A model generated the notes under the pieces. The model was not told the origin of the DNA. It searched no databases and was given only the letters and a program-made list of their open reading frames with translations. 64,000 nt of DNA. Origin: Acorus gramineus (lineage: Eukaryota; Streptophyta; Magnoliopsida; Acorales; Acoraceae). Shown piece by piece: positions 1 to 64,000 of the stretch (within the stretch, counting starts at the first letter, position 1; every line of letters begins with the position of its first letter). The position numbers and the translations under genes were made by a program. The stretch covers positions 662,810-726,809 of the forward strand of contig JAUJYN010000040.1 of NCBI GenBank assembly GCA_030737835.1, written 5' to 3'.

Positions 1-152
1 TCTCTGGTCTTTTATTTTTCTAAGTGTTGTGGCCAGGGTTTCTTTTGTTTCTTTTAAAGATGTTTTCTTTTAGATGTCCAATTGTGGTTATTTCTAAGTA
101 TCACTTGAAGTAAATTTCTGATTTTTGGGCTATCAAAATTGGGGTATCTATA
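1..152. other. AT-rich left flank, unassigned
   Basis: T-rich sequence with no coding signature. It stops near base 150, where recognisable Tat-type gag sequence begins. It could be another insertion that cut element A, or a divergent part of A itself. Nothing else can be supported. Confidence 0.4.
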
Positions 153-403
153 GCTGTGACTATCACAAAAGCGTGGGGCACACGACTGATCGATGCCACA
201 TTTTCCAAGGTTTCCTGGAAGAACAGGTCCGCAAGGGGCTCCTGAAGGAATATGTACCATCCGAGAAGACCCAAGCCGCAGAGGAGCGGCATGTTACGAA
301 CATTGACCCCAATACTTCGGCCGAGGTCATCGATGTCATCTTTGGGTGTGAGCCACACTTCTCCAAGCCGAAGAGTGACAGATGAGATTTGAAGAAGATG
401 CAA
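153..403 (+). pseudogene. Element A gag 3' end with zinc knuckle (fossil)
   Basis: The + strand reading around 150-385 holds a CX2HX4HX4C-like knuckle (CDYH, then VGH, then DRC) followed by a short segment containing LEEQVRKGLLKEYV. This matches the C-terminal end of plant Tat-type Gag, the nucleocapsid part that binds element RNA. Only the end of gag is in the window. It lies just upstream of the protease region in the usual gag-pol order. Fossil. Confidence 0.65.
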
Positions 404-539
404 ATCTCCTTCGAAATTGTGAGATCGATCAGGAGCCGAAGTTGGTCACAAAGAAAGCAAAGAGTGATGACAAAGGGGGGTCATCACCTTCTTTGACGCT
501 GACCTGGAAGGAGTCCATGCTCCACATTCTGATGCTCTG

Positions 540-1004
540 GTAATTACTCTGCGCATCTCTAAATTTGATGTCAAGAGGATTCTTGTTGACGCTGAAAGCT
601 CGGCTGACATCCTCTTCATGCAACCCTTCCTTCGGATGGGGTTGAAGGTGGCTGACCTTGTCCCGACCAGGGATCCCCTGGTCGCCTTCAATGGTGCACG
701 AGTCATCTCAGCCGGAAGCATCACGTTGCCGGTCCGAGCAGGGAACCAGACATCCATGACGGAGTTTACCATCATGGACCTCCCGTCGCCATACAACACG
801 ATTATCGGGCGCACATGGTTGGCAGCGATAAAGGTGATCCCGTCCACTTATCATCAATGTCTTTGTTTTTTCACGTCTGAGGGGATAAAGGAGATTCGAG
901 GGGATCATGTAGCCGCGAGACAATGTTACATGGCGGCCCTTGTAGGGAAATCAACCCTGCTTGAGGAACTACCCGAGGAGGGAGAAATCCATCCTAAGAG
1001 GTAG
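540..1004 (+). pseudogene. Element A aspartic protease region (fossil)
   Basis: The + strand reading shows the retropepsin-like block typical of plant Tat elements: a VDAESSADILF stretch near 588-615, then LVAFNGARVISAGSI, then MDLPSPYNTIIGRTWL with the ILG-like flap/IIGR motif. In the live family this enzyme cuts the Gag-Pol polyprotein. It lies between the Gag knuckle and the reverse transcriptase, as expected. Fossil; identity is by motif reading only. Confidence 0.6.
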
Positions 1005-1289
1005 CAATTACTTCAGGACCGAGTCAAGGCGGATGAAAGCCGACCCGGTCCCAAAGATAGGGTTCTGGAAGACCTTGAGCAGGTCCCCATAGACCCTACT
1101 GACTCTGAGAAATTCTTTCTCGTCAGGAGTTTGCTGTCAGCCGAGGAAAGAAGGGCAATACTCAACCTCCTCATCAGAAACAAGGATGTGTTTGCCTAGG
1201 AACCTCGTGATATGCCGGGAATCAACCCTGAGGTCGCAAATCACTGGTTGTTCATTTCGCCTACAATTCGCCCAGTTCGGTAGAAGCAA

Positions 1290-2480
1290 TGACGAATGGG
1301 CTCAGTACACGCAGAAGTAGTACGTGACGAGGTGAACAGACTATAGGCCATCAGGTTCATCCGCGAGGTGCGACATCCCGACTGGCTGGCCAACACCGTG
1401 GTAGTTCCAAAGAAGAACAAGAAGTGGCGGGTGTGCGTGGACTTCACTGACTTGAATAGTGCGTGCCCAAAAGACAGCTTCCCACCACCAAAAAGCGACT
1501 AGCTGGTGGACTCTTCATCGGGTAACGAACTAATGAGTTTTATGGATGCTTATTCAGGCTACCATCAAATCCCGATGTACGAGCCCGACCAGGAGAAAAC
1601 TACATTCATAACCCCTACTGGCATTTACTGCTACAAAGTAATGCCATTTGGGTTAAAAAATGCCGGGGCCACCTATCAGAGGCTGGTCACAAAGATCTTC
1701 CAACACCAGATTGAGCGAACCGTAGAAGTCTATATTGATGACATGATGGTCAAAAGCCAGCGCAGAGATGATCATCTGTCCCATTTGGAAGAGGTCTTCG
1801 CTGTGTTGCGCAAATACCGCCTCAAACTAAATGCAATGAAGTGCTCCTTCGGAGACACCTCGGGCAAGTTCTTGGGGTATTTGATGACTCAGCGAGGAAT
1901 CGAAGCCAACCCCGATTAGATCAAAGCGATCATGGAGATGGAGCCGCCGCGGAACAAGAAAGAGGTGCAGAAGCTTACTGGAAGGTTGGCCGCGCTCAAC
2001 CGATTCATCTCCAGAGTCACTAACCGATGTCAACCATTCTTCCTCCTGCTTTGAAAAGCGCAAAGGTTCGAATGGACGCCGGAATGTCAGAAGGCGTTTA
2101 AGGAAATTAAAAAATACCTTAGTACGCCACCACTCCTGATATGCCCTTCTCCCGGAGATATCCTACTCCTTTACGTCGTAGCTTCCGAGCATGCAATAAG
2201 TTCTGCGTTGTTGAAGGACGTAGACTGGGGGCAGCGAGCAATCTACTATGCCAGCAAAGCATTAAATGGGGCATAAACTAGGCATTCCTGCATCGAGAAT
2301 GCGTTTGCCTTACTCATTTCTGCCCGGAAATTACGCCATTCTTTTCAAGCCCATTCGATCCACGTCATCACCGACTCGCCACTCAAGGCCGTACTTCGAA
2401 GGCAGACGTTGCAGGGTGACTGCTGAAATGGGCGGTGGAGCTATCAGCCTTTGATATCCACTATCAGCCCAAAAATGCAA
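1290..2480 (+). pseudogene. Element A reverse transcriptase and first RNase H (fossil)
   Basis: Around 1506-1919 the + strand reads the palm core of a Ty3/gypsy reverse transcriptase: FMDAYSGYHQIPM, then ITPTGIYCYKVMPFGLKNAGATYQR, then the catalytic-box reading VYIDDMMVKS. The connection and first RNase H follow up to about 2480, where YYASKALN-like sequence can be read. The wording of the motifs (PFGLKNAGATYQR, YIDDM) is that of plant Tat/Retand elements, not of the Tekay-like elements elsewhere in this window. Broken in several places. Confidence 0.75.
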
Positions 2481-2490
2481 TTAAAGGCCA

Positions 2491-3027
2491 ATGGTCGCGG
2501 ACATCATCGCCGACCTCACGCCTGCTGAGCAGCAGGTCTACACCGTCTCTGATTTCAGGCCAATTTCTTGGACACTCCATGTTGATGGGGCATCCAATCG
2601 AAAAGGGGCAGGAGCAGGGATGATCCTGCAAAGTGAAGATGGATTCCTGTTCGAACATGCGATCAAGCTCGGCTTCAAGGCTTCCAACAACGAAGCCGAA
2701 TATGAGGCCCTGATCGCGAGACTGGAATTCGCTGTAGATCTATCCGTGCGTAAATTGGTGATCTACAGTGATTCCCAGATCGTGGTATGCCACAGTACTG
2801 GAGAGTACCAAACAAAGGACGAGCGCATGGCCGCCTACCAGATCTATGCGCAAGCTCTGCTCCCACAAATCGACGACTGGAAGATCCACTCGATCGACCG
2901 CGAGCAGAACACCCAAGCTGACGCCCTGGCAAATTTGGCCAGTGCTCTAGAAGGAGAACCATCTCGTGAGATTCTGGTCGAGTTTCTGGGAGAGCCAACA
3001 TCACTCATCTGGAATCCGTCATGGTGA
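2491..3027 (+). pseudogene. Element A second (archaeal-type) RNase H domain (fossil)
   Basis: An open stretch of 178 codons reads a complete-looking RNase H fold: LHVDGASNRKGAGAG near residues 29-43, NNEAEYEAL near 66-73, IYSDSQIVV near 91-99 and NTQADALANLAS near 140-151. The acidic residues are therefore D32, E70, D94 and D144 of this stretch. It lies after the RNase H that belongs to the reverse transcriptase and before integrase. A second, archaeal-like RNase H in this position is a recognised hallmark of the plant Tat lineage, and it is the best single evidence for that assignment. Confidence 0.8.
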
Positions 3028-3238
3028 TAGATCCAAAATCTCGAACAGAAACTTGGATGGATCCCATCCTGTTGTACCTGAAGGACGACATCCTCCCACT
3101 AGATAAGGTGGAAGCTAGAAAAATTAAATATCGATCTGCTTCTTGATTTCTGATCAAGGCATCCTGTACAAGCAAAGCCTCAGCGGCCAACTCTTGCGGT
3201 GTGTCACCCTCGACAAAGCCAAGGAGGTGCTATAGAAG

Positions 3239-4250
3239 ATGCATTCGGGAAAATGTGGAAGCCATACTCCATCACGGTCCTTGGCCCGCCGCGTACTGAC
3301 TACTGGTTACTTCTGGAGGACCCTCGCTAAAGATTCACTCGATCTCATGAGGAGACGCGACAAATGTCAGCGATTCAGCCGGCTGATCCATCGACCCGCC
3401 GGGGATTTGAATACCCTTCAAAGTCCTTGGCCGTTTGCTCAATGGGGGTTCGATATAGTCAGACCCATGCCCATGGCACAATCTCAGAGGCGGTTCCTGC
3501 TGGTCGCTACCGATTACTTCACCAAATGGGTGGAAGCTGTGGCCCTGGCCAGGATTCGTGATGTCGAGGTGCGAAGTTTCTTATGAAAGGAGATTGTATG
3601 CAGGTTCGGGGTGCCGAATGCTATAATCTCCAACAACGGAACACAGTTCGACAATGCTACCATAAGGGAATTTTGCGAGGAGTTGGGAATAAAACATCTG
3701 TTCTCTTCTCCTCGCTATCCCCAAGGTAATGGGCAGGCAGAGATCACCAACTGCACCATCTTGGACGGGCTCAAAAAGCGCCTCGACGCAGGCAAAGGAA
3801 ACTAAGTGGATGAACTCGCCTCGGTATTATTGGCATACCGCACAATGGCGCGAAGGGCTACAGGCAAAACTCCATTTTCCCTGGCCTTTGGTGTCGAAGT
3901 AGTAATTCCTATAGAGCTCGAGATCCCAACTTTTAGGATCAAGAACTTCAAGCCACGCGCTAATGAAGAAGTTCTAGCATCCGACCTGGACCTAAGGGAC
4001 GAGCGAAGAGAAGCTGCTTCCATCAGAATGGCGAACTACCAAAACCAGATAGTTCGAAGCTACAACAAAGGAATTTTGTGACGAAGCTTTCTGGTCGGAG
4101 ACCTGGTCTTGCAAGAGGTATTCCCCGAATCCCAAAAACGATCTGATGGTAAACTCGGACCCAGCTGGGAGGGACCATATAAAGTCACCAGGCTAGGTCC
4201 AAAAGGTGCTTACTACTTAGAATGAATGAATGGAGAGGCACTTATCAAAC
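3239..4250 (+). pseudogene. Element A integrase (fossil)
   Basis: The + strand reads a DDE integrase core: a WPFAQWGFDI segment near 3430, FLLVATDYFTKWVEA near 3498, then NAIISNNGTQFDN near 3615 and PQGNGQAEITN near 3720. The C-terminal part follows (ASVLLAYRTMARRATGKTPFSL, then EIPTFR) to about 4250. No chromodomain is visible, in keeping with Tat rather than chromovirus ancestry. Broken in several places. In the live family integrase inserts the cDNA into host DNA. Confidence 0.7.
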
Positions 4251-4501
4251 CTCACAATGTAATGCATCTAAAAAAGTACTACTTTTCAAATAAAAGTTGT
4301 TTGCTTGGTTTTATTCATCTTGTTGTGAATATTTTATAAGTATGAAAGCCCATTCGAGGTCGTGCGTGAACTTGGTTATGAACATCACTCTAAGAAAAAG
4401 AAGTTGCGAATAGGCCATGTTCAGGTAGATAAATGAGCACTCTTCGTGATAGAGGTCGCGCTGGGGACGCCCCATCCATCGATTAAGCACTCGAGTAAAA
4501 G

Positions 4502-4868
4502 GCAACAAAAAGTTGAATGCATAGGATACACTCACAAGATGAGGTCGTTAGGAAGTACAAGCTTCCCCTATGCCCACTAAGGTCTCAAAGGGCCAACAAA
4601 AAGTGGAATGCATAGGATACACTCACAAGATGAGGTCATTAGGAAGTACAAGCTTCCCCTATGCCCACTAAGGTCTCAAAGGGCCAACAAAAAGTGGAAT
4701 GCATAGGATACACTCACAAGATGAGGTCGTTAGGAAGTACAAGCTTCCCCTATGCCCACTAAGGTCTCAAAGGGCCAACAAAAAGTGCACTGCATAGGAT
4801 ACACTCACAAGATGAGGTCGTTAGAAAGTACAAGCTACCCCTATCCCCACTAAGGTCTCAAAGGGCCA
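4502..4868 (+). repeat. 91-bp tandem repeat, four copies, in the 3' region of element A
   Basis: The phrase beginning AGTKGAATGCATAGG recurs at 4511, 4602, 4693 and (slightly changed) 4784, an exact 91-bp spacing. The copies differ by only a few bases, so the array is much better preserved than the adjacent pol. It lies between the end of integrase and the antisense ORF. Tandem repeats in this untranslated 3' stretch are common in Tat elements. Confidence 0.9.
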
Positions 4869-5060
4869 AGGCCCTACGACTAGCTTGTGGAGGTCGCGAG
4901 GCAAGGATAAGCAGAATTAGTCCATTAAATGGCGTTAAATTCTGAAAGGGTACATCCCTATTATCCTAGCAAACAAGCACTCCTAGCATACACGTTATGC
5001 AAACAAAAAAAGAAACGAGTAGACATTAAGAGGACAAATCGTTTAAAGAAAACATTGTCT

Positions 5061-5642
5061 TTACAAAATGTCAATTATTCTAAGACCCATCATCGGGATC
5101 AGGCCCAGAAACAGGAGAGGAAGCGCTAGCGCGACGTGAGGAGAGACATTGTTCGACTTGTCTCCATATCCTTGACGATAGCCACGGTCGTAATTCTTGT
5201 TGACACAGGTTGTCAAAGAATCCGAGATCTCCTGTATCTGGTTTTTCATCGACGCGAAGGCTTTGTCTCAACCCTTTGTCAGTCCGTCCTTGTATGCGGC
5301 CGCGACATCAGCTCGAAGGCCAGTGATAATGGTCTGTTGATCTCACGACTCCTGTGTCAGAACATCAACTCATTTCTCTGCATTTTCTGCTCGCAGAGAA
5401 AGCTTGGCCTGGTCGAAGGACTGAGAAAGCTTTAAGTCAAGAAGCTCTTTCACTTGCTCCTCAGCAGCCACGACAAGAGCTTCAGTAGTAGCCAAGTTGC
5501 GCAGGGTAGAAGATTCAGCTAACTCTGCCGCTAGGTGAGCACAATTCAAGATCGCAGTTTGCTCTTCGGCAATCTTCAACTGCGCCTCTCTGCGATGCAC
5601 GAGCTCCTGCGTTGCCTTCAGCAGTGATTCGGCCTTCTTCAT
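5061..5642 (-). pseudogene. Element A antisense ORF, coiled-coil portion
   Basis: On the minus strand, 5370-5642 reads 90 codons rich in A, E, L, K and Q with heptad-like spacing (for example LVHRREAQLKIAEEQTAIL). This is a probable coiled coil, continuing in degraded form toward 5061. It runs opposite to pol. Tat elements such as Grande and RIRE2 are known to carry an antisense ORF here, and its product is sometimes annotated as a 'putative gypsy type transposon' domain (Pfam PF04195). Function unknown. The coiled coil would be the C-terminal side of that product. Confidence 0.55.
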
Positions 5643-5649
5643 GCCGCAT

Positions 5650-6327
5650 TCAAGCTCGCTGAGCGCTTGGAGAAGGACAGAGTTCTGAAAAGCAGATCAT
5701 CAGAGCTTTGAAGTTAGACACAAAGAAAAAAGAGGTTGGGTTGCTTACGTTGTATATGCTCCAGCCGAGCCAAGTAAAAAGTGCCTCAGTAGTGGCCTGG
5801 CGAGCGCTTTCTAGGTCGTCTTCAAGAAGGCAACCCCTGAGTTGAGCACAAGCAACCTCCTTGTTGGTGCGCCCGGCCAGAGGGCCACCGGAAAGGGTAC
5901 TAGCCGAAGCAGCCGCTGCAGAAGACTTGACATGCATAACCCCACTGAATAATGTAACCCTTGGGGAGGCCAAGTTCAGAGCATCGACTGCTACAGAAGG
6001 AGTGCCCTCCGAGGCTAAGACGAAAGGAACCTCCAAGCCAGAGGGTTCTGAAGGAACAGCCGTGGTCTGAATGACCGAAGACACCTTCAAAGACGGCAAG
6101 ATGGAGGATGGAATCTCCACCATAACGGCTGGGGGCACCCCCGAGGAAACTTTTGGAGGGGATGTAACCCACATCTCCGCGACTGTGCTCGACCAAGGTA
6201 CAACCATCAAAGGAGGCGCCATCTTGACGGCCTTGGCTGATGAGAACTCAGCACGAGCCAAGTCGACTATCGGGATGACCAAGATGGAGGCCTTGATCAC
6301 CTCAACTTCAGAAGAGGACGGAACCAC
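5650..6327 (-). pseudogene. Element A antisense ORF, low-complexity portion
   Basis: An open minus-strand stretch of 225 codons, rich in S, A, V, P and E (for example SSGVPPAVMVEIPSSILP). No catalytic motif is visible. It lies directly upstream, in the antisense sense, of the coiled-coil stretch and looks like the linker between the N-terminal domain and the coil. Element B interrupts the region at 6483, and the N-terminal side reappears at 42126-42982. Overlapping sense-strand frames here look like shadows. Confidence 0.5.
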
Positions 6328-6482
6328 TACCGCGTCTAGCGACCTGCTAACGGTAGGGCTCGATGGGCTTCCTGATCCGCAAGAGGTCGGAGCAAACCCT
6401 GATCCTTGATCACCAGCTGCATTCGCAGGAGGCCCACTTGGACCCCTAGAAGGAAGAGTTGACGGTGCGCCAGGTGTGGCAG

Positions 6483-8911
6483 TGTTAAGTTTGTGTCATT
6501 TTGGAATTTATAATATGGGTGTTATTATTATTATTATTATTTTGGTTATTGTTTCCCCTAGTTGAATGATTTATCAGTGTTTTCTTTGGTTTGATAACTG
6601 CCTTGGCGTAATTAGAAATGTTTATTAATTTTTTGGGTTTTTAGTTCCGATTGGTATCCGGATTTTCATTTGTTACTAGTTGGTGGTGGATTAGCTATGG
6701 ATAATTATAACCCTCTTGGTGTGATAGGGACACCTTGGGTGAGCTTAAGAAGTCTCACCTCCCCATTGGTTATTTTTTTTCTTTTTATTGAATAGTTGGG
6801 TAAGCTTTAGCTTAAGTTCACCTCCCTTATTAGCTTCACCACAATATAAACCCCCCTTCAAGTGACTTTATCTCACTAAAACCCTCATTTTATACTACTC
6901 TTGCTCTCTGTTTTGTGGCTGTCTCAGCTGGTCCTTGTTGAGAGGGTTTGGTAGGGGTGTTTGTGAAATCATTTTTTTGGTGGATCATTGTTGGCGGAAA
7001 TGTGTGGGTTGTTCAAGTATGTTGAATAGCTTGTGTATACTTGTATTAAGTTACTCTCCCTTCCTAAACCTTCCTTCCCATCTCAGTTTGCTTTGTTTTT
7101 GTGTTGATCAGCTGTGGTTAGTTGTGGAGAAAGTGATTATTGTGATGGGAGACTTGTTTAATGTTTAAAGAGGTATGGCAGATCTCTGTCTTCTTGAAAT
7201 CCTTGTAATACTAGCACCTAGAGTCATATTCGGAGGTTCAGGTCTTCATGTTCCATGCTCATGATGATGTCTAGATTCTATGCATGAAATTTAGGGTTAA
7301 AATGTTATCTGTGTTGGAAGTTATGAGTCAATCTCTAAGGACTGTCTAGATTCGCGTGTGAAATGATCAGCTTCTGAAACTAATTTATTTCTAGCAGTTA
7401 GAGGATTAATTAGACTTCGATGCCTTCATGGATTATGATCCTCACATGTGAATGAATGTGTGTAAATTATTTCAGAATTTTTGGACGTGTACTTGGTTCT
7501 GGAGTGAAGATAGTTCATGGATGTTTGGGGTAGACGAGCCAGTTCTGGCATGTGTGAGTTTTTATGCTATTATGCATGCTGTGATCTATATCTAGAATTG
7601 GTACCCTGATGATATATGCTTGTTTATGTGTCAGGAGTTATCATATTCAATTTTAGCACCATTGGTTGTAGGAACTAGAAGTTATCGATTTTCTTGCAAG
7701 TTTGTGCTGTGGTGGGAGTGCGTCGTGCTCTTCCCACTCCCGCCCTGCTCGCTATGCACATCAACTCCTCGTGGATTGAGCGAGTGACGATTTGGTATTG
7801 GTGAGTGGTCCGACCCATGCAATAGAAGTAATAATAGCATGCTTGTTAGGCACTATAGTGTATTTTATGCAATGGGATGATACTATAGAGAACTTTTGGG
7901 TTGTATTGCTTGTATATGATGATAAATGTGCTATGTAGGATTAAATAAAATTTCTAAGATCATTTGCATAAACTTATTGATATGCTCCTTCGAGTTAGCT
8001 ATAATTCTTGCCTCTACTTGTCCTTACACCCTGTTTGCACGTTTGGTGGGTGCTTAATTACCTCATGCTCATAGTAATAACTTTATACCCTGTTTTTTTT
8101 AAGATAGATGTGTGTATGACTAGTTTATAAGGTCATAATTAACATTAGTAAGTGTGGATAAGAAATAGCTTTCCCCTGCATCCTCGTGATGCACCTGTTG
8201 GGAATTCTATGGATTTCAACTAGCTAGTTATCAAGTATGGTATACGTTGATCAATGTGATCCCCGCGAGTGTGGAGTGTATCACCCCGACGTCATCGTGC
8301 GTTGAAGCTACACTGTGAGGTGCCTCCCCGTGACTGGTACCGTCGTGGGTAGGCTGCCAGGGAAAGGGCTACCTGGGAGAGGGCTACCGGATGACGTGGA
8401 GTGATTGTGGAGTATTTGTTGACAACTTGTTGTGTATTCGTTTAAGTGTTGACTATGTATTATCTTCATTGTGTGGTGGTTGACTATTCACTGAGCTTTT
8501 AGCTCATCCCTCGTTTTCCTTTGTTTCTCTCTAGTGGAGGCAGAGCATTTCACGAAGGAGGAGCTCCCATGAGGTGTTTCTTGGCTGCCTGTGTTATGTC
8601 TGTCGTTTGAGTTTGGGGAGCGAGGTCGTCAGCAGTCTTGTTGTTTTTCTATGTATTTCTTTCTGGTGCGTGGGCACATGATGTATGTATTCTCTTTGTT
8701 GATCAGACTTGGCTCACACAGGACAGTGATTGTATACCCTCTGTCTGTAATGATATTTTTGGTTACAGACTTGTTTATATTATGCTTCTGCTTCCCAGTC
8801 TAGTCTTGCTCTACCAATCCTTATATATGGTTATCTTGTTAGCCTCCTGTATGATATTCTGATATGACTATTATTGTTACAAACCGGGGACGGCCGCTCC
8901 GGCGCGTAACA
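6483..8911 (+). repeat. Element B 5' LTR (2,429 bp)
   Basis: Starts TGTTAAGTTTGTGTC and ends GGCGCGTAACA, so it has TG...CA ends. The start recurs at 16932 and the end at 42067. A short (ATT)n run lies near 6523-6540. The LTR is AT-richer than those of the other elements and lacks their GC-rich intron-like segment. Open frames inside it have no recognisable content. Confidence 0.92.
6845..6850 (+). promoter_or_regulatory. Candidate TATA box of element B LTR
   Basis: TATAAA in the context ACAATATAAACCCCCC, about 360 bp into the LTR, followed by a C-rich stretch. The same context occurs in the 3' LTR near 39985. Position and sequence fit a Pol II core promoter; inference only. Confidence 0.5.
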
Positions 8912-8915
8912 AAGT

Positions 8916-8927
8916 TGGTATCAGAGC
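8916..8927 (+). other. Element B primer binding site (tRNA-iMet)
   Basis: TGGTATCAGAGC lies four bases after the LTR end. It is the standard complement of the 3' end of plant initiator-Met tRNA, used by chromoviruses to prime minus-strand cDNA. Confidence 0.9.
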
Positions 8928-9023
8928 CTGGTCCTGTCTGAGCATAAGTCAGGTCGTGTAGTTGAGTCGTAGGATTCCTATTTGAGTATTCTGATCCTAG
9001 TGCCTCGCTTTATAGGTTGCTGA

Positions 9024-10290
9024 CATGGCTCCTCACGTCAAGGGACGTGGACATGGGGAGCTGGGTCAGATGTGGGGTCCTTTGCCTTGGGGCCAAGACC
9101 TGAGCCGGAGCCTCCCGCCTGGGAGCATGCCTTCGCTCTCCTCGCTAATATGTTAGAGACTCAGTTGAGGGCGTTGGAGGAGCAATCCCGTGAGATTAGG
9201 GCATTGCGTGAGGCCTGCCAGGCGGCTCCACAGATGCCGACTGTGCCAGACCCACTGATTGTGCCTGAGGTGCCGAGGGATCATGTGGAAATTCCTGTAG
9301 CAGTAGATCAGAGACCCCTCGAGGCGGTGGAGGAGCATCGTGTGGAGGCTCGGGACCATAAGTCCAACCTCTCTACTTTCTTGAAGCTCCACCCCCTTTC
9401 TTTCCATGGTGTGACGGCGGATCCCCTTGCTCTGGTTGCGAGAGATAGATAAGATTTTCTCTACCATGCGTTGCTCAAATCACCAGTGTATCTCTCTAAC
9501 CACGTTCATGCTGAAGGACGATGCAGCGGATTGGTGGGCCACCCGTTCGATTGATATTCCTGGAAGTGTGGAACAGTTGTCTTGGACCGGGTTTCGTGAC
9601 CTATTTTTAGGCGAGTATTTTCCTTTTCCGACGCGGCAACGGGTGATGTAGGAGTTTGAACAGTTGACGTAGTCTATGTCAGTGGCGTCTTATTCAACGA
9701 GATTCACGACGCTATCACGTTATGCTCCTGCCCTTATTGCTGATGAGGAGACACATTGCAGACGCTTTGAGATGGGACTCAAAAGCAGGATTAGGGTGCA
9801 TGTTACGTCGCAGGCGTTGACGAGTTTCAGTGCCTTGTTATCGCGAGCTATGACTGTCGAGTGCGACCTTGGGGCACCCCCGGTGAGTCAGACATCCCTA
9901 GCAGGCCAAGATCCTTCTCGTCAGCAAGGTGATGGACGCCGCGATGCTCGCAGCAAGCGTTGCCGCTCTGATCAATTGACTGTCTCCCCTGCCCCTACTA
10001 CTATGCCAACCCAAGGTGCTGCGCCTACCGCCGTCGTTCCAGTTCAGGCATGAAACCGTGAACAATGCCGCTGTTACCACTGCCAGCACGTTGGGCACAT
10101 TGCGCGATTTTGTCCTGATGCTGGACAACCACAAGTTTATGATCCGAGGTTCCAACAGCAACAGCCGCGTCAGCCGCAACCACAACCGCCACAGGGCGGT
10201 CGTGTGGATCAGAGGAGACAGCCTCCGCAGCGGAATCGGCAGATTCAGCCCCCACCACAGTTTGTCCCGGGCTAGGTAGCGACACTCACA
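9024..10290 (+). pseudogene. Element B gag (fossil)
   Basis: Begins at an ATG (MAPHVKGRGHG) shortly after the primer site. It continues with the retrotransposon gag domain: LSTFLKLHPLSFHGVTADPLAL near 9366-9440, then LTTFMLKDDAADWWATRSIDIP near 9500. It ends with a CCHC zinc knuckle (CYHCQHVGHIARFC near 10070-10118) and a Q/P-rich tail. This is the structural protein of the particle. Broken in a few places. Confidence 0.75.
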
Positions 10291-10299
10291 GTTGATGAG

Positions 10300-10530
10300 G
10301 CACAGGCATCGAGTAGTGTGGTTCGAGGTACTATTATGATCTCCCAGCACCCCGCTTATGTTTTATTTGATTATGGGGCCACGCATTCTTTTATTCTTCT
10401 GCTTTTGCCAGCCATGTGGGAGCGCTGTCGGATCCCCTACCGGTTGCATTGGAGGTTGCTATGCCAGTAGGCGATCGCCTTATTCTCAGGACAGTTTATA
10501 GGAGTTGTTTAGTGTCGATAGGAGAGTATG
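10300..10530 (+). pseudogene. Element B protease, N-terminal part (fossil)
   Basis: The reading near 10340-10390 contains the retropepsin region AYVLFDYGATHSFI, followed by a conserved LEVAMPVGDRLILRTVYR-like stretch. Solo LTR J is inserted at 10531 and the protease sequence resumes at 13715. Fossil. Confidence 0.65.
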
Positions 10531-11294
10531 TGTTATATATGTGTCCCTTTTTGGCCTGCTGGTAACCATTGGAGCATTTTGGCGGTTTTTCAGTTTTTTT
10601 CATTTTTCGATCGGAACAGCAAAATTTTGGACTGTTAGCTATCGTCCTGAGCTGGAGGACTCCGATTGAAAATCTAACTGCATATTATGTGTCCTGGTGC
10701 CATTTTAAGCCACTCATGAAAATTTCATCGAATTTCGGTAACGTTTCCAAAAATTCGCAGTTCCGGGGCGTATCCGGGTTTTGACTAAACGAGAAGTCAT
10801 TGGCAGAGTTGACTCGGTCAAAGTGGGCCCATGACTTGGTCAAACACTTTTGTCCTTTTGTGTGGTTGGGTTGACTTAGGTCAAACCCACTTAAAACCCC
10901 CCTTAAGCCCCCCTAAACCTAATTAGGGCTAAACTAATTAGGGGTGTGAGAATAGGTGGGATTGGGGTGGTAATAAAGAAATCCCACAAATTAAACCCCC
11001 TATTCATCATCTTCCTCGTGGTGATTTCTCTCTCCCCCTTTCTCAAAAACAAGCTTTTGAGCCCCCTAGAGATCTCAAACCTTAAAACCTAAAGCATAGA
11101 AAGTGTAGATCCGGTCCCGATCTACACCCCGGTGTTTTCAAATCCGGATTCCGGCCTACCTAGCCCTTTCTTCCGCCCTCTCTTCTCCTCAGATCCGAGC
11201 CATTTCGGAGGTGGGAGTAGGTCTTGGTGGTAGAGACCGTTGGGGAAGCGTTTCGGTGCGCGGAGAGCAACCGGACATCCCTTCCTCCCCCTTG

Positions 11295-12220
11295 GTAAGC
11301 TCTTTTTCCTCTTCTTTTTGGCTTAGATGCTTGTTAGGAGGGGGGTTTTGAGGTTGGGTGGTCGTCGGCGGCTGTGGGTGGCTGTCGGAGGTGGTTGGGG
11401 GCGGTCGGAGGCCGTTGGTGGCCGATGGGTGGTGGTAGAGGTGCTCGGGCAAGGTGGATGGTGGTCTCGGGCAGCAGGCAGCACAGGCAGCAGCACAGGC
11501 GCAGCAGGCGGAACAGCTGGCAGGGCGCGCGCGTGCGTGCGTGCGGGCGTGCGCTCGGGTGGAGCTGGAGGCCAGCAGGGCATGCGTGCTGGGTGTGCGG
11601 GTGCTGGGCATGAGGGCGCTGGGCGTGCAGGAGCTGGGCGTGCTGGGCGCTGGGCGATGCTGGGTGCTGGTCGAGTAGGCACTGCGTGTAGGGCGTTGTG
11701 CGGGGTGCACGGGGAGCGCTGCGCAGGGGCGCAGGCATGCTGTGCGCGCGCGCGGCGAGTCGGTGGAGTGCTGGGCGAGCCGGTGGCGCGCGCGGGGGTG
11801 CGCGTGGAGCGCGGAGAGGCAGCGGAGGTGCGCGCGGGGTGCGCGTGGGGCATGGCACTGGGCGCGCGGGGCGTGCGGTGTGCTCGCGGGCCAGCGCGGG
11901 GCGTGCGGGTGCGCGCGGGCTGCTGCGATGGGGCGCAGTGGGCGCGCGATGCACCCAGAAGGCTCGGCGGCGTGTCCAGGCGGCGGGCAGGGGCCCGGCG
12001 GTGCGCCTGGGTGCGCGGGCTGAGGCGCGGCGGTGCATCCGGGGCTCGGGTGGCCGTGCGGGTGGTTGCCGGGGGTGTGGGAGTGAGTCGGGGTGCTCGG
12101 GCTAGCGTGCGTACGGGGCGTATGCACGTTCGCCCGAGTGTTGGGTGTTTATTTGTATGTTTTTGTGTACTTTGTGGTATTTGTGGATTTTACTCACCAA
12201 GTTGATACCCTGTCTTGCAG
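11295..12220 (+). other. Intron-like GC-rich segment inside LTR J
   Basis: Starts CTTG|GTAAGC and ends TACTCACC...TCTTGCAG|ATCTTGACGG. Between the sites lies about 0.9 kb, most of it (11330-12120) extremely GC-rich and CpG-dense. Element E's LTRs read straight from CTTG to ATCTTGACGG at this point (50585/50586 and 55673/55674). The segment therefore behaves as a GT-AG intron. Long frames within it on both strands (11189-12127 minus, 11327-12205 plus) are A/R/G- or P-rich composition artefacts. Confidence 0.75.
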
Positions 12221-13129
12221 ATCTTGACGGACGGTCGCGCGATGACCCGACTTCCGGTGAGTGGGACAACCCAACCCAGTTTGGGAGGCGCTACATGCAT
12301 TTGGGCGTGTACCGTCCTCCCCTGGGGCACATAGTTAATATTAACTGTTTTATTGTAATCCATGCAAGCATGATTTATGTGTAGAATGCATGCCACCCTA
12401 GACTTGTATGTTAGGGACTTGCACCCTTAGGATATGTGCATGAGCCGTGCATCCTGTCACCTCGTTATCATGCTAGGAAAGCCCCGACCTATGCATGCGT
12501 CCTATTAGTTTGATCTATTCAATTAAATGCAAGCTTGTGTTATTATTAGCATGCCTTGGGAATATAAGGGGGCCTTGCGAGGTTAACATTGAGACCCGGG
12601 TTAGGGTACTCCGTGTTCCTTGTTTGGTTGGCGGGATGTCCTACATCGGGACCTCAGGTTGCCCTCCCAAGGTCTCTTTTCCTCATTATTATTATCTTAT
12701 GTATTCCCCGCATCTTGGTTATGCGCGCTGGAGGAATTCTGAAGAATTCAAGACATTAGAGTTATAGAGATGTGCTGTCAGCGGATCCGAGTGGATCATA
12801 TGCGATGGATAGGCTGTTCTGTTCCCTTCGTTGGATCCGTGTAGAGACTACCTCAGCGTTAGAAAGGTTGTCCCATGCAGGGGCTCCCATCAGTAGGCAC
12901 CTCCTGATTTGGTAGATGGACTGTGCCGAATGTGGGAGTGGCCAAACAACCTACGGAGTGGGGAGAGACTATCGGTGGACCAAGGGTGACCAACAGCCTA
13001 GTCAGTCCCAAGAGCCTATGTCACCTATTGAGGGGTGAGGGTGTGGTGGGCCGGCGATGCGACGACCCACTGGATTGTGTAAGGATGATTATCAGCCTAT
13101 TAAGTCCCAACATCCTTTGTCACCTATTG

Positions 13130-13151
13130 AGGGGTGAGGGTGAGGGTGAGG
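13130..13151 (+). repeat. TGAGGG repeat / G-quadruplex motif in LTR J
   Basis: Four runs of three or four G separated by TGA (13130-13133, 13137-13139, 13143-13145, 13149-13151). The same TGAGGG runs recur in the E, F, H, I, C and D LTRs, so the motif is a conserved LTR component and not a telomere fragment. Confidence 0.7.
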
Positions 13152-13714
13152 GTATGGTGGTTTGGCGATGTACGAACCCCCGGATTAGTGTTGTTTATGC
13201 CACTTTGAGGCTAGTGACTTGATTAAATGTGGTTAATATAAACTGTATGCATGGGTTGTGCTATTCACTGAGCGTGTGGCTCACCCCTCGCATAATTATT
13301 TTCCCCAGTGATTACCGAGGCGGACTTGAAGGAGGAGCTTCCCGAGCGACTACACCAGTAGCGGAGTAGCGCCACGTCCCTCGAGTTTTGAGGCCATCAG
13401 CATCCTTCTCTTTCATTGTATGTATATATTTATGTGCTTGGGCACCTAGTATGGATCGTATGTGGATATATATTGTGGATATATTGGCTCTCACAGGACG
13501 TATGATTATGTATCGAGTCTGTAAAGTGTTGTTGATTTACAGATTCAGTCTTTTAGCTTCCGCTTTTCTGTGTATACATCATGTCAGCCTTTTGTTGTCT
13601 GTGTTGTCTTTCTAGCTGTTGTTTATGGTATTATTGATCTCCTGTATTGACTGCTGATATCATGTATACCCTTGCCGCGTCCCGGGGACGGCCGCCCTGG
13701 GGCGTGACAGTATG

Positions 13715-14060
13715 AGTTTGCAGTAGAGTTAGTCGAGCTTTCCATGTCTGATTTTGACGTCATCCTGGGGATGGATTGGCTCTCTACTTGCCATGCCAAC
13801 ATCGACTGCTTTGCAAAAACAGTGGTGTTCCAATCCCTGGTCGAAGGACCTTTCAGTTTATGGGCGATAGGGACCAAGCTCCAATGGGGTTTGTGTCCTC
13901 CCTCCGAGCATGGAAGCTCCTCCACAGCGGATGCGAGGGTTATTTGGCATATGTTTCAGCTGTCGATACACCCTTGAAGGCAGGTATCAGTGAGACTCCG
14001 GTCATGGCGGATTACCCTTTGGTCTTTCCTGACGATCTTCCGGGACTACCACCGGACCGT
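13715..14060 (+). pseudogene. Element B protease, C-terminal part (fossil)
   Basis: The reading resumes after LTR J with [23 protein letters not shown], the conserved [10 protein letters not shown] block at the end of Ty3/gypsy proteases. It then runs into the linker before reverse transcriptase (a [15 protein letters not shown] stretch near 14031-14075). Confidence 0.75.
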
Positions 14061-15360
14061 GAGATCAAGTTTGAGATCAATCTGGTTCTGGGTACCGAGC
14101 CGATTTTAAAGGCTCTGTATCGGATGGCTTCTGCCGAACTGCGTGTGCTCAAGGAGCAATTGGAAGAATTGCTGGAGAAGGGGTTTGCACGTTCGAGTGT
14201 GTCTCCTTGGGGAGCCCCCATCTTATTCGTGAAGAAGAAGGATGGTTCGCTATGTCTTTGTATTGATTACAGGCAGCTAAACCAGCGGACAGTAAAGAAC
14301 AAGTACCCCCTCCCGCGAATTGACGATCTGTTTGACTAGCTTCAGGGAGCTTGTGTCTTCTCCAAGATCGATCTTCGCTCGGGGTACTATCAATTGAAGA
14401 TCTGTGAATCAGATATTTCGAAGACGGCCTTTCGAACCCGCTACGGACATTATGAGTTTCTAGTGCTACCGTTTGGGTTGATGAATGCACCGGCGGCCTT
14501 CATGGATCTTATGAACCGGGTGTTTAGGCCCTTTCTAGACTCCTTCGTGGTTGTCTTCATTGATGACATCTTGGTCTACTCAAGGAGCCATGAGGAGCAT
14601 GCAGCCCACCTTCGCACTGTCTTGGAGACTTTGGCTCGACATCAATTGTACGCCAAGTTCAGCAAGTGCGAGTTTTGGTTGGAACGTGTGGCCTTTTTGG
14701 GCCATGTAATTTCCGGTGAGGGCATATCCGTGGACCCGGAGAAAACTCTCGCTGTGGCAAATTGGTGGCGACCATCGAATCCCACAGAGATTCGGAGTTT
14801 CCTGGGATTGGCAATTTACTACTGGAGATTTGTGGAGGGATTCTCCAAGATTGCTATTCCCCTGACCCGCCTTACACGGAAGGATGTTCGGTTTGAGTGG
14901 TTCCCAGCTTGTGAGGAGAGCTTCCTGGAGTTGAAGCGAAGGCTCACATCAGCACCAGTTCTTACCATTCCATCTGGGAGCGATGGCTTCGCAGTCTACT
15001 CAGATGCGTCGCGGTTGGGGTTGGGCTGTGTCTTGATGCAACATGGTAAGGTGGTGGCTTACGCATCACGTCAGTTGAAGCCCCATGAACAGAATTACCC
15101 CACCCACGACTTGGAGCTAGTAGCGATTATCTTCGCGGTGAAAATTTGGGGGCATTATCTGTATGGTGAGCAATTTGAACTCTTCACGGACCACAAGAGC
15201 CTTACATATTTGCAATCCCAGCCAGAGCTCAACATGCGTCAGCGACTTTGGATTGAGTTGCTGAAGGACTATGACTGCGACATTGGTTACCATCCAAGTA
15301 AGGCAAATGTCGTGGCCGATGCTCTCAGCAGGCAGCCACTGGGCTTGATTTCTCATCTAG
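14060..15360 (+). pseudogene. Element B reverse transcriptase and RNase H (fossil)
   Basis: Readable motifs in order: [91 protein letters not shown] and [11 protein letters not shown] (near 14558-14590). The RNase H follows with [15 protein letters not shown], then [14 protein letters not shown] and ADALSRQP. Most of this sits in one open stretch of 474 codons (14394-15818) that continues into integrase. Motif wording is that of Tekay/Del chromoviruses and is very close to element I. Broken overall, with few breaks in this part. Confidence 0.85.
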
Positions 15361-15589
15361 TAGTCCGTCGTTGGCGACTATTGGAGGAGGCCGCGAATTT
15401 GTTGAGCTTTAAGGTGACACGTACTAGCAGTTTGTTGGCTCGACTGGTGGTTCAGCCTGTTTTGCTGGATGAGATCCGCGTGGTGCAAGGGCGGGATCCT
15501 CACTTCCTGGTCATATCAGAAGGCATCACCCAAGGTGAGCGACTGGACTATCAAATTGGCGGGGATGGCATCTTGAGATTCAGGGGTAG

Positions 15590-16620
15590 AGTTTGCATTC
15601 CCAATGACACAGAGCTGAAGCAGAAGATCTTGGATGAGGCTCATCGTTCTCGATACATGGTGCATCTTGGTAGCACAAAAATGTATCGGAGCCTCCGTCA
15701 TGGTTACTGGTGGCGTGGTATGAAGGCTGATGTTGGAAGTTTCGTCGCTCGTTGCTTGGTGTGCCAGCAGGTGAAGACGGAGCATCAGCGTCCCGCTGGA
15801 AAAGCTGTAGTCCATTGAGATTCCTCAGTGGAAGTGGGAGCACATTACCATGGACTTTGTGTCGGGCTTGCCAAAGTCACGTTCTGGTCGTCATGCAATT
15901 TGGGTGATCGTCGATCGACTGACCAAGTCTGCACACTTCCTCCACATACGACTCACCGATTCTCTGGACACCTTGGCACGATTATTTATCTTTGAAATTG
16001 TTCGTCTGCACGGTACCCCTGTCAGTATCATTTTTGGATCGAGATGCAAGATTCACTTCGAGGTTCTGGGGTAGTCTTCAGCACGCCCTAGGTACGACCC
16101 TGCATTTCAGTACCGCATTCCATCCGCATACAGACGGCCAGTTAGAGAGGACAATTCTGACTTTAGAGGACATGCTACAGGCATGCGTCCTTGATTTTGG
16201 GGGTAGTTGGGAAGGTCATCTTCCGTTGGTGGAGTTTGCCTATAACAACAGCTACCATTCGAGCATTCAGATGGCACCGTATGAGGCTCTCTACGGTCGT
16301 AGCTGCAGATCTCCCTTGTGTTGGGACGAGGTTGGGGAGCGTCAGCTTGGAGGGTCGGAGATTGTCCAGCGGACCTCTGAGCAATTCAAATTGATTCGGG
16401 AGCGCATCCGCACCGCCCAGAGCTGTCAAAAGAGCTATGCTGATCATCGACGCCGTGACCTCACCTTTGAGGTTGGAGATCATGTGTTTCTGAAGGTGTC
16501 CCTACTTAAGGGCATCTTCCATTTTGGCGTTCGAGGCAAGCTAAGTCCGCGGTTCATTGGCCCATTTTTAGTGCTTGAGCGGATTGGGGAGGTGGCCTAT
16601 AGGGTGGCCTTGCCCCCATA
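15590..16620 (+). pseudogene. Element B integrase (fossil)
   Basis: The N-terminal HHCC zinc finger is readable near 15640-15780 (H...H, then CLVCQQVK). The core has [12 protein letters not shown]-like and RLHGTPVSI stretches and [12 protein letters not shown] near 16120-16150. The C-terminal part has [20 protein letters not shown] and [23 protein letters not shown]. This is the expected order after RNase H. Confidence 0.8.
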
Positions 16621-16624
16621 GCTG

Positions 16625-16891
16625 TTGCACGCTCATGATGTTTTCCATGTATCCCAGTTGAGGCAGTACGTCCATGATCCGTCGCACATCATTGCGCAGC
16701 CTCTCGTTTTCGAGCCGGATTTGTCTTTCGTTGAGCAACCCATCGAGGTCTTAGATCAACGTGAGAAGAGGCACCGCACCAAAACCGTGTCATTGGTCAA
16801 GGTTCATTGGCATCATCGATCGGATGCCAAGGCCACTTGGGAGAGAGAGGAGGTCATGCGTGACTCTTATCTACATCTTTTCCCTTCTTAG
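16625..16891 (+). pseudogene. Element B integrase end with chromodomain (fossil)
   Basis: The reading [19 protein letters not shown] is followed by IEVLDQREKRHRTKTVSLVKVHWHHRSDAKATWE, the chromodomain motif of plant chromoviruses. In the live family it steers integration toward particular chromatin. The stop is 28 bp before the polypurine tract. Confidence 0.8.
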
Positions 16892-16918
16892 TTTATAATT
16901 TTGGGGACAAAATTTCCT

Positions 16919-16931
16919 AAGGAGGGGAGAA
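16919..16931 (+). other. Element B polypurine tract
   Basis: AAGGAGGGGAGAA immediately before the 3' LTR start at 16932; the expected primer site for plus-strand cDNA. Confidence 0.85.
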
Positions 16932-17506
16932 TGTTAAGTTTGTGTCATTTTGGAATTTATAATATGGGTGTTATTGTCACGCCCCAGGGCGGCCGTCCCC
17001 GAGACGTGGCAATAATAAAATATCAGCTATCAATACTTGAGGTCAATAAAAACTCCAACAACAACACACAAAGTGGCAAAGCAAGGATAATGATAACTGA
17101 CTGAAAAGCAGAAGCATAATATATAAACAATGTTTGTAAACCAAAAACATTATTACAGACTCGAATACACAATCACTGTCCTGTGAGAGCCAAGTCTAGA
17201 TCAAAGAAAATACAACCTGTGCCACATGCACGATTTACAATACATACAATGACTCTAGGACTGCTGACAGCCTCGCACTCGCCACCCGCCGGAAGAACGC
17301 ACCACGCCCATAAGACCACACCACAGAAAAGTTCCAGCTCCACGCCCAACACTGCCCCTGGAAAGAAACAGTATTCGAGTGGTGAGCAATAAGCTCAGTG
17401 AGTGGCTGGAAACCAATCACCATACAACAGTTCAATACATAACAATTCCCCTTCAAGTTAAACATTGGTGGAAACCCATGGATAACAAGGTCACGCGGCG
17501 GCGCGA

Positions 17507-17732
17507 CCAACCTCACCCTCACTCCCGGAGGGAGACTCTTGGGACTTTTAGGGAGAGACCATACCGTTGGTCGAAGAGACCCGGGATTACTGGTCCACAC
17601 AACACTACTGGATCACCAACCTCACCCTCACCCTCACTCCCGGAGGGAGACTCTTGGGACTTTTGGGGAGAGACCATACCGTTGGTCGAGGAGACCCGGG
17701 ATTACTGGTCTACGCAACACTACTGGATCATC
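17507..17732 (-). repeat. Two-copy ~115-bp tandem duplication in C LTR
   Basis: The unit running from CCAACCTCACCCTCAC to ACTACTGGATCA occurs twice in a row, and a related pair sits in the right LTR near 22965-23195. It carries CCCTCA runs and the phrase GGAGAGACCATACCGTTGG. In H the related phrase forms 43-bp repeats. Confidence 0.75.
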
Positions 17733-18046
17733 TACATCGAGATAACTGCCCAACGATGTCTTTAAACATCGATGCGAGACCGGACCCAACAACTATGGGA
17801 ACGGACGAACAACGAATGGGTCGCGAGGCGACGTGTCTTCACCTCATCCTCACCCTCACTCCCGGAGGGAGACTCTTGGGACTTTTGGAAGAGACTTAGA
17901 CTGCTCTACACCCTTAGTCCACCGGTAGCCCTTTCCCCCGCGTAGCCTCTACCTGGTATACTCCCACGATCAGTACGCTTCCGAATGCATCGGTGGTACC
18001 TACGGATGGGAGCCTTCTGTCAGGACAACTTTTCCAACGCCGGGGA

Positions 18047-19216
18047 TGTTATATATGTGTCACTTTTAGCCTTTTGGTCACCTTTGGGACATTTCTGGCA
18101 GTTTTCCAATTTTTCTTTTTTTCGATCGGAACCGCTAAAATTTTGGACTTTTAGCTATCTGCATGAGCTCGAGAGCTCCGATTTAAAATCTAACTGCGCA
18201 TTATGAGTCCTGGTGCCATTTCGAGCCACTCACGAAAATTTCATCGAATTCCGGTAACGTTTTAGAAATTTGGCAGTTCCGAATGGTATTCGGGTTTTGA
18301 CCGATTTGGAATGTCAAAGGGGGGCTTGACCAAGTCAAATTTGACCATTGACTTGGTCAAACCTTTTTGTTTTTCACCAACCCTTTATTTTTTCATTAAT
18401 GAGTGTGTGTGTGTGAGTGTGTGTGTGTGTGTGTGGTCACTAGTGTTAGGCGTCCCCTTCAATCCCCATCTCCCTCTCCCTCTCCCTCTCACTCACTCCT
18501 TCACTCCCTCTTCCTTCCCCATTTGTTCCAAATAGAGGTAGTAGAAGAAGAAGAAGAAGAAGAAGAAAGACCTAGAGAGGGGAAGTGAAGGTATGTGTGT
18601 GTGCAACTTTTGTGTGGTGTTTGTTTTTGTTTCCCTTCTCTCTATCTCCCTCTCATGCCTTCCCTCCCCACCTCTGTTTTCAGCCATCAAGGGCTTGTGA
18701 GTGGCTGAGAAGGTGGTGGTCTTGGTGGTGGCGGTTGTGGTGGTTTGGTGCGCAAAGGGCACCCGAGCTTCCCTCCTTTTTCCTTCCCCTCCTTTTTGGT
18801 AAGTCCTCCTCCTCCCTTAGCTTTGTTTAGATGATTGTTAGGGTTTTTAAGTGGTCAAGCTTGCCTTGCATAGGTGGTAGGGGGTGTGGGTGGGCTGAGG
18901 AGGGGGTGGAAGGGGTTTGGGCGCGCGCGCGCGGGGCCATCCGCCCGCGTGCGCGCGCAGAGGGGCGCTGGCGGGCGCAGACGAGCGCGCTGGCGGGCAC
19001 GCGCGCGCGGGGTTCTGCACGGGCGCTCGGTGCGCGCGAGGCGCGCTGGCTGGACGCGCGCGCACGCGGGCAGGCGCGCGGCAGTGCGCCAAGGGTGCAG
19101 GGGCGCATGCGTGCGTGCGCGTGCGGGGGGCCATGCGTGTGGCTGCCCGAGGGTTCGGGTGGGTGTCGGGGCACTCGGACTCGCGTGCGTACGTGCGTGT
19201 TCGCATGCGTGCTCGC
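18047..19216 (+). mobile_element. G: truncated LTR of the I family inside C's left LTR
   Basis: Starts TGTTATATATGTGTCAC and follows the start of element I's LTR (GCCTTTTGGTCACC, then the TCGATCGGAACCGC block). It includes a splice-donor-like GGTAAGTCC (intron start near 18799) and runs into the GC-rich segment, where C LTR sequence resumes near 19217. The other LTR end and a target duplication are not visible, so the copy is partial. Confidence 0.75.
18406..18437 (+). repeat. (TG)n microsatellite in LTR G
   Basis: Run of GTGTGTG units around 18406-18435. The corresponding (CA)n appears in both LTRs of element I near 32120-32155 and 39350-39378, so it is an inherited LTR feature that varies in length. 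Confidence 0.8.
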
Positions 19217-21885
19217 AGCCATAACTTCCTCAATATAGCTCCGAATTGCACAATTCAAAGTCCACTGGAAAGCCAAGATGATTATCTACAACTTTCATGT
19301 TTATGCTCAGATTAAATAACCCCTCCAGCTATTCCGAAATGAGAGCTAAACATTGAACAGGGATGCTGCCAGAATTTTTCATCCCCGGGGTATACTTGGA
19401 GAAATACCCATAACTTTTACTACATGAATCCAGTTGATCTAATTCCACTTTTGTATGCAAGCTAACTCAAAACTGTGCATCTCATGATAAAATTATATTT
19501 ATACCTCTTCATCTTGGATTTTAACAAAATTAAATCCAAATACCAAATCGGAAATGCATAACTTCTAGGAGAAAAATTATGTAGCCAAATTTTCAATCAG
19601 AGCTCTCCGACTCCTGTAGGTGGCTAAAACCCCATATTTTAGCGACTCCGATAAAAAAATAAGGCTCCAAATGACACAGGCATAACATTCTCCCCCCCTT
19701 AGGAAATTTAGTCCTCGAAATTTAAGGAAACCTAAAGGTAAGACTGAATGTAGCAAGTATCACGCATAGACCTTTTGCTTCCAAGTGGTCTATGCACCAG
19801 ACTGGCGCCTACCGACACACTCTAATCAAAGGAACGGTCTTAGCGTAGAGCATCTTCCAATATTGGTCCTTGACCTCGATCCACTACTCCACGAATGACA
19901 AATCTACCTCGAGGATGAGGCAGTCGAACGGAATGACATGAGCAGAATTGTGGATGTAACACCTCAGCCATGAGACAAGGACGACGTCGTGGGCATGAGC
20001 TAGCTGTGGGGGAAAGGCTACATGACAAGCCACCTCCCCAATCCACTCAAAGATGAGAAACGGTCCGATGAAGGGCCGACTCAGCTTGCCCCGAACGTCG
20101 AAACGGAGGGTGCCCTTAAACCCGGACACCTTCAGGAAACATAGTCGCCAAACCCGAAGGTAAGCTCCTGCGACGATGACTTGCGTAGCCCTTCTGTCGG
20201 TTCTGGGAGGTGCAGATGCACACATGAACCAACCTGGCCACTACAAGGTCAAATAAATAACTTGTGGCCCCTCCAGCTGGTGCTCCTCAACCGTCCCAAC
20301 ACAAGGGAGATATAAAACTGCGCCTGTAGAGTGCCTTTCACAGTACCATCAGGATGTTCGAATGGCAGTCGTCTTGCAGGCATACCCCAAAAAATTGGCG
20401 GTGCCTCACCCAACTGCCCTTATCATTGAGCACGCAAGCACTTAAAATGTCCTCCAAGGTCTGAATCGTCATCTTTGTCTGGCTGTCCATCGGCGATGAA
20501 ACGCTATACTTAAATGGAGGCTCGCGCCAAAGCCTGCCAAGGCTGCGCCACAACCTCAAAGTAACCCTCGCGTCTCAACCGAAAATAGCACCGACCGGTG
20601 TGCCATGAACACGAACAATCGCGAAGGTCAAAACCCACGTCAAGGTGTCCAGAGACTCAATCGGTCAGATTAGGGAGGGAAGCGCGGACTTAGTCAGCCG
20701 ATCAATGATCACCTAGACGGCGTTGTGACCCGAACGTGACATTAGCGAGTCCGCAACAATTCCTGCTAACCCACTCCTACGTCCACTGAGGAATATCCAT
20801 GGACTGACGCTTTCCAACGCGATGATGATTCTCGAACTTTGCCTGAGGGCATGCCAACCTTGGGAAACAAGGTCACCCATATCGCCTTTTCATCGCACCA
20901 CAGCAATCTCAATGAAGACTACCCCAAAGTAGTCCACGGAAGCCCAATAAAACTTTTGAGATCCACGAAGGCATCCGGCGCATTCGTCAACCCCGATGGC
21001 AGTACTTAAAACTCATAGTGCCCGAAACGGTCATGAAAGGCCATCTACAGGATGTCCAACTCCCGGATCTCCAACTTGTGGTACCCTTGTGCGAAGATTG
21101 ATCTAACAGAAGACACTCGCTCCCAGAGCTAGTCAAATAGATCATCAATTCACAGCAAGGGGGTACCTAATCTTCAATCCTCACGGGAAGATCAAAACAA
21201 CACCTCAAACAATTACGTCCAGATTCTGCTCCTCGAGCATGGCTGGCGCTCATGATGACACTTACACGCTTGGTAAGCCGCTCAACCGTACTTAATCCAC
21301 AAGACACGCAATAAGGGTCGTCGAACCTCGACAATGCCTATGCGACGTCATGTATCTGATAAGGCGGTTGAGTCTCATCACGAACGTTAGCATGGCGTCT
21401 CCTCATTTGCGACCAATGTGGGGCAAAACGTCACAGTATCCACAACTGTGCTTCACATGCCACAAGAGATAGGTCGCTCAACTATAACCATTGAAACTCC
21501 AGCATCTTGCAGTCCATGGGCAGATTCATCACAGGGAGTCCATGCTCTCGACATCATCCAGTAGCACTCTCCCGGTGTGGCCTCTACCTGGTAGCCTCCC
21601 AAGCCCACTATCTCTGCCATATGGGCGCACCAACAAGCATAGTATCTGGGAACACCTCACAGGGCTCTGGCCTCAACCGGGCAGCTACAACGCACAATGA
21701 TATATCGAAGCGACTCCAGATGCCACTATGGAACCCTGTCCACAAGCGATCGCCCACCAAGATGCAATAGGACGCACCCAATCCTGATCGTATGCATCAC
21801 CACTCGCTACAGCACCTTCCAAGTAAGAGGAAAAATCCATCATCATATTGATGCTTCAAAGGTATTCCTTGACTGGGAAAAGAAA

Positions 21886-21990
21886 CCTTGGGAGGGCACC
21901 CTGAGGTCCTGATATAGGATATCCCGACAACCAAACAAGGAACACGGAGTACCCTAGCCCGGGTCTCAACGATGACCCCGCAAGGCCCCT
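21886..21990 (-). repeat. Conserved ~105-bp LTR block inside element C's interior
   Basis: Reverse complement contains GAGACCCGGGCTAGGGTACT and CTTGTTTGGTTGTCGGGATA, and ends CCCTCCCAAGG. The same block lies in the LTRs of J (12567-12672), E (50930-51039, 56027-56132) and F (twice), and inside E's interior (54316-54421). Confidence 0.75.
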
Positions 21991-22414
21991 TAATCCTGAG
22001 TAGGAAGGCTGGAAGAAGACATCACCCCTTAATGAGCAATACGCCACATCCTCAACACTTGAAACTGGCGCTGCACGCGAACTCAATGGTTACCAGCAAT
22101 ACCGATGCACGGGAAAGAGCTCCATTATCGAGACGCAATCCATACCTTAGAAATTACGACCACTTCATCACTATCATACTACTGGGCTGGAATCTCCTGC
22201 CCAAGCCTTAATCCACAACAAGGGATCCAACAACTGACCCTATTCAGTCGACCAAGTCGACAACTTAAGGGTGGGTCTAGGGGGGTCACGTCCACGTCAA
22301 CGGATGCGAGGAGGCATGTCAGCAACCTAAGATAACTTCTGAAACAAGAGTACTCGGATGACAATCCTACGACTCATCATCTATACGACTAGACTTAGGC
22401 TCTAACAGGACCAG

Positions 22415-22426
22415 GCTCTGATACCA
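22415..22426 (-). other. Element C primer binding site (tRNA-iMet)
   Basis: GCTCTGATACCA on the + strand is the reverse complement of TGGTATCAGAGC. It lies five bases inside the right LTR boundary. Confidence 0.9.
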
Positions 22427-24864
22427 ACTTTTGTCACGCCCCAGGGCGGCCGTCCCCGAGACGTGGCAATAATAAAATATCAGCTATCAATACCTGAGGT
22501 CAATAAAGACTCCAACAACAACACACAAAGTGGCAAATCAAGGATAATGATAACTGACTGAAAAGCGAAAGCATAATATATAAACAATGTCTATAAACCA
22601 AAAACATTATTACAGACTCGAATACACAATCACTGTCCTGTGAGAGCCAAGTCTAGACTAAAGAAAATACAACATGTGCCACATGCACGATTTACAATAC
22701 ATACAATGACTCTAGGACTGCTGACAGCCTCGCACTCGCCACCCGTCGGAAGAACGCTCCACGCCCATAAGACCACGCCACAGGAAAGCTCCACCTCCAC
22801 GCCAAACATTGCCCCTGAAAAGAAACAGTATTCGAGGGGTGAGCTACAAGCTCAGTGAGTGGCTGGAAACCAATCACCATACAACAGTTCAATACATAAC
22901 AATTCCCCTTCAAGGTAAACATGGGTGGAAACCCATGGATAACAGGGTCACGCGGCGGCGCGACCAACCTCACCCTCACCCTCACTCCCGGAGGGAGACT
23001 CTTGGGACTTTTAGGGAGAGACCATACTGTTGGTCAAAGAGACCCGGGATTACTGGTCCACACAACACTACTGGATCACCAACCTCACCCTCACCCTCAC
23101 TCCTAGAGGGAGACTCTTGGGACTTTTGGGGAGAGACCATACCGTTGGTCGAGGAGACCTGGGATTACTGGTCTACGCAACACTACTGGATCATCTACAT
23201 CGAGATAACTGCCCAACGATGTCTTTAAACATCGATGCGAGATCGGACCCAACAACTATGGGAACAGACGAACAACGAATGGGTCGCGAGGCGACGTGTC
23301 TTCACCTCATCCTCACCCTAACTCCCAGAGGGAGACTCTTGGGACTTTTGGAAGAGACTTAGACTGCTCTACACCCTTGGTCCACCGGTAGCCCTTTCCC
23401 CCGCGTAGCCTCTACCTGGTATACTCCCACGATCAGTACACTTTCGAACGCATCAGTGGTACCTACGGATGGGAGCCCTCTGTCAGGACAGCTTTTCCAA
23501 TGCCGGGGAGTTCCTACATCGGATCCAACGAAGGGGAGAATGATTCCACGCTCGGAATATCATTCGTTAACCCTCTCCCGGGTAGCCTCTACTGGGTACA
23601 CTCCCACGATCAGTACGCTCCCGAACGCATCGGTGGTACCTACGGATGGGAGCCTCTGTCAGGACAGCTACAACCCGGCCCTTTTCAACACGGACGACAT
23701 TGGGAGTAAACATTCCATGTTCGCAAAGCGAACCCAATGGAAAAACAACTACTCTCGATAATCACTTATCGAGATATCGAATACTACTATACTCCCACAC
23801 GGTTGCGTCGCTCGGACACAGGGGGGGTGTCACGCCCCAACTATTGGCTTAACAATCCGATAAGATAATGAATTCTCCTGAATTCCACACGAGTGCATCG
23901 CTCGGATGCACGGGGCGATTACATCGCTAGCGCTCTAACTAATAAGGTACAACCCAACAGCGGGTCATACCCACGCCTATTTCAGATAGGCCTGATTAGT
24001 TTTAACATGCACATATATTTTATAGGAGAATTTAATCTTAGTTATGTGCATGAACCATATGCACGATAACATATCAATTAATCATAGGGATACTCCCTAA
24101 TCATAGATTTACATCATAATAAATCATACAACATGCATACATGGTCATTAATCACATAAGCACACAAGGCCTAACTTAAGCATGCGTTGGATATCACCAA
24201 CTTAAAAGAAAGGGTCAAGCGCGATCTCGCGCACTAACAGGTGCATGCCAATATTCCAAACGAACCTGAGTCGAGTAGGAAATCACATCTACTTACTCAG
24301 TTCGTTCAGAGGGAGAGGGCGAGAGAGATCATCATCTCATGAAGCTGGTCATAGCTTTGCCCCATTAGCATGGGCGCAACAACCACACCACGCCCTCGAG
24401 TCTTATTGCAAGGGAATATTAGGCAGGTGCCCGTTATTAACCCAGACTTAATCATGTTCGATATTTCAATTAATATGGTGGGAGTAGTATTACAATACTA
24501 GCTAAGGCATGCCATATTCTATACATCCATACACATTTCAAACAATACATGGCCATACTAGAGGGGCGCGTGCAACACAATCATTCATACATGTATATAA
24601 ACCTAGCATGCAAGATATCTACATATTATAGCTTAAGCATGGCCATACTACTGATCTACACAAGTAGTATAGCTAAGATGCCCCATCGATGCACGACGCG
24701 CGACTACGCTCGTTGAGCGCATCCCGAGAGGGGGGGGATTGGATCGAACCACTCACCGCAACCCGGGTCGTCACGCATCGCGAGGCAACAAGCGAGCCGG
24801 GCAAGCGGGGCAGCACGCATGCAGAGGGAGGCACGCACACGCGGGGCAGCACTCGGGTTGCACA

Positions 24865-25330
24865 GGCAGGGCAAGGCGCGCTGGGCACAGCCGCAGGGAA
24901 CGTCGCAGGACGCACTGGGCACAGTCGCAGGGAACGTCGCAGGACGCACTGGGCACAGTCGCTGGGCGCGCTGGGCACAGTCGCAGGGAACGCCGCAGGA
25001 CGCACTGGGCACAGTTGCTGGGCGCGCTGGGTACAGTCGCAGGGAACGTCGCAGGACACACTGGGCACAGGCGCAGGGCGTGCTGGGAACAGACGCAGGG
25101 CGCGCTGGGCGCAGACGAAGGGCACGCTGCAGGACGCGCTGGGCACGCCGCAGGACGCGCTGGGCACAGACGCAGGGCACGCCTGGCACAGACGCAGGTG
25201 CTGGCAGGGCAGCAGGCAGGGCATGCTGGGCACAGCCGCTGGGCACGCTGGGCACAGCTGCTGGGCAGGAGTGCTGGTGCTGGCAGGGCAGCAGACAGAT
25301 CATGCTGGGCACAGGCAGCACACACAGGGC
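24865..25330 (-). repeat. GC-rich minisatellite in C LTR
   Basis: Repeats of CGCTGGGCACAGTCGCAGGG-like units of about 20 bp, mixed with about 33-bp units containing GGAACGTCGCAGGACGCACT. The long R/G/A- or C/P-rich frames on both strands here follow from the repeat, not from selection for protein. Confidence 0.8.
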
Positions 25331-26383
25331 AGCAGACACTCGGGCACGCCGACACTCCTACACCCAAGCAACCAAGCACACACAAACCAAAACACAAACA
25401 CTTGGCATGCACCACCTCCCAACACACCCAATGAGCTGAAAAACCAGAGGGGAGGGGGGATTATGAGAGGGAGCATGAGAAAGCTAGAGGAGGAGGAAGA
25501 AGAAGAGGCAACAACACCATATATGCACACACAACCACCAACCTTTCTTTCTTGCACTTCCTTCTTGTGCTTCTTCCTCTCCTTCCTTTCCTTCTCACTC
25601 AACAAAGGGGAGCAACCACAAAAAAAAAATGGGGGTTGGATGACATTATATAGACAAAGTGGGGTTCAAAGGACAAAATCGTCCATGACCCGAAATTCTG
25701 TACATGCTTCACTAGAACAGCCATAACTTCCTCAATATAGCTCCGAATTGCACAATTCAAAGTCCACTGGAAAGCCAAGAAGATTATCTACAACTTTCAT
25801 GTTTATGCTCAGATTACATATGTCACGCCCCGGGCGTCCCCGGGACGCGGCAAAGATAATATAATATCAGCTATCAATACCTGAGGTCAATAAGGACACC
25901 AACAACAATACACAAGGTGGCAAAGCAAGATAATGATAACTGAATGAAAAGCGGAAGCATAATATATAACAATGTCTGTAAATCAAAAACATTAATACAG
26001 ACTCGAATACACAATCAATGTCCTGTGAAAGCCAAGTCTAGACCAAAGAAATACGACCTGTGCCACATGCACAATTTACAAAGCTGACAGCCTCGCACAC
26101 GCCACCCGCCAGCAGAACGCTCCACGCCCATAAGACCACACCACAGGAAGCTCCAGCTCCACGCCCAACACTGCCCCCGAAAAGAAACAGTATGCGAGGG
26201 GTGAGCTACAAGCTCAGTGAGTGGCTGGAAACCAATCACCATTCTACAGTTCAATACATAATCAATTTCCTTTCAAGGAAAACATGGGTGGAAACCCATG
26301 GATAAATGGGTCACGCGGCGACGCGACGAACCTCACCCCCACCCTCACTCCCGGAGGGAGTCTTTTGGGACTTATGGGGAGAG

Positions 26384-26555
26384 ACCATACCGTCGGTCGA
26401 AGAGACCCGGATTTACTTTTCTAGAGACCATGTCGTCGGTCAAAGAGACCCGGATTTACTGGTCTATAGACCATGCCGTCGGTCGAAGAGACCCGGATTT
26501 ACTGGTCTAGAGACCATACCGTCGGTCGAAGAGACCCGGATTTATTGGTCTACAC
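26384..26555 (-). repeat. 43-bp tandem repeat, four copies, in H
   Basis: Units beginning ACCATACCGTCGGTCGAAG recur every 43 bp from 26384 to 26555, with a few substitutions. The same phrase is single or paired in C and D LTRs, so the expansion is specific to H. Confidence 0.88.
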
Positions 26556-27936
26556 AACACTACTGGATCATCTACATCTAGATAATTGCCCAACGATGTC
26601 CTTCAACATCGATCACGAGACCCGACCCAATAACTATGGGAGCGGTCGAGCAACGAATGGGTCACGGGGCGACGTGTCTTCGCCTCATCCACACCCTCAC
26701 TCCTGAAAGGAGACATATTGGGACTTTGGGAGAGACTTAGACTGCTCTACAACCCTGGTCCACCGGTAGCCTCTCCCACCCTCATGGCCTCCGCCTAGTC
26801 CTCTGACAGGTATAGCCAACGCCGGGGAGTTCCTACATCGGATCCAACGAAGGGGAGAACGATTTCCACGCCCGTAACATCATTCGTTAACCCTCTCCTG
26901 GGTAGTATCTACAACCCGATCTCCTCAACTCAGCCTCTCCCACCCTCGTGGCCTCCGCCTAGTCCTCTGACAGGTATAACCAACGCCGGGGAGTTCCTCT
27001 TAAACTCGGACAACCTTGGGAGTTAACATTCCATGTTCGCAAAGCGAACCCCATGGAAACAACTACCACTCTCGATACTCGCTTATCGAGATATCAACAC
27101 AGGCATAACAACAATCAACACACTCATATTAACCCTCAAAGTAGTCATAGTCCCTATACGGGAGTAACTACACAAGTTAGAGGGTCGTAACATCGCCGAT
27201 CCACCCCACGCTCACCCTTTAGGGGTGTCATGGGTCTTTTCAGACTAGGCCGCTCTCCACCCCTGGTCCACCCGGTAGCCTCTCCCCCACTCCGTAGCTC
27301 GCCTGGTCTACTCTCACGATCAGCACAGTCCGACGCATCGGAGGTACCTACAGATTAGAGCCCTCTGTCAGGACAGCTTGTCTAACGCTGGGGAGTCCCT
27401 ACACGGATCCAACCAAAAGGAGAAGACAGCCTACTCATGCGCGTACGATCCTGTTGGATCCGTCGACAACGCTTCCTAACATTTCTAATGTCATGAATTC
27501 TCAAGAATTCCTCCAGGGCGCATAACTAAGATGCGGCGAAACATATATTATAACCACAAGGTTATAATATTCTCTAATGCATGCTTACAACAATATAATC
27601 ACGTAATCACATCTTGATTTAAATAAATTAAACTAAATGGGAACATGCATAGGTCGAGGCTTTCCTAGCATGAAACACGGTGACAGGATGCATTTCCCTA
27701 GCATACAAGGTCTAATGGCATGGTTATATCTTAGCATTCGATATAAGGGTGCATATCCCTAGCATACGAGTCTAGGGTGGCATGCATATTATTTACATAT
27801 TATACCTAGGGGGGCCCCATCGATGCGCGATGCACGTCTATGCGGGTCGAGCGCATCCCTAGAGAGGGGGGGGGGAGATTGGAATCAAACCACTCACCTT
27901 ACAACCCGAGACCTCGCGCATCCCATCAGACGAGAT

Positions 27937-28670
27937 CTGCAAGGTAGGGGCATCCAACTGGTGAGAAACAACACAATTTACATAGAAATTATTAGAAATA
28001 CCCAATACTCGGACAAGCATGCATACGGGCTCGCACGCATGCGAGCACGCACGTACGCACGCGAGTCCGAGTGCCCCGACACCTACCCGAACCCTCGGGC
28101 AGCAACACGCATGGCCCCCCGCACGCGCACGCACGAATGTGCACGCACGCACGCACCCCAGCACCCTCGGCGCACTGCCGCGCGCCCAGACGCGCTGCCG
28201 CACGCGCGCGCACGCTTGCGCGCGCCCGGGCGCACTGCGCGTCCAGTCCACGCGCCCTCGCGCAGCACCCCGCGCATGCCCCAGCACGCGCACGCACACG
28301 CGCGCGCGCACTGGTCCCCAGTCCCGTGCCCAGGCGCACTGCTCCGCGCACGCGCACGCTCTCCCGCATGCCCGCGCGCACTCCCGCGCGCACCCCCGCT
28401 TGTGCCAGCTCCCACGCGCACTCGCACGACCACTCCGCGCGCACTCGCGCACACACGCCCGCGCGCGTCTGCGAGCCCGACTGTGCCTGCCAGCGCGCGC
28501 CTGCGCGCGCACGCTTGCAGACGACCCGAAACGCGCACCCAGCCAACCCTAACCCCATTTTAACCCTTCCCAACCTCTCACACACACCCTAACCCATCTA
28601 CCTAGCATGCATGACCTCCCCAACATCCCCTTAAGCCATGAAAACCAAGAAAAGAAGGGGAGGAGCTCAC
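27937..28670 (-). other. Intron-like GC-rich segment inside LTR H
   Basis: On the minus strand: CCCAAG|GTGAGC at the start (28670) and CTCACC...CTACCTTGCAG|ATCTCG at the end (27937), enclosing a GC- and CpG-rich core (28000-28530). The flanks match those in J, F, I and D. Confidence 0.6.
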
Positions 28671-29988
28671 CTTGGGAGGGGAAAAGAAAGGGGGAGGTTC
28701 GGGGGCCCTCGACGGACCCGAGACCACCTCAACCACCACCACCACCTCGGCCCTCCTCAGCCCTCCAATGGCTGCAAATCAGGGGGGGGGAATCCATTGA
28801 AAAGGGAGCTTGAGAGGAGAGAAGACAAAAAAACAACAACAATACTTACACAAAGATTCACTTGCTCATGCACCTTTTCCTTCTCTTCTCTTAGGGACAT
28901 TAAACCAAACACTTGGTAGGCTTGAATGAGAGAAAGAGAGACAAGAAGCTGAAGGTTGACGTGGGGGTTATGGGAGGGAGAGAGAGAGAGAGAGAGATAT
29001 TTATGCAGCAAATATCTAAAGGGGAATGAAAATGACCTAATCATCCCTTGACTTGAAATTCTGCGCATGCTTCACTGGAACAGCCATAACTTCCTCAATA
29101 TAGCTCCGAGTTGCACAATTCTAAGTCCGTTGGAAAGCTAAGAAGATTATCTACAACTTTCATGTTCATGCTAAGATCAAATAATCCCTCCAGCTATTCC
29201 GAAATTAGAGCTAAACATAAAACAAAGCTACTGCCAGAATTTCCATCCCCGGGGTATACTTGGAAAAATACCCATAACTTTTACTACAAGAATCCAGTTG
29301 ATCTAATTCCACTTTTGTACGAAAGCTAACTCAAAACTGGATATCTCATAATAAAATCATATTTAAACCTCTTCATCTTCGATTTTAACAAAATCAAATC
29401 CAAATACCAAATTGGAAATACATAACTTCGAGAAAAAATTATGCACCCAAATTTTCAAATTAGAGCGCTCCGAATGACACAGGCACAACAAAATAACCCC
29501 TCCAGCTATTCCGAAATGAGAGCTAAACATTGAATAGGGCTGCTGCAAGAATTTTTCATCCCCGGGGTATACTTGGAAAAATACCCATAACTTTTACTAC
29601 ATGAATCCAGTTGATCTAATTCCACTTTTGTATGAAAGCTAACTCAAAACTGAGCATCTCATGATAAAAATTATATTTAAACCTCTTCATCTTGGATTTT
29701 AAAAAAATTAAATCCAAATACCAAATCGAAAATGCATAACTTCTAGGAGAAAAATTATGTAGCCAAATTTTCAATCAGAGCTCTCCGACTCCTGTAGGTG
29801 GCTAAAACCCAAAATTTTAGCGACTCCGATAAAAAAATAAGGCTCCAAATGACACAGGCATAATAGTTATTATTATTATTATTATTATTTTGGTGATTGT
29901 TTCCCCTAGTTGAATGATTTATCAGTGTTTTCTTTGGTTTGATAACTGCCTTGGCGTAATTAGAAATGTTTATTTTTTTTTTGGGTTT

Positions 29989-32529
29989 TGTCACGCCCCA
30001 GGTCAGCCGTCCCCGATACGTGGCAAGTATATATAATATCAGCAGTCTATACAGGAGATCAATAAAATACTCTAAACAACATCAAAAATGACAACACAGA
30101 CAATAAGGTAGCTGACATAATATATACAAATAGCGGAAACTTAAACGACTGAGTCTGTAATTCAAAGACATATTACACACCCGATACATAATCAACTGTC
30201 CTGTGAGAGCCAATATATACAATGACATCCAAATATAAGTATGTGCCCAAGCACGGAATACAATACATACAATCAAGAAGGGGATGCTGATGGCCTCTCA
30301 CTCTTAGAACGTGACGCTGCTCCGCTATTGTTGTGGTGCCTCGGGGAGCTCCTCCTTCAGATCCAACTCAGAAATAACTGGAGGAAAAGAATATGCGAGG
30401 GGTGAGCCAAACGCTCAGTGAATAGCACAACCCATGCATCACAATTCATATTAACCTTAAATAATTCATAGTCCCTAAAACGGGAGCAACTACACATTCT
30501 AGTGGGTCGTTTCATCGCCAACCCACCTCCCCCCCCTCACCCTCACCCTTTCTAGGGGGTGACATGGGCCTCTTGGGGCATACTAGACCGCTCTCCAACC
30601 CTGGTCCACCCGATAGCCTCTCCCACCCTCGTAGCCTCCACCTGGTATACTCCCACTATCAGTACTGTCCGACACATCGGAGGTACCTACGGACGGGAGC
30701 CCTCTATCAGGTCAGCCAACGCCGGGGAGTCCCTACATCGGATCCAACCAAAAGGAGAAGACAGCCTACTCACACGGATATGATCCTCTTGGATCCGTCG
30801 ACACCGATTTTTAACGCTAATAATGTCATGAATTCTCAAGAATTCCTCCAGGGCGCATAACTCAGATGCGGGGAAACATATATTATAACAACAAGGTTAT
30901 AATATTCACTAAGGCATGCTTATGACTATATGCCCTCATTTTGATTTAATTAGATTAAACTAGATGGGAAACATACATAGGTCGGGGCAAGGTGTCTAGG
31001 CATGCATAGGCCTCTATGCATGATATATGGGTGCATATCCCTAGCATACAAGTCTAAGGTGGCATGGATACATCATATTAATCATGCATGCATAGCTTTA
31101 CATTTATTACAAATTAATACGCAATTATGGTGCCCCAGGGGAGGGCAATGCACGCCTACGAGCATCGAACGCCTCCCTACTCGGTTGGATTGTCCCACTC
31201 ACCGAAACCCGGGTCGTCGCGTGACCGTCCGTCAAGATCTGCAAGACATGGCATTCAATATGGTGAGTAAACTACACAAATACATAAGAAATCTACTAGA
31301 AATACCCAACACTCGGACAAGCATGCATACGGACCCGCACGCATGCGAGCACGCGCGTACGCACGCGAGTCCGAGTGCCCCGACACCCTCCCGAACCCTC
31401 GAGCAGCTATATGCATGGCCCCCCGCACGCGCACGCACGAATGCGCACGCCCGCACGCGCCCCTGCGCCCTTGGCGCACTGCCGCGCCCCTGCCCGCGCG
31501 CCCAGGTGCGCGCCCGCACGCACCGGGCGCCCAGCCAGCGAGTACCCGCGCGCACTGCGCGCCTGCGCAGCACTCCACGCGCACGAACGCGTGTCTGCGC
31601 GTACGCGCGAGCGCTCGCTAGCGCACCTGTCTGCGCGCGCCAGCGCCTACCTGCGTGCGCAGACGCACGCGCACGTGCGCGGATGACTCCGCACGCGCGC
31701 CCGAGCCCCTTCCACCCCCTGCTCAGCCCATCCACACCCCCTAACATCCATGCATACCATGCATACCCAATTACACACCCTAAACAAGCATAGGGAGGAG
31801 AACGACTTACCCAAGGAGAGGAAGACAAAGGGAGGGAACTCGGGTGCCCTTCGCGCACCGAATCGCCACCACCACCTCAGCCTCTAGCAAGGCCTAAAGA
31901 TGGCTGAAAACTGGGGGGAGAGGAACCATGAAAGGGAGGTAAACAAAGGGGAAAACAAATCAAAGACCATGGAAAGATAGATCGAAACCCTACCTTTCTT
32001 TTTCCCTTCAATGGATTTCCATTTCAACTTCTCCTACTAGCTCTAATTGGGGAAAATAACAAGAGGGAGAGATGGATTTCTTTGTGTGTGAGAGAGAGAT
32101 GGTGGACGCCCACTTTAGGGCACACACACACACACACTCACACACTCACACACTTAGGTTTTTGGTGTTTGACTTTGAGTCAACCCAACCACACAAACAA
32201 ACAAAACCATTTGACCAAGTCAATGGTCAAAGTCTTCTTTGACTTGGTCAAGTCCCCCTTTGACATTCCCACTTGGTCAAAACCCGGATACGATTCGGAA
32301 CTGCCAAATTCTGAAACGTTACCGGAATTCGATGAAATTTTCGTGAGTGGTTTGAAATGGCACCAGGACACATAATGTGCAGTTAGATTTTCAATCGGAG
32401 TTCTCAAGCTCATGATGATAGCTAAAAGTCCAAAATTTTAGCGGTTCCGATCGAAAAAAGAAAAAGTTGAAAAACTGCCAGAAATGTCCCAAAGGTGACC
32501 AGAAGGCTAAAAGTGACACATATATAACA
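29989..32529 (-). repeat. Element I 3' LTR (left copy)
   Basis: Starts TGTTATATATGTGTCAC and ends GGGGCGTGACA on the minus strand. It includes a GC-rich intron-like segment, CCCTCA runs near 30538-30552, and a (CA)n run near 32120-32150. Confidence 0.92.
31239..31810 (-). other. Intron-like GC-rich segment inside element I LTR
   Basis: On the minus strand: CCTTGG|GTAAGTCG at 31810 and TTACTCACC...TGTCTTGCAG|ATCTTGACGG at 31239. The core 31320-31720 is GC- and CpG-rich. The acceptor side is almost base-identical to that of J and F. Confidence 0.7.
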
Positions 32530-32545
32530 TTCTTCCCCCCTTAGG
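32530..32545 (-). other. Element I polypurine tract
   Basis: TTCTTCCCCCCTTAGG on the + strand (purine-rich on the minus strand), next to the 3' LTR boundary. Confidence 0.85.
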
Positions 32546-32577
32546 AAATTTTGTCCACAAAATAAATACAAAAACAT

Positions 32578-35271
32578 CTAGGAAGGGAAAAGATGCGGAT
32601 ATGCGCCACGCATGGCGTCCTTCGGCTCCCAAGTGGCCTCGGCACCAGAACGGTGCTGCCATCGCACCTTAACCAGCTGGACGGTCTTGGTGCGGAGCCT
32701 CTTCTCGCGTCGGTCCAGGATCTCGATCGGCTGCTCCACGAATGACAAGTCCGGCTCGAAGACGAGCGGCTCGAACGGAATAACGTGAGCAGGATCGTGG
32801 ACGTAACGCCTCAGCTGCGAGACATGGAAGACGTCATGGGCCTGAGCCAACTGTGGGGGCAGGGCTATGCGATAGGCCACCTCTCCAACCCGCTCGAGGA
32901 TGAGAAACGGCCCAATGAAACGCGGACTCAGCTTGCCCCGCACACCGAAACGGAAGATGCCCTTCATCGGGGACACCTTCAGGAAAACATGGTCACCAAC
33001 CTCGAAGGCGAGCTCACGGCGACGACGATCGGCGTAGCTCTTCTGACGGCTCTGAGCGACTCGGATACGCTCGCGAATCGTCTTGACCATCTCTGAGGTC
33101 TGGTGGATGATCTCTGGTCCCTCCAACTGGCGCTCTCCGACCTCGTCCCAACACAAGGGGGACCTGCAGCTGCGGCCATAGAGCGCTTCATATGGAGCCA
33201 TCCGGATACTCGAGTGGTAGCTGTTGTTGTAGGCAAACTCCACCAACGGAAGGTGCCTCTCCCAACTGCCCCCAAAGTCGAGAACGCAAGCTCGCAGCAT
33301 GTCCTCCAGGGTCTGAATCGTCCTCTCCGACTGGCCGTCCGTCTGCGGATGAAACGCTGTACTGAAGTGGAGGTTCGTACCAAGGGCGTGCTGAAGGCTA
33401 CGCCAGAACCTCGAAGTAAATCTCGCGTCTCTATCAGAAATGATGCTGACGGGAGTGCCATGGAGACGAACAATCTCGGAGACAAACAACTGCGCCAGGG
33501 TGTCCAGAGAATCGGTGAGTCGAATGGGGAGGAAATGAGCGGACTTAGTCAGTCGGTCGACGATTACCCAGATGGCATCGCGACCCGAACGTGACCTCGG
33601 CAAGCCCGAAACGAAGTCCATGGTGATCTGCTCCCACTTCCACTGAGGAATCTCAATGGACTGCAGCTTTCCCGCAGGACGCTGATGTTCCGACTTCACC
33701 TGCTGGCATACCAAGCAACGGGCAACGAAACGGCCAATATCCGCCTTCATCCCGCCGCACCAGTAGCCACGACGAAGGCCCCTGTACATCTTCGTGCCAC
33801 CAGGATGCACTGTGTACCTCGAACGATGGGCCTCGTCCAAGATCTTCTGCTTCAGCTCTGCGTCGTCAGGAATGCATACTCGACCTCTGAACCGCAGGAT
33901 TCCGTCCTCGCGAATCTGGTAGTCCGGACGCTCGCCCCGGGCGACGCCTTCAGAGAGGACTAGAAAGTGAGGATCCTGCCCCTGAGCCGTGCGGATCTCG
34001 TCGAGAAGAACGGGCTGCACCACTAGCCTGGCCAAAAAGCCACCCGCAGGTGTCTCTCGAACGCTGATCCAGCAAGCGGCCTCCTCCAGAAGCCTCCAAC
34101 GACGTACAGCCAAGTGGGCGGCCATGCCCAAGGGCTGCCTGCTGAGAGCATCGGCCACGACATTCGCCTTACCCGGATGGTAAGCGATGTCACAATCATA
34201 GTCCTTCAGGAACTCGACCCAACGTCTCTGACGCATGTTGAGCTCCGGCTGGGACTGCAAGTAAGTCAAGCTCTTGTGATCAGTGAAGAGCTCGAACTCC
34301 TCGCCATAGAGGTAGTGCCTCCACATCTTCAGCGCAAAGATGATCGCTGCTAACTCTAAGTCGTGGGTGGGGTAATTCTGCTCATGGGGCTTCAACTGAC
34401 GCGACGCGTAAGCCACAACCTTACCGTACTGCATCAGGACGCAACCCACACCCAGCCGCGATGCATCGGAGTAGACTGCGAATCCACCACTCCCAGACGG
34501 AATGGTAAGAACTGGCGCTGAGGTGAGCCTTCGCTTCAACTCCAGGAAGCTCTCCTCGCAAGCTGGGGACCACTCGAACCGGACATCCTTCCGAGTGAGG
34601 CGGGTCAGAGGAACAGCTATCTTCGAGAAACCCTCGACAAACCTCCGATAATAACCCGCTAAACCCAGGAAGCTCCGAATCTCTGTGGGGTTCGACGGTC
34701 GACGCCAATTCGACACGGCGAGCGTCTTGTCCGGGTCCACAGATATGCCCTCGCCGGAAATCACGTGGCCTAGAAAGGCCATACGCTCCAACCAAAACTC
34801 GCACTTACTGAACTTGGCGAACAACTGATGTCGGGCCAAAGTCTCCAAGACAGTGCGGAGATGGTCAGCGTGCTCCTCAAGACTCCTCGAGTACACCAGA
34901 ATATCATCGATGAAGACTACTACGAAGGAGTCGAGGAAGGGCCGAAACACCCGGTTCATCAGATCCATGAAGGCTGCCGGGGCATTCGTCAACCCAAACG
35001 ATAGTACTTGGAACTCGTAGTGCCCATAACGGGTACGAAAGGCCGTCTTCGAAATATCTGACTCCCGGATCTTCAGCTGATAGTAGCCCGAACGGAGATC
35101 GATCTTAGAAAAGACACGCGCTCCCTGGAGCTGGTCAAACAGATCGTCAATCCGTGGCAAGGGGTACTTGTTCTTCACGGTCCGCTTGTTCAGCTGCCTG
35201 TAATCAATACAAAGACAGCGAACCGTCCTTCTTCCGCACGAACAAAACAGGGGCTCCCCACGGAGAAACAC
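32578..35271 (-). pseudogene. Element I pol: RT, RNase H, integrase, chromodomain
   Basis: One open stretch of 897 codons. Reverse transcriptase occupies roughly residues 20-250, with [19 protein letters not shown] and [10 protein letters not shown] (IDD at 121-123). RNase H is about 262-380 ([11 protein letters not shown], then LFTDHKSL, then ADALSRQP). The integrase zinc finger has H482, H489, C519 and C522. The DDE core shows D552, D613 and E649, with [12 protein letters not shown] around the last. [16 protein letters not shown] block and a chromodomain ([20 protein letters not shown]) end the protein near residue 897. The wording is that of Tekay/Del chromoviruses. It is the longest preserved coding stretch in the window. 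The element as a whole is broken. Confidence 0.92.
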
Positions 35272-35382
35272 TCGGACGTGCGAAGCCCTTCTCGAGCAAC
35301 TCCTCCAACTGCTCCTTGAGCACCTTCAGCTCTGCTGGGGCCATCCGGTACGGAGCTCTCGAAATCGGCTCGGTCCCCGGAA

Positions 35383-36063
35383 TTAGATTAATCTCAAACT
35401 CGATAGCGCGATCCTGCGGTAATCCCGAAGATCATCGGGGAAAACCTCTGGATATTCCGCCACGATCGGAGTCTGACTGATATCTGCCCGCAGTGGTGCG
35501 TCCTCCTCAGCAATATACGCCAGAAAGCCCTCACATCCTCCCTGAAGGAGTCTCCACGCCTGGATAGATGACACGAACCCCAAAGGGGCTATGTCACGAT
35601 CGCCCACGAACTGGAAAGACCTCCGACCCGGAAGGTGGAAAGACACCGACTTCGCAAAACAGTCGATGCTGGCGTGACTAGCTGAGAGCCAATCCATTCC
35701 CAGGATGGCATCGAAGTCCGTCATGGCGAGCTCTACCAACTCCACTGGAAACTCATGCTCCGCAATCACCACGGTACACCCTCGGTAAACAGAACGGAGG
35801 AGAATACGGTCTCCGATGGGCAATGATATCTCCAGCATAACATCAAGAGGGGCGGACGCCACGCCCATCCGTCTCGCAAAAACGGGAGACACGAACGAGT
35901 GCGTGGCTCCGGAATCAAATAACACATATGCAGGGAGCTGGGAGATCAAAACAATACCTCGGACCACGCTACCCGAAGCCTGCGCCTCCTCGGCTGAAAG
36001 TACTGCAACTCGACCCTGAACAAACTGCGGCTGAGGAGCAGGGGCACGCCTCGCAGGCTGCAC
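35383..36063 (-). pseudogene. Element I protease region and gag tail (fossil)
   Basis: An open stretch of 226 codons with AYVLFDSGATHSFVSPVFA (the retropepsin DSGA box) near residues 45-63 and [12 protein letters not shown] near 121-132. A conserved VFPDDLRD-like linker toward reverse transcriptase follows. The first ~25 residues are the Q/P-rich tail that follows the Gag knuckle in this family. Confidence 0.85.
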
Positions 36064-36084
36064 TGGCTGCCTCCTCTGGTCAAC

Positions 36085-37314
36085 TCAGCCACCCTGTGGC
36101 TGCTGCTGCTGGCGTGGCTGCTGTTGGTGTGGCTGCTGCTGTAGCTGCTGTTGCTTCAGGGGCAGCACACGGGGTCGACCAGCATCAGGGCAATTATATA
36201 AAATATGCCCGACGCGCCAACAATGGAAACAGCGCCGCTTCTCCGGTTGCCTGGCCTGGACTGGTACTGCCGCAATGGGTGCTGGACCTCGCGCTGGCAC
36301 CACATCGACTAGAGTAGTGGCAGCCGCTGACTGATCAAAGCGGGGCCGCTTCTTCTTGCGATGTCCCTGGTCCTGGCTCCTGGGGGTCTCTGGTCTGCAG
36401 AAGGGGTTGAACCCCCAAAGGGACCCCAAGGTCTCGCTCGACTGTCTTCGCCGGAGACACCAAATCCGAGTACCTCCGGATGGTGCTAATGAGACCCATC
36501 TCAAAACGACGGCATCGCGTCTCCTCATCCATCACCAAGGTGGGGGCGAACCTGGAAAGCCTCGTGAAGCGTGTGGAGTAGTCAGCGACTGACATGGAGC
36601 CCTGCGTCAGCTGCTCGAACTCTCGCATCACGATCTGGCGTGTCGAAAACGGGAAGTACTCCTCCAGGAAGTATCTCCGGAACCCAGCCCATAGAAGTCG
36701 CTCCACTCCCTCGGGATGTCCACCGATCGGGTAGCCCACCAGTCGGCGGCGCTACCCTTCAACATGAAGGTGGCCAGGGAGACACGCTGGCGGTCGGTGC
36801 AGTGCATGGTCGAGAAGATCTTGTCTACCTCCATCAACCAACGCTCAGGGGCAAGGGGGTCCGCCGTCTGGCCATGGAACTCGGGAGGGTGGAGCTTCAG
36901 AAAGGCAGTGAGGCCGCTCTGATGCACTCGTGCTGCAGCCTCTAGCTCCACCTCCCTCTCCAGGGGATCCTGAACTCCCACCACCGGAATCACCACGGGG
37001 ACAGGGGGTACGTCGGGCACCACCGGTGGATCTGCCACCAAGGGGACCTGTGGAACTGCCTCGCGGGCCGCCCGCAGCTCCTGGATCTCTCGTGCCTGCT
37101 CAGCTAACGCCCTAGTCTGGGCCTCCAGTGCCCTAGTCTGAGTCTCCACCAGATCTGCGATACGAGCGTAAGCACGCTCCCATGCAGGAGGCTCCTGCGC
37201 CGGTCCTGGCCCCATAGCCGAGGACCCTCCAGTAGACTCCTCGCCTCTGGTAGGTCCGGGAACCTCCAAAGGCCGAGAGGGACCACGTCCACGCATTCCT
37301 CTGCGAGGAGGCAT
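36085..37314 (-). pseudogene. Element I gag (fossil)
   Basis: Starts MPPRRGMRGRGPSRPLEVPG at 37314, the same start context as in element E and as the scrap in C. It is followed by a helical stretch (VETQTRALEAQTRALAEQA), the gag core (LTAFLKLHPPEFHGQTADPL, then LATFMLKGSAADWWATRSVD) and a CCHC knuckle (CFHCWRVGHILYNC) near 36215. A Q-rich tail follows. Broken in a few places. Confidence 0.88.
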
Positions 37315-37410
37315 ATCAGCAACCTAAGAAAACAGACACTAGGATCAGAATACTCATATAGAAATCCTAGGACTCATCTCTAAGAAAACAATTGGCTCTG
37401 ACAGGACCAG

Positions 37411-37422
37411 GCTCTGATACCA
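37411..37422 (-). other. Element I primer binding site (tRNA-iMet)
   Basis: GCTCTGATACCA on the + strand, reverse complement of TGGTATCAGAGC, five bases from the 5' LTR boundary. Confidence 0.92.
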
Positions 37423-37427
37423 ACTTT

Positions 37428-39774
37428 TGTCACGCCCCAGGGCGGCCGTCCCCGATACGTGGCAAATATATATAATATCAGCAGTCTATACAGGAGATCA
37501 ATAAAATACTCTAAACAACATCGAAAATGACAACACAGACAATAAGGTAGCTGACATAATATATACAAATAGCGGAAGCTTAAACGACTGAGTCTGTAAT
37601 TCAAAGACATATTACAGACCCGATACATAATCAACTGTCCTGTGAGAGCCAATATACACAATGACATCCAAATACAAGTATGTGCCCAAGCACGGAATAC
37701 AATACATACAATCAAGAAGGGGATGCTGATGGCCTCTCACTCTTAGAACGTGACGCTGCTCCGCTATTGCTGTGGTGCCTCGGGGAGCTCCTCCTTCAGA
37801 TCCAACTCAGAAATAACTGGAGGAAAAGAATATGCGAGGGGTGAGCCACACGCTCAGTGAATAGCACAACCCATGCATCACAATTCATATTAACCTTAAA
37901 TAATTTATAGTCCCTAAAACGGGAGCAACTACACATTCTAGTGGGTCGTTTCATCGCCAACCCACCTCCCCCCTCACCCTCACCCTTTCCGGGGGGTGAC
38001 ATGGGCCTCTTGGGGCATACTAGACCGCTCTCCACCCCTGGTCCACCCGGTAGCCTCTCCCACCCTCGTAGCCTCCACCTGGTATACTCCCACTATCAAT
38101 ACTGTCCGACACATCGGAGGTACCTACGGACGGGAGCCCTCTGTCAGGTCAGCCAACGCCGGGGAGTCCCTACATCGGATCCAACCAAAAGGAGAAGACA
38201 GCCTACTCACACGGATACGATCCTCTTGGATCCGTCGACACCGATTTGTAACGCTAATAATGTCATGAATTCTCAAGAATTCCTCCAGGGCGCATAACTA
38301 AGATGCGGGGAAACATATATTATAACAACAAGGTTATAATATTCTCTAAGGCATGCTTATAACTATATGCTCTCATTTTGATTTAATTAGATTAAACTAG
38401 ATGGGAACATACATAGTTCGGGGCTTGGTGTCTAGGCATGCATAGGCCTCTATACATGATATATGGGTGCATATCCCTAGCACACAAGTCTAAGGTGGCA
38501 TGGATACATCATATTAATCATGCATGCATAGCTTTACATTTATTACAAGTTAATACGCAATTATGGTGCCCCAGGGGAGGGCAATGCATGCCTACGTGCA
38601 TCGAACGCCTCCCTACTGAGTTGGATTGTCCCTACTGAGTTGGATTGTCCGCACGCGCACGCACGAATGCGCACGCCCGCACGCGCCCCTGCGCCCCTGG
38701 CGCACTGCCGCGCCCCTGCCTGCGTGCACTGCACGCCCGCGCAGCACTCCGTGCGCATGCCCGGGCGTCTGCGTGTACGCGCGCGCGCTCGCCAGTGTGC
38801 CCGTCTATGTGCGCCAGCGCCTGCCTGCGCGCGCAGACGCGCGCACACACGCGCGGATGACTCTGCACGCGTGCCTAAGCCCCTTCCACCCCCTCCTCAG
38901 CCCATCCACACCCCCTAACATCCATGCATACCATGCATACCCAATCACACACCCTAAACAAGCATCTAAACAAGCATAGGGAGGAGAAGGACTTACCCAA
39001 GGAGAGGAAGAAAAAGGGAGGGAACTCGGGTGCCCTTCGCGCACCGAATCGCCACCACCAATACCACCACCACCTCAGCCTCTAGCAAGGCCTAAAGATG
39101 ACTGAAAACAGGGGGAGAGGAACCATGAGAGGGAGGTAAACAAAGGGGAAAACAAATCAAAGACCATGGAAAGATAGATCGAAACCCTACCTTTCTTTTT
39201 CCCTTCAATGGCTTTCCATTTCAACTTCTCCTACTAGCTCTAATGGGGGAAAATAACAAGAGGGAGAGATGGATTTCTTTGTGTGTGAGAGAGATGAAGA
39301 AGAGAAGAGAAGAGAAGAGAAGACATGGTGGACTCCCACTTTAGGGCACACACACACACACACACACTCACACACTTAGGCACTATTGTGTTGGTGGCTT
39401 GACTTTGAGTCAACCCAACCACACAAACAAACAAAACCATTTGACCAAGTCAATGGTCAAACTTGACTTTGTAAAATTCATCTTTGACTTGGTCAAGTCC
39501 CCCTTTGACATTCCCACTTGGTCAAAACCCGGATACGATTCGGAACTGCCAAATTCTAAACGTTACTAGAATTCGATGAAATTTTCATGAGTGCTTTGAA
39601 ATGGCACCAGGACACATAATGTGCAGTTAGATTTTCAATCGGAGTTCTCAAGCTCATGATGATAGCTAAAAGTCTAAAATTTTAGCGGTTCTGATCGAAA
39701 AAAAGAAAAAGTTGAAAAACTGCCAGAAATGTCCCAAAGGTGACCAGAAGGCTAAAAGTGACACATATATAACA
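37428..39774 (-). repeat. Element I 5' LTR (right copy)
   Basis: Partner of the left LTR, 2,347 bp against 2,541 bp; the copies differ mainly in the extent of the GC-rich segment. The donor-side GTAAGT of the intron-like segment is present (38996 on the minus strand). Confidence 0.9.
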
Positions 39775-42125
39775 GGTTTTCAGTTCTGATTGGTATCCAG
39801 ATTTTCATTTGTTACTAGATGGTGGTGGATTAGCTATGGATAATTATAACCCTTTTGGTGTGATAGGGGCACCTTGGGTGAACTTAAGAAGTCTCACCTC
39901 CCCATTGGTTATTTTTTTTCTTTTTATTGAATAGTTGGGTAAGCTTTAGCTAAAGTTCACCTCCCTTATTAGCTTCACCACTATATAAACCCCCCTTCAA
40001 GTGACTTTATCTCACTAAAACCCTCATTTTCTACTACTTTTCTCTCTCTTTTGTGGCAATCTCAGCTGGTCCTTGTTGAGAGGGTTTGGTAGGGGTGTTT
40101 GTGAAATCATTTTTTTGGTGGATCATTGTTGGGGGAAATGTGTGGGTTGTTCAGGTATGTTGAATAGCTTGTGTATACTTGTATTAAGTTACTCTCCCTT
40201 CCTAACTCTTCCTTCCCATCTCTGTTTGCTTTGTTTTTGTGTTGATCAGCTGTGGTCAGTTGTGGAGAAAGTGATTATGGTGATGGGAGACTTGTTAAAT
40301 GCTTAAAGAGGTATGGCAGATCTCTGTCTTCTTGAAATCCTTGTAATACTAGTACCTAGAATCATATTCGGAGGTTCAGGTCTTCATGTTCCATGATCAT
40401 GCTGATGTCTAGATTCTATGTATGAAATTTAGGGTTAAAATATTATCTGTGTTGGAAGTTATGAGTCAATCTCTAAGGACTGTCTAGATTCACGTGTGAA
40501 ATGATCAGCTTCTGAAACTAATTTATTTATAGAAGTTAGAGGATTAATTATACTTTGATGCCTTCATGGATTATGATCCTCACATGTGAATGAATGTGTG
40601 TAAATTATTTCAGAATTGTTGGACGTGTACTTGGTGCTGGAGTGAAGAAAGTTCATGGATGTTTGGGGCTAGACGAGCCAATTTTGGCATGTGTGTGTTT
40701 TTATGCTATTATGCATGCTGTGATCTATATCTGGAATTGGTACCCTGATGATATATGCTTGTTTATCTGTCAGGAGTTATCATATTCAATTTTATCACCA
40801 TTGGTTGTAGGAACTAGAAGTTATCGATTTTCTTGCAAGTTTGTGTTGTGGTGGGAGTGCGTCATGCTCTTCCCACTCCCGCCCTGCTCGCTATGCACAT
40901 CAACTCCTCGTTGATTGAGTGAGTGACGATTTGGTATTGGTGAGTGGTCTGACCCATGCAATAGAAGTAATAATAGCATGCTTGTTAGGCACTATAGTTT
41001 ATTTTATGCAATGGGATGATACTATAGAGAACTTTTGGGTTGTATTGCTTGTATATGATGATGGATGTGCTATGTAGGATTAAATACCATGTTCTAGGAT
41101 CATTTGCATATACTTATTGATATGCTCCTTCGAGTTAGCTATAATTCTTGCCTCTACTTGTTCTTACACCCTGTTTGCAGGTTTGGTGGGTGCTTAATTA
41201 CCTCATGCTCATAGTAATAACTTTATACACTGTTTTTTTTAAGATAGATGTGTGTATGACTAGTTTATAAGGTCATAATTAACATTAGTAAGTGTGGATA
41301 AGAAATTGCTTTCCACCGCATCCTCGTGATGCACCTGTTGGGAATTCTATGGATTTGAACTAGCTAGTTATCGAGTATGGTATACGTTGATCAATGTGAT
41401 CCCCGCGAGTGTGGAGTGTATCACCCCGACATCATCGTGTGTTGAAGCTACCCAGCATTGGAGCTACCCTGTGAGGTGCCTCCCGGTGACTGGTACCGTC
41501 GTGGGTAGGCTGCCAGGGAAAGGGCTACCTGGGAGAGGGCTACTGGATGACGTGGAGTGATTGTGGAGTATTTGTTGACAACTTGTTGTGTATTTGTTTA
41601 AGTGTTGACTATGTATTATCTTCATTGTGTGGTTGTTGACTATTCACTGAGCTTTTAGCTCATCCCTCATTTTCCTTTGTTTCTCTCTAGTGGAGGCAGA
41701 GCAGGTGATGAAGGACGAGCTCCCATGAGGTGTTTTTTGGTTGCCTGTGTTACGTCTGTCGTTTGAGATTAGCGAGCGAGGTCGTCAGCAATCTTGTTGT
41801 TTTTGTATGTATTTCTTTTTGGTGCGTGGGCACATGATATATGTTTTCTCTTTGTTGATCAGACTTAGCTCACACAGGACAATGATCGTATACCCTCTGT
41901 CTGTAATGATATTTTTGGTTACAGACTTGTTTATATTATGCTTCTGTTTCCCAGTCTAGTCTTGCTCTACCAATCCTTATATATGGTTATCTTGTTAGCC
42001 TCCTGTATGATATTCTGATATGACTATTATTGTTACAAACCGGGGACGGCCGCTCCGGGGCGTAACAGGCAGCCACCCCCTCTCATGTCTCATCCTCCTG
42101 GACTGATGACTTAGGACGAAGCGTT

Positions 42126-42982
42126 TTAGACCTTCGTTTCGAAGGAAGCGGCAATCTGGGACTCTTCCTTGAAGGAGAGGCAGACTTGGCTTTGAGGGCA
42201 GCGAGCTATCCAGCCACCTCCTAGTTCACAATGGGAGAAGAAGCAGAAGGAGTCGACCACCGATGAAGAGCCAGTAGCCCGAGAAGCTGGGAGGCTAAGA
42301 ATTTTGCGAAAATCTTTATCCTCCCATTCTTGGGCACGAGCAATGTGATCAAACTTCACCACCAAAGGATCCGGGGTTTCTCACCCAAGGTCATCTGACA
42401 AGAAATAAAGAAGCTCATCAGGTCATGATGAAGAAGGGAAAGGTTTAAAAGGACAATCGCTTTTATGCTTACCCAACTTCATCGGAGGAAGAAACCGGGG
42501 CACCTTCGGTCCACCATGTGGTTTGTAGGTTGAAAATTCCCAAGGACCGGTCAGCTGCATGAGACACTCCTCCCTCCACCCACTGTCGGAGGAAGGAAGC
42601 TTCTCCACGAGAGGGGTTTTGTCTTTTCTGGCCTGGAGATAGAAAGCATGCTCTGCTTTCCTCAGATCATACAGATGGTAGATGTCGTCTACCCGAGATC
42701 AAGGTGCAGTGAACTGTTGATGGTGACAATGCACATCAAAACCCTCAACAGGTTAGGAGAACATTGTGTAGGGTGAAGCTTAAACCGACACATGAAATCC
42801 TTGACCAGTTGGGGGAGAGGAAGAGGAAGGGAACTTCTCAGCATTTGAGAAGGATACATGTAAAGCGCATCAAGGTTCTGATGCTTCATGAAGTCAAAGA
42901 ATTTCTCCTGAGTAGGCGTGATGATGATGGATTCAGGGATTGACATGGAAGATCTCAGTCTCTGACCGATGTCTGTCGACAC
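42126..42982 (-). pseudogene. Element A antisense ORF, N-terminal domain (first copy)
   Basis: Minus-strand frames 42689-42982, 42423-42608 and 42126-42365. The first reads a domain with SLPLPLPQLVKDFMCRFKLHP, then PNLLRVLMCIVTI. This resembles the conserved 'SLPLHPFFREVLNYLGLAPAQL.PN.WRIL' pattern of the plant 'putative gypsy type transposon' family (PF04195), as I remember it. The piece lies between elements B and D and is the upstream half of the antisense ORF whose downstream half is at 5061-6327. Function unknown. Confidence 0.6.
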
Positions 42983-43860
42983 GGTGATGCGAGAAGAAAA
43001 ACGAGAAGAGGCAAGGTTTGAAAATGAAGAGGGGATTTGATTTTTGAATTCTCTCTCCTCTTCTCAGTGAATGACGACCACATCAAGGGGACAGTTCTGT
43101 TATGCCTGTGTCATTCAAAGCCTTATTTTTTTTATCGGAGTCGCTAAAATTTTGGCTTTTAGCTACTTGCGGGAGTTGGAGTACTCTAATTGAAAATCTA
43201 ACTGCATATTATGGGTCATGGTACCGTTTTGTACTACCCATAAAAATTTCATCGAATTCCGATAATGTTTTGAAAAATATGTAGTTCCAAACCATATCTG
43301 GGGTTTTGAGAGTTCCTGGTTTGGTTGGTCGAATAGCGTTAGATATTTTGGTGAATATGGTCACCTTGGGTAACCTTACCCCCCCCTTTGCTTAGTGGTG
43401 AAGCAACCACTTGGTTAGTTAGTATGTTAGTGGGTGAGTTTAGGTTAGGTTCACCCCCACATTTTTCCTTTACACTCACCCCCCCCCCCAAGATGAGAAA
43501 AAGTCTCTCTCTCTCCCTCTCCCACTCCCACTCCCACTCCCTACGTCTCCCTCTCTTTTGGCTCTCTTTCTCTCTTTCACACATCCCCCATGTGTTTGAT
43601 AAAATGCCAAGGAGAAGAAGATGGAGCAAGAAGAGGAGGTGCAAGTGCAAGACTGGGTGAGTGTGTGTGCTTGTGTTGTTGATTGTTTCTCTTCCCTCTC
43701 CTCCTCCCATGGTAGATCCCCTGATTTTTTCTCCTCTCCCTCTGGTCAGCCAAGTAGAAGAGAAGCAAGGATGGAGGTGGGGGTAGTGGTGGTGGTGGTC
43801 GAGGTGGTCAAGGCGCTTGCGAGCCCCTACATCTCCCCCTTCCCTTCCCCCTCTCTTTTG

Positions 43861-44463
43861 GTAAGTCTTCCCTCTTCTTTAGCTAGTTTTTATGCATGTT
43901 TGGGGATTAGGGAGGTCATGCATGTTAGATGAATGGGTTAGGGTGAGTGAGGAGTGAGGGGGAGGGGGTTAAAGGGGTCTGGGCGTGCGCGCGGGTCTGA
44001 GTGAGGGGGAGGGGGTTAAAGGGGTCTGGGCGTGCGCGCGGGTCTATCCGAGCAGTCGGGCTTAGGCGGATGCGTGTGCGTGCGCGCAGGTGCGCGGGTG
44101 CGTGCGGAGCAAGCGCGCTGGTTCGCGCGGAGAAAGCGCGCAGGTTCGCGCGGGCGCTGGTAGCGCGCGGGTCGTGCGTGCGAGTGTGCGCGGGTGGGGT
44201 AGCGAGTCTGGGCGTGCCTGGGCATGCGGCAGGGCGCTAGTGCACGCGCGCGCGTGCGTGCGCGTGCGCGCGCATGCAAGGGCACGCGTGGGGCTGCCCA
44301 GGGGCTCGGGTAGGTGCTGGGGCACTCGGGCATGCGTGCGTACGCGCGTGCTCGCATGCGTGCGAGCCCGTATGCGTGCATGTCTAAGTCTTTGGCATTT
44401 CTAGTTATATTCTAAGAGTTTAATTGTGGCTATACTCACCATTCTGATACCCTTACCTTGCAG
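43861..44463 (+). other. Intron-like GC-rich segment inside LTR D
   Basis: TTTTG|GTAAGTC at 43861 and ATACTCACC...CTTACCTTGCAG|ATCTC at 44463, with the GC-rich core 43980-44360. The core begins with a direct repeat of about 57 bp (near 43940-44050). Confidence 0.65.
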
Positions 44464-45561
44464 ATCTCATCAGATGGGGTGCGCAACGATCCGGGTATCT
44501 GTGAGTGGTTCGATCCTGTCACGCCCTAGGGCGGCCATCCCCGGGACGCGGCAAGTGTATATAAAATATCAGAATCTACACAGGAGGTCAATAATATATC
44601 ATACACAAACAACCAGAATGACACACAGACAACAAAGGGGCTGACATGATATATACACCAAATGCGGAAGCAAAAGACTGAATCTGTAAATAAATATACT
44701 ACAGACTCGATACTCAATCATCTGTCCTGTGAGAGCCAATATACACAAATACAACTGAATATATACAAACGAGTGCCAAGCATGGAAATAAAATACATAC
44801 AGCCAAGAAGGGATGCTGATAGCCTCTGGCACTCGCGGAACGTAGCGCTGCTCCGCTACTGAAGGAATCCCTCGGACGGCTCCACCTGCTGCTCCGGCTC
44901 CGGCTCAGTGACAACTGGAGAAAACATATGCGAGGGGTGAGCCACACGCTCAGTGAACAGCACAACCCATGCATCACAGACAATATTGACCACAATTCAA
45001 TTATTTATTCAGCCTCTAAGTGGCAGGAACAACACAATCCAGGGGGGGTCGCTCACCGACGACCCACCACACCCTCACCCTCACCCCTCAACAGGTGACG
45101 CAGGATATTGGGACTAATAATCATCCATAGACAAATCCAGCGGGTCGCTCCTCGCCAACCCACTACACCCTCACCCTCACCCTTCAATGGGTGACATAGG
45201 ATTTTGGGACTGACTAGGCTGTTGGTCACCCTTGGTCCACCGATAGTCTCTCGTCCACTCCATAGGCCGCTTGGCCTTCACCCACAACTTCAGCACAGTC
45301 CGTCACAAATATCGGGAGGCGCCTACTGATGGGAGCCCTCGAAAGGGATGGCCTTATCACGCTGGGGCAGTCTCTACACGGATCCAACGAAGGGAAACAG
45401 AACAGCCTATCCATACGCATATGATCCACTCGGATCCACCGACAACACATCTCTACAACTTTAATGTCATGAATTCTTCAGAATTCCTCCAGAGCGCATA
45501 ACCAAGATGCGGGGAACATATACAACAATAGCAAGGGTGGAATATCATTGGGGGAAAGAAA

Positions 45562-45858
45562 CTTGGGAGGGCAGCGTGAGTTCCCGGTATAGGACACCCC
45601 GACAACCAAACAAGGAACACGGAGTACCCTAACTCGGGTCTCACTGCTGTCCTCGCAAGGCCCCTCCCCTATAATATTCACTAAGATGCTAATAATCACA
45701 CAAGGGATAAATCATTAATTATCAACTAGAGATATATTATTGGGACAAGAACCTTGGGAGGGCAGCATGAGGTCCCGATACAGGACATCCCGACAACCAA
45801 ACAAGGAACACGGAGTACCCTAACCCGGGTCTCAATGTTGACCTCGCAAGGCCCCTCC
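45562..45858 (-). repeat. Duplicated conserved LTR block in F
   Basis: The block starting CTTGGGAGGGCAGC and ending CTCGCAAGGCCCCTCC occurs at 45562-45668 and again at 45752-45858, separated by about 85 bp of AT-rich sequence. J and E carry it once per LTR. Confidence 0.85.
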
Positions 45859-46210
45859 CTATAATATTATCTAAGGCATGCAATTAACATATACTAGCAT
45901 TTAATTTAATAAATAAACTAGTAGGACACATGCATAGGCCAAGGCTTCCTAGCATGAGCACAGGGGGACATGATGCATGGCTTTTGCACATATCCTAAGG
46001 GTGCAAGTCCCTAACATGCAAAGTCTAGGGTAGCATGCATTCTACATTTTAAATCATGCTCGCATGGAATACACTTTACAACAGGTTAATATAAATCCAT
46101 GGTGCCCCAGGAGAGGTCGGTATATGCCCAAATGCGTATAACGCCTCACTACTGGGTTGGATTGTCCCACTCACCGGAATCCGGGTCATCACGCGACCGT
46201 CCGTCAAGAT

Positions 46211-47248
46211 CTGCAAGACAGGCATTTATACGGTGAGTAAAATGCATAAATACATAAAAAATACTCAAAATACACCAAAAGAACCCAACACTCGGGCAAA
46301 CGTACATACGGCCCGTACGCACGTTAGCCCGAGCACCCCGACTCACTCCCGCACCCCCGGCAACCTGCGCATGGCCACCCGCCCCCGGATGCGCCGCCGC
46401 GCCTCAGCCCGCGCACCCAGGCACACCGCCGGGCCCTTGCCCGCACGCCTGGACCCGCAGCCGAGCCACCCGGGTGCACCGCGCGCCCACTGCTCCCAGC
46501 CGCAGCAGCCCGCGCGCACCCCGCACGCCCCGCGCTGACCCGCGAGCACACCGCAGCCCCGCGCGCACCTCCAGCCTCACCCCACGCGCACCCCGCGTGC
46601 ACTCCTCGTGCACCACCCGCTCGCACCCACTGCTCTCCTCGCGCGCACGCCAGCGCCTCTGCCCAGCGCCCAGCGCTCAGCACCCGCGACCAGCTCCCAG
46701 CGCTCAGCGCCCAACACCCGGGACCCTCACCCAGCGCGCCTACCAGCCTGCCCGCGCTGCTGCCCGCGCTGCCTGCCTGCGCGCATCGCCGAGTGGCCCG
46801 AGCACCGCTCGCCTGCACGCCCGGGCACTGCTCGCCTGATGCCCGAGCACCTCCTGCCCAGCACGCCTGCGCGCCCAGCCTGCCTGCCCGGCCTGCCAGC
46901 GCACACAGCCCAGCCAGCCTACCCCGCACGCCTAGCCCTGCCAGCCCTACCCAGCGCGCCCAGCACGCCCGCAGCATCACCCGAGCGCACGCCGCGCGCA
47001 CGCCTGCGCGCACACACTCGCGCGCCCGGCCACCTGGTGCGCCTGCCTGCTGCGCCCGCTGCCAACTCACCCGGGACTGCTAGCCTCCCTGCCCGAGCTC
47101 CTCTACCACCCACCACCGTCCACCCCAAGGCCTCCGACCACCACCCACAACCCTCCGACGGCCACCCACCGCCGCCGACCACCACCCAACCTCAAATCCA
47201 CCCTCCTAACATACATCTAAGCATGAAAAGAGAGGAAAAAGGGCTTAC
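46211..47248 (-). other. Intron-like GC-rich segment inside LTR F
   Basis: On the minus strand: CCCCTTG|GTAAGCCC at 47248 and TTTTACTCACC...CTGTCTTGCAG|ATCTTGACGG at 46211. The core 46300-47070 is GC-rich. Its exon flanks match J and the joined sequence in E. Confidence 0.75.
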
Positions 47249-50200
47249 CAAGGGGAGGAAGAGATGTTCGGTTGCTCTCCGCGCACCGAAACCTTTCCCC
47301 AAAGGCCTCCAACGCCGGGATCTTCCTTGGCCCTCGAATTGGCCCAAATCAGAGGAGAAAAGAGGGGGGATGGAGGGGCCAATCTTCTCGGAATTCGAAT
47401 CTGAGAACACCGGGGCGTAGATCGGGACCCGATCTACTCTTTCTATGTTATGGGTTTTAAGCTTCAAGCCCTTCAAGGGGCTCAAAACCAAGAAAAATGG
47501 AGAAGGGGAGAGAGAGAGCTCATTTGGGAAGAAGATGAATAGTGCATGAACTTTTAGATCTCACTTATATAAAGTCAAACCACTTAGATTAGGCTTAAGC
47601 TAGGTTAATTAGTGTTTAAGCTAGCTTAGGGGGGCTTAAGTGTGGTTTGACCCTAGTCAACCCAACCACACAAAAGTCCAAAACCAATTGACCAAGTCAA
47701 GGTCCAACATTGACCTAGTCAAAGTCTCCCAATGCCTTTTCGCTCGGTCAAAACCCGGATACGCCCCGAAACTGTGAAATTCAGAACGTTACCGGAATTC
47801 GATGAAATTTTCGTGAGAGGCCTAAAATGACACCAGGACACATAATATGCAGTTATGTTTTCAATCGGAGTCCTCTAACTCAGGACGATAGCTAACAGTC
47901 CAAAAATTTAGCGGTTCCGATCGAAAACCGAAAAAAACAAAAAACTTCCAGAACGCTCCAACGGTTACCAGCAGGTTAAAAGCGACACATATATAACAGA
48001 TCCAACCCTTCGGGATGCGCTCGATGCACGTATTCGTGCATCGCGCCTCCATGGGGCTTCTTTGCACCCTAAATATGCTAGATATTTGCATGCTAGGCTT
48101 GTATAGCTCGTATATTGCGTAGAACCCCCTTTTCTACCATATGCTTGCCTATGGATCATATTCATGTGTGAATTATTATGTATGCATGTGCCGTTCATGT
48201 ATGGGCATGTGTGATGTGTGTTTTTTTTTATGAATGTATAAAATAAGCATGCCTTAGGTAGTCCCTATTTATAGTACTACCTCCCTATGTTAGTATGATT
48301 AACCTGGGTTAATAACCGGGTGCATACTTAATATTCCCTGGTCATAAGACTGGAGGACATGGTATGGTTGTTGCACCTATCTTGTTGGGGCAAAGCTATG
48401 ACCAGCTTCCGAAGAGGATGAGATTTTCCCTCTCTTTCTCTCTCTCTCGCCCTCCCTCTTTGCGTAAACTGGGTAAGTAGATGTGGTTCCTACTTGACTC
48501 AGGTCCGCTTGTTATCGGCATGCACCGGTTGGTGCGCGAGATCGTGCTTAACCCTTCCCTTTTAAGTTGGTGATATCCAACGCATGCTTAAGTTATACCT
48601 TGTATGCATGTTTAAGTGGGCCATACCTTGTATGCATGTTGTATGATTTGTTGTTTATGATGTAAATCCATGTCAGGGGATGCCCTTATAGTCAATTATT
48701 AGGTGATTGTGCATATGGTTCATGCACATAGCTATGACATGATTCTCCTTTAATGTATTTGCGTATGTTAAAACTAATTAGGCCTATCTGAGATAGGCGT
48801 GGGTACGACCCACTGTCGGGATGTACCTCATTAGTTAGAGCGCGAGCGATGTAATCGCCACCCAGCATCCGTGAGATGGACTTGAATGGAATTCAGGAGA
48901 ATTCATTTGTTGTATCTGTTTTATTAAACCGGTGGCTATGGCATTAAGTTAGGCCTGCCAGTGCTAGGCGCGTATATGAACCGCCTGTTGGGTTATATGC
49001 CTTGGGCTTATTTCTGCATGAGAGCAGAGGTAACTCCTCGCATCCGAGCGAGGCACCCGTGTGGGAGTACAAGAGTATTCGATATCATCCATATGTGATT
49101 ATCGAGCGTAGTTGACTTTCCATAGGGTTTGCTTTGCGAACGTGGGGTACTTTCTCTCGACATCATCGTGTGTCGAAAAACCCCAGCGTCGAAGCCGTCC
49201 TGTTTGGGTGCCACCACTTGTAGGTGCTACTGATGCGTATCACGGTACACATCTGGCTGATGTACCGATCGTGGAAGGCCGACAGGTAGAGGCTACGCGG
49301 GAGAGGGCTATCGGATGATATTGCGAGCGTGGAATCATTCTCCCCTTCTTCGGATCCGCGTTGAAGCTACCCGACGTTAAAGCTGTCCTGACAGATGGCT
49401 CCCACCTGTAGGTACTACCGATGCGTTCGACAGATGTACTAATCATGGGAGTATACCAGGTAGAGGCTACTCGGGAGAGGGCTACCAGATGACGAAGGGT
49501 GTAGAACAAAAGGTTTTCTTCCAACAATCCTGTGTCACCCTTAGGGGTGAGGGTGAGGGTGAGAATGAGGTGAAGTCACGTCGCCGCGTGACCCATTCGT
49601 TGTTCGTCCATTCCCATAGTTGTTGGGTCCGGTTATGTATCGATGTTCAAAGACATCGTTGGGCAGTAATCTCGATGTAGATGATCTAGTAGTGTTGTGT
49701 AGACCAGTAATTCCACGTCTCTTCGACCAACGGTATGGTCTCTCTCCAAAATTCCAAGAGTCTTCCTCCGGGAGTGAGGGTGAGGGTGAGGTTGGTCGCG
49801 CCGCCATGTGACCATGTTATCCCTTGGGTTTCCACCCATGTTTTCCTTGAAAGGAAATTGCCTTAACATTAAACTATTGTATTGGTGATTGGTTTCCAGC
49901 CACTCACTGAGCTTGTAGCTCATCCCTCGCATACTGTTTCTTTTTTAGGGGCAGTGTTGGGCGTGGAGCTGGAGCTTCCTTGTGGCGTGGTCTTATGTGT
50001 TATATATGTGTCACTTTTAGCCTGCTGGTAACCGTTGGAGCGTTCTGACAGTTTTTCGTTTTTTTCGGTTTTCGATCGGAACCGCTAATTTTTGGACTGT
50101 TAGCTATCGTCCTGAGTTAGAGAACTCTGATTGGAAATCTAACTGCATATTTGGTGTCCTGGTGCCATTTTAGGCCTCTCACAAAAATTTCATCGAATTC

Positions 50201-50260
50201 CGGTAACGTTTCCAAAATTTCACAGTTCCGGGGCGTATCCGGGTATTTTAAGTGACTCGC

Positions 50261-50268
50261 TATATAAG
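50261..50268 (+). promoter_or_regulatory. Candidate TATA box of element E LTR
   Basis: TATATAAG in the context ACTCGCTATATAAGTGAAATC, about 265 bp into the LTR; repeated at 55349-55356 in the 3' LTR and as the reverse complement in F (47566-47573). The intron-like junction lies about 320 bp downstream, so it would be transcribed. Confidence 0.6.
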
Positions 50269-51387
50269 TGAAATCTAAAATCTGATTGGCACTATTCATC
50301 ATCCCTACCAAAAAGCTTTCTCTCTCCCCTTCTCCATTTTTCAAGCTTTTGAGCCCCTTAGAGCCCTCAAAGCTTAAAACCTAAAGCATAAGAAGTGTAG
50401 ATCGGGTCCCGATCTACACCCCGGTGCTTTCAAATCCGGATTCCGGTGAGTTTTGCCCCTCCATCCCCCCTCTCTTCTTCCCTGATTTGGGCCATTTCGA
50501 AGGCCGAGAGAGATCCCGGCGTTGGAGGCCTTTGGGGAAAGGTTTCGGTGCGCGGAGAGCTACCGGACATCCCTTCCTCCCCTTGATCTTGACGGACGGT
50601 CGCGCGACGACCCGATCTCCGGTGAGTGGGACGACCCAGTTTGGGAGGCGTTACATGCATTTGGGCGTGTACCGTCCTCCCCTGGGCACCATAGTAAATA
50701 TTAACCTGTTTAATATGAAAAGCTATGAAAGCATGATAATCTGTAGTATGCATGCCACCCTAGATTTGTATGCTAGGGACTTATACCCTTGGGACCCGTA
50801 TAAGAGCCATGCACCCGGTTATCATGTTTCCATGCTAGGAAAGCCCCGACCGATGCATGTTCCCATTTAGTTTATTTATTTAAATAAAATGCGAGCATGT
50901 GATTATTAGCCTGTTTTAGCGAATATCATAGGGGAGGGGCCTCGTGAGGACAGCGGTGAGACCCGGGCTAGGGTACTCCGTGTTCCTTGTTTGGTTGTCG
51001 GGATGTCCTATATCGGGACCTCACGCTGCCCTCCCAAGGATTCTTTCCCCGTTAATATTCCAACCTTGTTATAACTATTATGCATGTTCCCCGCATCTTG
51101 GTTATGCGCCCTGGAGGAATTCTGAGGAATTCAGGACATTAGAGTTGTTATGATGTGTTGTCTGCGGATCCGAGTGGATCATATGCGATGGATAGGCTGT
51201 TCTGTTCCCTTCGTTGGATCCGTGTAGAGACTACCCCGGCGTTGGAAAGGTCGTCCCGTGCAGGGGCTCCCATCAGTAGGCGCCTCCTGATTTGGTAGAA
51301 GGACTGTGCTGAATGTGGGAGTGACCAAACGACCTACGGAGTGGGAGAGGCTATCGGTGGACCAAGGGTGACCAACAGCCTAGTCAA

Positions 51388-51640
51388 TCCCAAGAGCCTA
51401 GGTCACCTATTGAGGGTGAGGGTGAGGGTATGGTGGGCCGGCGATGTGGCGACCCACTGGATTGTAAGTCCCAATATCCTTGGTCACCCATTGAGGGTGA
51501 GGGTGAGGGTGTAGCGGGTGGCCGTAGAGACCCGCTGGTTTTGTGTAATTAGTCCCAATATCCTTGGTCACCCATTGAGAGGTGAGGGTGAGGGTGTAGT
51601 GGGTTGGCGGTAGCGACCCACTGGATTGCGGAGTTGTTGC
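51388..51640 (+). repeat. Three ~81-84-bp tandem units with TGAGGG runs in E 5' LTR
   Basis: Units starting TCCCAAGAG or TCCCAATATCC at 51388, 51469 and 51553. Each holds CACCYATTGAG(G)GTGAGGGTGAGGG and then CGACCCACTGG-like sequence. The 3' LTR has the same array near 56480-56730. J has two related units. Confidence 0.85.
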
Positions 51641-52164
51641 CATTTTGTTGCTTGAGTAATGTGATTGTGGATTAAATTATATCTGGTTGTGGTTAATATA
51701 AGCTGTGATGCATGGGTTGTGCTGTTCACTGAGCGTGTGGCTCACCCCTCGCATAATATTTTTCTCCAGTGTCATCTGAGTCGGATCTGGAGGAGGAGCT
51801 CCCTGAGGGACTTCATCAGTAGCGGAGTAGCGCCACGTCCCGCGAGTATCATAGGCTATCAGCATCCCTTTTGCTTGTATGTATTGTATTTCGTGCTTGG
51901 GCACGTGTTTGTGTTGTATTTGGATATCTTTGTATATATTGGCTCTCACAGGACATATGATTATGTATCGAGTCTGTAGTATGTTTTGATTACAGATTCA
52001 GTCTTTTAGCTTCCGCATTTGGTGTGTATATCATGTCAGCCCTGCTTTTGTCTGTGTTGTCATTTTAGCTGTTGTGTGAGTATGTTATTGAACTCCTGTT
52101 TACTGATATCATATATACACTTGCCGCGTCCCGGGGTCGGCCGGCCCTGGGGCGTGACAAAAGT

Positions 52165-52176
52165 TGGTATCAGAGC
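52165..52176 (+). other. Element E primer binding site (tRNA-iMet)
   Basis: TGGTATCAGAGC, five bases after the 5' LTR end. Confidence 0.92.
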
Positions 52177-52278
52177 CTGGTCCTGTCAGAGCCAATGGTC
52201 TTCTTTTCGTAGAGATGAGTCCTAGGATTTGTATATGTGTATTCTGATCCTAGTGTCTGGTTTTCTTAGGTTGCTGAT

Positions 52279-53541
52279 ATGCCTCCTCGCAGAGGACGGC
52301 GCGGACATGGTCCCTCTCGACCTTTGGAGGTTTCCGGACCTACTAGAGGCGAGGATGCTACTGGAGAGTCCACGGCTGTGAGGCCAGGATCGGCGCAGGA
52401 GCCTCCCGCATGGGAACGTGCGTTCGCTCAAATAGCGGATTTGGTGGAGACTTAGACCAGGGCACTGGAGGCCCAGACCAGAGTGTTGGTAGAGCAGGCG
52501 CGGGAGATCCAGGAGCTGAGGGCGGCCCGTGATGCAGTTCCACAGGTTCACCCAGTGGCAGATCCGCCTGTGGTACCCGAAGTACCCCCAGTCCCCGTGG
52601 AGATTCCGGCGGTGAGGGTTCAGGATCCCCCGGCGAGGGAGGTGGAGCTGGAGGCTGCAGCGCGGGTGCAGCAGAGTGGCCTCGCAGCCTTCCTAAAGCT
52701 CCGTCCTCCCGAGTTCTATGGCCAGTTGGCGGATCCCCTTGCCCCAGAGCGATGGTTGATGGAGGTGGAGGTGATCTTCTCGACCATGCTTTGCGCGGAT
52801 CGCCAGCGAGTCTCCCTTGCCACCTTCATGTTGAAGGGTAGCGCTGTCGACTGGTGGGCTACCCGAGTGGTGGACATCCCCGAGGGATTGGAGCAGCTTT
52901 CATGAGCAGGTTTCCGGAGGTATTTCCTGGAGGAGTACTTCCCGTTCTCGACGCGGCAGATCAGGATGCAGGAGTTTGAGCGGTTGACGCAGGGCTCTAT
53001 GTCTGTCGCCGACTACTCCACGCGCTTCACGAGGTTATCCAGATTCGCTCCAGCCTTGGTGATGGACGAAGAGGCGAGGTGCCGCCGTTTCGAGCTTGGT
53101 CTCTGCAGCGCCATTCAGGTGCATGTTTCCTCCCAGGCTTTCTCGAGGTTCTCGGACTTGGTGTCTCAGGCGAAGACAGTCGAGCGGGACCTCGGGATCC
53201 TCGTGAGGGTTCCGACCCCATCTGCAGATCAGGGTCCTTCCGGGAGTCGGGACCAGGGGCAGCGCAAGAGGAGGAGGCCCCGTTTTGATCAGTTAGCGGC
53301 TGCCTCTCCTCCAGCAGATGCGGTGCCAGTGTGGGATCCGACACCCATTGCGGCAGTTCCCATCCAGTCCATGCAGCCGGAGAGGCGGCGCTGTTTCCAT
53401 TGTCAGCGCATCGGGCATATCAGATACAATTGCCCTGATGCTGGCCGACCCCGAGTGCTACCTCAGCAGCCGCAGTTCTTACAGCAGCAGCTTCCGCGTC
53501 AGCAGCAGCCGCAGGAGGGTCGAGTTGACCAGTGGAGGTAG
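52279..53541 (+). pseudogene. Element E gag (fossil)
   Basis: Starts MPPRRGRRGHGPSRPLEVSG at 52279, as in element I. It has the coiled helix, the gag core (LAAFLKLRPPEFYGQLADPL, LATFMLKGSAVDWWATRVVD) and a CCHC knuckle (CFHCQRIGHIRYNC) near 53392-53433. A Q-rich tail follows. Broken, with few breaks. The start of the protease region (QGRVAAHSVEEAQVSG) follows to about 53690 before the sequence changes to LTR-like. Confidence 0.85.
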
Positions 53542-53713
53542 CCAGTGCAGCCGGCGAGGCGTGCCCCTGCTCCTCAGCCGCAGTTCGTTCAGGGCAGAGT
53601 TGCAGCTCATTCGGTCGAGGAGGCGCAGGTTTCGGGTGTCATGATTCGAGGTAATGTTTTGTTTTCCCAGCTCCCTATGAATATATATGTGTTGATTGCG
53701 GTTAAGCATGTGT

Positions 53714-54440
53714 GTGATGTTTCGTTGAGTGGATAAGGAGTGTGGTTGTTCGAGTTAAAGAGGCCGGGTTGTAGCCGTCCTGGCAGGAGGCTCTCATTCG
53801 TAGGTACCGCCGATGCAGTCGGAGGGGTACTGATCGTGGGAGTATGCCAGGTAGGGGCTAACCCGGAAATGGATTAATGGATGATGTCGCGAGTGTGGAA
53901 TCGTTCTCCCCTTCGTTGGACCCGAGTAGGGACTCCTCAGCGTTAGAGAGGCCTTCCTGACAGAGGGCTCCCATCAGTAGGCACCTCTTGATTTGGTTTC
54001 GAACTGTGCTGAATTGTGGGAGCGAACCAGGCGGCCTACGGTGTGGAGGAGAGGCTACCGGTGGACCAGGGGTGAAGAGCAGTCTAAGACTCTCCCAAAG
54101 TCCCAATATGTCTCCTGATGAGAGTGAGGGTGTGGATGTGACGAAGACGCGTCGCCTCGTGACCCAAATTGTTGTTCGACCGTTCCCACGGATGTTGGGT
54201 CCTGTCTTGTGATGGAGGTTGAAGGCTATCGGTGGGTGATTATCTAGATATAGATGATCCGGTTAGATTGGTTCTTTAAGAGTGATGTCTTCTTCTAGTG
54301 TTCCTTTTCTGGTTTAAGGGGCCGTGTGAGGTCAGCGTTGAGACCCGGGCTAGGGTACTTCGTGTTCCTTGTTTGGTTGTCGGGGTATCCTATATCGGGA
54401 CCTCATGCTGCTCTCCCAAGGTTTCTTTTCCCAGTCAAGG
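53714..54440 (+). repeat. LTR-like patch in the interior of element E
   Basis: 53714-54280 follows the C/D/H LTR family (GTGGAATCGTTCTCCCCTTC, TAGGCACCTCTTGATTTGG, GACGCGTCGCCTCGTGACCC contexts). 54316-54421 is the conserved block of the E/F/J LTRs. It has no LTR ends and no target duplication, so it is not a simple insertion. It sits where protease and RT would lie. Confidence 0.75.
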
Positions 54441-54454
54441 GATACCCTGGAAGC

Positions 54455-54808
54455 ATCAGCTGGTGATGGATCAAGTGCGAGTTTGGATGGAGCTTTTGGC
54501 CTTTCTGGGCTATGTGATTGTGATGAAGGTATATCTGTGGACCCGGGTAAGACGCTTGCTATGTCGAATTGGCGTAGGCCGTCGAACCCCGCAAGGATTC
54601 GGAGTTTCCCGAGTTTGGCGGATTATTGCAGGATGTTTGACGAGGGACTCTCGAAGATAGCTGTTCCTCTTAACCGCCTTACTCGGAAGGATGTCCGGTT
54701 CGAGTGGTCCCCGTCTTGCGAGGAGAGCTTCCTGGAGTTTACTCGGAGGCTCACCTCAGCGCCAATTCTTACCTCTCCGTCTTGGAGTGGTGGGTTCGTA
54801 GTTGGGTA
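54455..54808 (+). pseudogene. Element E fragment of reverse transcriptase end and connection (fossil)
   Basis: The readable block [27 protein letters not shown], then [35 protein letters not shown], corresponds to the stretch just after the RT palm in element I (residues about 175-255 there). Fossil fragment. Confidence 0.8.
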
Positions 54809-54814
54809 AAGGTG

Positions 54815-55039
54815 TGTCCACGATCCTGCTCACGTCATCCCGTTCGAGCCGCTCGTCTCTGAGCCGGACAGTCATTCGTGGAGCAGTCGATTGAGATCAT
54901 GGACCGCCGCGTGAGGAGGCTCTGCACCAAGGCCGTCCAGTTGGTCGAGGTGCGATGGCAGCACCGTTTCGGTGTCGAGGACACTTGGGAGCTCAAGGAT
55001 GCCAGGTGTGACGCGTATCCGCATCTTTTCCCCTCCTAG
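54815..55039 (+). pseudogene. Element E integrase end / chromodomain fragment (fossil)
   Basis: Readable [14 protein letters not shown], then a chromodomain-like stretch with QLVEVRWQHRFG and HLFPS at the end, matching the last ~75 residues of element I pol. The stop lies some 35 bp before the polypurine tract. Confidence 0.75.
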
Positions 55040-55072
55040 ATGTTTTTGCATATTTTGAGGACAAAATTTCCT

Positions 55073-55085
55073 AAGGGGGGAAGAA
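55073..55085 (+). other. Element E polypurine tract
   Basis: AAGGGGGGAAGAA directly before the 3' LTR. Confidence 0.88.
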
Positions 55086-57253
55086 TGTTATATATGTGTC
55101 ACTTTTAGCCTGCTGGTAACCGTTGGAGCGTTCTGGCAGTTTTTCATTTTTTTCGGTTTTCGATCGGAACCGCTAATTTTTGGACTGTTAGCTATCGTCC
55201 TGAGTTAGAGAACTCCGATTGAAAATCTAACTGCATATTTGGTGTCCTGGTGCCATTTTAGGCCTCTCACGAAAATTTCATCGAATTCCGGTAACGTTTC
55301 CGAAATTTCACAGTTCCGGGGCGTATCCGGGTATTTTAAGTGACTCGCTATATAAGTGAAATCTAAAATCTGATTGGCACTATTCATCATCCCTACCAAA
55401 AAGCTTTCTCTCTCCCCTTCTCCATTTTTCAAGCTTTTGAGCCCCTTAGAGCCCTCAAAGCTTAAAACCTAAAGCATAAGAAGTGTAGATCGGGTCCCGA
55501 TCTACACCCCGGTGCTTTCAAATCCGGATTCCGGCGAGTTTTGCCCCTCCATCCCCCCTCTCTTCTTCCCTGATTTGGGCCATTTCGAAGGCCGAGAGAG
55601 ATCCCGGCGTTGGAGGCCTTTGGGGAAAGGTTTCGGTGCGCGGAGAGCTACCGGACATCCCTTCCTCCCCTTGATCTTGACGGACGGTCGCGCGACGACC
55701 CGATCTCCGGTGAGTGGGACGATCCAACCCAGTTTGGGAGGCGTTACATGCATTTGGGCGTGTACCGTCCTCCCCTGGGCACCATAGTAAATGTTAACCT
55801 GTTTAATATGAAAAGCTATGAAAGCATGATAATCTGTAGTATGCATGCCACCCTAGATTTGTATGCTAGGGACTTATACCCTTGGGACCCGTATAAGAGC
55901 CATGCACCCTGTTATCATGTTTCCATTCTAGGAAAGCCCCGACCGATGCATGTTCCCATTTAGTTTATTTATTTAAATAAAATGCGAGCATGTGATTATT
56001 AGCCTGTTTTAGCGAATATCATAGGGGAGGGGCCTCGCGAGGACAGCGGTGAGACCCGGGCTAGGGTACTCCGTGTTCCTTGTTTGGTTGTCGGGATGTC
56101 CTATATCGGGACCTCACGCTGCCCTCCCAAGGATTCTTTCCCCGTTAATATTCCAACCTCGTTATAACTATTATGCATGTTCCCCGCATCTTGGTTATGC
56201 GCCCTAGAGGAATTATGAGGAATTCAGGACATTAGAGTTGGTAGGATGTGTTGTCTGCGGATCCGAGTGGATCATATGCGATGGATAGGCTGTTCTGTTC
56301 CCTTCGTTGGATCCGTGTAGAGACTACCCCGGCATTGGAAAGGTCGTCCCGTGCAGGGGCTCCCATCAGTAGGCGCCTCCTGATTTGGTAGAAGGACTGT
56401 GCTGAATGTGGGAGTGACCAAACGACCTACGGAGTGGGAGAGGCTATCGGTGGACCAAGGGTGACCAACAGCCTAGTCAATCCCAAGAGCCTAGGTCACC
56501 TATTGAGGGTGAGGGTGAGGGTATGGTGGGCCGGCGATGTGGCGACCCACTGGATTGTAAGTCCCAATATCCTTGGTCACCCATTGAGGGTGAGGGTGAG
56601 GGTGTAGCGGGTTGGCGGTAGCGACCCGTTGGTTTTGTGTAGTTAGTCCCAATATCCTTGGTCACCCATTGAGAGGTGAGGGTGAGGGTGTGGTGGGTTA
56701 GCGGTAGCGACCCACTGGATTGCGGAGTTGTTGCCATTTTGTGGCTTGAGTAATGTGATTGTGGATTAAATTATATCTGGTTGTGGTTAATATAAGCTGT
56801 GATGCATGGGTTGTGCTGTTCACTGAGCGTGTGGCTCACCCCTCGCATAATATTTTTCTCCAGTGTCATCTGAGTCGGATCTGGAGGAGGAGCTCCCTGA
56901 GGGACTTCATCAGTAGCGGAGTAGCGCCACGTCCCGCGAGTATCATAGGCTATCAGCATCCCTTTTGCTTGTATGTATTGTATTTCGTGCTTGGGCACGT
57001 GTTTGTGTTGTATTTGGATATCTTTGTATATATTGGCTGTCACAGGACATATGATTATGTATCGAGTTTGTAGTATGTTTTGATTATAGATTCAGTCTTT
57101 TAGCTTCCGCATTTGGTGTGTATATCATGTCAGCCCTGCTTTTGTCTGTGTTGTCATTTTAGATGTTGTGTGAGTATGTTATTGAACTCCTGTTTACTGA
57201 TATCATATATACACTTGCCGCGTCCCGGGGTCGGCTGGCCCTGGGGCGTGACA
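55086..57253 (+). repeat. Element E 3' LTR (2,168 bp)
   Basis: Partner of 49998-52159. It has the same CCCCTTG|ATCTTGACGG junction (55673/55674), the same conserved block (56027-56132) and the same tandem units. Confidence 0.93.
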
Positions 57254-57749
57254 TTATGTGAGTGGATCGTTCTATCCAGCGGGTGGCAAGTGCAAGGTTG
57301 TCAGCAGTCCTAGAGTCATTTTATGTATTGTAAATCTTGCATGTTGCACAGGTTGTATTTTATTTGGACTAGACTTGGCTCTCACAGGATAGTGATTGTG
57401 TAATTGAGTTTGTAAATAATGTTTTTGGTTTACAAACATTGTTGATATCTTATGCTTCCGCTTTTCAGTCAGTTATCATTTATCTTTGCCTTGCCATCTT
57501 GTGTGTTGTTGTTGGAGTCTTTGTTGATCTCAGGTATTAATAGTTGATACTTTATATATTGTCGCATCTCGGGGACGGCCACTCTGGGGCGTGACAGGTT
57601 CTTCCTTGAGAACTTCTCGTAATCATGGCAAAGGCGTGGAAATCGAGATCATTGAAGATTTGCCACTGAAATCTTCTGTAGAAATCGAGGGAAAGCTGGC
57701 GTATGGAACATGATCCAGAGCCCAACTGGAGGATCCTCAGAGAGAGCCG

Positions 57750-58502
57750 CTACATACCTTCGACCGAAGCAATAGGATGGGGAACCGAACCCAGGCCATC
57801 TGTAGGCTCAACCACACCAGCAAGAAATCTCACCTCGGATGGCGCACGTCTCGGTTCCTCCAATCCAAGAAGCTCCCACCATGATCGGTCCGGATACTCC
57901 ATCACCTGAGAGATGTCATCCATCTTGACCTCTTTGACATCCGGCCTGGGGGCATCCACCATCGCCTTCCAGGGACGGCACAGGTGGCGGCGGGAAGAAT
58001 CCCAACCATATGGCATTCAGGGACACCAAACCCGGACCCGACGATCCTGCTAGTCGGAGATTTCACTCCGGGACATGCCAAGGACCAGTTCTGGAACCCT
58101 AGCCCGGCGAGAGATGTAGAAGGATGGGGACCGCCCGGAGGTTGAAGCCTTGACCTGATAGATCCAGCAGATCTCGGTCAAGCCAAGTTCAACCCCAGTC
58201 CTCCTTCCCAGCGTGACCACACACATCAAGATGCACTACACGTTGGGAACAACCGAGATAGGGTGGATGCCAAAGAAGTCAAGAAACTCTGCCACCAAGT
58301 GTGGAAGAGGAAGGGAAAGACCCCCATCCTTGAAATAGCTAGGATGGAGGAGAACGGAATCAAGATAAAGAGTGGGGACCACATCCTTAGCCAACTCATC
58401 AACCATGAAGTCTAAGGAGATGCCCAACTCTCTGTGAAGGGCTGCGGTAATAGCGGTTTTCTCCATGATAGTGGAAATATCCATGGAGCTTTCAAAGATC
58501 AA
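57750..58502 (-). pseudogene. Element A antisense ORF, second N-terminal-like copy
   Basis: Minus-strand 58236-58502 reads DGGLSLPLPHLVAEFLDFFG, then IHPISVVPNV, the same PF04195-like pattern as 42689-42982 but clearly diverged from it. A downstream stretch (57750-58016) has no recognised motif. Like the first copy it is antisense to pol, and it is followed on the + strand by the A polypurine tract and LTR. It may be a diverged tandem duplicate within A or the tail of a different Tat element. Confidence 0.5.
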
Positions 58503-58682
58503 AAGGAAAGAACGAGATGGGATGAGGAGCGCCTTCCTCTCAACCCTTAAATACCGTCGAAGAGACGCTTCGAAAAGATGGCAGCAATTATTCGCTGTGG
58601 ATATTGATACGCAATCAATGCCTCAGAAAGGGGTTTCACGAAAACCTAAGAGGCGCCGACGTTTGAGTTTTCTAAATGAGAA

Positions 58683-58825
58683 GACCACGGGAGGCCATGC
58701 GTTGACCTTGTAAATTAGTAATCCGGTTACTTTCTGTGCCTTCTTTTGTATAAATTTATTCAAGAAAATCAATAAAATCACTTACTTACCAAAAAAAAAA
58801 AAAAAGACCACGGGAGGCCATGCGT
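58683..58825 (+). mobile_element. Short poly(A)-tailed retrocopy with 20-bp target duplication
   Basis: GACCACGGGAGGCCATGCGT occurs at 58683-58702 and again at 58806-58825. Between them lies about 85 bp of AT-rich sequence with CAATAAAATC (polyadenylation-signal-like) ending in about 16 A. A direct repeat of this length next to a poly(A) tail is the hallmark of LINE-mediated retroposition. The body resembles an mRNA 3' end: it has no Pol III boxes and no LINE motif. Most likely a 5'-truncated processed copy of a host transcript. Confidence 0.85.
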
Positions 58826-58971
58826 CATAAAAGCTGACACAACAAATCAGCCGTCAAATCTTGGACGGGTCAGAGAATCCCGAGGAGACAGGCGACTAGA
58901 TCTTTGACCCCCGAAAGGGGCGGAGGCGAGTTGATTTTTCCTGATCTCCTGCTCTCTCGACAATTCAAAAG

Positions 58972-58987
58972 AACAAGGGAGGGGGCA
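58972..58987 (+). other. Element A polypurine tract
   Basis: AACAAGGGAGGGGGCA just before TGTGGAGG, where the LTR is taken to start (58990). Confidence 0.65.
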
Positions 58988-58989
58988 TC

Positions 58990-59655
58990 TGTGGAGGTAA
59001 AAATCTACACCACGACACGTGTCAGGCCAGGACTGACGTGTCATAGCAAGACGGATATGGGTCATGCGTGGGAGCCATAAATCTGAGTCCGGATTCTTAG
59101 CCATGATGATATTCCCAAAATGCGTTGGCACGACTAGATCCAGTGTCTAGTCGAATAGTCAAAGCATCTCGCGGAAGAATACCACCTCGAGTAGTTAAGG
59201 CGCGACCAGACTAGGGGTTTGGTTGAACGACCTTACTCCTCGCGCACGAGCAGGGAAGACACGACCAGACAAGAGGTTTGGTCGGGCGATCTTCCATCTT
59301 GCAAATGCACTCGAAAGATGTAACAGATAAACGAGTAGGCCAAGAGGCCCCGAGCAGATTGGAGAAACGGTCAGAAGACTACCAACGCCTGTAACTGCCA
59401 AGTTTGCAATTAAAGCCCACTACCTATGAAACGTGGGTAATCAAGGGTTCAACGTGGAGCGTAAACATGGGGAACGTTTCCCTAGAAAAAAGCCCACTAA
59501 ACACTTAGTGGCAAGGGGGTTACAAGGGTAATTAAGGAACTACGTATGACTTGATCCCTAAGGGGTACGTAGGCAGCCTATAAAGAGGTCGCGCGATAGC
59601 ACTCTAAAGGCCTAGTCGGTCGTTGTGACAGAAAAAGACAGATTCAAGCTACCAA
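58990..59655 (+). repeat. Element A 3' LTR (end uncertain)
   Basis: Starts TGTGGAGGTAAAAATC after the polypurine tract. It contains CACGACACGTGTCAGG and two related phrases with GACCAGAC(T)A(G)GGTTTGGT (near 59205 and 59265), and a TATAAA at 59579-59584. GTGACA at 59625-59630 could be the end, or the LTR could run to about 59655, where the sequence turns AT-rich. No partner LTR is in the window. Confidence 0.55.
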
Positions 59656-60560
59656 ATTAATTTTTTTTTCCACAAAAAGTCCAATACAATTTTTAATCAC
59701 ACTTCTACAAATTTAATTGTAGGGAAATTATCCTCCTCACCAGTTAATTCTAGCATTCAAATTCTCATTTATACTAGCCATCCAAATATTCATTTTGACG
59801 CTATTCTAATTAAGTCCCACTTATTCTGGGCCACATTCTAGAACCAAATGAGGGCAAACTGTGTTATTGGGGTGGACTTGTCGACCTAATCCCATGTTTA
59901 GATACATAATAAGACTTATTCCCGGGTATACAGTTATATTAGCACAAGTGGATATAGCAGTGAATAAGTGATTTTGTGATTGATTGTATTTTGAATTATT
60001 CTTGTAGGAAGAAGTGTTAATAAAGTTTTTGTTGTTTGGATAAAATGTGAAAAAAATGTGGATAAGGAGTTATAAAAAATAAAAAAAATGATGATAGTTG
60101 ATTTGACATGTGATTTATAAGAGATGATGACAGTTCATTTGACAGTGGACACACATATTCTTTGTATGGAATAATCTGGAATAATTTTAATTCCAAGGGT
60201 TTGATGAAATCCATATACCATTTTGTACTAATTTATTCTAATATAGGTTATCTCAGTATATTCACTGTATCCAAACACCAAAAATTACTTATTCTACTTT
60301 ATTTTGGGTTATTCTGTGATCTATTCCCATATCCAAATGGAGGCTTCCGTTTGAAAACACGTTTGAAAAATAAGATTTTGAATAAAGTGGTTTAAATGGA
60401 CTTGATTCCTTGAATATGTATTTTGTGTGCTTTATAAAAAACAAAAAATTTTATATTAAATGATGTAAGTAGCTTTTTAATTAAATCTATTTTTTAAAAT
60501 ACATTTCACAACATTTTTTAATTTTCTATTTAATTAAATGCGAAATAACCTTTTTTTTAA
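59656..60560. other. AT-rich intergenic DNA, possible degraded MITE
   Basis: No gene signature. Around 59895-60345 the left side (CATGTTTAGATACATAATAAG) and right side (CTATTCCCATATCCAAATGG) look roughly like inverted copies of each other, as in hAT/PIF-type MITEs, but many mismatches and no clear target duplication leave this open. Confidence 0.3.
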
Positions 60561-60599
60561 GCAATATCAAACGGGGCAAAAAAAAATCTGAATTTTCAA

Positions 60600-61111
60600 C
60601 GGTAGGTGGCGGTGAAGGGCTCAGATTTGCATCTCCAATGTTCGGTCGTGAGAGAAATCAGAAGCCTCCTCGCACCTGACTTTATAAACCAGACCTCGTT
60701 GGAATCTTTGGACAGCTCATATATAGCTAATAACAAAATCTGTCCTAACATGGAAGAATTTTTAATTTGAACCTTTGACCTTCAAGCCTCCGAACCATAA
60801 CACAGTCTCTCAGCTACCATGGTAAATCTGACACATCCGACGGTGATCATCGCGGACTTAAGTTGTGGAATATTGATGGACGACCCAAAAACTCCGGAGA
60901 GCAAGGAGGGGTGCCATGAAATTTTCATAGATGCTTTCATGACGATGGAGATCGGCACAACTGACCCTCCGAATGCGAAGGACTTCGGAGGAGTCACAAA
61001 GCAAGGTAATATAATCACAATTTTTTCTTCTCCTTTCCTTTTTTTCGGGTTGCGCATGTTTAAACAAACAGAGTTGGAGCACATAATTTGAGGTCCCAAA
61101 AGCTCATTCAA
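60600..61111. other. Unassigned stretch with open frames on both strands
   Basis: A + strand frame from ATG 60819 reads MVNLTHPTVIIADLSCGILM and extends to 61091. A splice-donor-like CAAG|GTAATA lies near 61005. A minus-strand frame covers 60782-61111. I recognise neither product. The base composition (about half GC from 60800 to 61000) differs from its AT-rich surroundings, so it may be a captured or inserted fragment. Function not assigned. Confidence 0.25.
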
Positions 61112-61530
61112 ACATTTATTTTGAATGAATCTATGTTGCTGATAGGATCCGGTGTATTAGTATTAATATAATCACACCCTACATCTAGATAGTTAAAAAG
61201 GATTGCATTTGTATGTTTTGTGAACTTAAAATTTTTCTTTTGGTTTTAGGATCACATTTTTATTTATTTTATTATTAATTTCATATTTTGTTCTTTGAGT
61301 TGGGAGAACAGATCAGATGTTTGAAGTAGATGATGAACAGAATACGCATTTATCATTTTTATTGTAAAATTTTAAATTTTTATAATTGTAATTAAGTAAA
61401 AAGAAAGGGTGCATGTTATATTTGGGGCTAGAAATGGTGCTATCTTAATTTTTTCTTATACATTTGACAATATGACAACTCAATATTTCTTATAAAAGCA
61501 CTATTATATTAAACCCATTTTACAACCTCA
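61112..61530. other. AT-rich intergenic DNA, nothing recognised
   Basis: Long A/T runs, no open frame of note, no repeat structure seen on either strand. Confidence 0.5.
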
Positions 61531-61539
61531 TTTACAGTC

Positions 61540-62521
61540 GGCCACCGATATTCCCACCTACATAGTTATTCAACCCACCCCTCTCAAAAAGTCAGAATAT
61601 AAATTTTTTAAAGAGTGACCCCACCCTGATCCATTCGACTATGTGAAGTCGTCCATTATGTGACAGGTTGACATCACATAGTCGAACTGATCAAAGAGAT
61701 ATAAGGCCCTTTTTGTAGTCCATTCGACTTTGTGAAGTCGTTCATTATTTCACAGGTCGACATCACAGAGTCGAACCAGTTATAGAGACCTAAAGCTCTG
61801 TCTACGGCCTATTCGACTTTGTGTTTTGAACAATGTGTTCGCGTGTTATAACATTCTCAATGAAATGATATCTTCAAACGATGGTGCGTTGTTCAATATC
61901 ATGAAGGATAGATCACATGATATAGTGTTTGGATATCTCTTTATGGTATCGTCCATTATGTCACATGTTGAATGGGCCGTAGAGAGTGCCTTAGGTCTTT
62001 GGGATCAGTTCGACTATGTGATGTCAACCTGTGACATAATGACAATGTTTTAAAAATCGAACCGTTCAATGAACAAAAAAAATGAATGAGTCAAGGGTCA
62101 TTGGTTCAACTGTTAGGTCAACCAAATTTGAACTATGACATAATTATAATATAATAATTTTTTTAATCATCGTTACTAAATAAAAATATAAAATATTTTA
62201 GAAAATTTTTGCATAAATGTTTTACTTAACATCATACTTGACGATTTCACAAAGTCGAATGGATTACATGAGAGCGTTAGATTTTTGTGACATGTTCGAC
62301 TCTACAATGTCGAACGGAGTATATAACTGACGACTACACAAAATTGAATGGGTAGCAGAGATGACTTAGGTCTCTGTGACCAGTTCGACTATGTGAAGTC
62401 ACCTGTGACATAATGGAGGACTTTACAAAGTCGAATGGGTCAGGTGGGTTCACCTCTTAAAAAATCACATTTTTTTTTAAAGGGTTGGGTTGAAGAACCC
62501 CGTGGGTGAATATCGGTGCCC
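61540..62521. mobile_element. Mutator-like MITE with tandem-repeat inverted ends
   Basis: Left end GGCCACCGATATTCCC; right end, reverse-complemented, GGGCACCGATATTCACCC. Flanking 9-mers are TTTACAGTC (61531-61539) and TTTACAATC (62522-62530), a 9-bp duplication with one mismatch, the size used by Mutator elements. Both arms continue inverted for about 280 bp and are built from repeats containing CCATTCGACTNTGTGAAGTC. In the left arm the unit starts at 61631, 61720 and 61809, an 89-bp spacing. The middle holds a non-repeat segment (about 61823-61949) and AT-rich sequence (62045-62240). No transposase is present, so it is non-autonomous. Confidence 0.78.
61631..61822 (+). repeat. 89-bp hairpin-forming tandem repeat in the MITE left arm
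   Basis: Each unit has TTCGACTATGTGAAGTC and, about 20 bp later, GACATCACATAGTCGAA, which are near reverse complements, so every unit can fold on itself. Two full copies and the start of a third are present. Inverted copies lie at 61985-62040 and 62240-62450. Confidence 0.82.
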
Positions 62522-62526
62522 TTTAC

Positions 62527-63178
62527 AATCTCATACACCTTGTTAGCCACCTAGATTCATTGTAACGAAGTATATAGCTCGTTAGAAATTTTTTGACAAA
62601 CATATATGCAAAAAAGTAATCCATACAATTCATTTGAGTATATACTTTATGTTTTACTTTTTATAAATATTTATTCACATCTTATTTATTTTTTATCCAC
62701 AATTTATTCATTATATATCAACTAAACAACGAAAACTTTATTATAACCCTTTTCAAGGAGAATAACTAAAAATACAATCAAACAAAAAATTGATTTATTC
62801 TTTATCTATATTTGAATAGTTATCTATTCTATAATAGCTTATATCACTATCCAAATGGGCCAAACGGGACTAAAAGAATTAAAATGGATAGTAACTATAT
62901 TTAAGATAGGAACGTGTCTGCGTCTAACATTTTTTTTTTGGAAAATGTTATTTTCAGTTTGTTTTACCAACAAAAACTCAAAACATATATATTTTTATTT
63001 TTTTAAAATAATAAATATCATTTAATGAATTATATGCTTTGATAAAAAAACGTACATCTCTCCATTTCAAATTGAATGAACTCATTTTTAGAAAGTGTAA
63101 GAAAATATTTAATGAGGTATATACAACATCTAACGAAACACATACTTCACTAGATTTCTAACAAGGTATATAAGATTA
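62527..63178. mobile_element. Possible second inverted-repeat element (MITE)
   Basis: The left end AATCTCATACACCTTGTTAG matches the reverse complement of the right end, AATCTTATATACCTTGTTAG, at 17 of 20 positions. Similarity continues patchily (GAAGTATA..., CGTTAGA) for about 60 bp. The ~650-bp interior is AT-rich and non-coding. It abuts the Mutator-like element. No clear target duplication is seen, so the superfamily is not assigned. Confidence 0.45.
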
Positions 63179-63239
63179 TATTTTAGTTTTAGAAAAAAAC
63201 TGAATGTAACAACACGCTTTTTTTTCCTCATAACGGGCT

Positions 63240-63541
63240 TTTTGGGCCGGCCCAAATATGTTTATCAATGGTTTGGACCCGAGAGGAACACCTGACTTTA
63301 ACAACCCATTCCGCGGTGCCTTGAAAGCGTGGCCACTGCGCGTATGGAATGCGGGTCGCAACTTCCTCTTGCAATTCCCGAACGAATCCCATTTTTTTCC
63401 ATAAAACCCCATGGCGCGAGCATATGACTTGCAATTCTCCGATAATATTTTTTGGTCTCAAAAAGTTTCCATTCTTTTAGGGTCGTTTTATCTGAAGACA
63501 AACCAGACAGATCCTCTCTACGAAGAGGTAACTCCCTCCCT

Positions 63542-63573
<32 letters not shown>

Positions 63574-64000
63574 AGGATATATCAAATTCAATGGTGAATG
63601 TAATGATTAGGTCTTCTTATATACGTCGTGTACTTGTGTTTACTTTACCAGGATTTGATAAGATGAAGAAAATGGTGAAGGAGAGGGAAGGTGGAAATTA
63701 AGTGGGATCGCGAGAACCACATACATATTTTAATTGGTAAACGAGCGGGGCCTTGTTCTTTCAAAGGGTTCTTCTTATTGCTCTTTGTGCTTTCATATTA
63801 ACTTATTTTTCTTGATTTGTCTAAATGGGCTTTCTTTCATGGATCCAAAGTAGTGAAGAGCATCAAAAGATAGCATTAAAAGCATTTTACCTTGTGAAGA
63901 CATGCCAAACGAAGATCCTGAGGTTCTCTTCCTCTCATTGCCTTTTTTTTAATCTCCATTTCAATTTACATGATATGTCTATGTTTTTGTTCTTCCCTAC
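63240..64000 (+). other. Possible 5' region of a host gene (leader and introns)
   Basis: After AT-rich DNA, the composition changes to balanced sequence (63240-63480), then a pyrimidine-rich CTCCCTCC/(CT)n stretch typical of plant 5' leaders. This is followed by alternating T-rich intron-like and purine-rich exon-like segments, such as a TTTACCAG|GATTTG acceptor near 63652. A readable segment near 63855-63925 gives SEEHQKIALKAFYLVKTCQT and ends CTGAG|GTTCTC. No product is recognised and no splice model can be confirmed. It may equally be a pseudogene. Confidence 0.3.
63531..63573 (+). repeat. CTCC/(CT)n microsatellite
   Basis: ACTCCCTCCCTCCCTCCCTC followed by (TC)n, about 43 bp. Confidence 0.9.

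Follow-up and report, generated by a model that had tools for sequence, protein, structure and literature searches.

A probable spliced intron inside the long terminal repeats of a group of plant retrotransposons, and genomic copies that lack it exactly

The long terminal repeats (LTRs) of an abundant group of retrotransposons in Acorus gramineus very probably contain a spliced intron, and spliced RNA has very probably been copied back into DNA, as judged from genomic sequence. The putative intron would be of the U2 spliceosomal type, 0.57-1.3 kb long and G-rich, situated in the transcribed leader inside the LTR of a Tekay-like (Ty3/gypsy) group, with exon 2 running to the LTR end and followed by the primer binding site and gag. 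Exact excision products are present in the genome as paired LTRs and one solo LTR, some with TSDs, beside near-identical relatives that carry the intron. That the stretch has been lost exactly, and repeatedly, points to splicing of RNA and its subsequent reverse transcription as the mechanism that fits. This evidence is independent of any conservation of the splice ends, and the proposal of the initial annotation, that these LTRs carry a transcribed leader intron, is supported by excision products in four lineages.

The window, which is the whole 64-kb stretch of DNA analysed here, holds five GT...AG stretches within LTRs, in the copies named J, D, F, H and I (Table 1), and direct reading found each of them at the bases first reported. 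The five introns are 63-71% GC and 41-48% G, and in every one the A of a CTCACC motif, which presumably suits the plant branch point (yUnAy), stands 23-25 nt before the last intron base. An exact-pattern search of the window for CTCACC-N15-32-TTGCAG-N0-4-ATCT returned five matches, being exactly these five LTR stretches and no other. The LTR list of the initial annotation was right about the five copies and had missed the intronless element K, as well as damaged or unclear LTRs at 18799 (+), 38996 (-) and 25700-24650 (-). The first of these, an LTR fragment at 18540-19212 (+), shows an exon 1-like end and has GTAAGTCC at 18799; other sequence takes over at about 19213. The second, at 38580-39060 (-), is the other LTR of the I element, which keeps GTAAGT at 38996 and lacks the 3' half of the intron together with the first part of exon 2. 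The join bears a short duplication, and this LTR is an example of DNA deletion at this place. The third, at 24650-25700 (-), has a TATA-like box, a GC-rich core of CTG/CCCAGC-like repeats and exon 2-like sequence from 24776, with no clear GT...AG ends, and is either a departure from the pattern or a degenerate copy. Another insertion interrupts exon 2 of copy D at about 44517 (+); its sequence starts TGTCACGCCC and resembles an inverted end of a different LTR family.

Table 1. Candidate LTR introns, associated motifs and the intronless element K in the window
Feature	Copy	Positions	Strand	Detail	Basis
Candidate LTR intron	J	11295..12220	+	926 nt, GTAAGC...TTGCAG, then ATCT	read directly
Candidate LTR intron	D	43861..44463	+	603 nt, GTAAGT...TTGCAG	read directly
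Candidate LTR intron	F	46211..47248	-	1038 nt, GTAAGC...TTGCAG	read directly
Candidate LTR intron	H	27937..28670	-	734 nt, GTGAGC...TTGCAG	read directly
Candidate LTR intron	I	31239..31810	-	572 nt, GTAAGT...TTGCAG	read directly
Branch-point-like motif	J	12193..12198	+	CTCACC	pattern search
Branch-point-like motif	D	44435	+	CTCACC	pattern search
Branch-point-like motif	F	46237	-	CTCACC	pattern search
Branch-point-like motif	I	31267	-	CTCACC	pattern search
Branch-point-like motif	H	27965	-	CTCACC	pattern search
Likely hairpin	J	12095..12139	+	81 nt before 3' splice site	fold z -4.27
Likely hairpin	D	44324..44389	+	74 nt before 3' splice site; outer stem decayed	
Likely hairpin	F	46290..46334	-	79 nt before 3' splice site	
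Likely hairpin	H	28007..28072	-	70 nt before 3' splice site	
Likely hairpin	I	31311..31376	-	72 nt before 3' splice site	fold z -3.05
TATA box	K	50261..50267	+	TATATAA, 325 nt upstream of exon 1 end	
TATA box	F	47565..47571	-	TATATAA, 323 nt upstream of exon 1 end	
TATA-like box	H	28998..29005	-	CATAAATA, 335 nt upstream of exon 1 end	
5' LTR without intron	K	49998..52159	+	2162 nt; exon-exon junction 50585/50586	read directly
Primer binding site	K	52165..52176	+	TGGTATCAGAGC	read directly
3' LTR without intron	K	55086..57253	+	2168 nt; junction 55673/55674	read directly

Element K represents a full insertion, of which the paired LTRs, the perfect TSD TTATG (49993-49997 and 57254-57258), the PPT and the primer binding site, which we take to be the complement of initiator tRNA-Met, were all read directly. 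Both of its LTRs have CCCCTTG followed by ATCTTGACGG at the junction (CCCCTTG/ATCTTG), with exon 1 joined to exon 2, and in the repeat comparison of the window they align with F as far as the base that directly precedes the intron (47249 paired with 50585) and contain no GC-rich block. The two LTRs differ by a K2P distance of 0.0135, which at a substitution rate of 1.3e-8 per site per year gives an insertion age of about 0.5 million years. Among the copies read, the closest relative of K (L022) is 98.5% identical and carries an intron of 856 nt; the K2P distance between the two is 0.0155 upstream and 0.0143 downstream of the junction, and no gap of at least 5 nt occurs across the 588 nt before it. 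Because this distance is close to that between the LTRs of K itself, the intron loss fits the element's own cycle or one just before, and the sequences suggest that the parent of K probably had the intron.

The same junction recurs throughout the genome, which was searched over 398.6 Mb in 137 contigs. With the junction region of K as the query, 25 of the 40 matches listed run continuously across the junction and 15 stop or start there. Thirty loci were cut out, 10 of the 40 places being given no locus; 23 lack the intron (two are the LTRs of K itself) and seven have an intron of 821-870 nt, and of all copies read, those nearest to K are among these seven. Queries made of joined exon 1 and exon 2 gave continuous matches across the junction in 26 of the 40 matches listed for H, 19 of 40 for I and 9 of 40 for D. 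Those fetched for reading were 20 of the 26 H-type matches, all 19 I-type matches plus one from a 20-base pattern search, and all nine D-type matches. Read by letter, with point substitutions allowed, 71 of the 72 candidate intronless LTRs possess the exact junction, in four lineages: J/F/K (23/23, two being those of K), H (19/20), I (20/20) and D (9/9). The sole non-exact case, the H-type copy L107, has lost most of the intron and keeps a tail including TTGCAG, which is an ordinary deletion. Three I-type intronless copies whose exon 1 ends CTTGT(A/T)G were counted as exact because an intron-bearing relative (L068) reads CTTGTTG/GTAAG. One base, a G, is ambiguous at the junction.

The 20-base junction pattern CCCTTGATCTTGACGGACGG, with at most two mismatches, has 32 matches in the genome, and its reversed control has none. 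When an intronless copy (L027) served as the query, 29 of the 40 listed relatives, with 96-99% identity in exon 1, stop at the end of that exon, 26 of them at its last base and three ten nt short; four of these relatives were read and have introns of 895-1151 nt. With the D query, 31 of the 40 listed matches stop within 2 nt of the exon 1 end. Left out of the reading were two copies with a 5' splice site and a 3' motif unmatched in the fetched piece (L171, L175), eight duplicates (L031-L038) and the copies L089-L096, whose fetched pieces missed the splice site.

Trees built from the flanks, with the intron excluded, distribute the intronless state over several branches. The J/F/K tree (58 rows, 23 intronless) requires at least 11 state changes, seven of them forced by starred, that is well-supported, branches; the I tree (50 rows, 20 intronless) requires at least six, two forced; and the H/D tree (41 rows, 28 intronless), whose bootstrap is not settled, at least eight, three forced. 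These trees rest on 175-332 columns of hand-chosen copies, and their change counts do not distinguish gains from losses. The apparent number of losses could also be raised if templates were switched between co-packaged RNAs. We therefore speak of many losses and give no number, given the short trees, the chosen copies and possible template switching. One starred clade consists of nine intronless J/F/K-type LTRs (L004, L007-L010, L014, L017, L018 and L030), which suggests that intronless elements can amplify, by their own means or in trans. The intron would thus not be strictly needed, at least in trans.

Reverse transcription leads one to expect that both LTRs of one element agree. Among same-strand neighbours 4-16 kb apart, 13 pairs are both intronless, 11 are both intron-bearing and two are mixed; after dropping three pairs that are cross-family judging by the queries that retrieved them (the two mixed and one with introns on both sides), all 23 same-family neighbours agree in intron state. 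This test is biased, since 40 matches were listed per query and intron-bearing partners come far down the list for an intronless query, so that mixed pairs could be missed, and true LTR pairing was checked only for K and for elements on contigs C65 and C54, the latter two by TSD. The TSDs are AGATT for the C65 element, AGACT for the outer pair on C54 and GTCTA for an intronless solo LTR (L006); another intronless copy (L012) has no perfect TSD. Three intronless LTRs stand in a row on C54 (729435-744314; L013, L020, L015), the outer two flanked by AGACT and the middle one preceded by a PPT-like run, and this array is probably a tandem retrotransposon. The LTR-pair identities of these elements (0.73 on C65; 0.64 for L013/L020 and 0.63 for L015/L020 on C54) were set aside as low, probably owing to indels or inserts. 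A tally of 342 places, which leaves out C52:15520 and C3:2828236, gives 262 with the intron and 80 without; the sample is biased and 80 of 342 is not a frequency, as joined queries favour intronless copies and 40 matches were scored per query, and part of the intron labels rest on the match, while the fetched copies were read.

The position of the promoter bears on whether the intron belongs to the transcript of the element. A TATA or TATA-like box lies 323-335 nt before the end of exon 1 in F, H and K, so the intron would sit in the leader; J has a weaker TATA-like TAATAAAG at about the same place, and none was found in the LTRs of I and D, where it was looked for. Transcription would start about 30 nt after the TATA box, giving an exon 1 of about 290 nt. 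We consider it unlikely, for this reason among others, that splicing is mainly accidental, affecting the 3' LTR copy or a read-through transcript, and that the intron has no role in the expression of the element. The same sites are present in both LTRs, so any spliced template would give two intronless LTRs, and the apparent amplification of an intronless lineage also favours that explanation. It is opposed by the TATA boxes upstream of exon 1 and by the splice sites, branch point and hairpin, which have long been retained in divergent lineages.

The assignment of the group as likely Tekay-like (Ty3/gypsy) was derived from pol domains, a shared LTR end and the initial annotation. The domains were examined in the I element, where one open reading frame of 897 aa encodes reverse transcriptase, RNase H and integrase in the Ty3/gypsy order (RT-RNaseH-INT). 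At the C-terminus of its integrase the PF00385 chromodomain match, over residues 849-892 of 896, reaches 20.1 bits and so falls short of the cut-off of 25.1.

Ordinary DNA deletion is a highly improbable source of the intronless copies. The GC-rich block would in that case be a deletion hotspot, acting through slippage or illegitimate recombination, and its core is indeed full of short repeats; deletions do occur there, in the other LTR of the I element and in L107. However, these two ordinary deletions have other end points, and 71 of the 72 candidates share one GT...AG end pair, a figure to be read with the fact that junction-built queries under-sample scattered deletions. Moreover, the microhomology CTTG in J/F/K (exon 1 end and TCTTGCAG) would leave CAG, which is seen in 0 of the 23 J/F/K-type copies.

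The conservation of the splice ends is a separate line, which alone would not settle the intron question. The initial annotation had read the ends as selected and the middle as not. In 73 intron-bearing copies (72 outside the window and I), picked among the best-scoring matches and not at random, a GTRAG start is found in 72, an AG end in 72 (67 being TTGCAG) and CTCACC in 71; the ends are thus kept, but the reading is only partly right, as the middle contains a conserved hairpin. Between the five window copies the mean identity is 0.83 for the first 6 nt of the intron, 0.69 for its last 45 nt and 0.43 in the middle, as against 0.47 for the last 45 nt of exon 1 and 0.69 for the first 45 nt of exon 2, so that the 3' end of the intron is no better conserved here than the adjoining exon. 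In 30 copies of the I family the share of the commonest base is 0.994 at the 5' splice site and 0.961 at the 3' splice site, compared with 0.895 in the core, 0.935 at the exon 1 end and 0.970 at the exon 2 start. In this comparison of ends with core, of the kind proposed with the initial annotation, the ends in this family stand only modestly above the flanks, and the 3' site is no better kept than the exon 2 start; the core values are uncorrected for CpG decay, and little weight is given to the comparison.

In each of the five window copies the hairpin, with arms of CTCGG(A/G)C...GCGTGCGTAC and GTATG...(T/C)CCGAG, precedes the 3' splice site by 70-81 nt; it is likely a real structure. In J and I it folds better than dinucleotide shuffles (z of -4.27 and -3.05). 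An alignment of 110 copies was made, 50 from earlier loci and the window and 60 newly fetched (20 D, 20 H, 10 J and 10 F), in which 92.7% of the pair cells of a 20-pair stem, with J as reference, are standard-paired. On 58 distinct rows the pairing is 92.5% against a shuffle mean of 90.7%, reached by 0 of 500 shuffles, and sliding the stem by 1-3 columns reduces it to 12-59%. Six pairs show double changes, a number reached by 87 of 500 shuffles; double-change cells number 33 against a shuffle mean of 11.2, reached by none of 500. The clearest switch is one stem pair with A-U in 58, G-C in 29 and G-U in 23 copies, and in D copies the outer stem is broken. The covariation support for the hairpin is thus limited.

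Such a hairpin suggests some other function, and it could be held that the ends are conserved by common descent only and that the stretch is a regulatory or structural segment of the LTR, rarely or never spliced. The modest margin by which conservation of the I-family ends exceeds that of the exons (0.96-0.99 against 0.94-0.97) agrees with this view, but the view leaves the recurrent exact excision products unaccounted for, and we give it very little credence. It is scarcely conceivable that LTRs without the intron represent the ancestral state and that the GC-rich stretch was inserted later, as a transposon or captured DNA: exact presence or absence alone gives no polarity, nor do tree changes distinguish gains from losses, yet the lineages have the end sequences and hairpin of the stretch in common at one and the same site, intronless copies are nested within groups of intron-bearing copies with flank identity of up to 99%, no TSD or inverted ends were seen at the stretch borders in the copies read, and homologous inserts would have to have been gained independently, many times over, at a single base.

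A spliced LTR intron would operate as follows. RNA driven by the LTR would carry the intron in its leader, and the spliceosome would remove it from part of this RNA. Most templates for reverse transcription would be unspliced, as otherwise the intron would be gone, and the spliced RNA would be mainly mRNA; the chances for and against such a division between mRNA and genome seem to us about even. Occasional leakage of spliced RNA into packaging would then produce the intronless elements. The hairpin near the branch point may tune or slow splicing, or act as a tag by which unspliced RNA is exported or packaged, and its part in the division is conjectural and rather doubtful. Leader introns can raise expression through intron-mediated enhancement, and the LTR intron may do so for the element. 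The intron could be a kept fate switch, where hairpin-marked unspliced RNA is exported and packaged as genome and spliced RNA acts as mRNA, which is possible but which we would not presume. If this were true, intronless elements would constitute a genomic record of the leak rate of the switch, and the export or packaging elements of retroviruses would have a plant equivalent in the hairpin.

An intron wholly inside the LTR would be new among intron-bearing retroelements, and searches of open-access full-text literature found no plant intron inside an LTR. Introns located in the terminal repeat were reportedly described in Penelope-like elements by Arkhipova et al. in 2003; these are retroelements with introns, as here, but they are not LTR retrotransposons. 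In HTLV-1 and BLV the splice donor lies inside R, and the splice acceptor of retroviruses lies far downstream, outside the LTR, whereas here the whole intron is inside it. Retroviral leader splicing, as in HIV-1 and RSV, nevertheless resembles the reading proposed here, in that the same transcript can serve either as unspliced genome or as spliced mRNA. Of the RNA packaged by HIV-1 and RSV, as much as 10% may be spliced, according to the part of the account available to us (PMC5086612), and the replication of Penelope-like elements is thought to allow intron retention, again in the portion available (PMC3846280).

Plant LTR retrotransposons are generally without introns, with exceptions that include Ogre and EVADE, as stated in the available part of a 2025 review (PMC12786077). 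Ogre of pea and Medicago is a Ty3/gypsy LTR retrotransposon with a spliceosomal intron that is removed from part of its RNAs (PMC6317226, PMC12786077, both in part); that intron separates gag-pro from the rest of pol (PMC6317226), whereas the present one would lie within the LTR, upstream of the primer binding site. In EVADE, BARE1 and the sunflower elements Tyran and Varan, splicing yields a short-gag RNA, and the likeness is that splicing sets a short translated RNA apart from the full-length RNA; the available sections of these accounts describe no LTR intron (PMC12786077, PMC7730604). The EVADE splice removes coding sequence, unlike the LTR intron here (PMC12786077, in part), and in sunflower Tekay elements are absent from the expressed set, by the portion available (PMC7730604). 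The rice Tekay/Del chromoviruses Retrosat2, RIRE3 and RIRE8 have long LTRs, that of Retrosat2 having a TATA box within U3, together with poly(A) signals and an R region some 2 kb long, and in the main text of that source 'intron' occurs 0 times and 'splic' once (PMC3485330, seen in part). The last 10 bp of the Retrosat2 and RIRE8 LTRs, GGGCGTGACA, equal the LTR end read here, while the LTR start in J, F, I and K, TGTTATATATG, differs from TGTCACACCC (PMC3485330).

An element that copies itself through RNA should lose introns fast, and here an intron would be present in both LTRs, lost exactly many times and still carried. This opens to testing the means by which unspliced RNA is reserved for the genome of a plant retroelement. 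The intronless copies represent a natural retrotransposition reporter. Such an LTR would be a ready promoter with a leader intron and could reshape the expression of neighbouring genes. An annotation that ignores the LTR intron may misplace the R/U5 borders and miss spliced reads. An Rfam search of the whole window at gathering thresholds returned 0 matches. Elsewhere in the window, at 4412-4866, there is a tandem array with a 91-bp unit, the copies of which are 62-98% identical to the reference copy.
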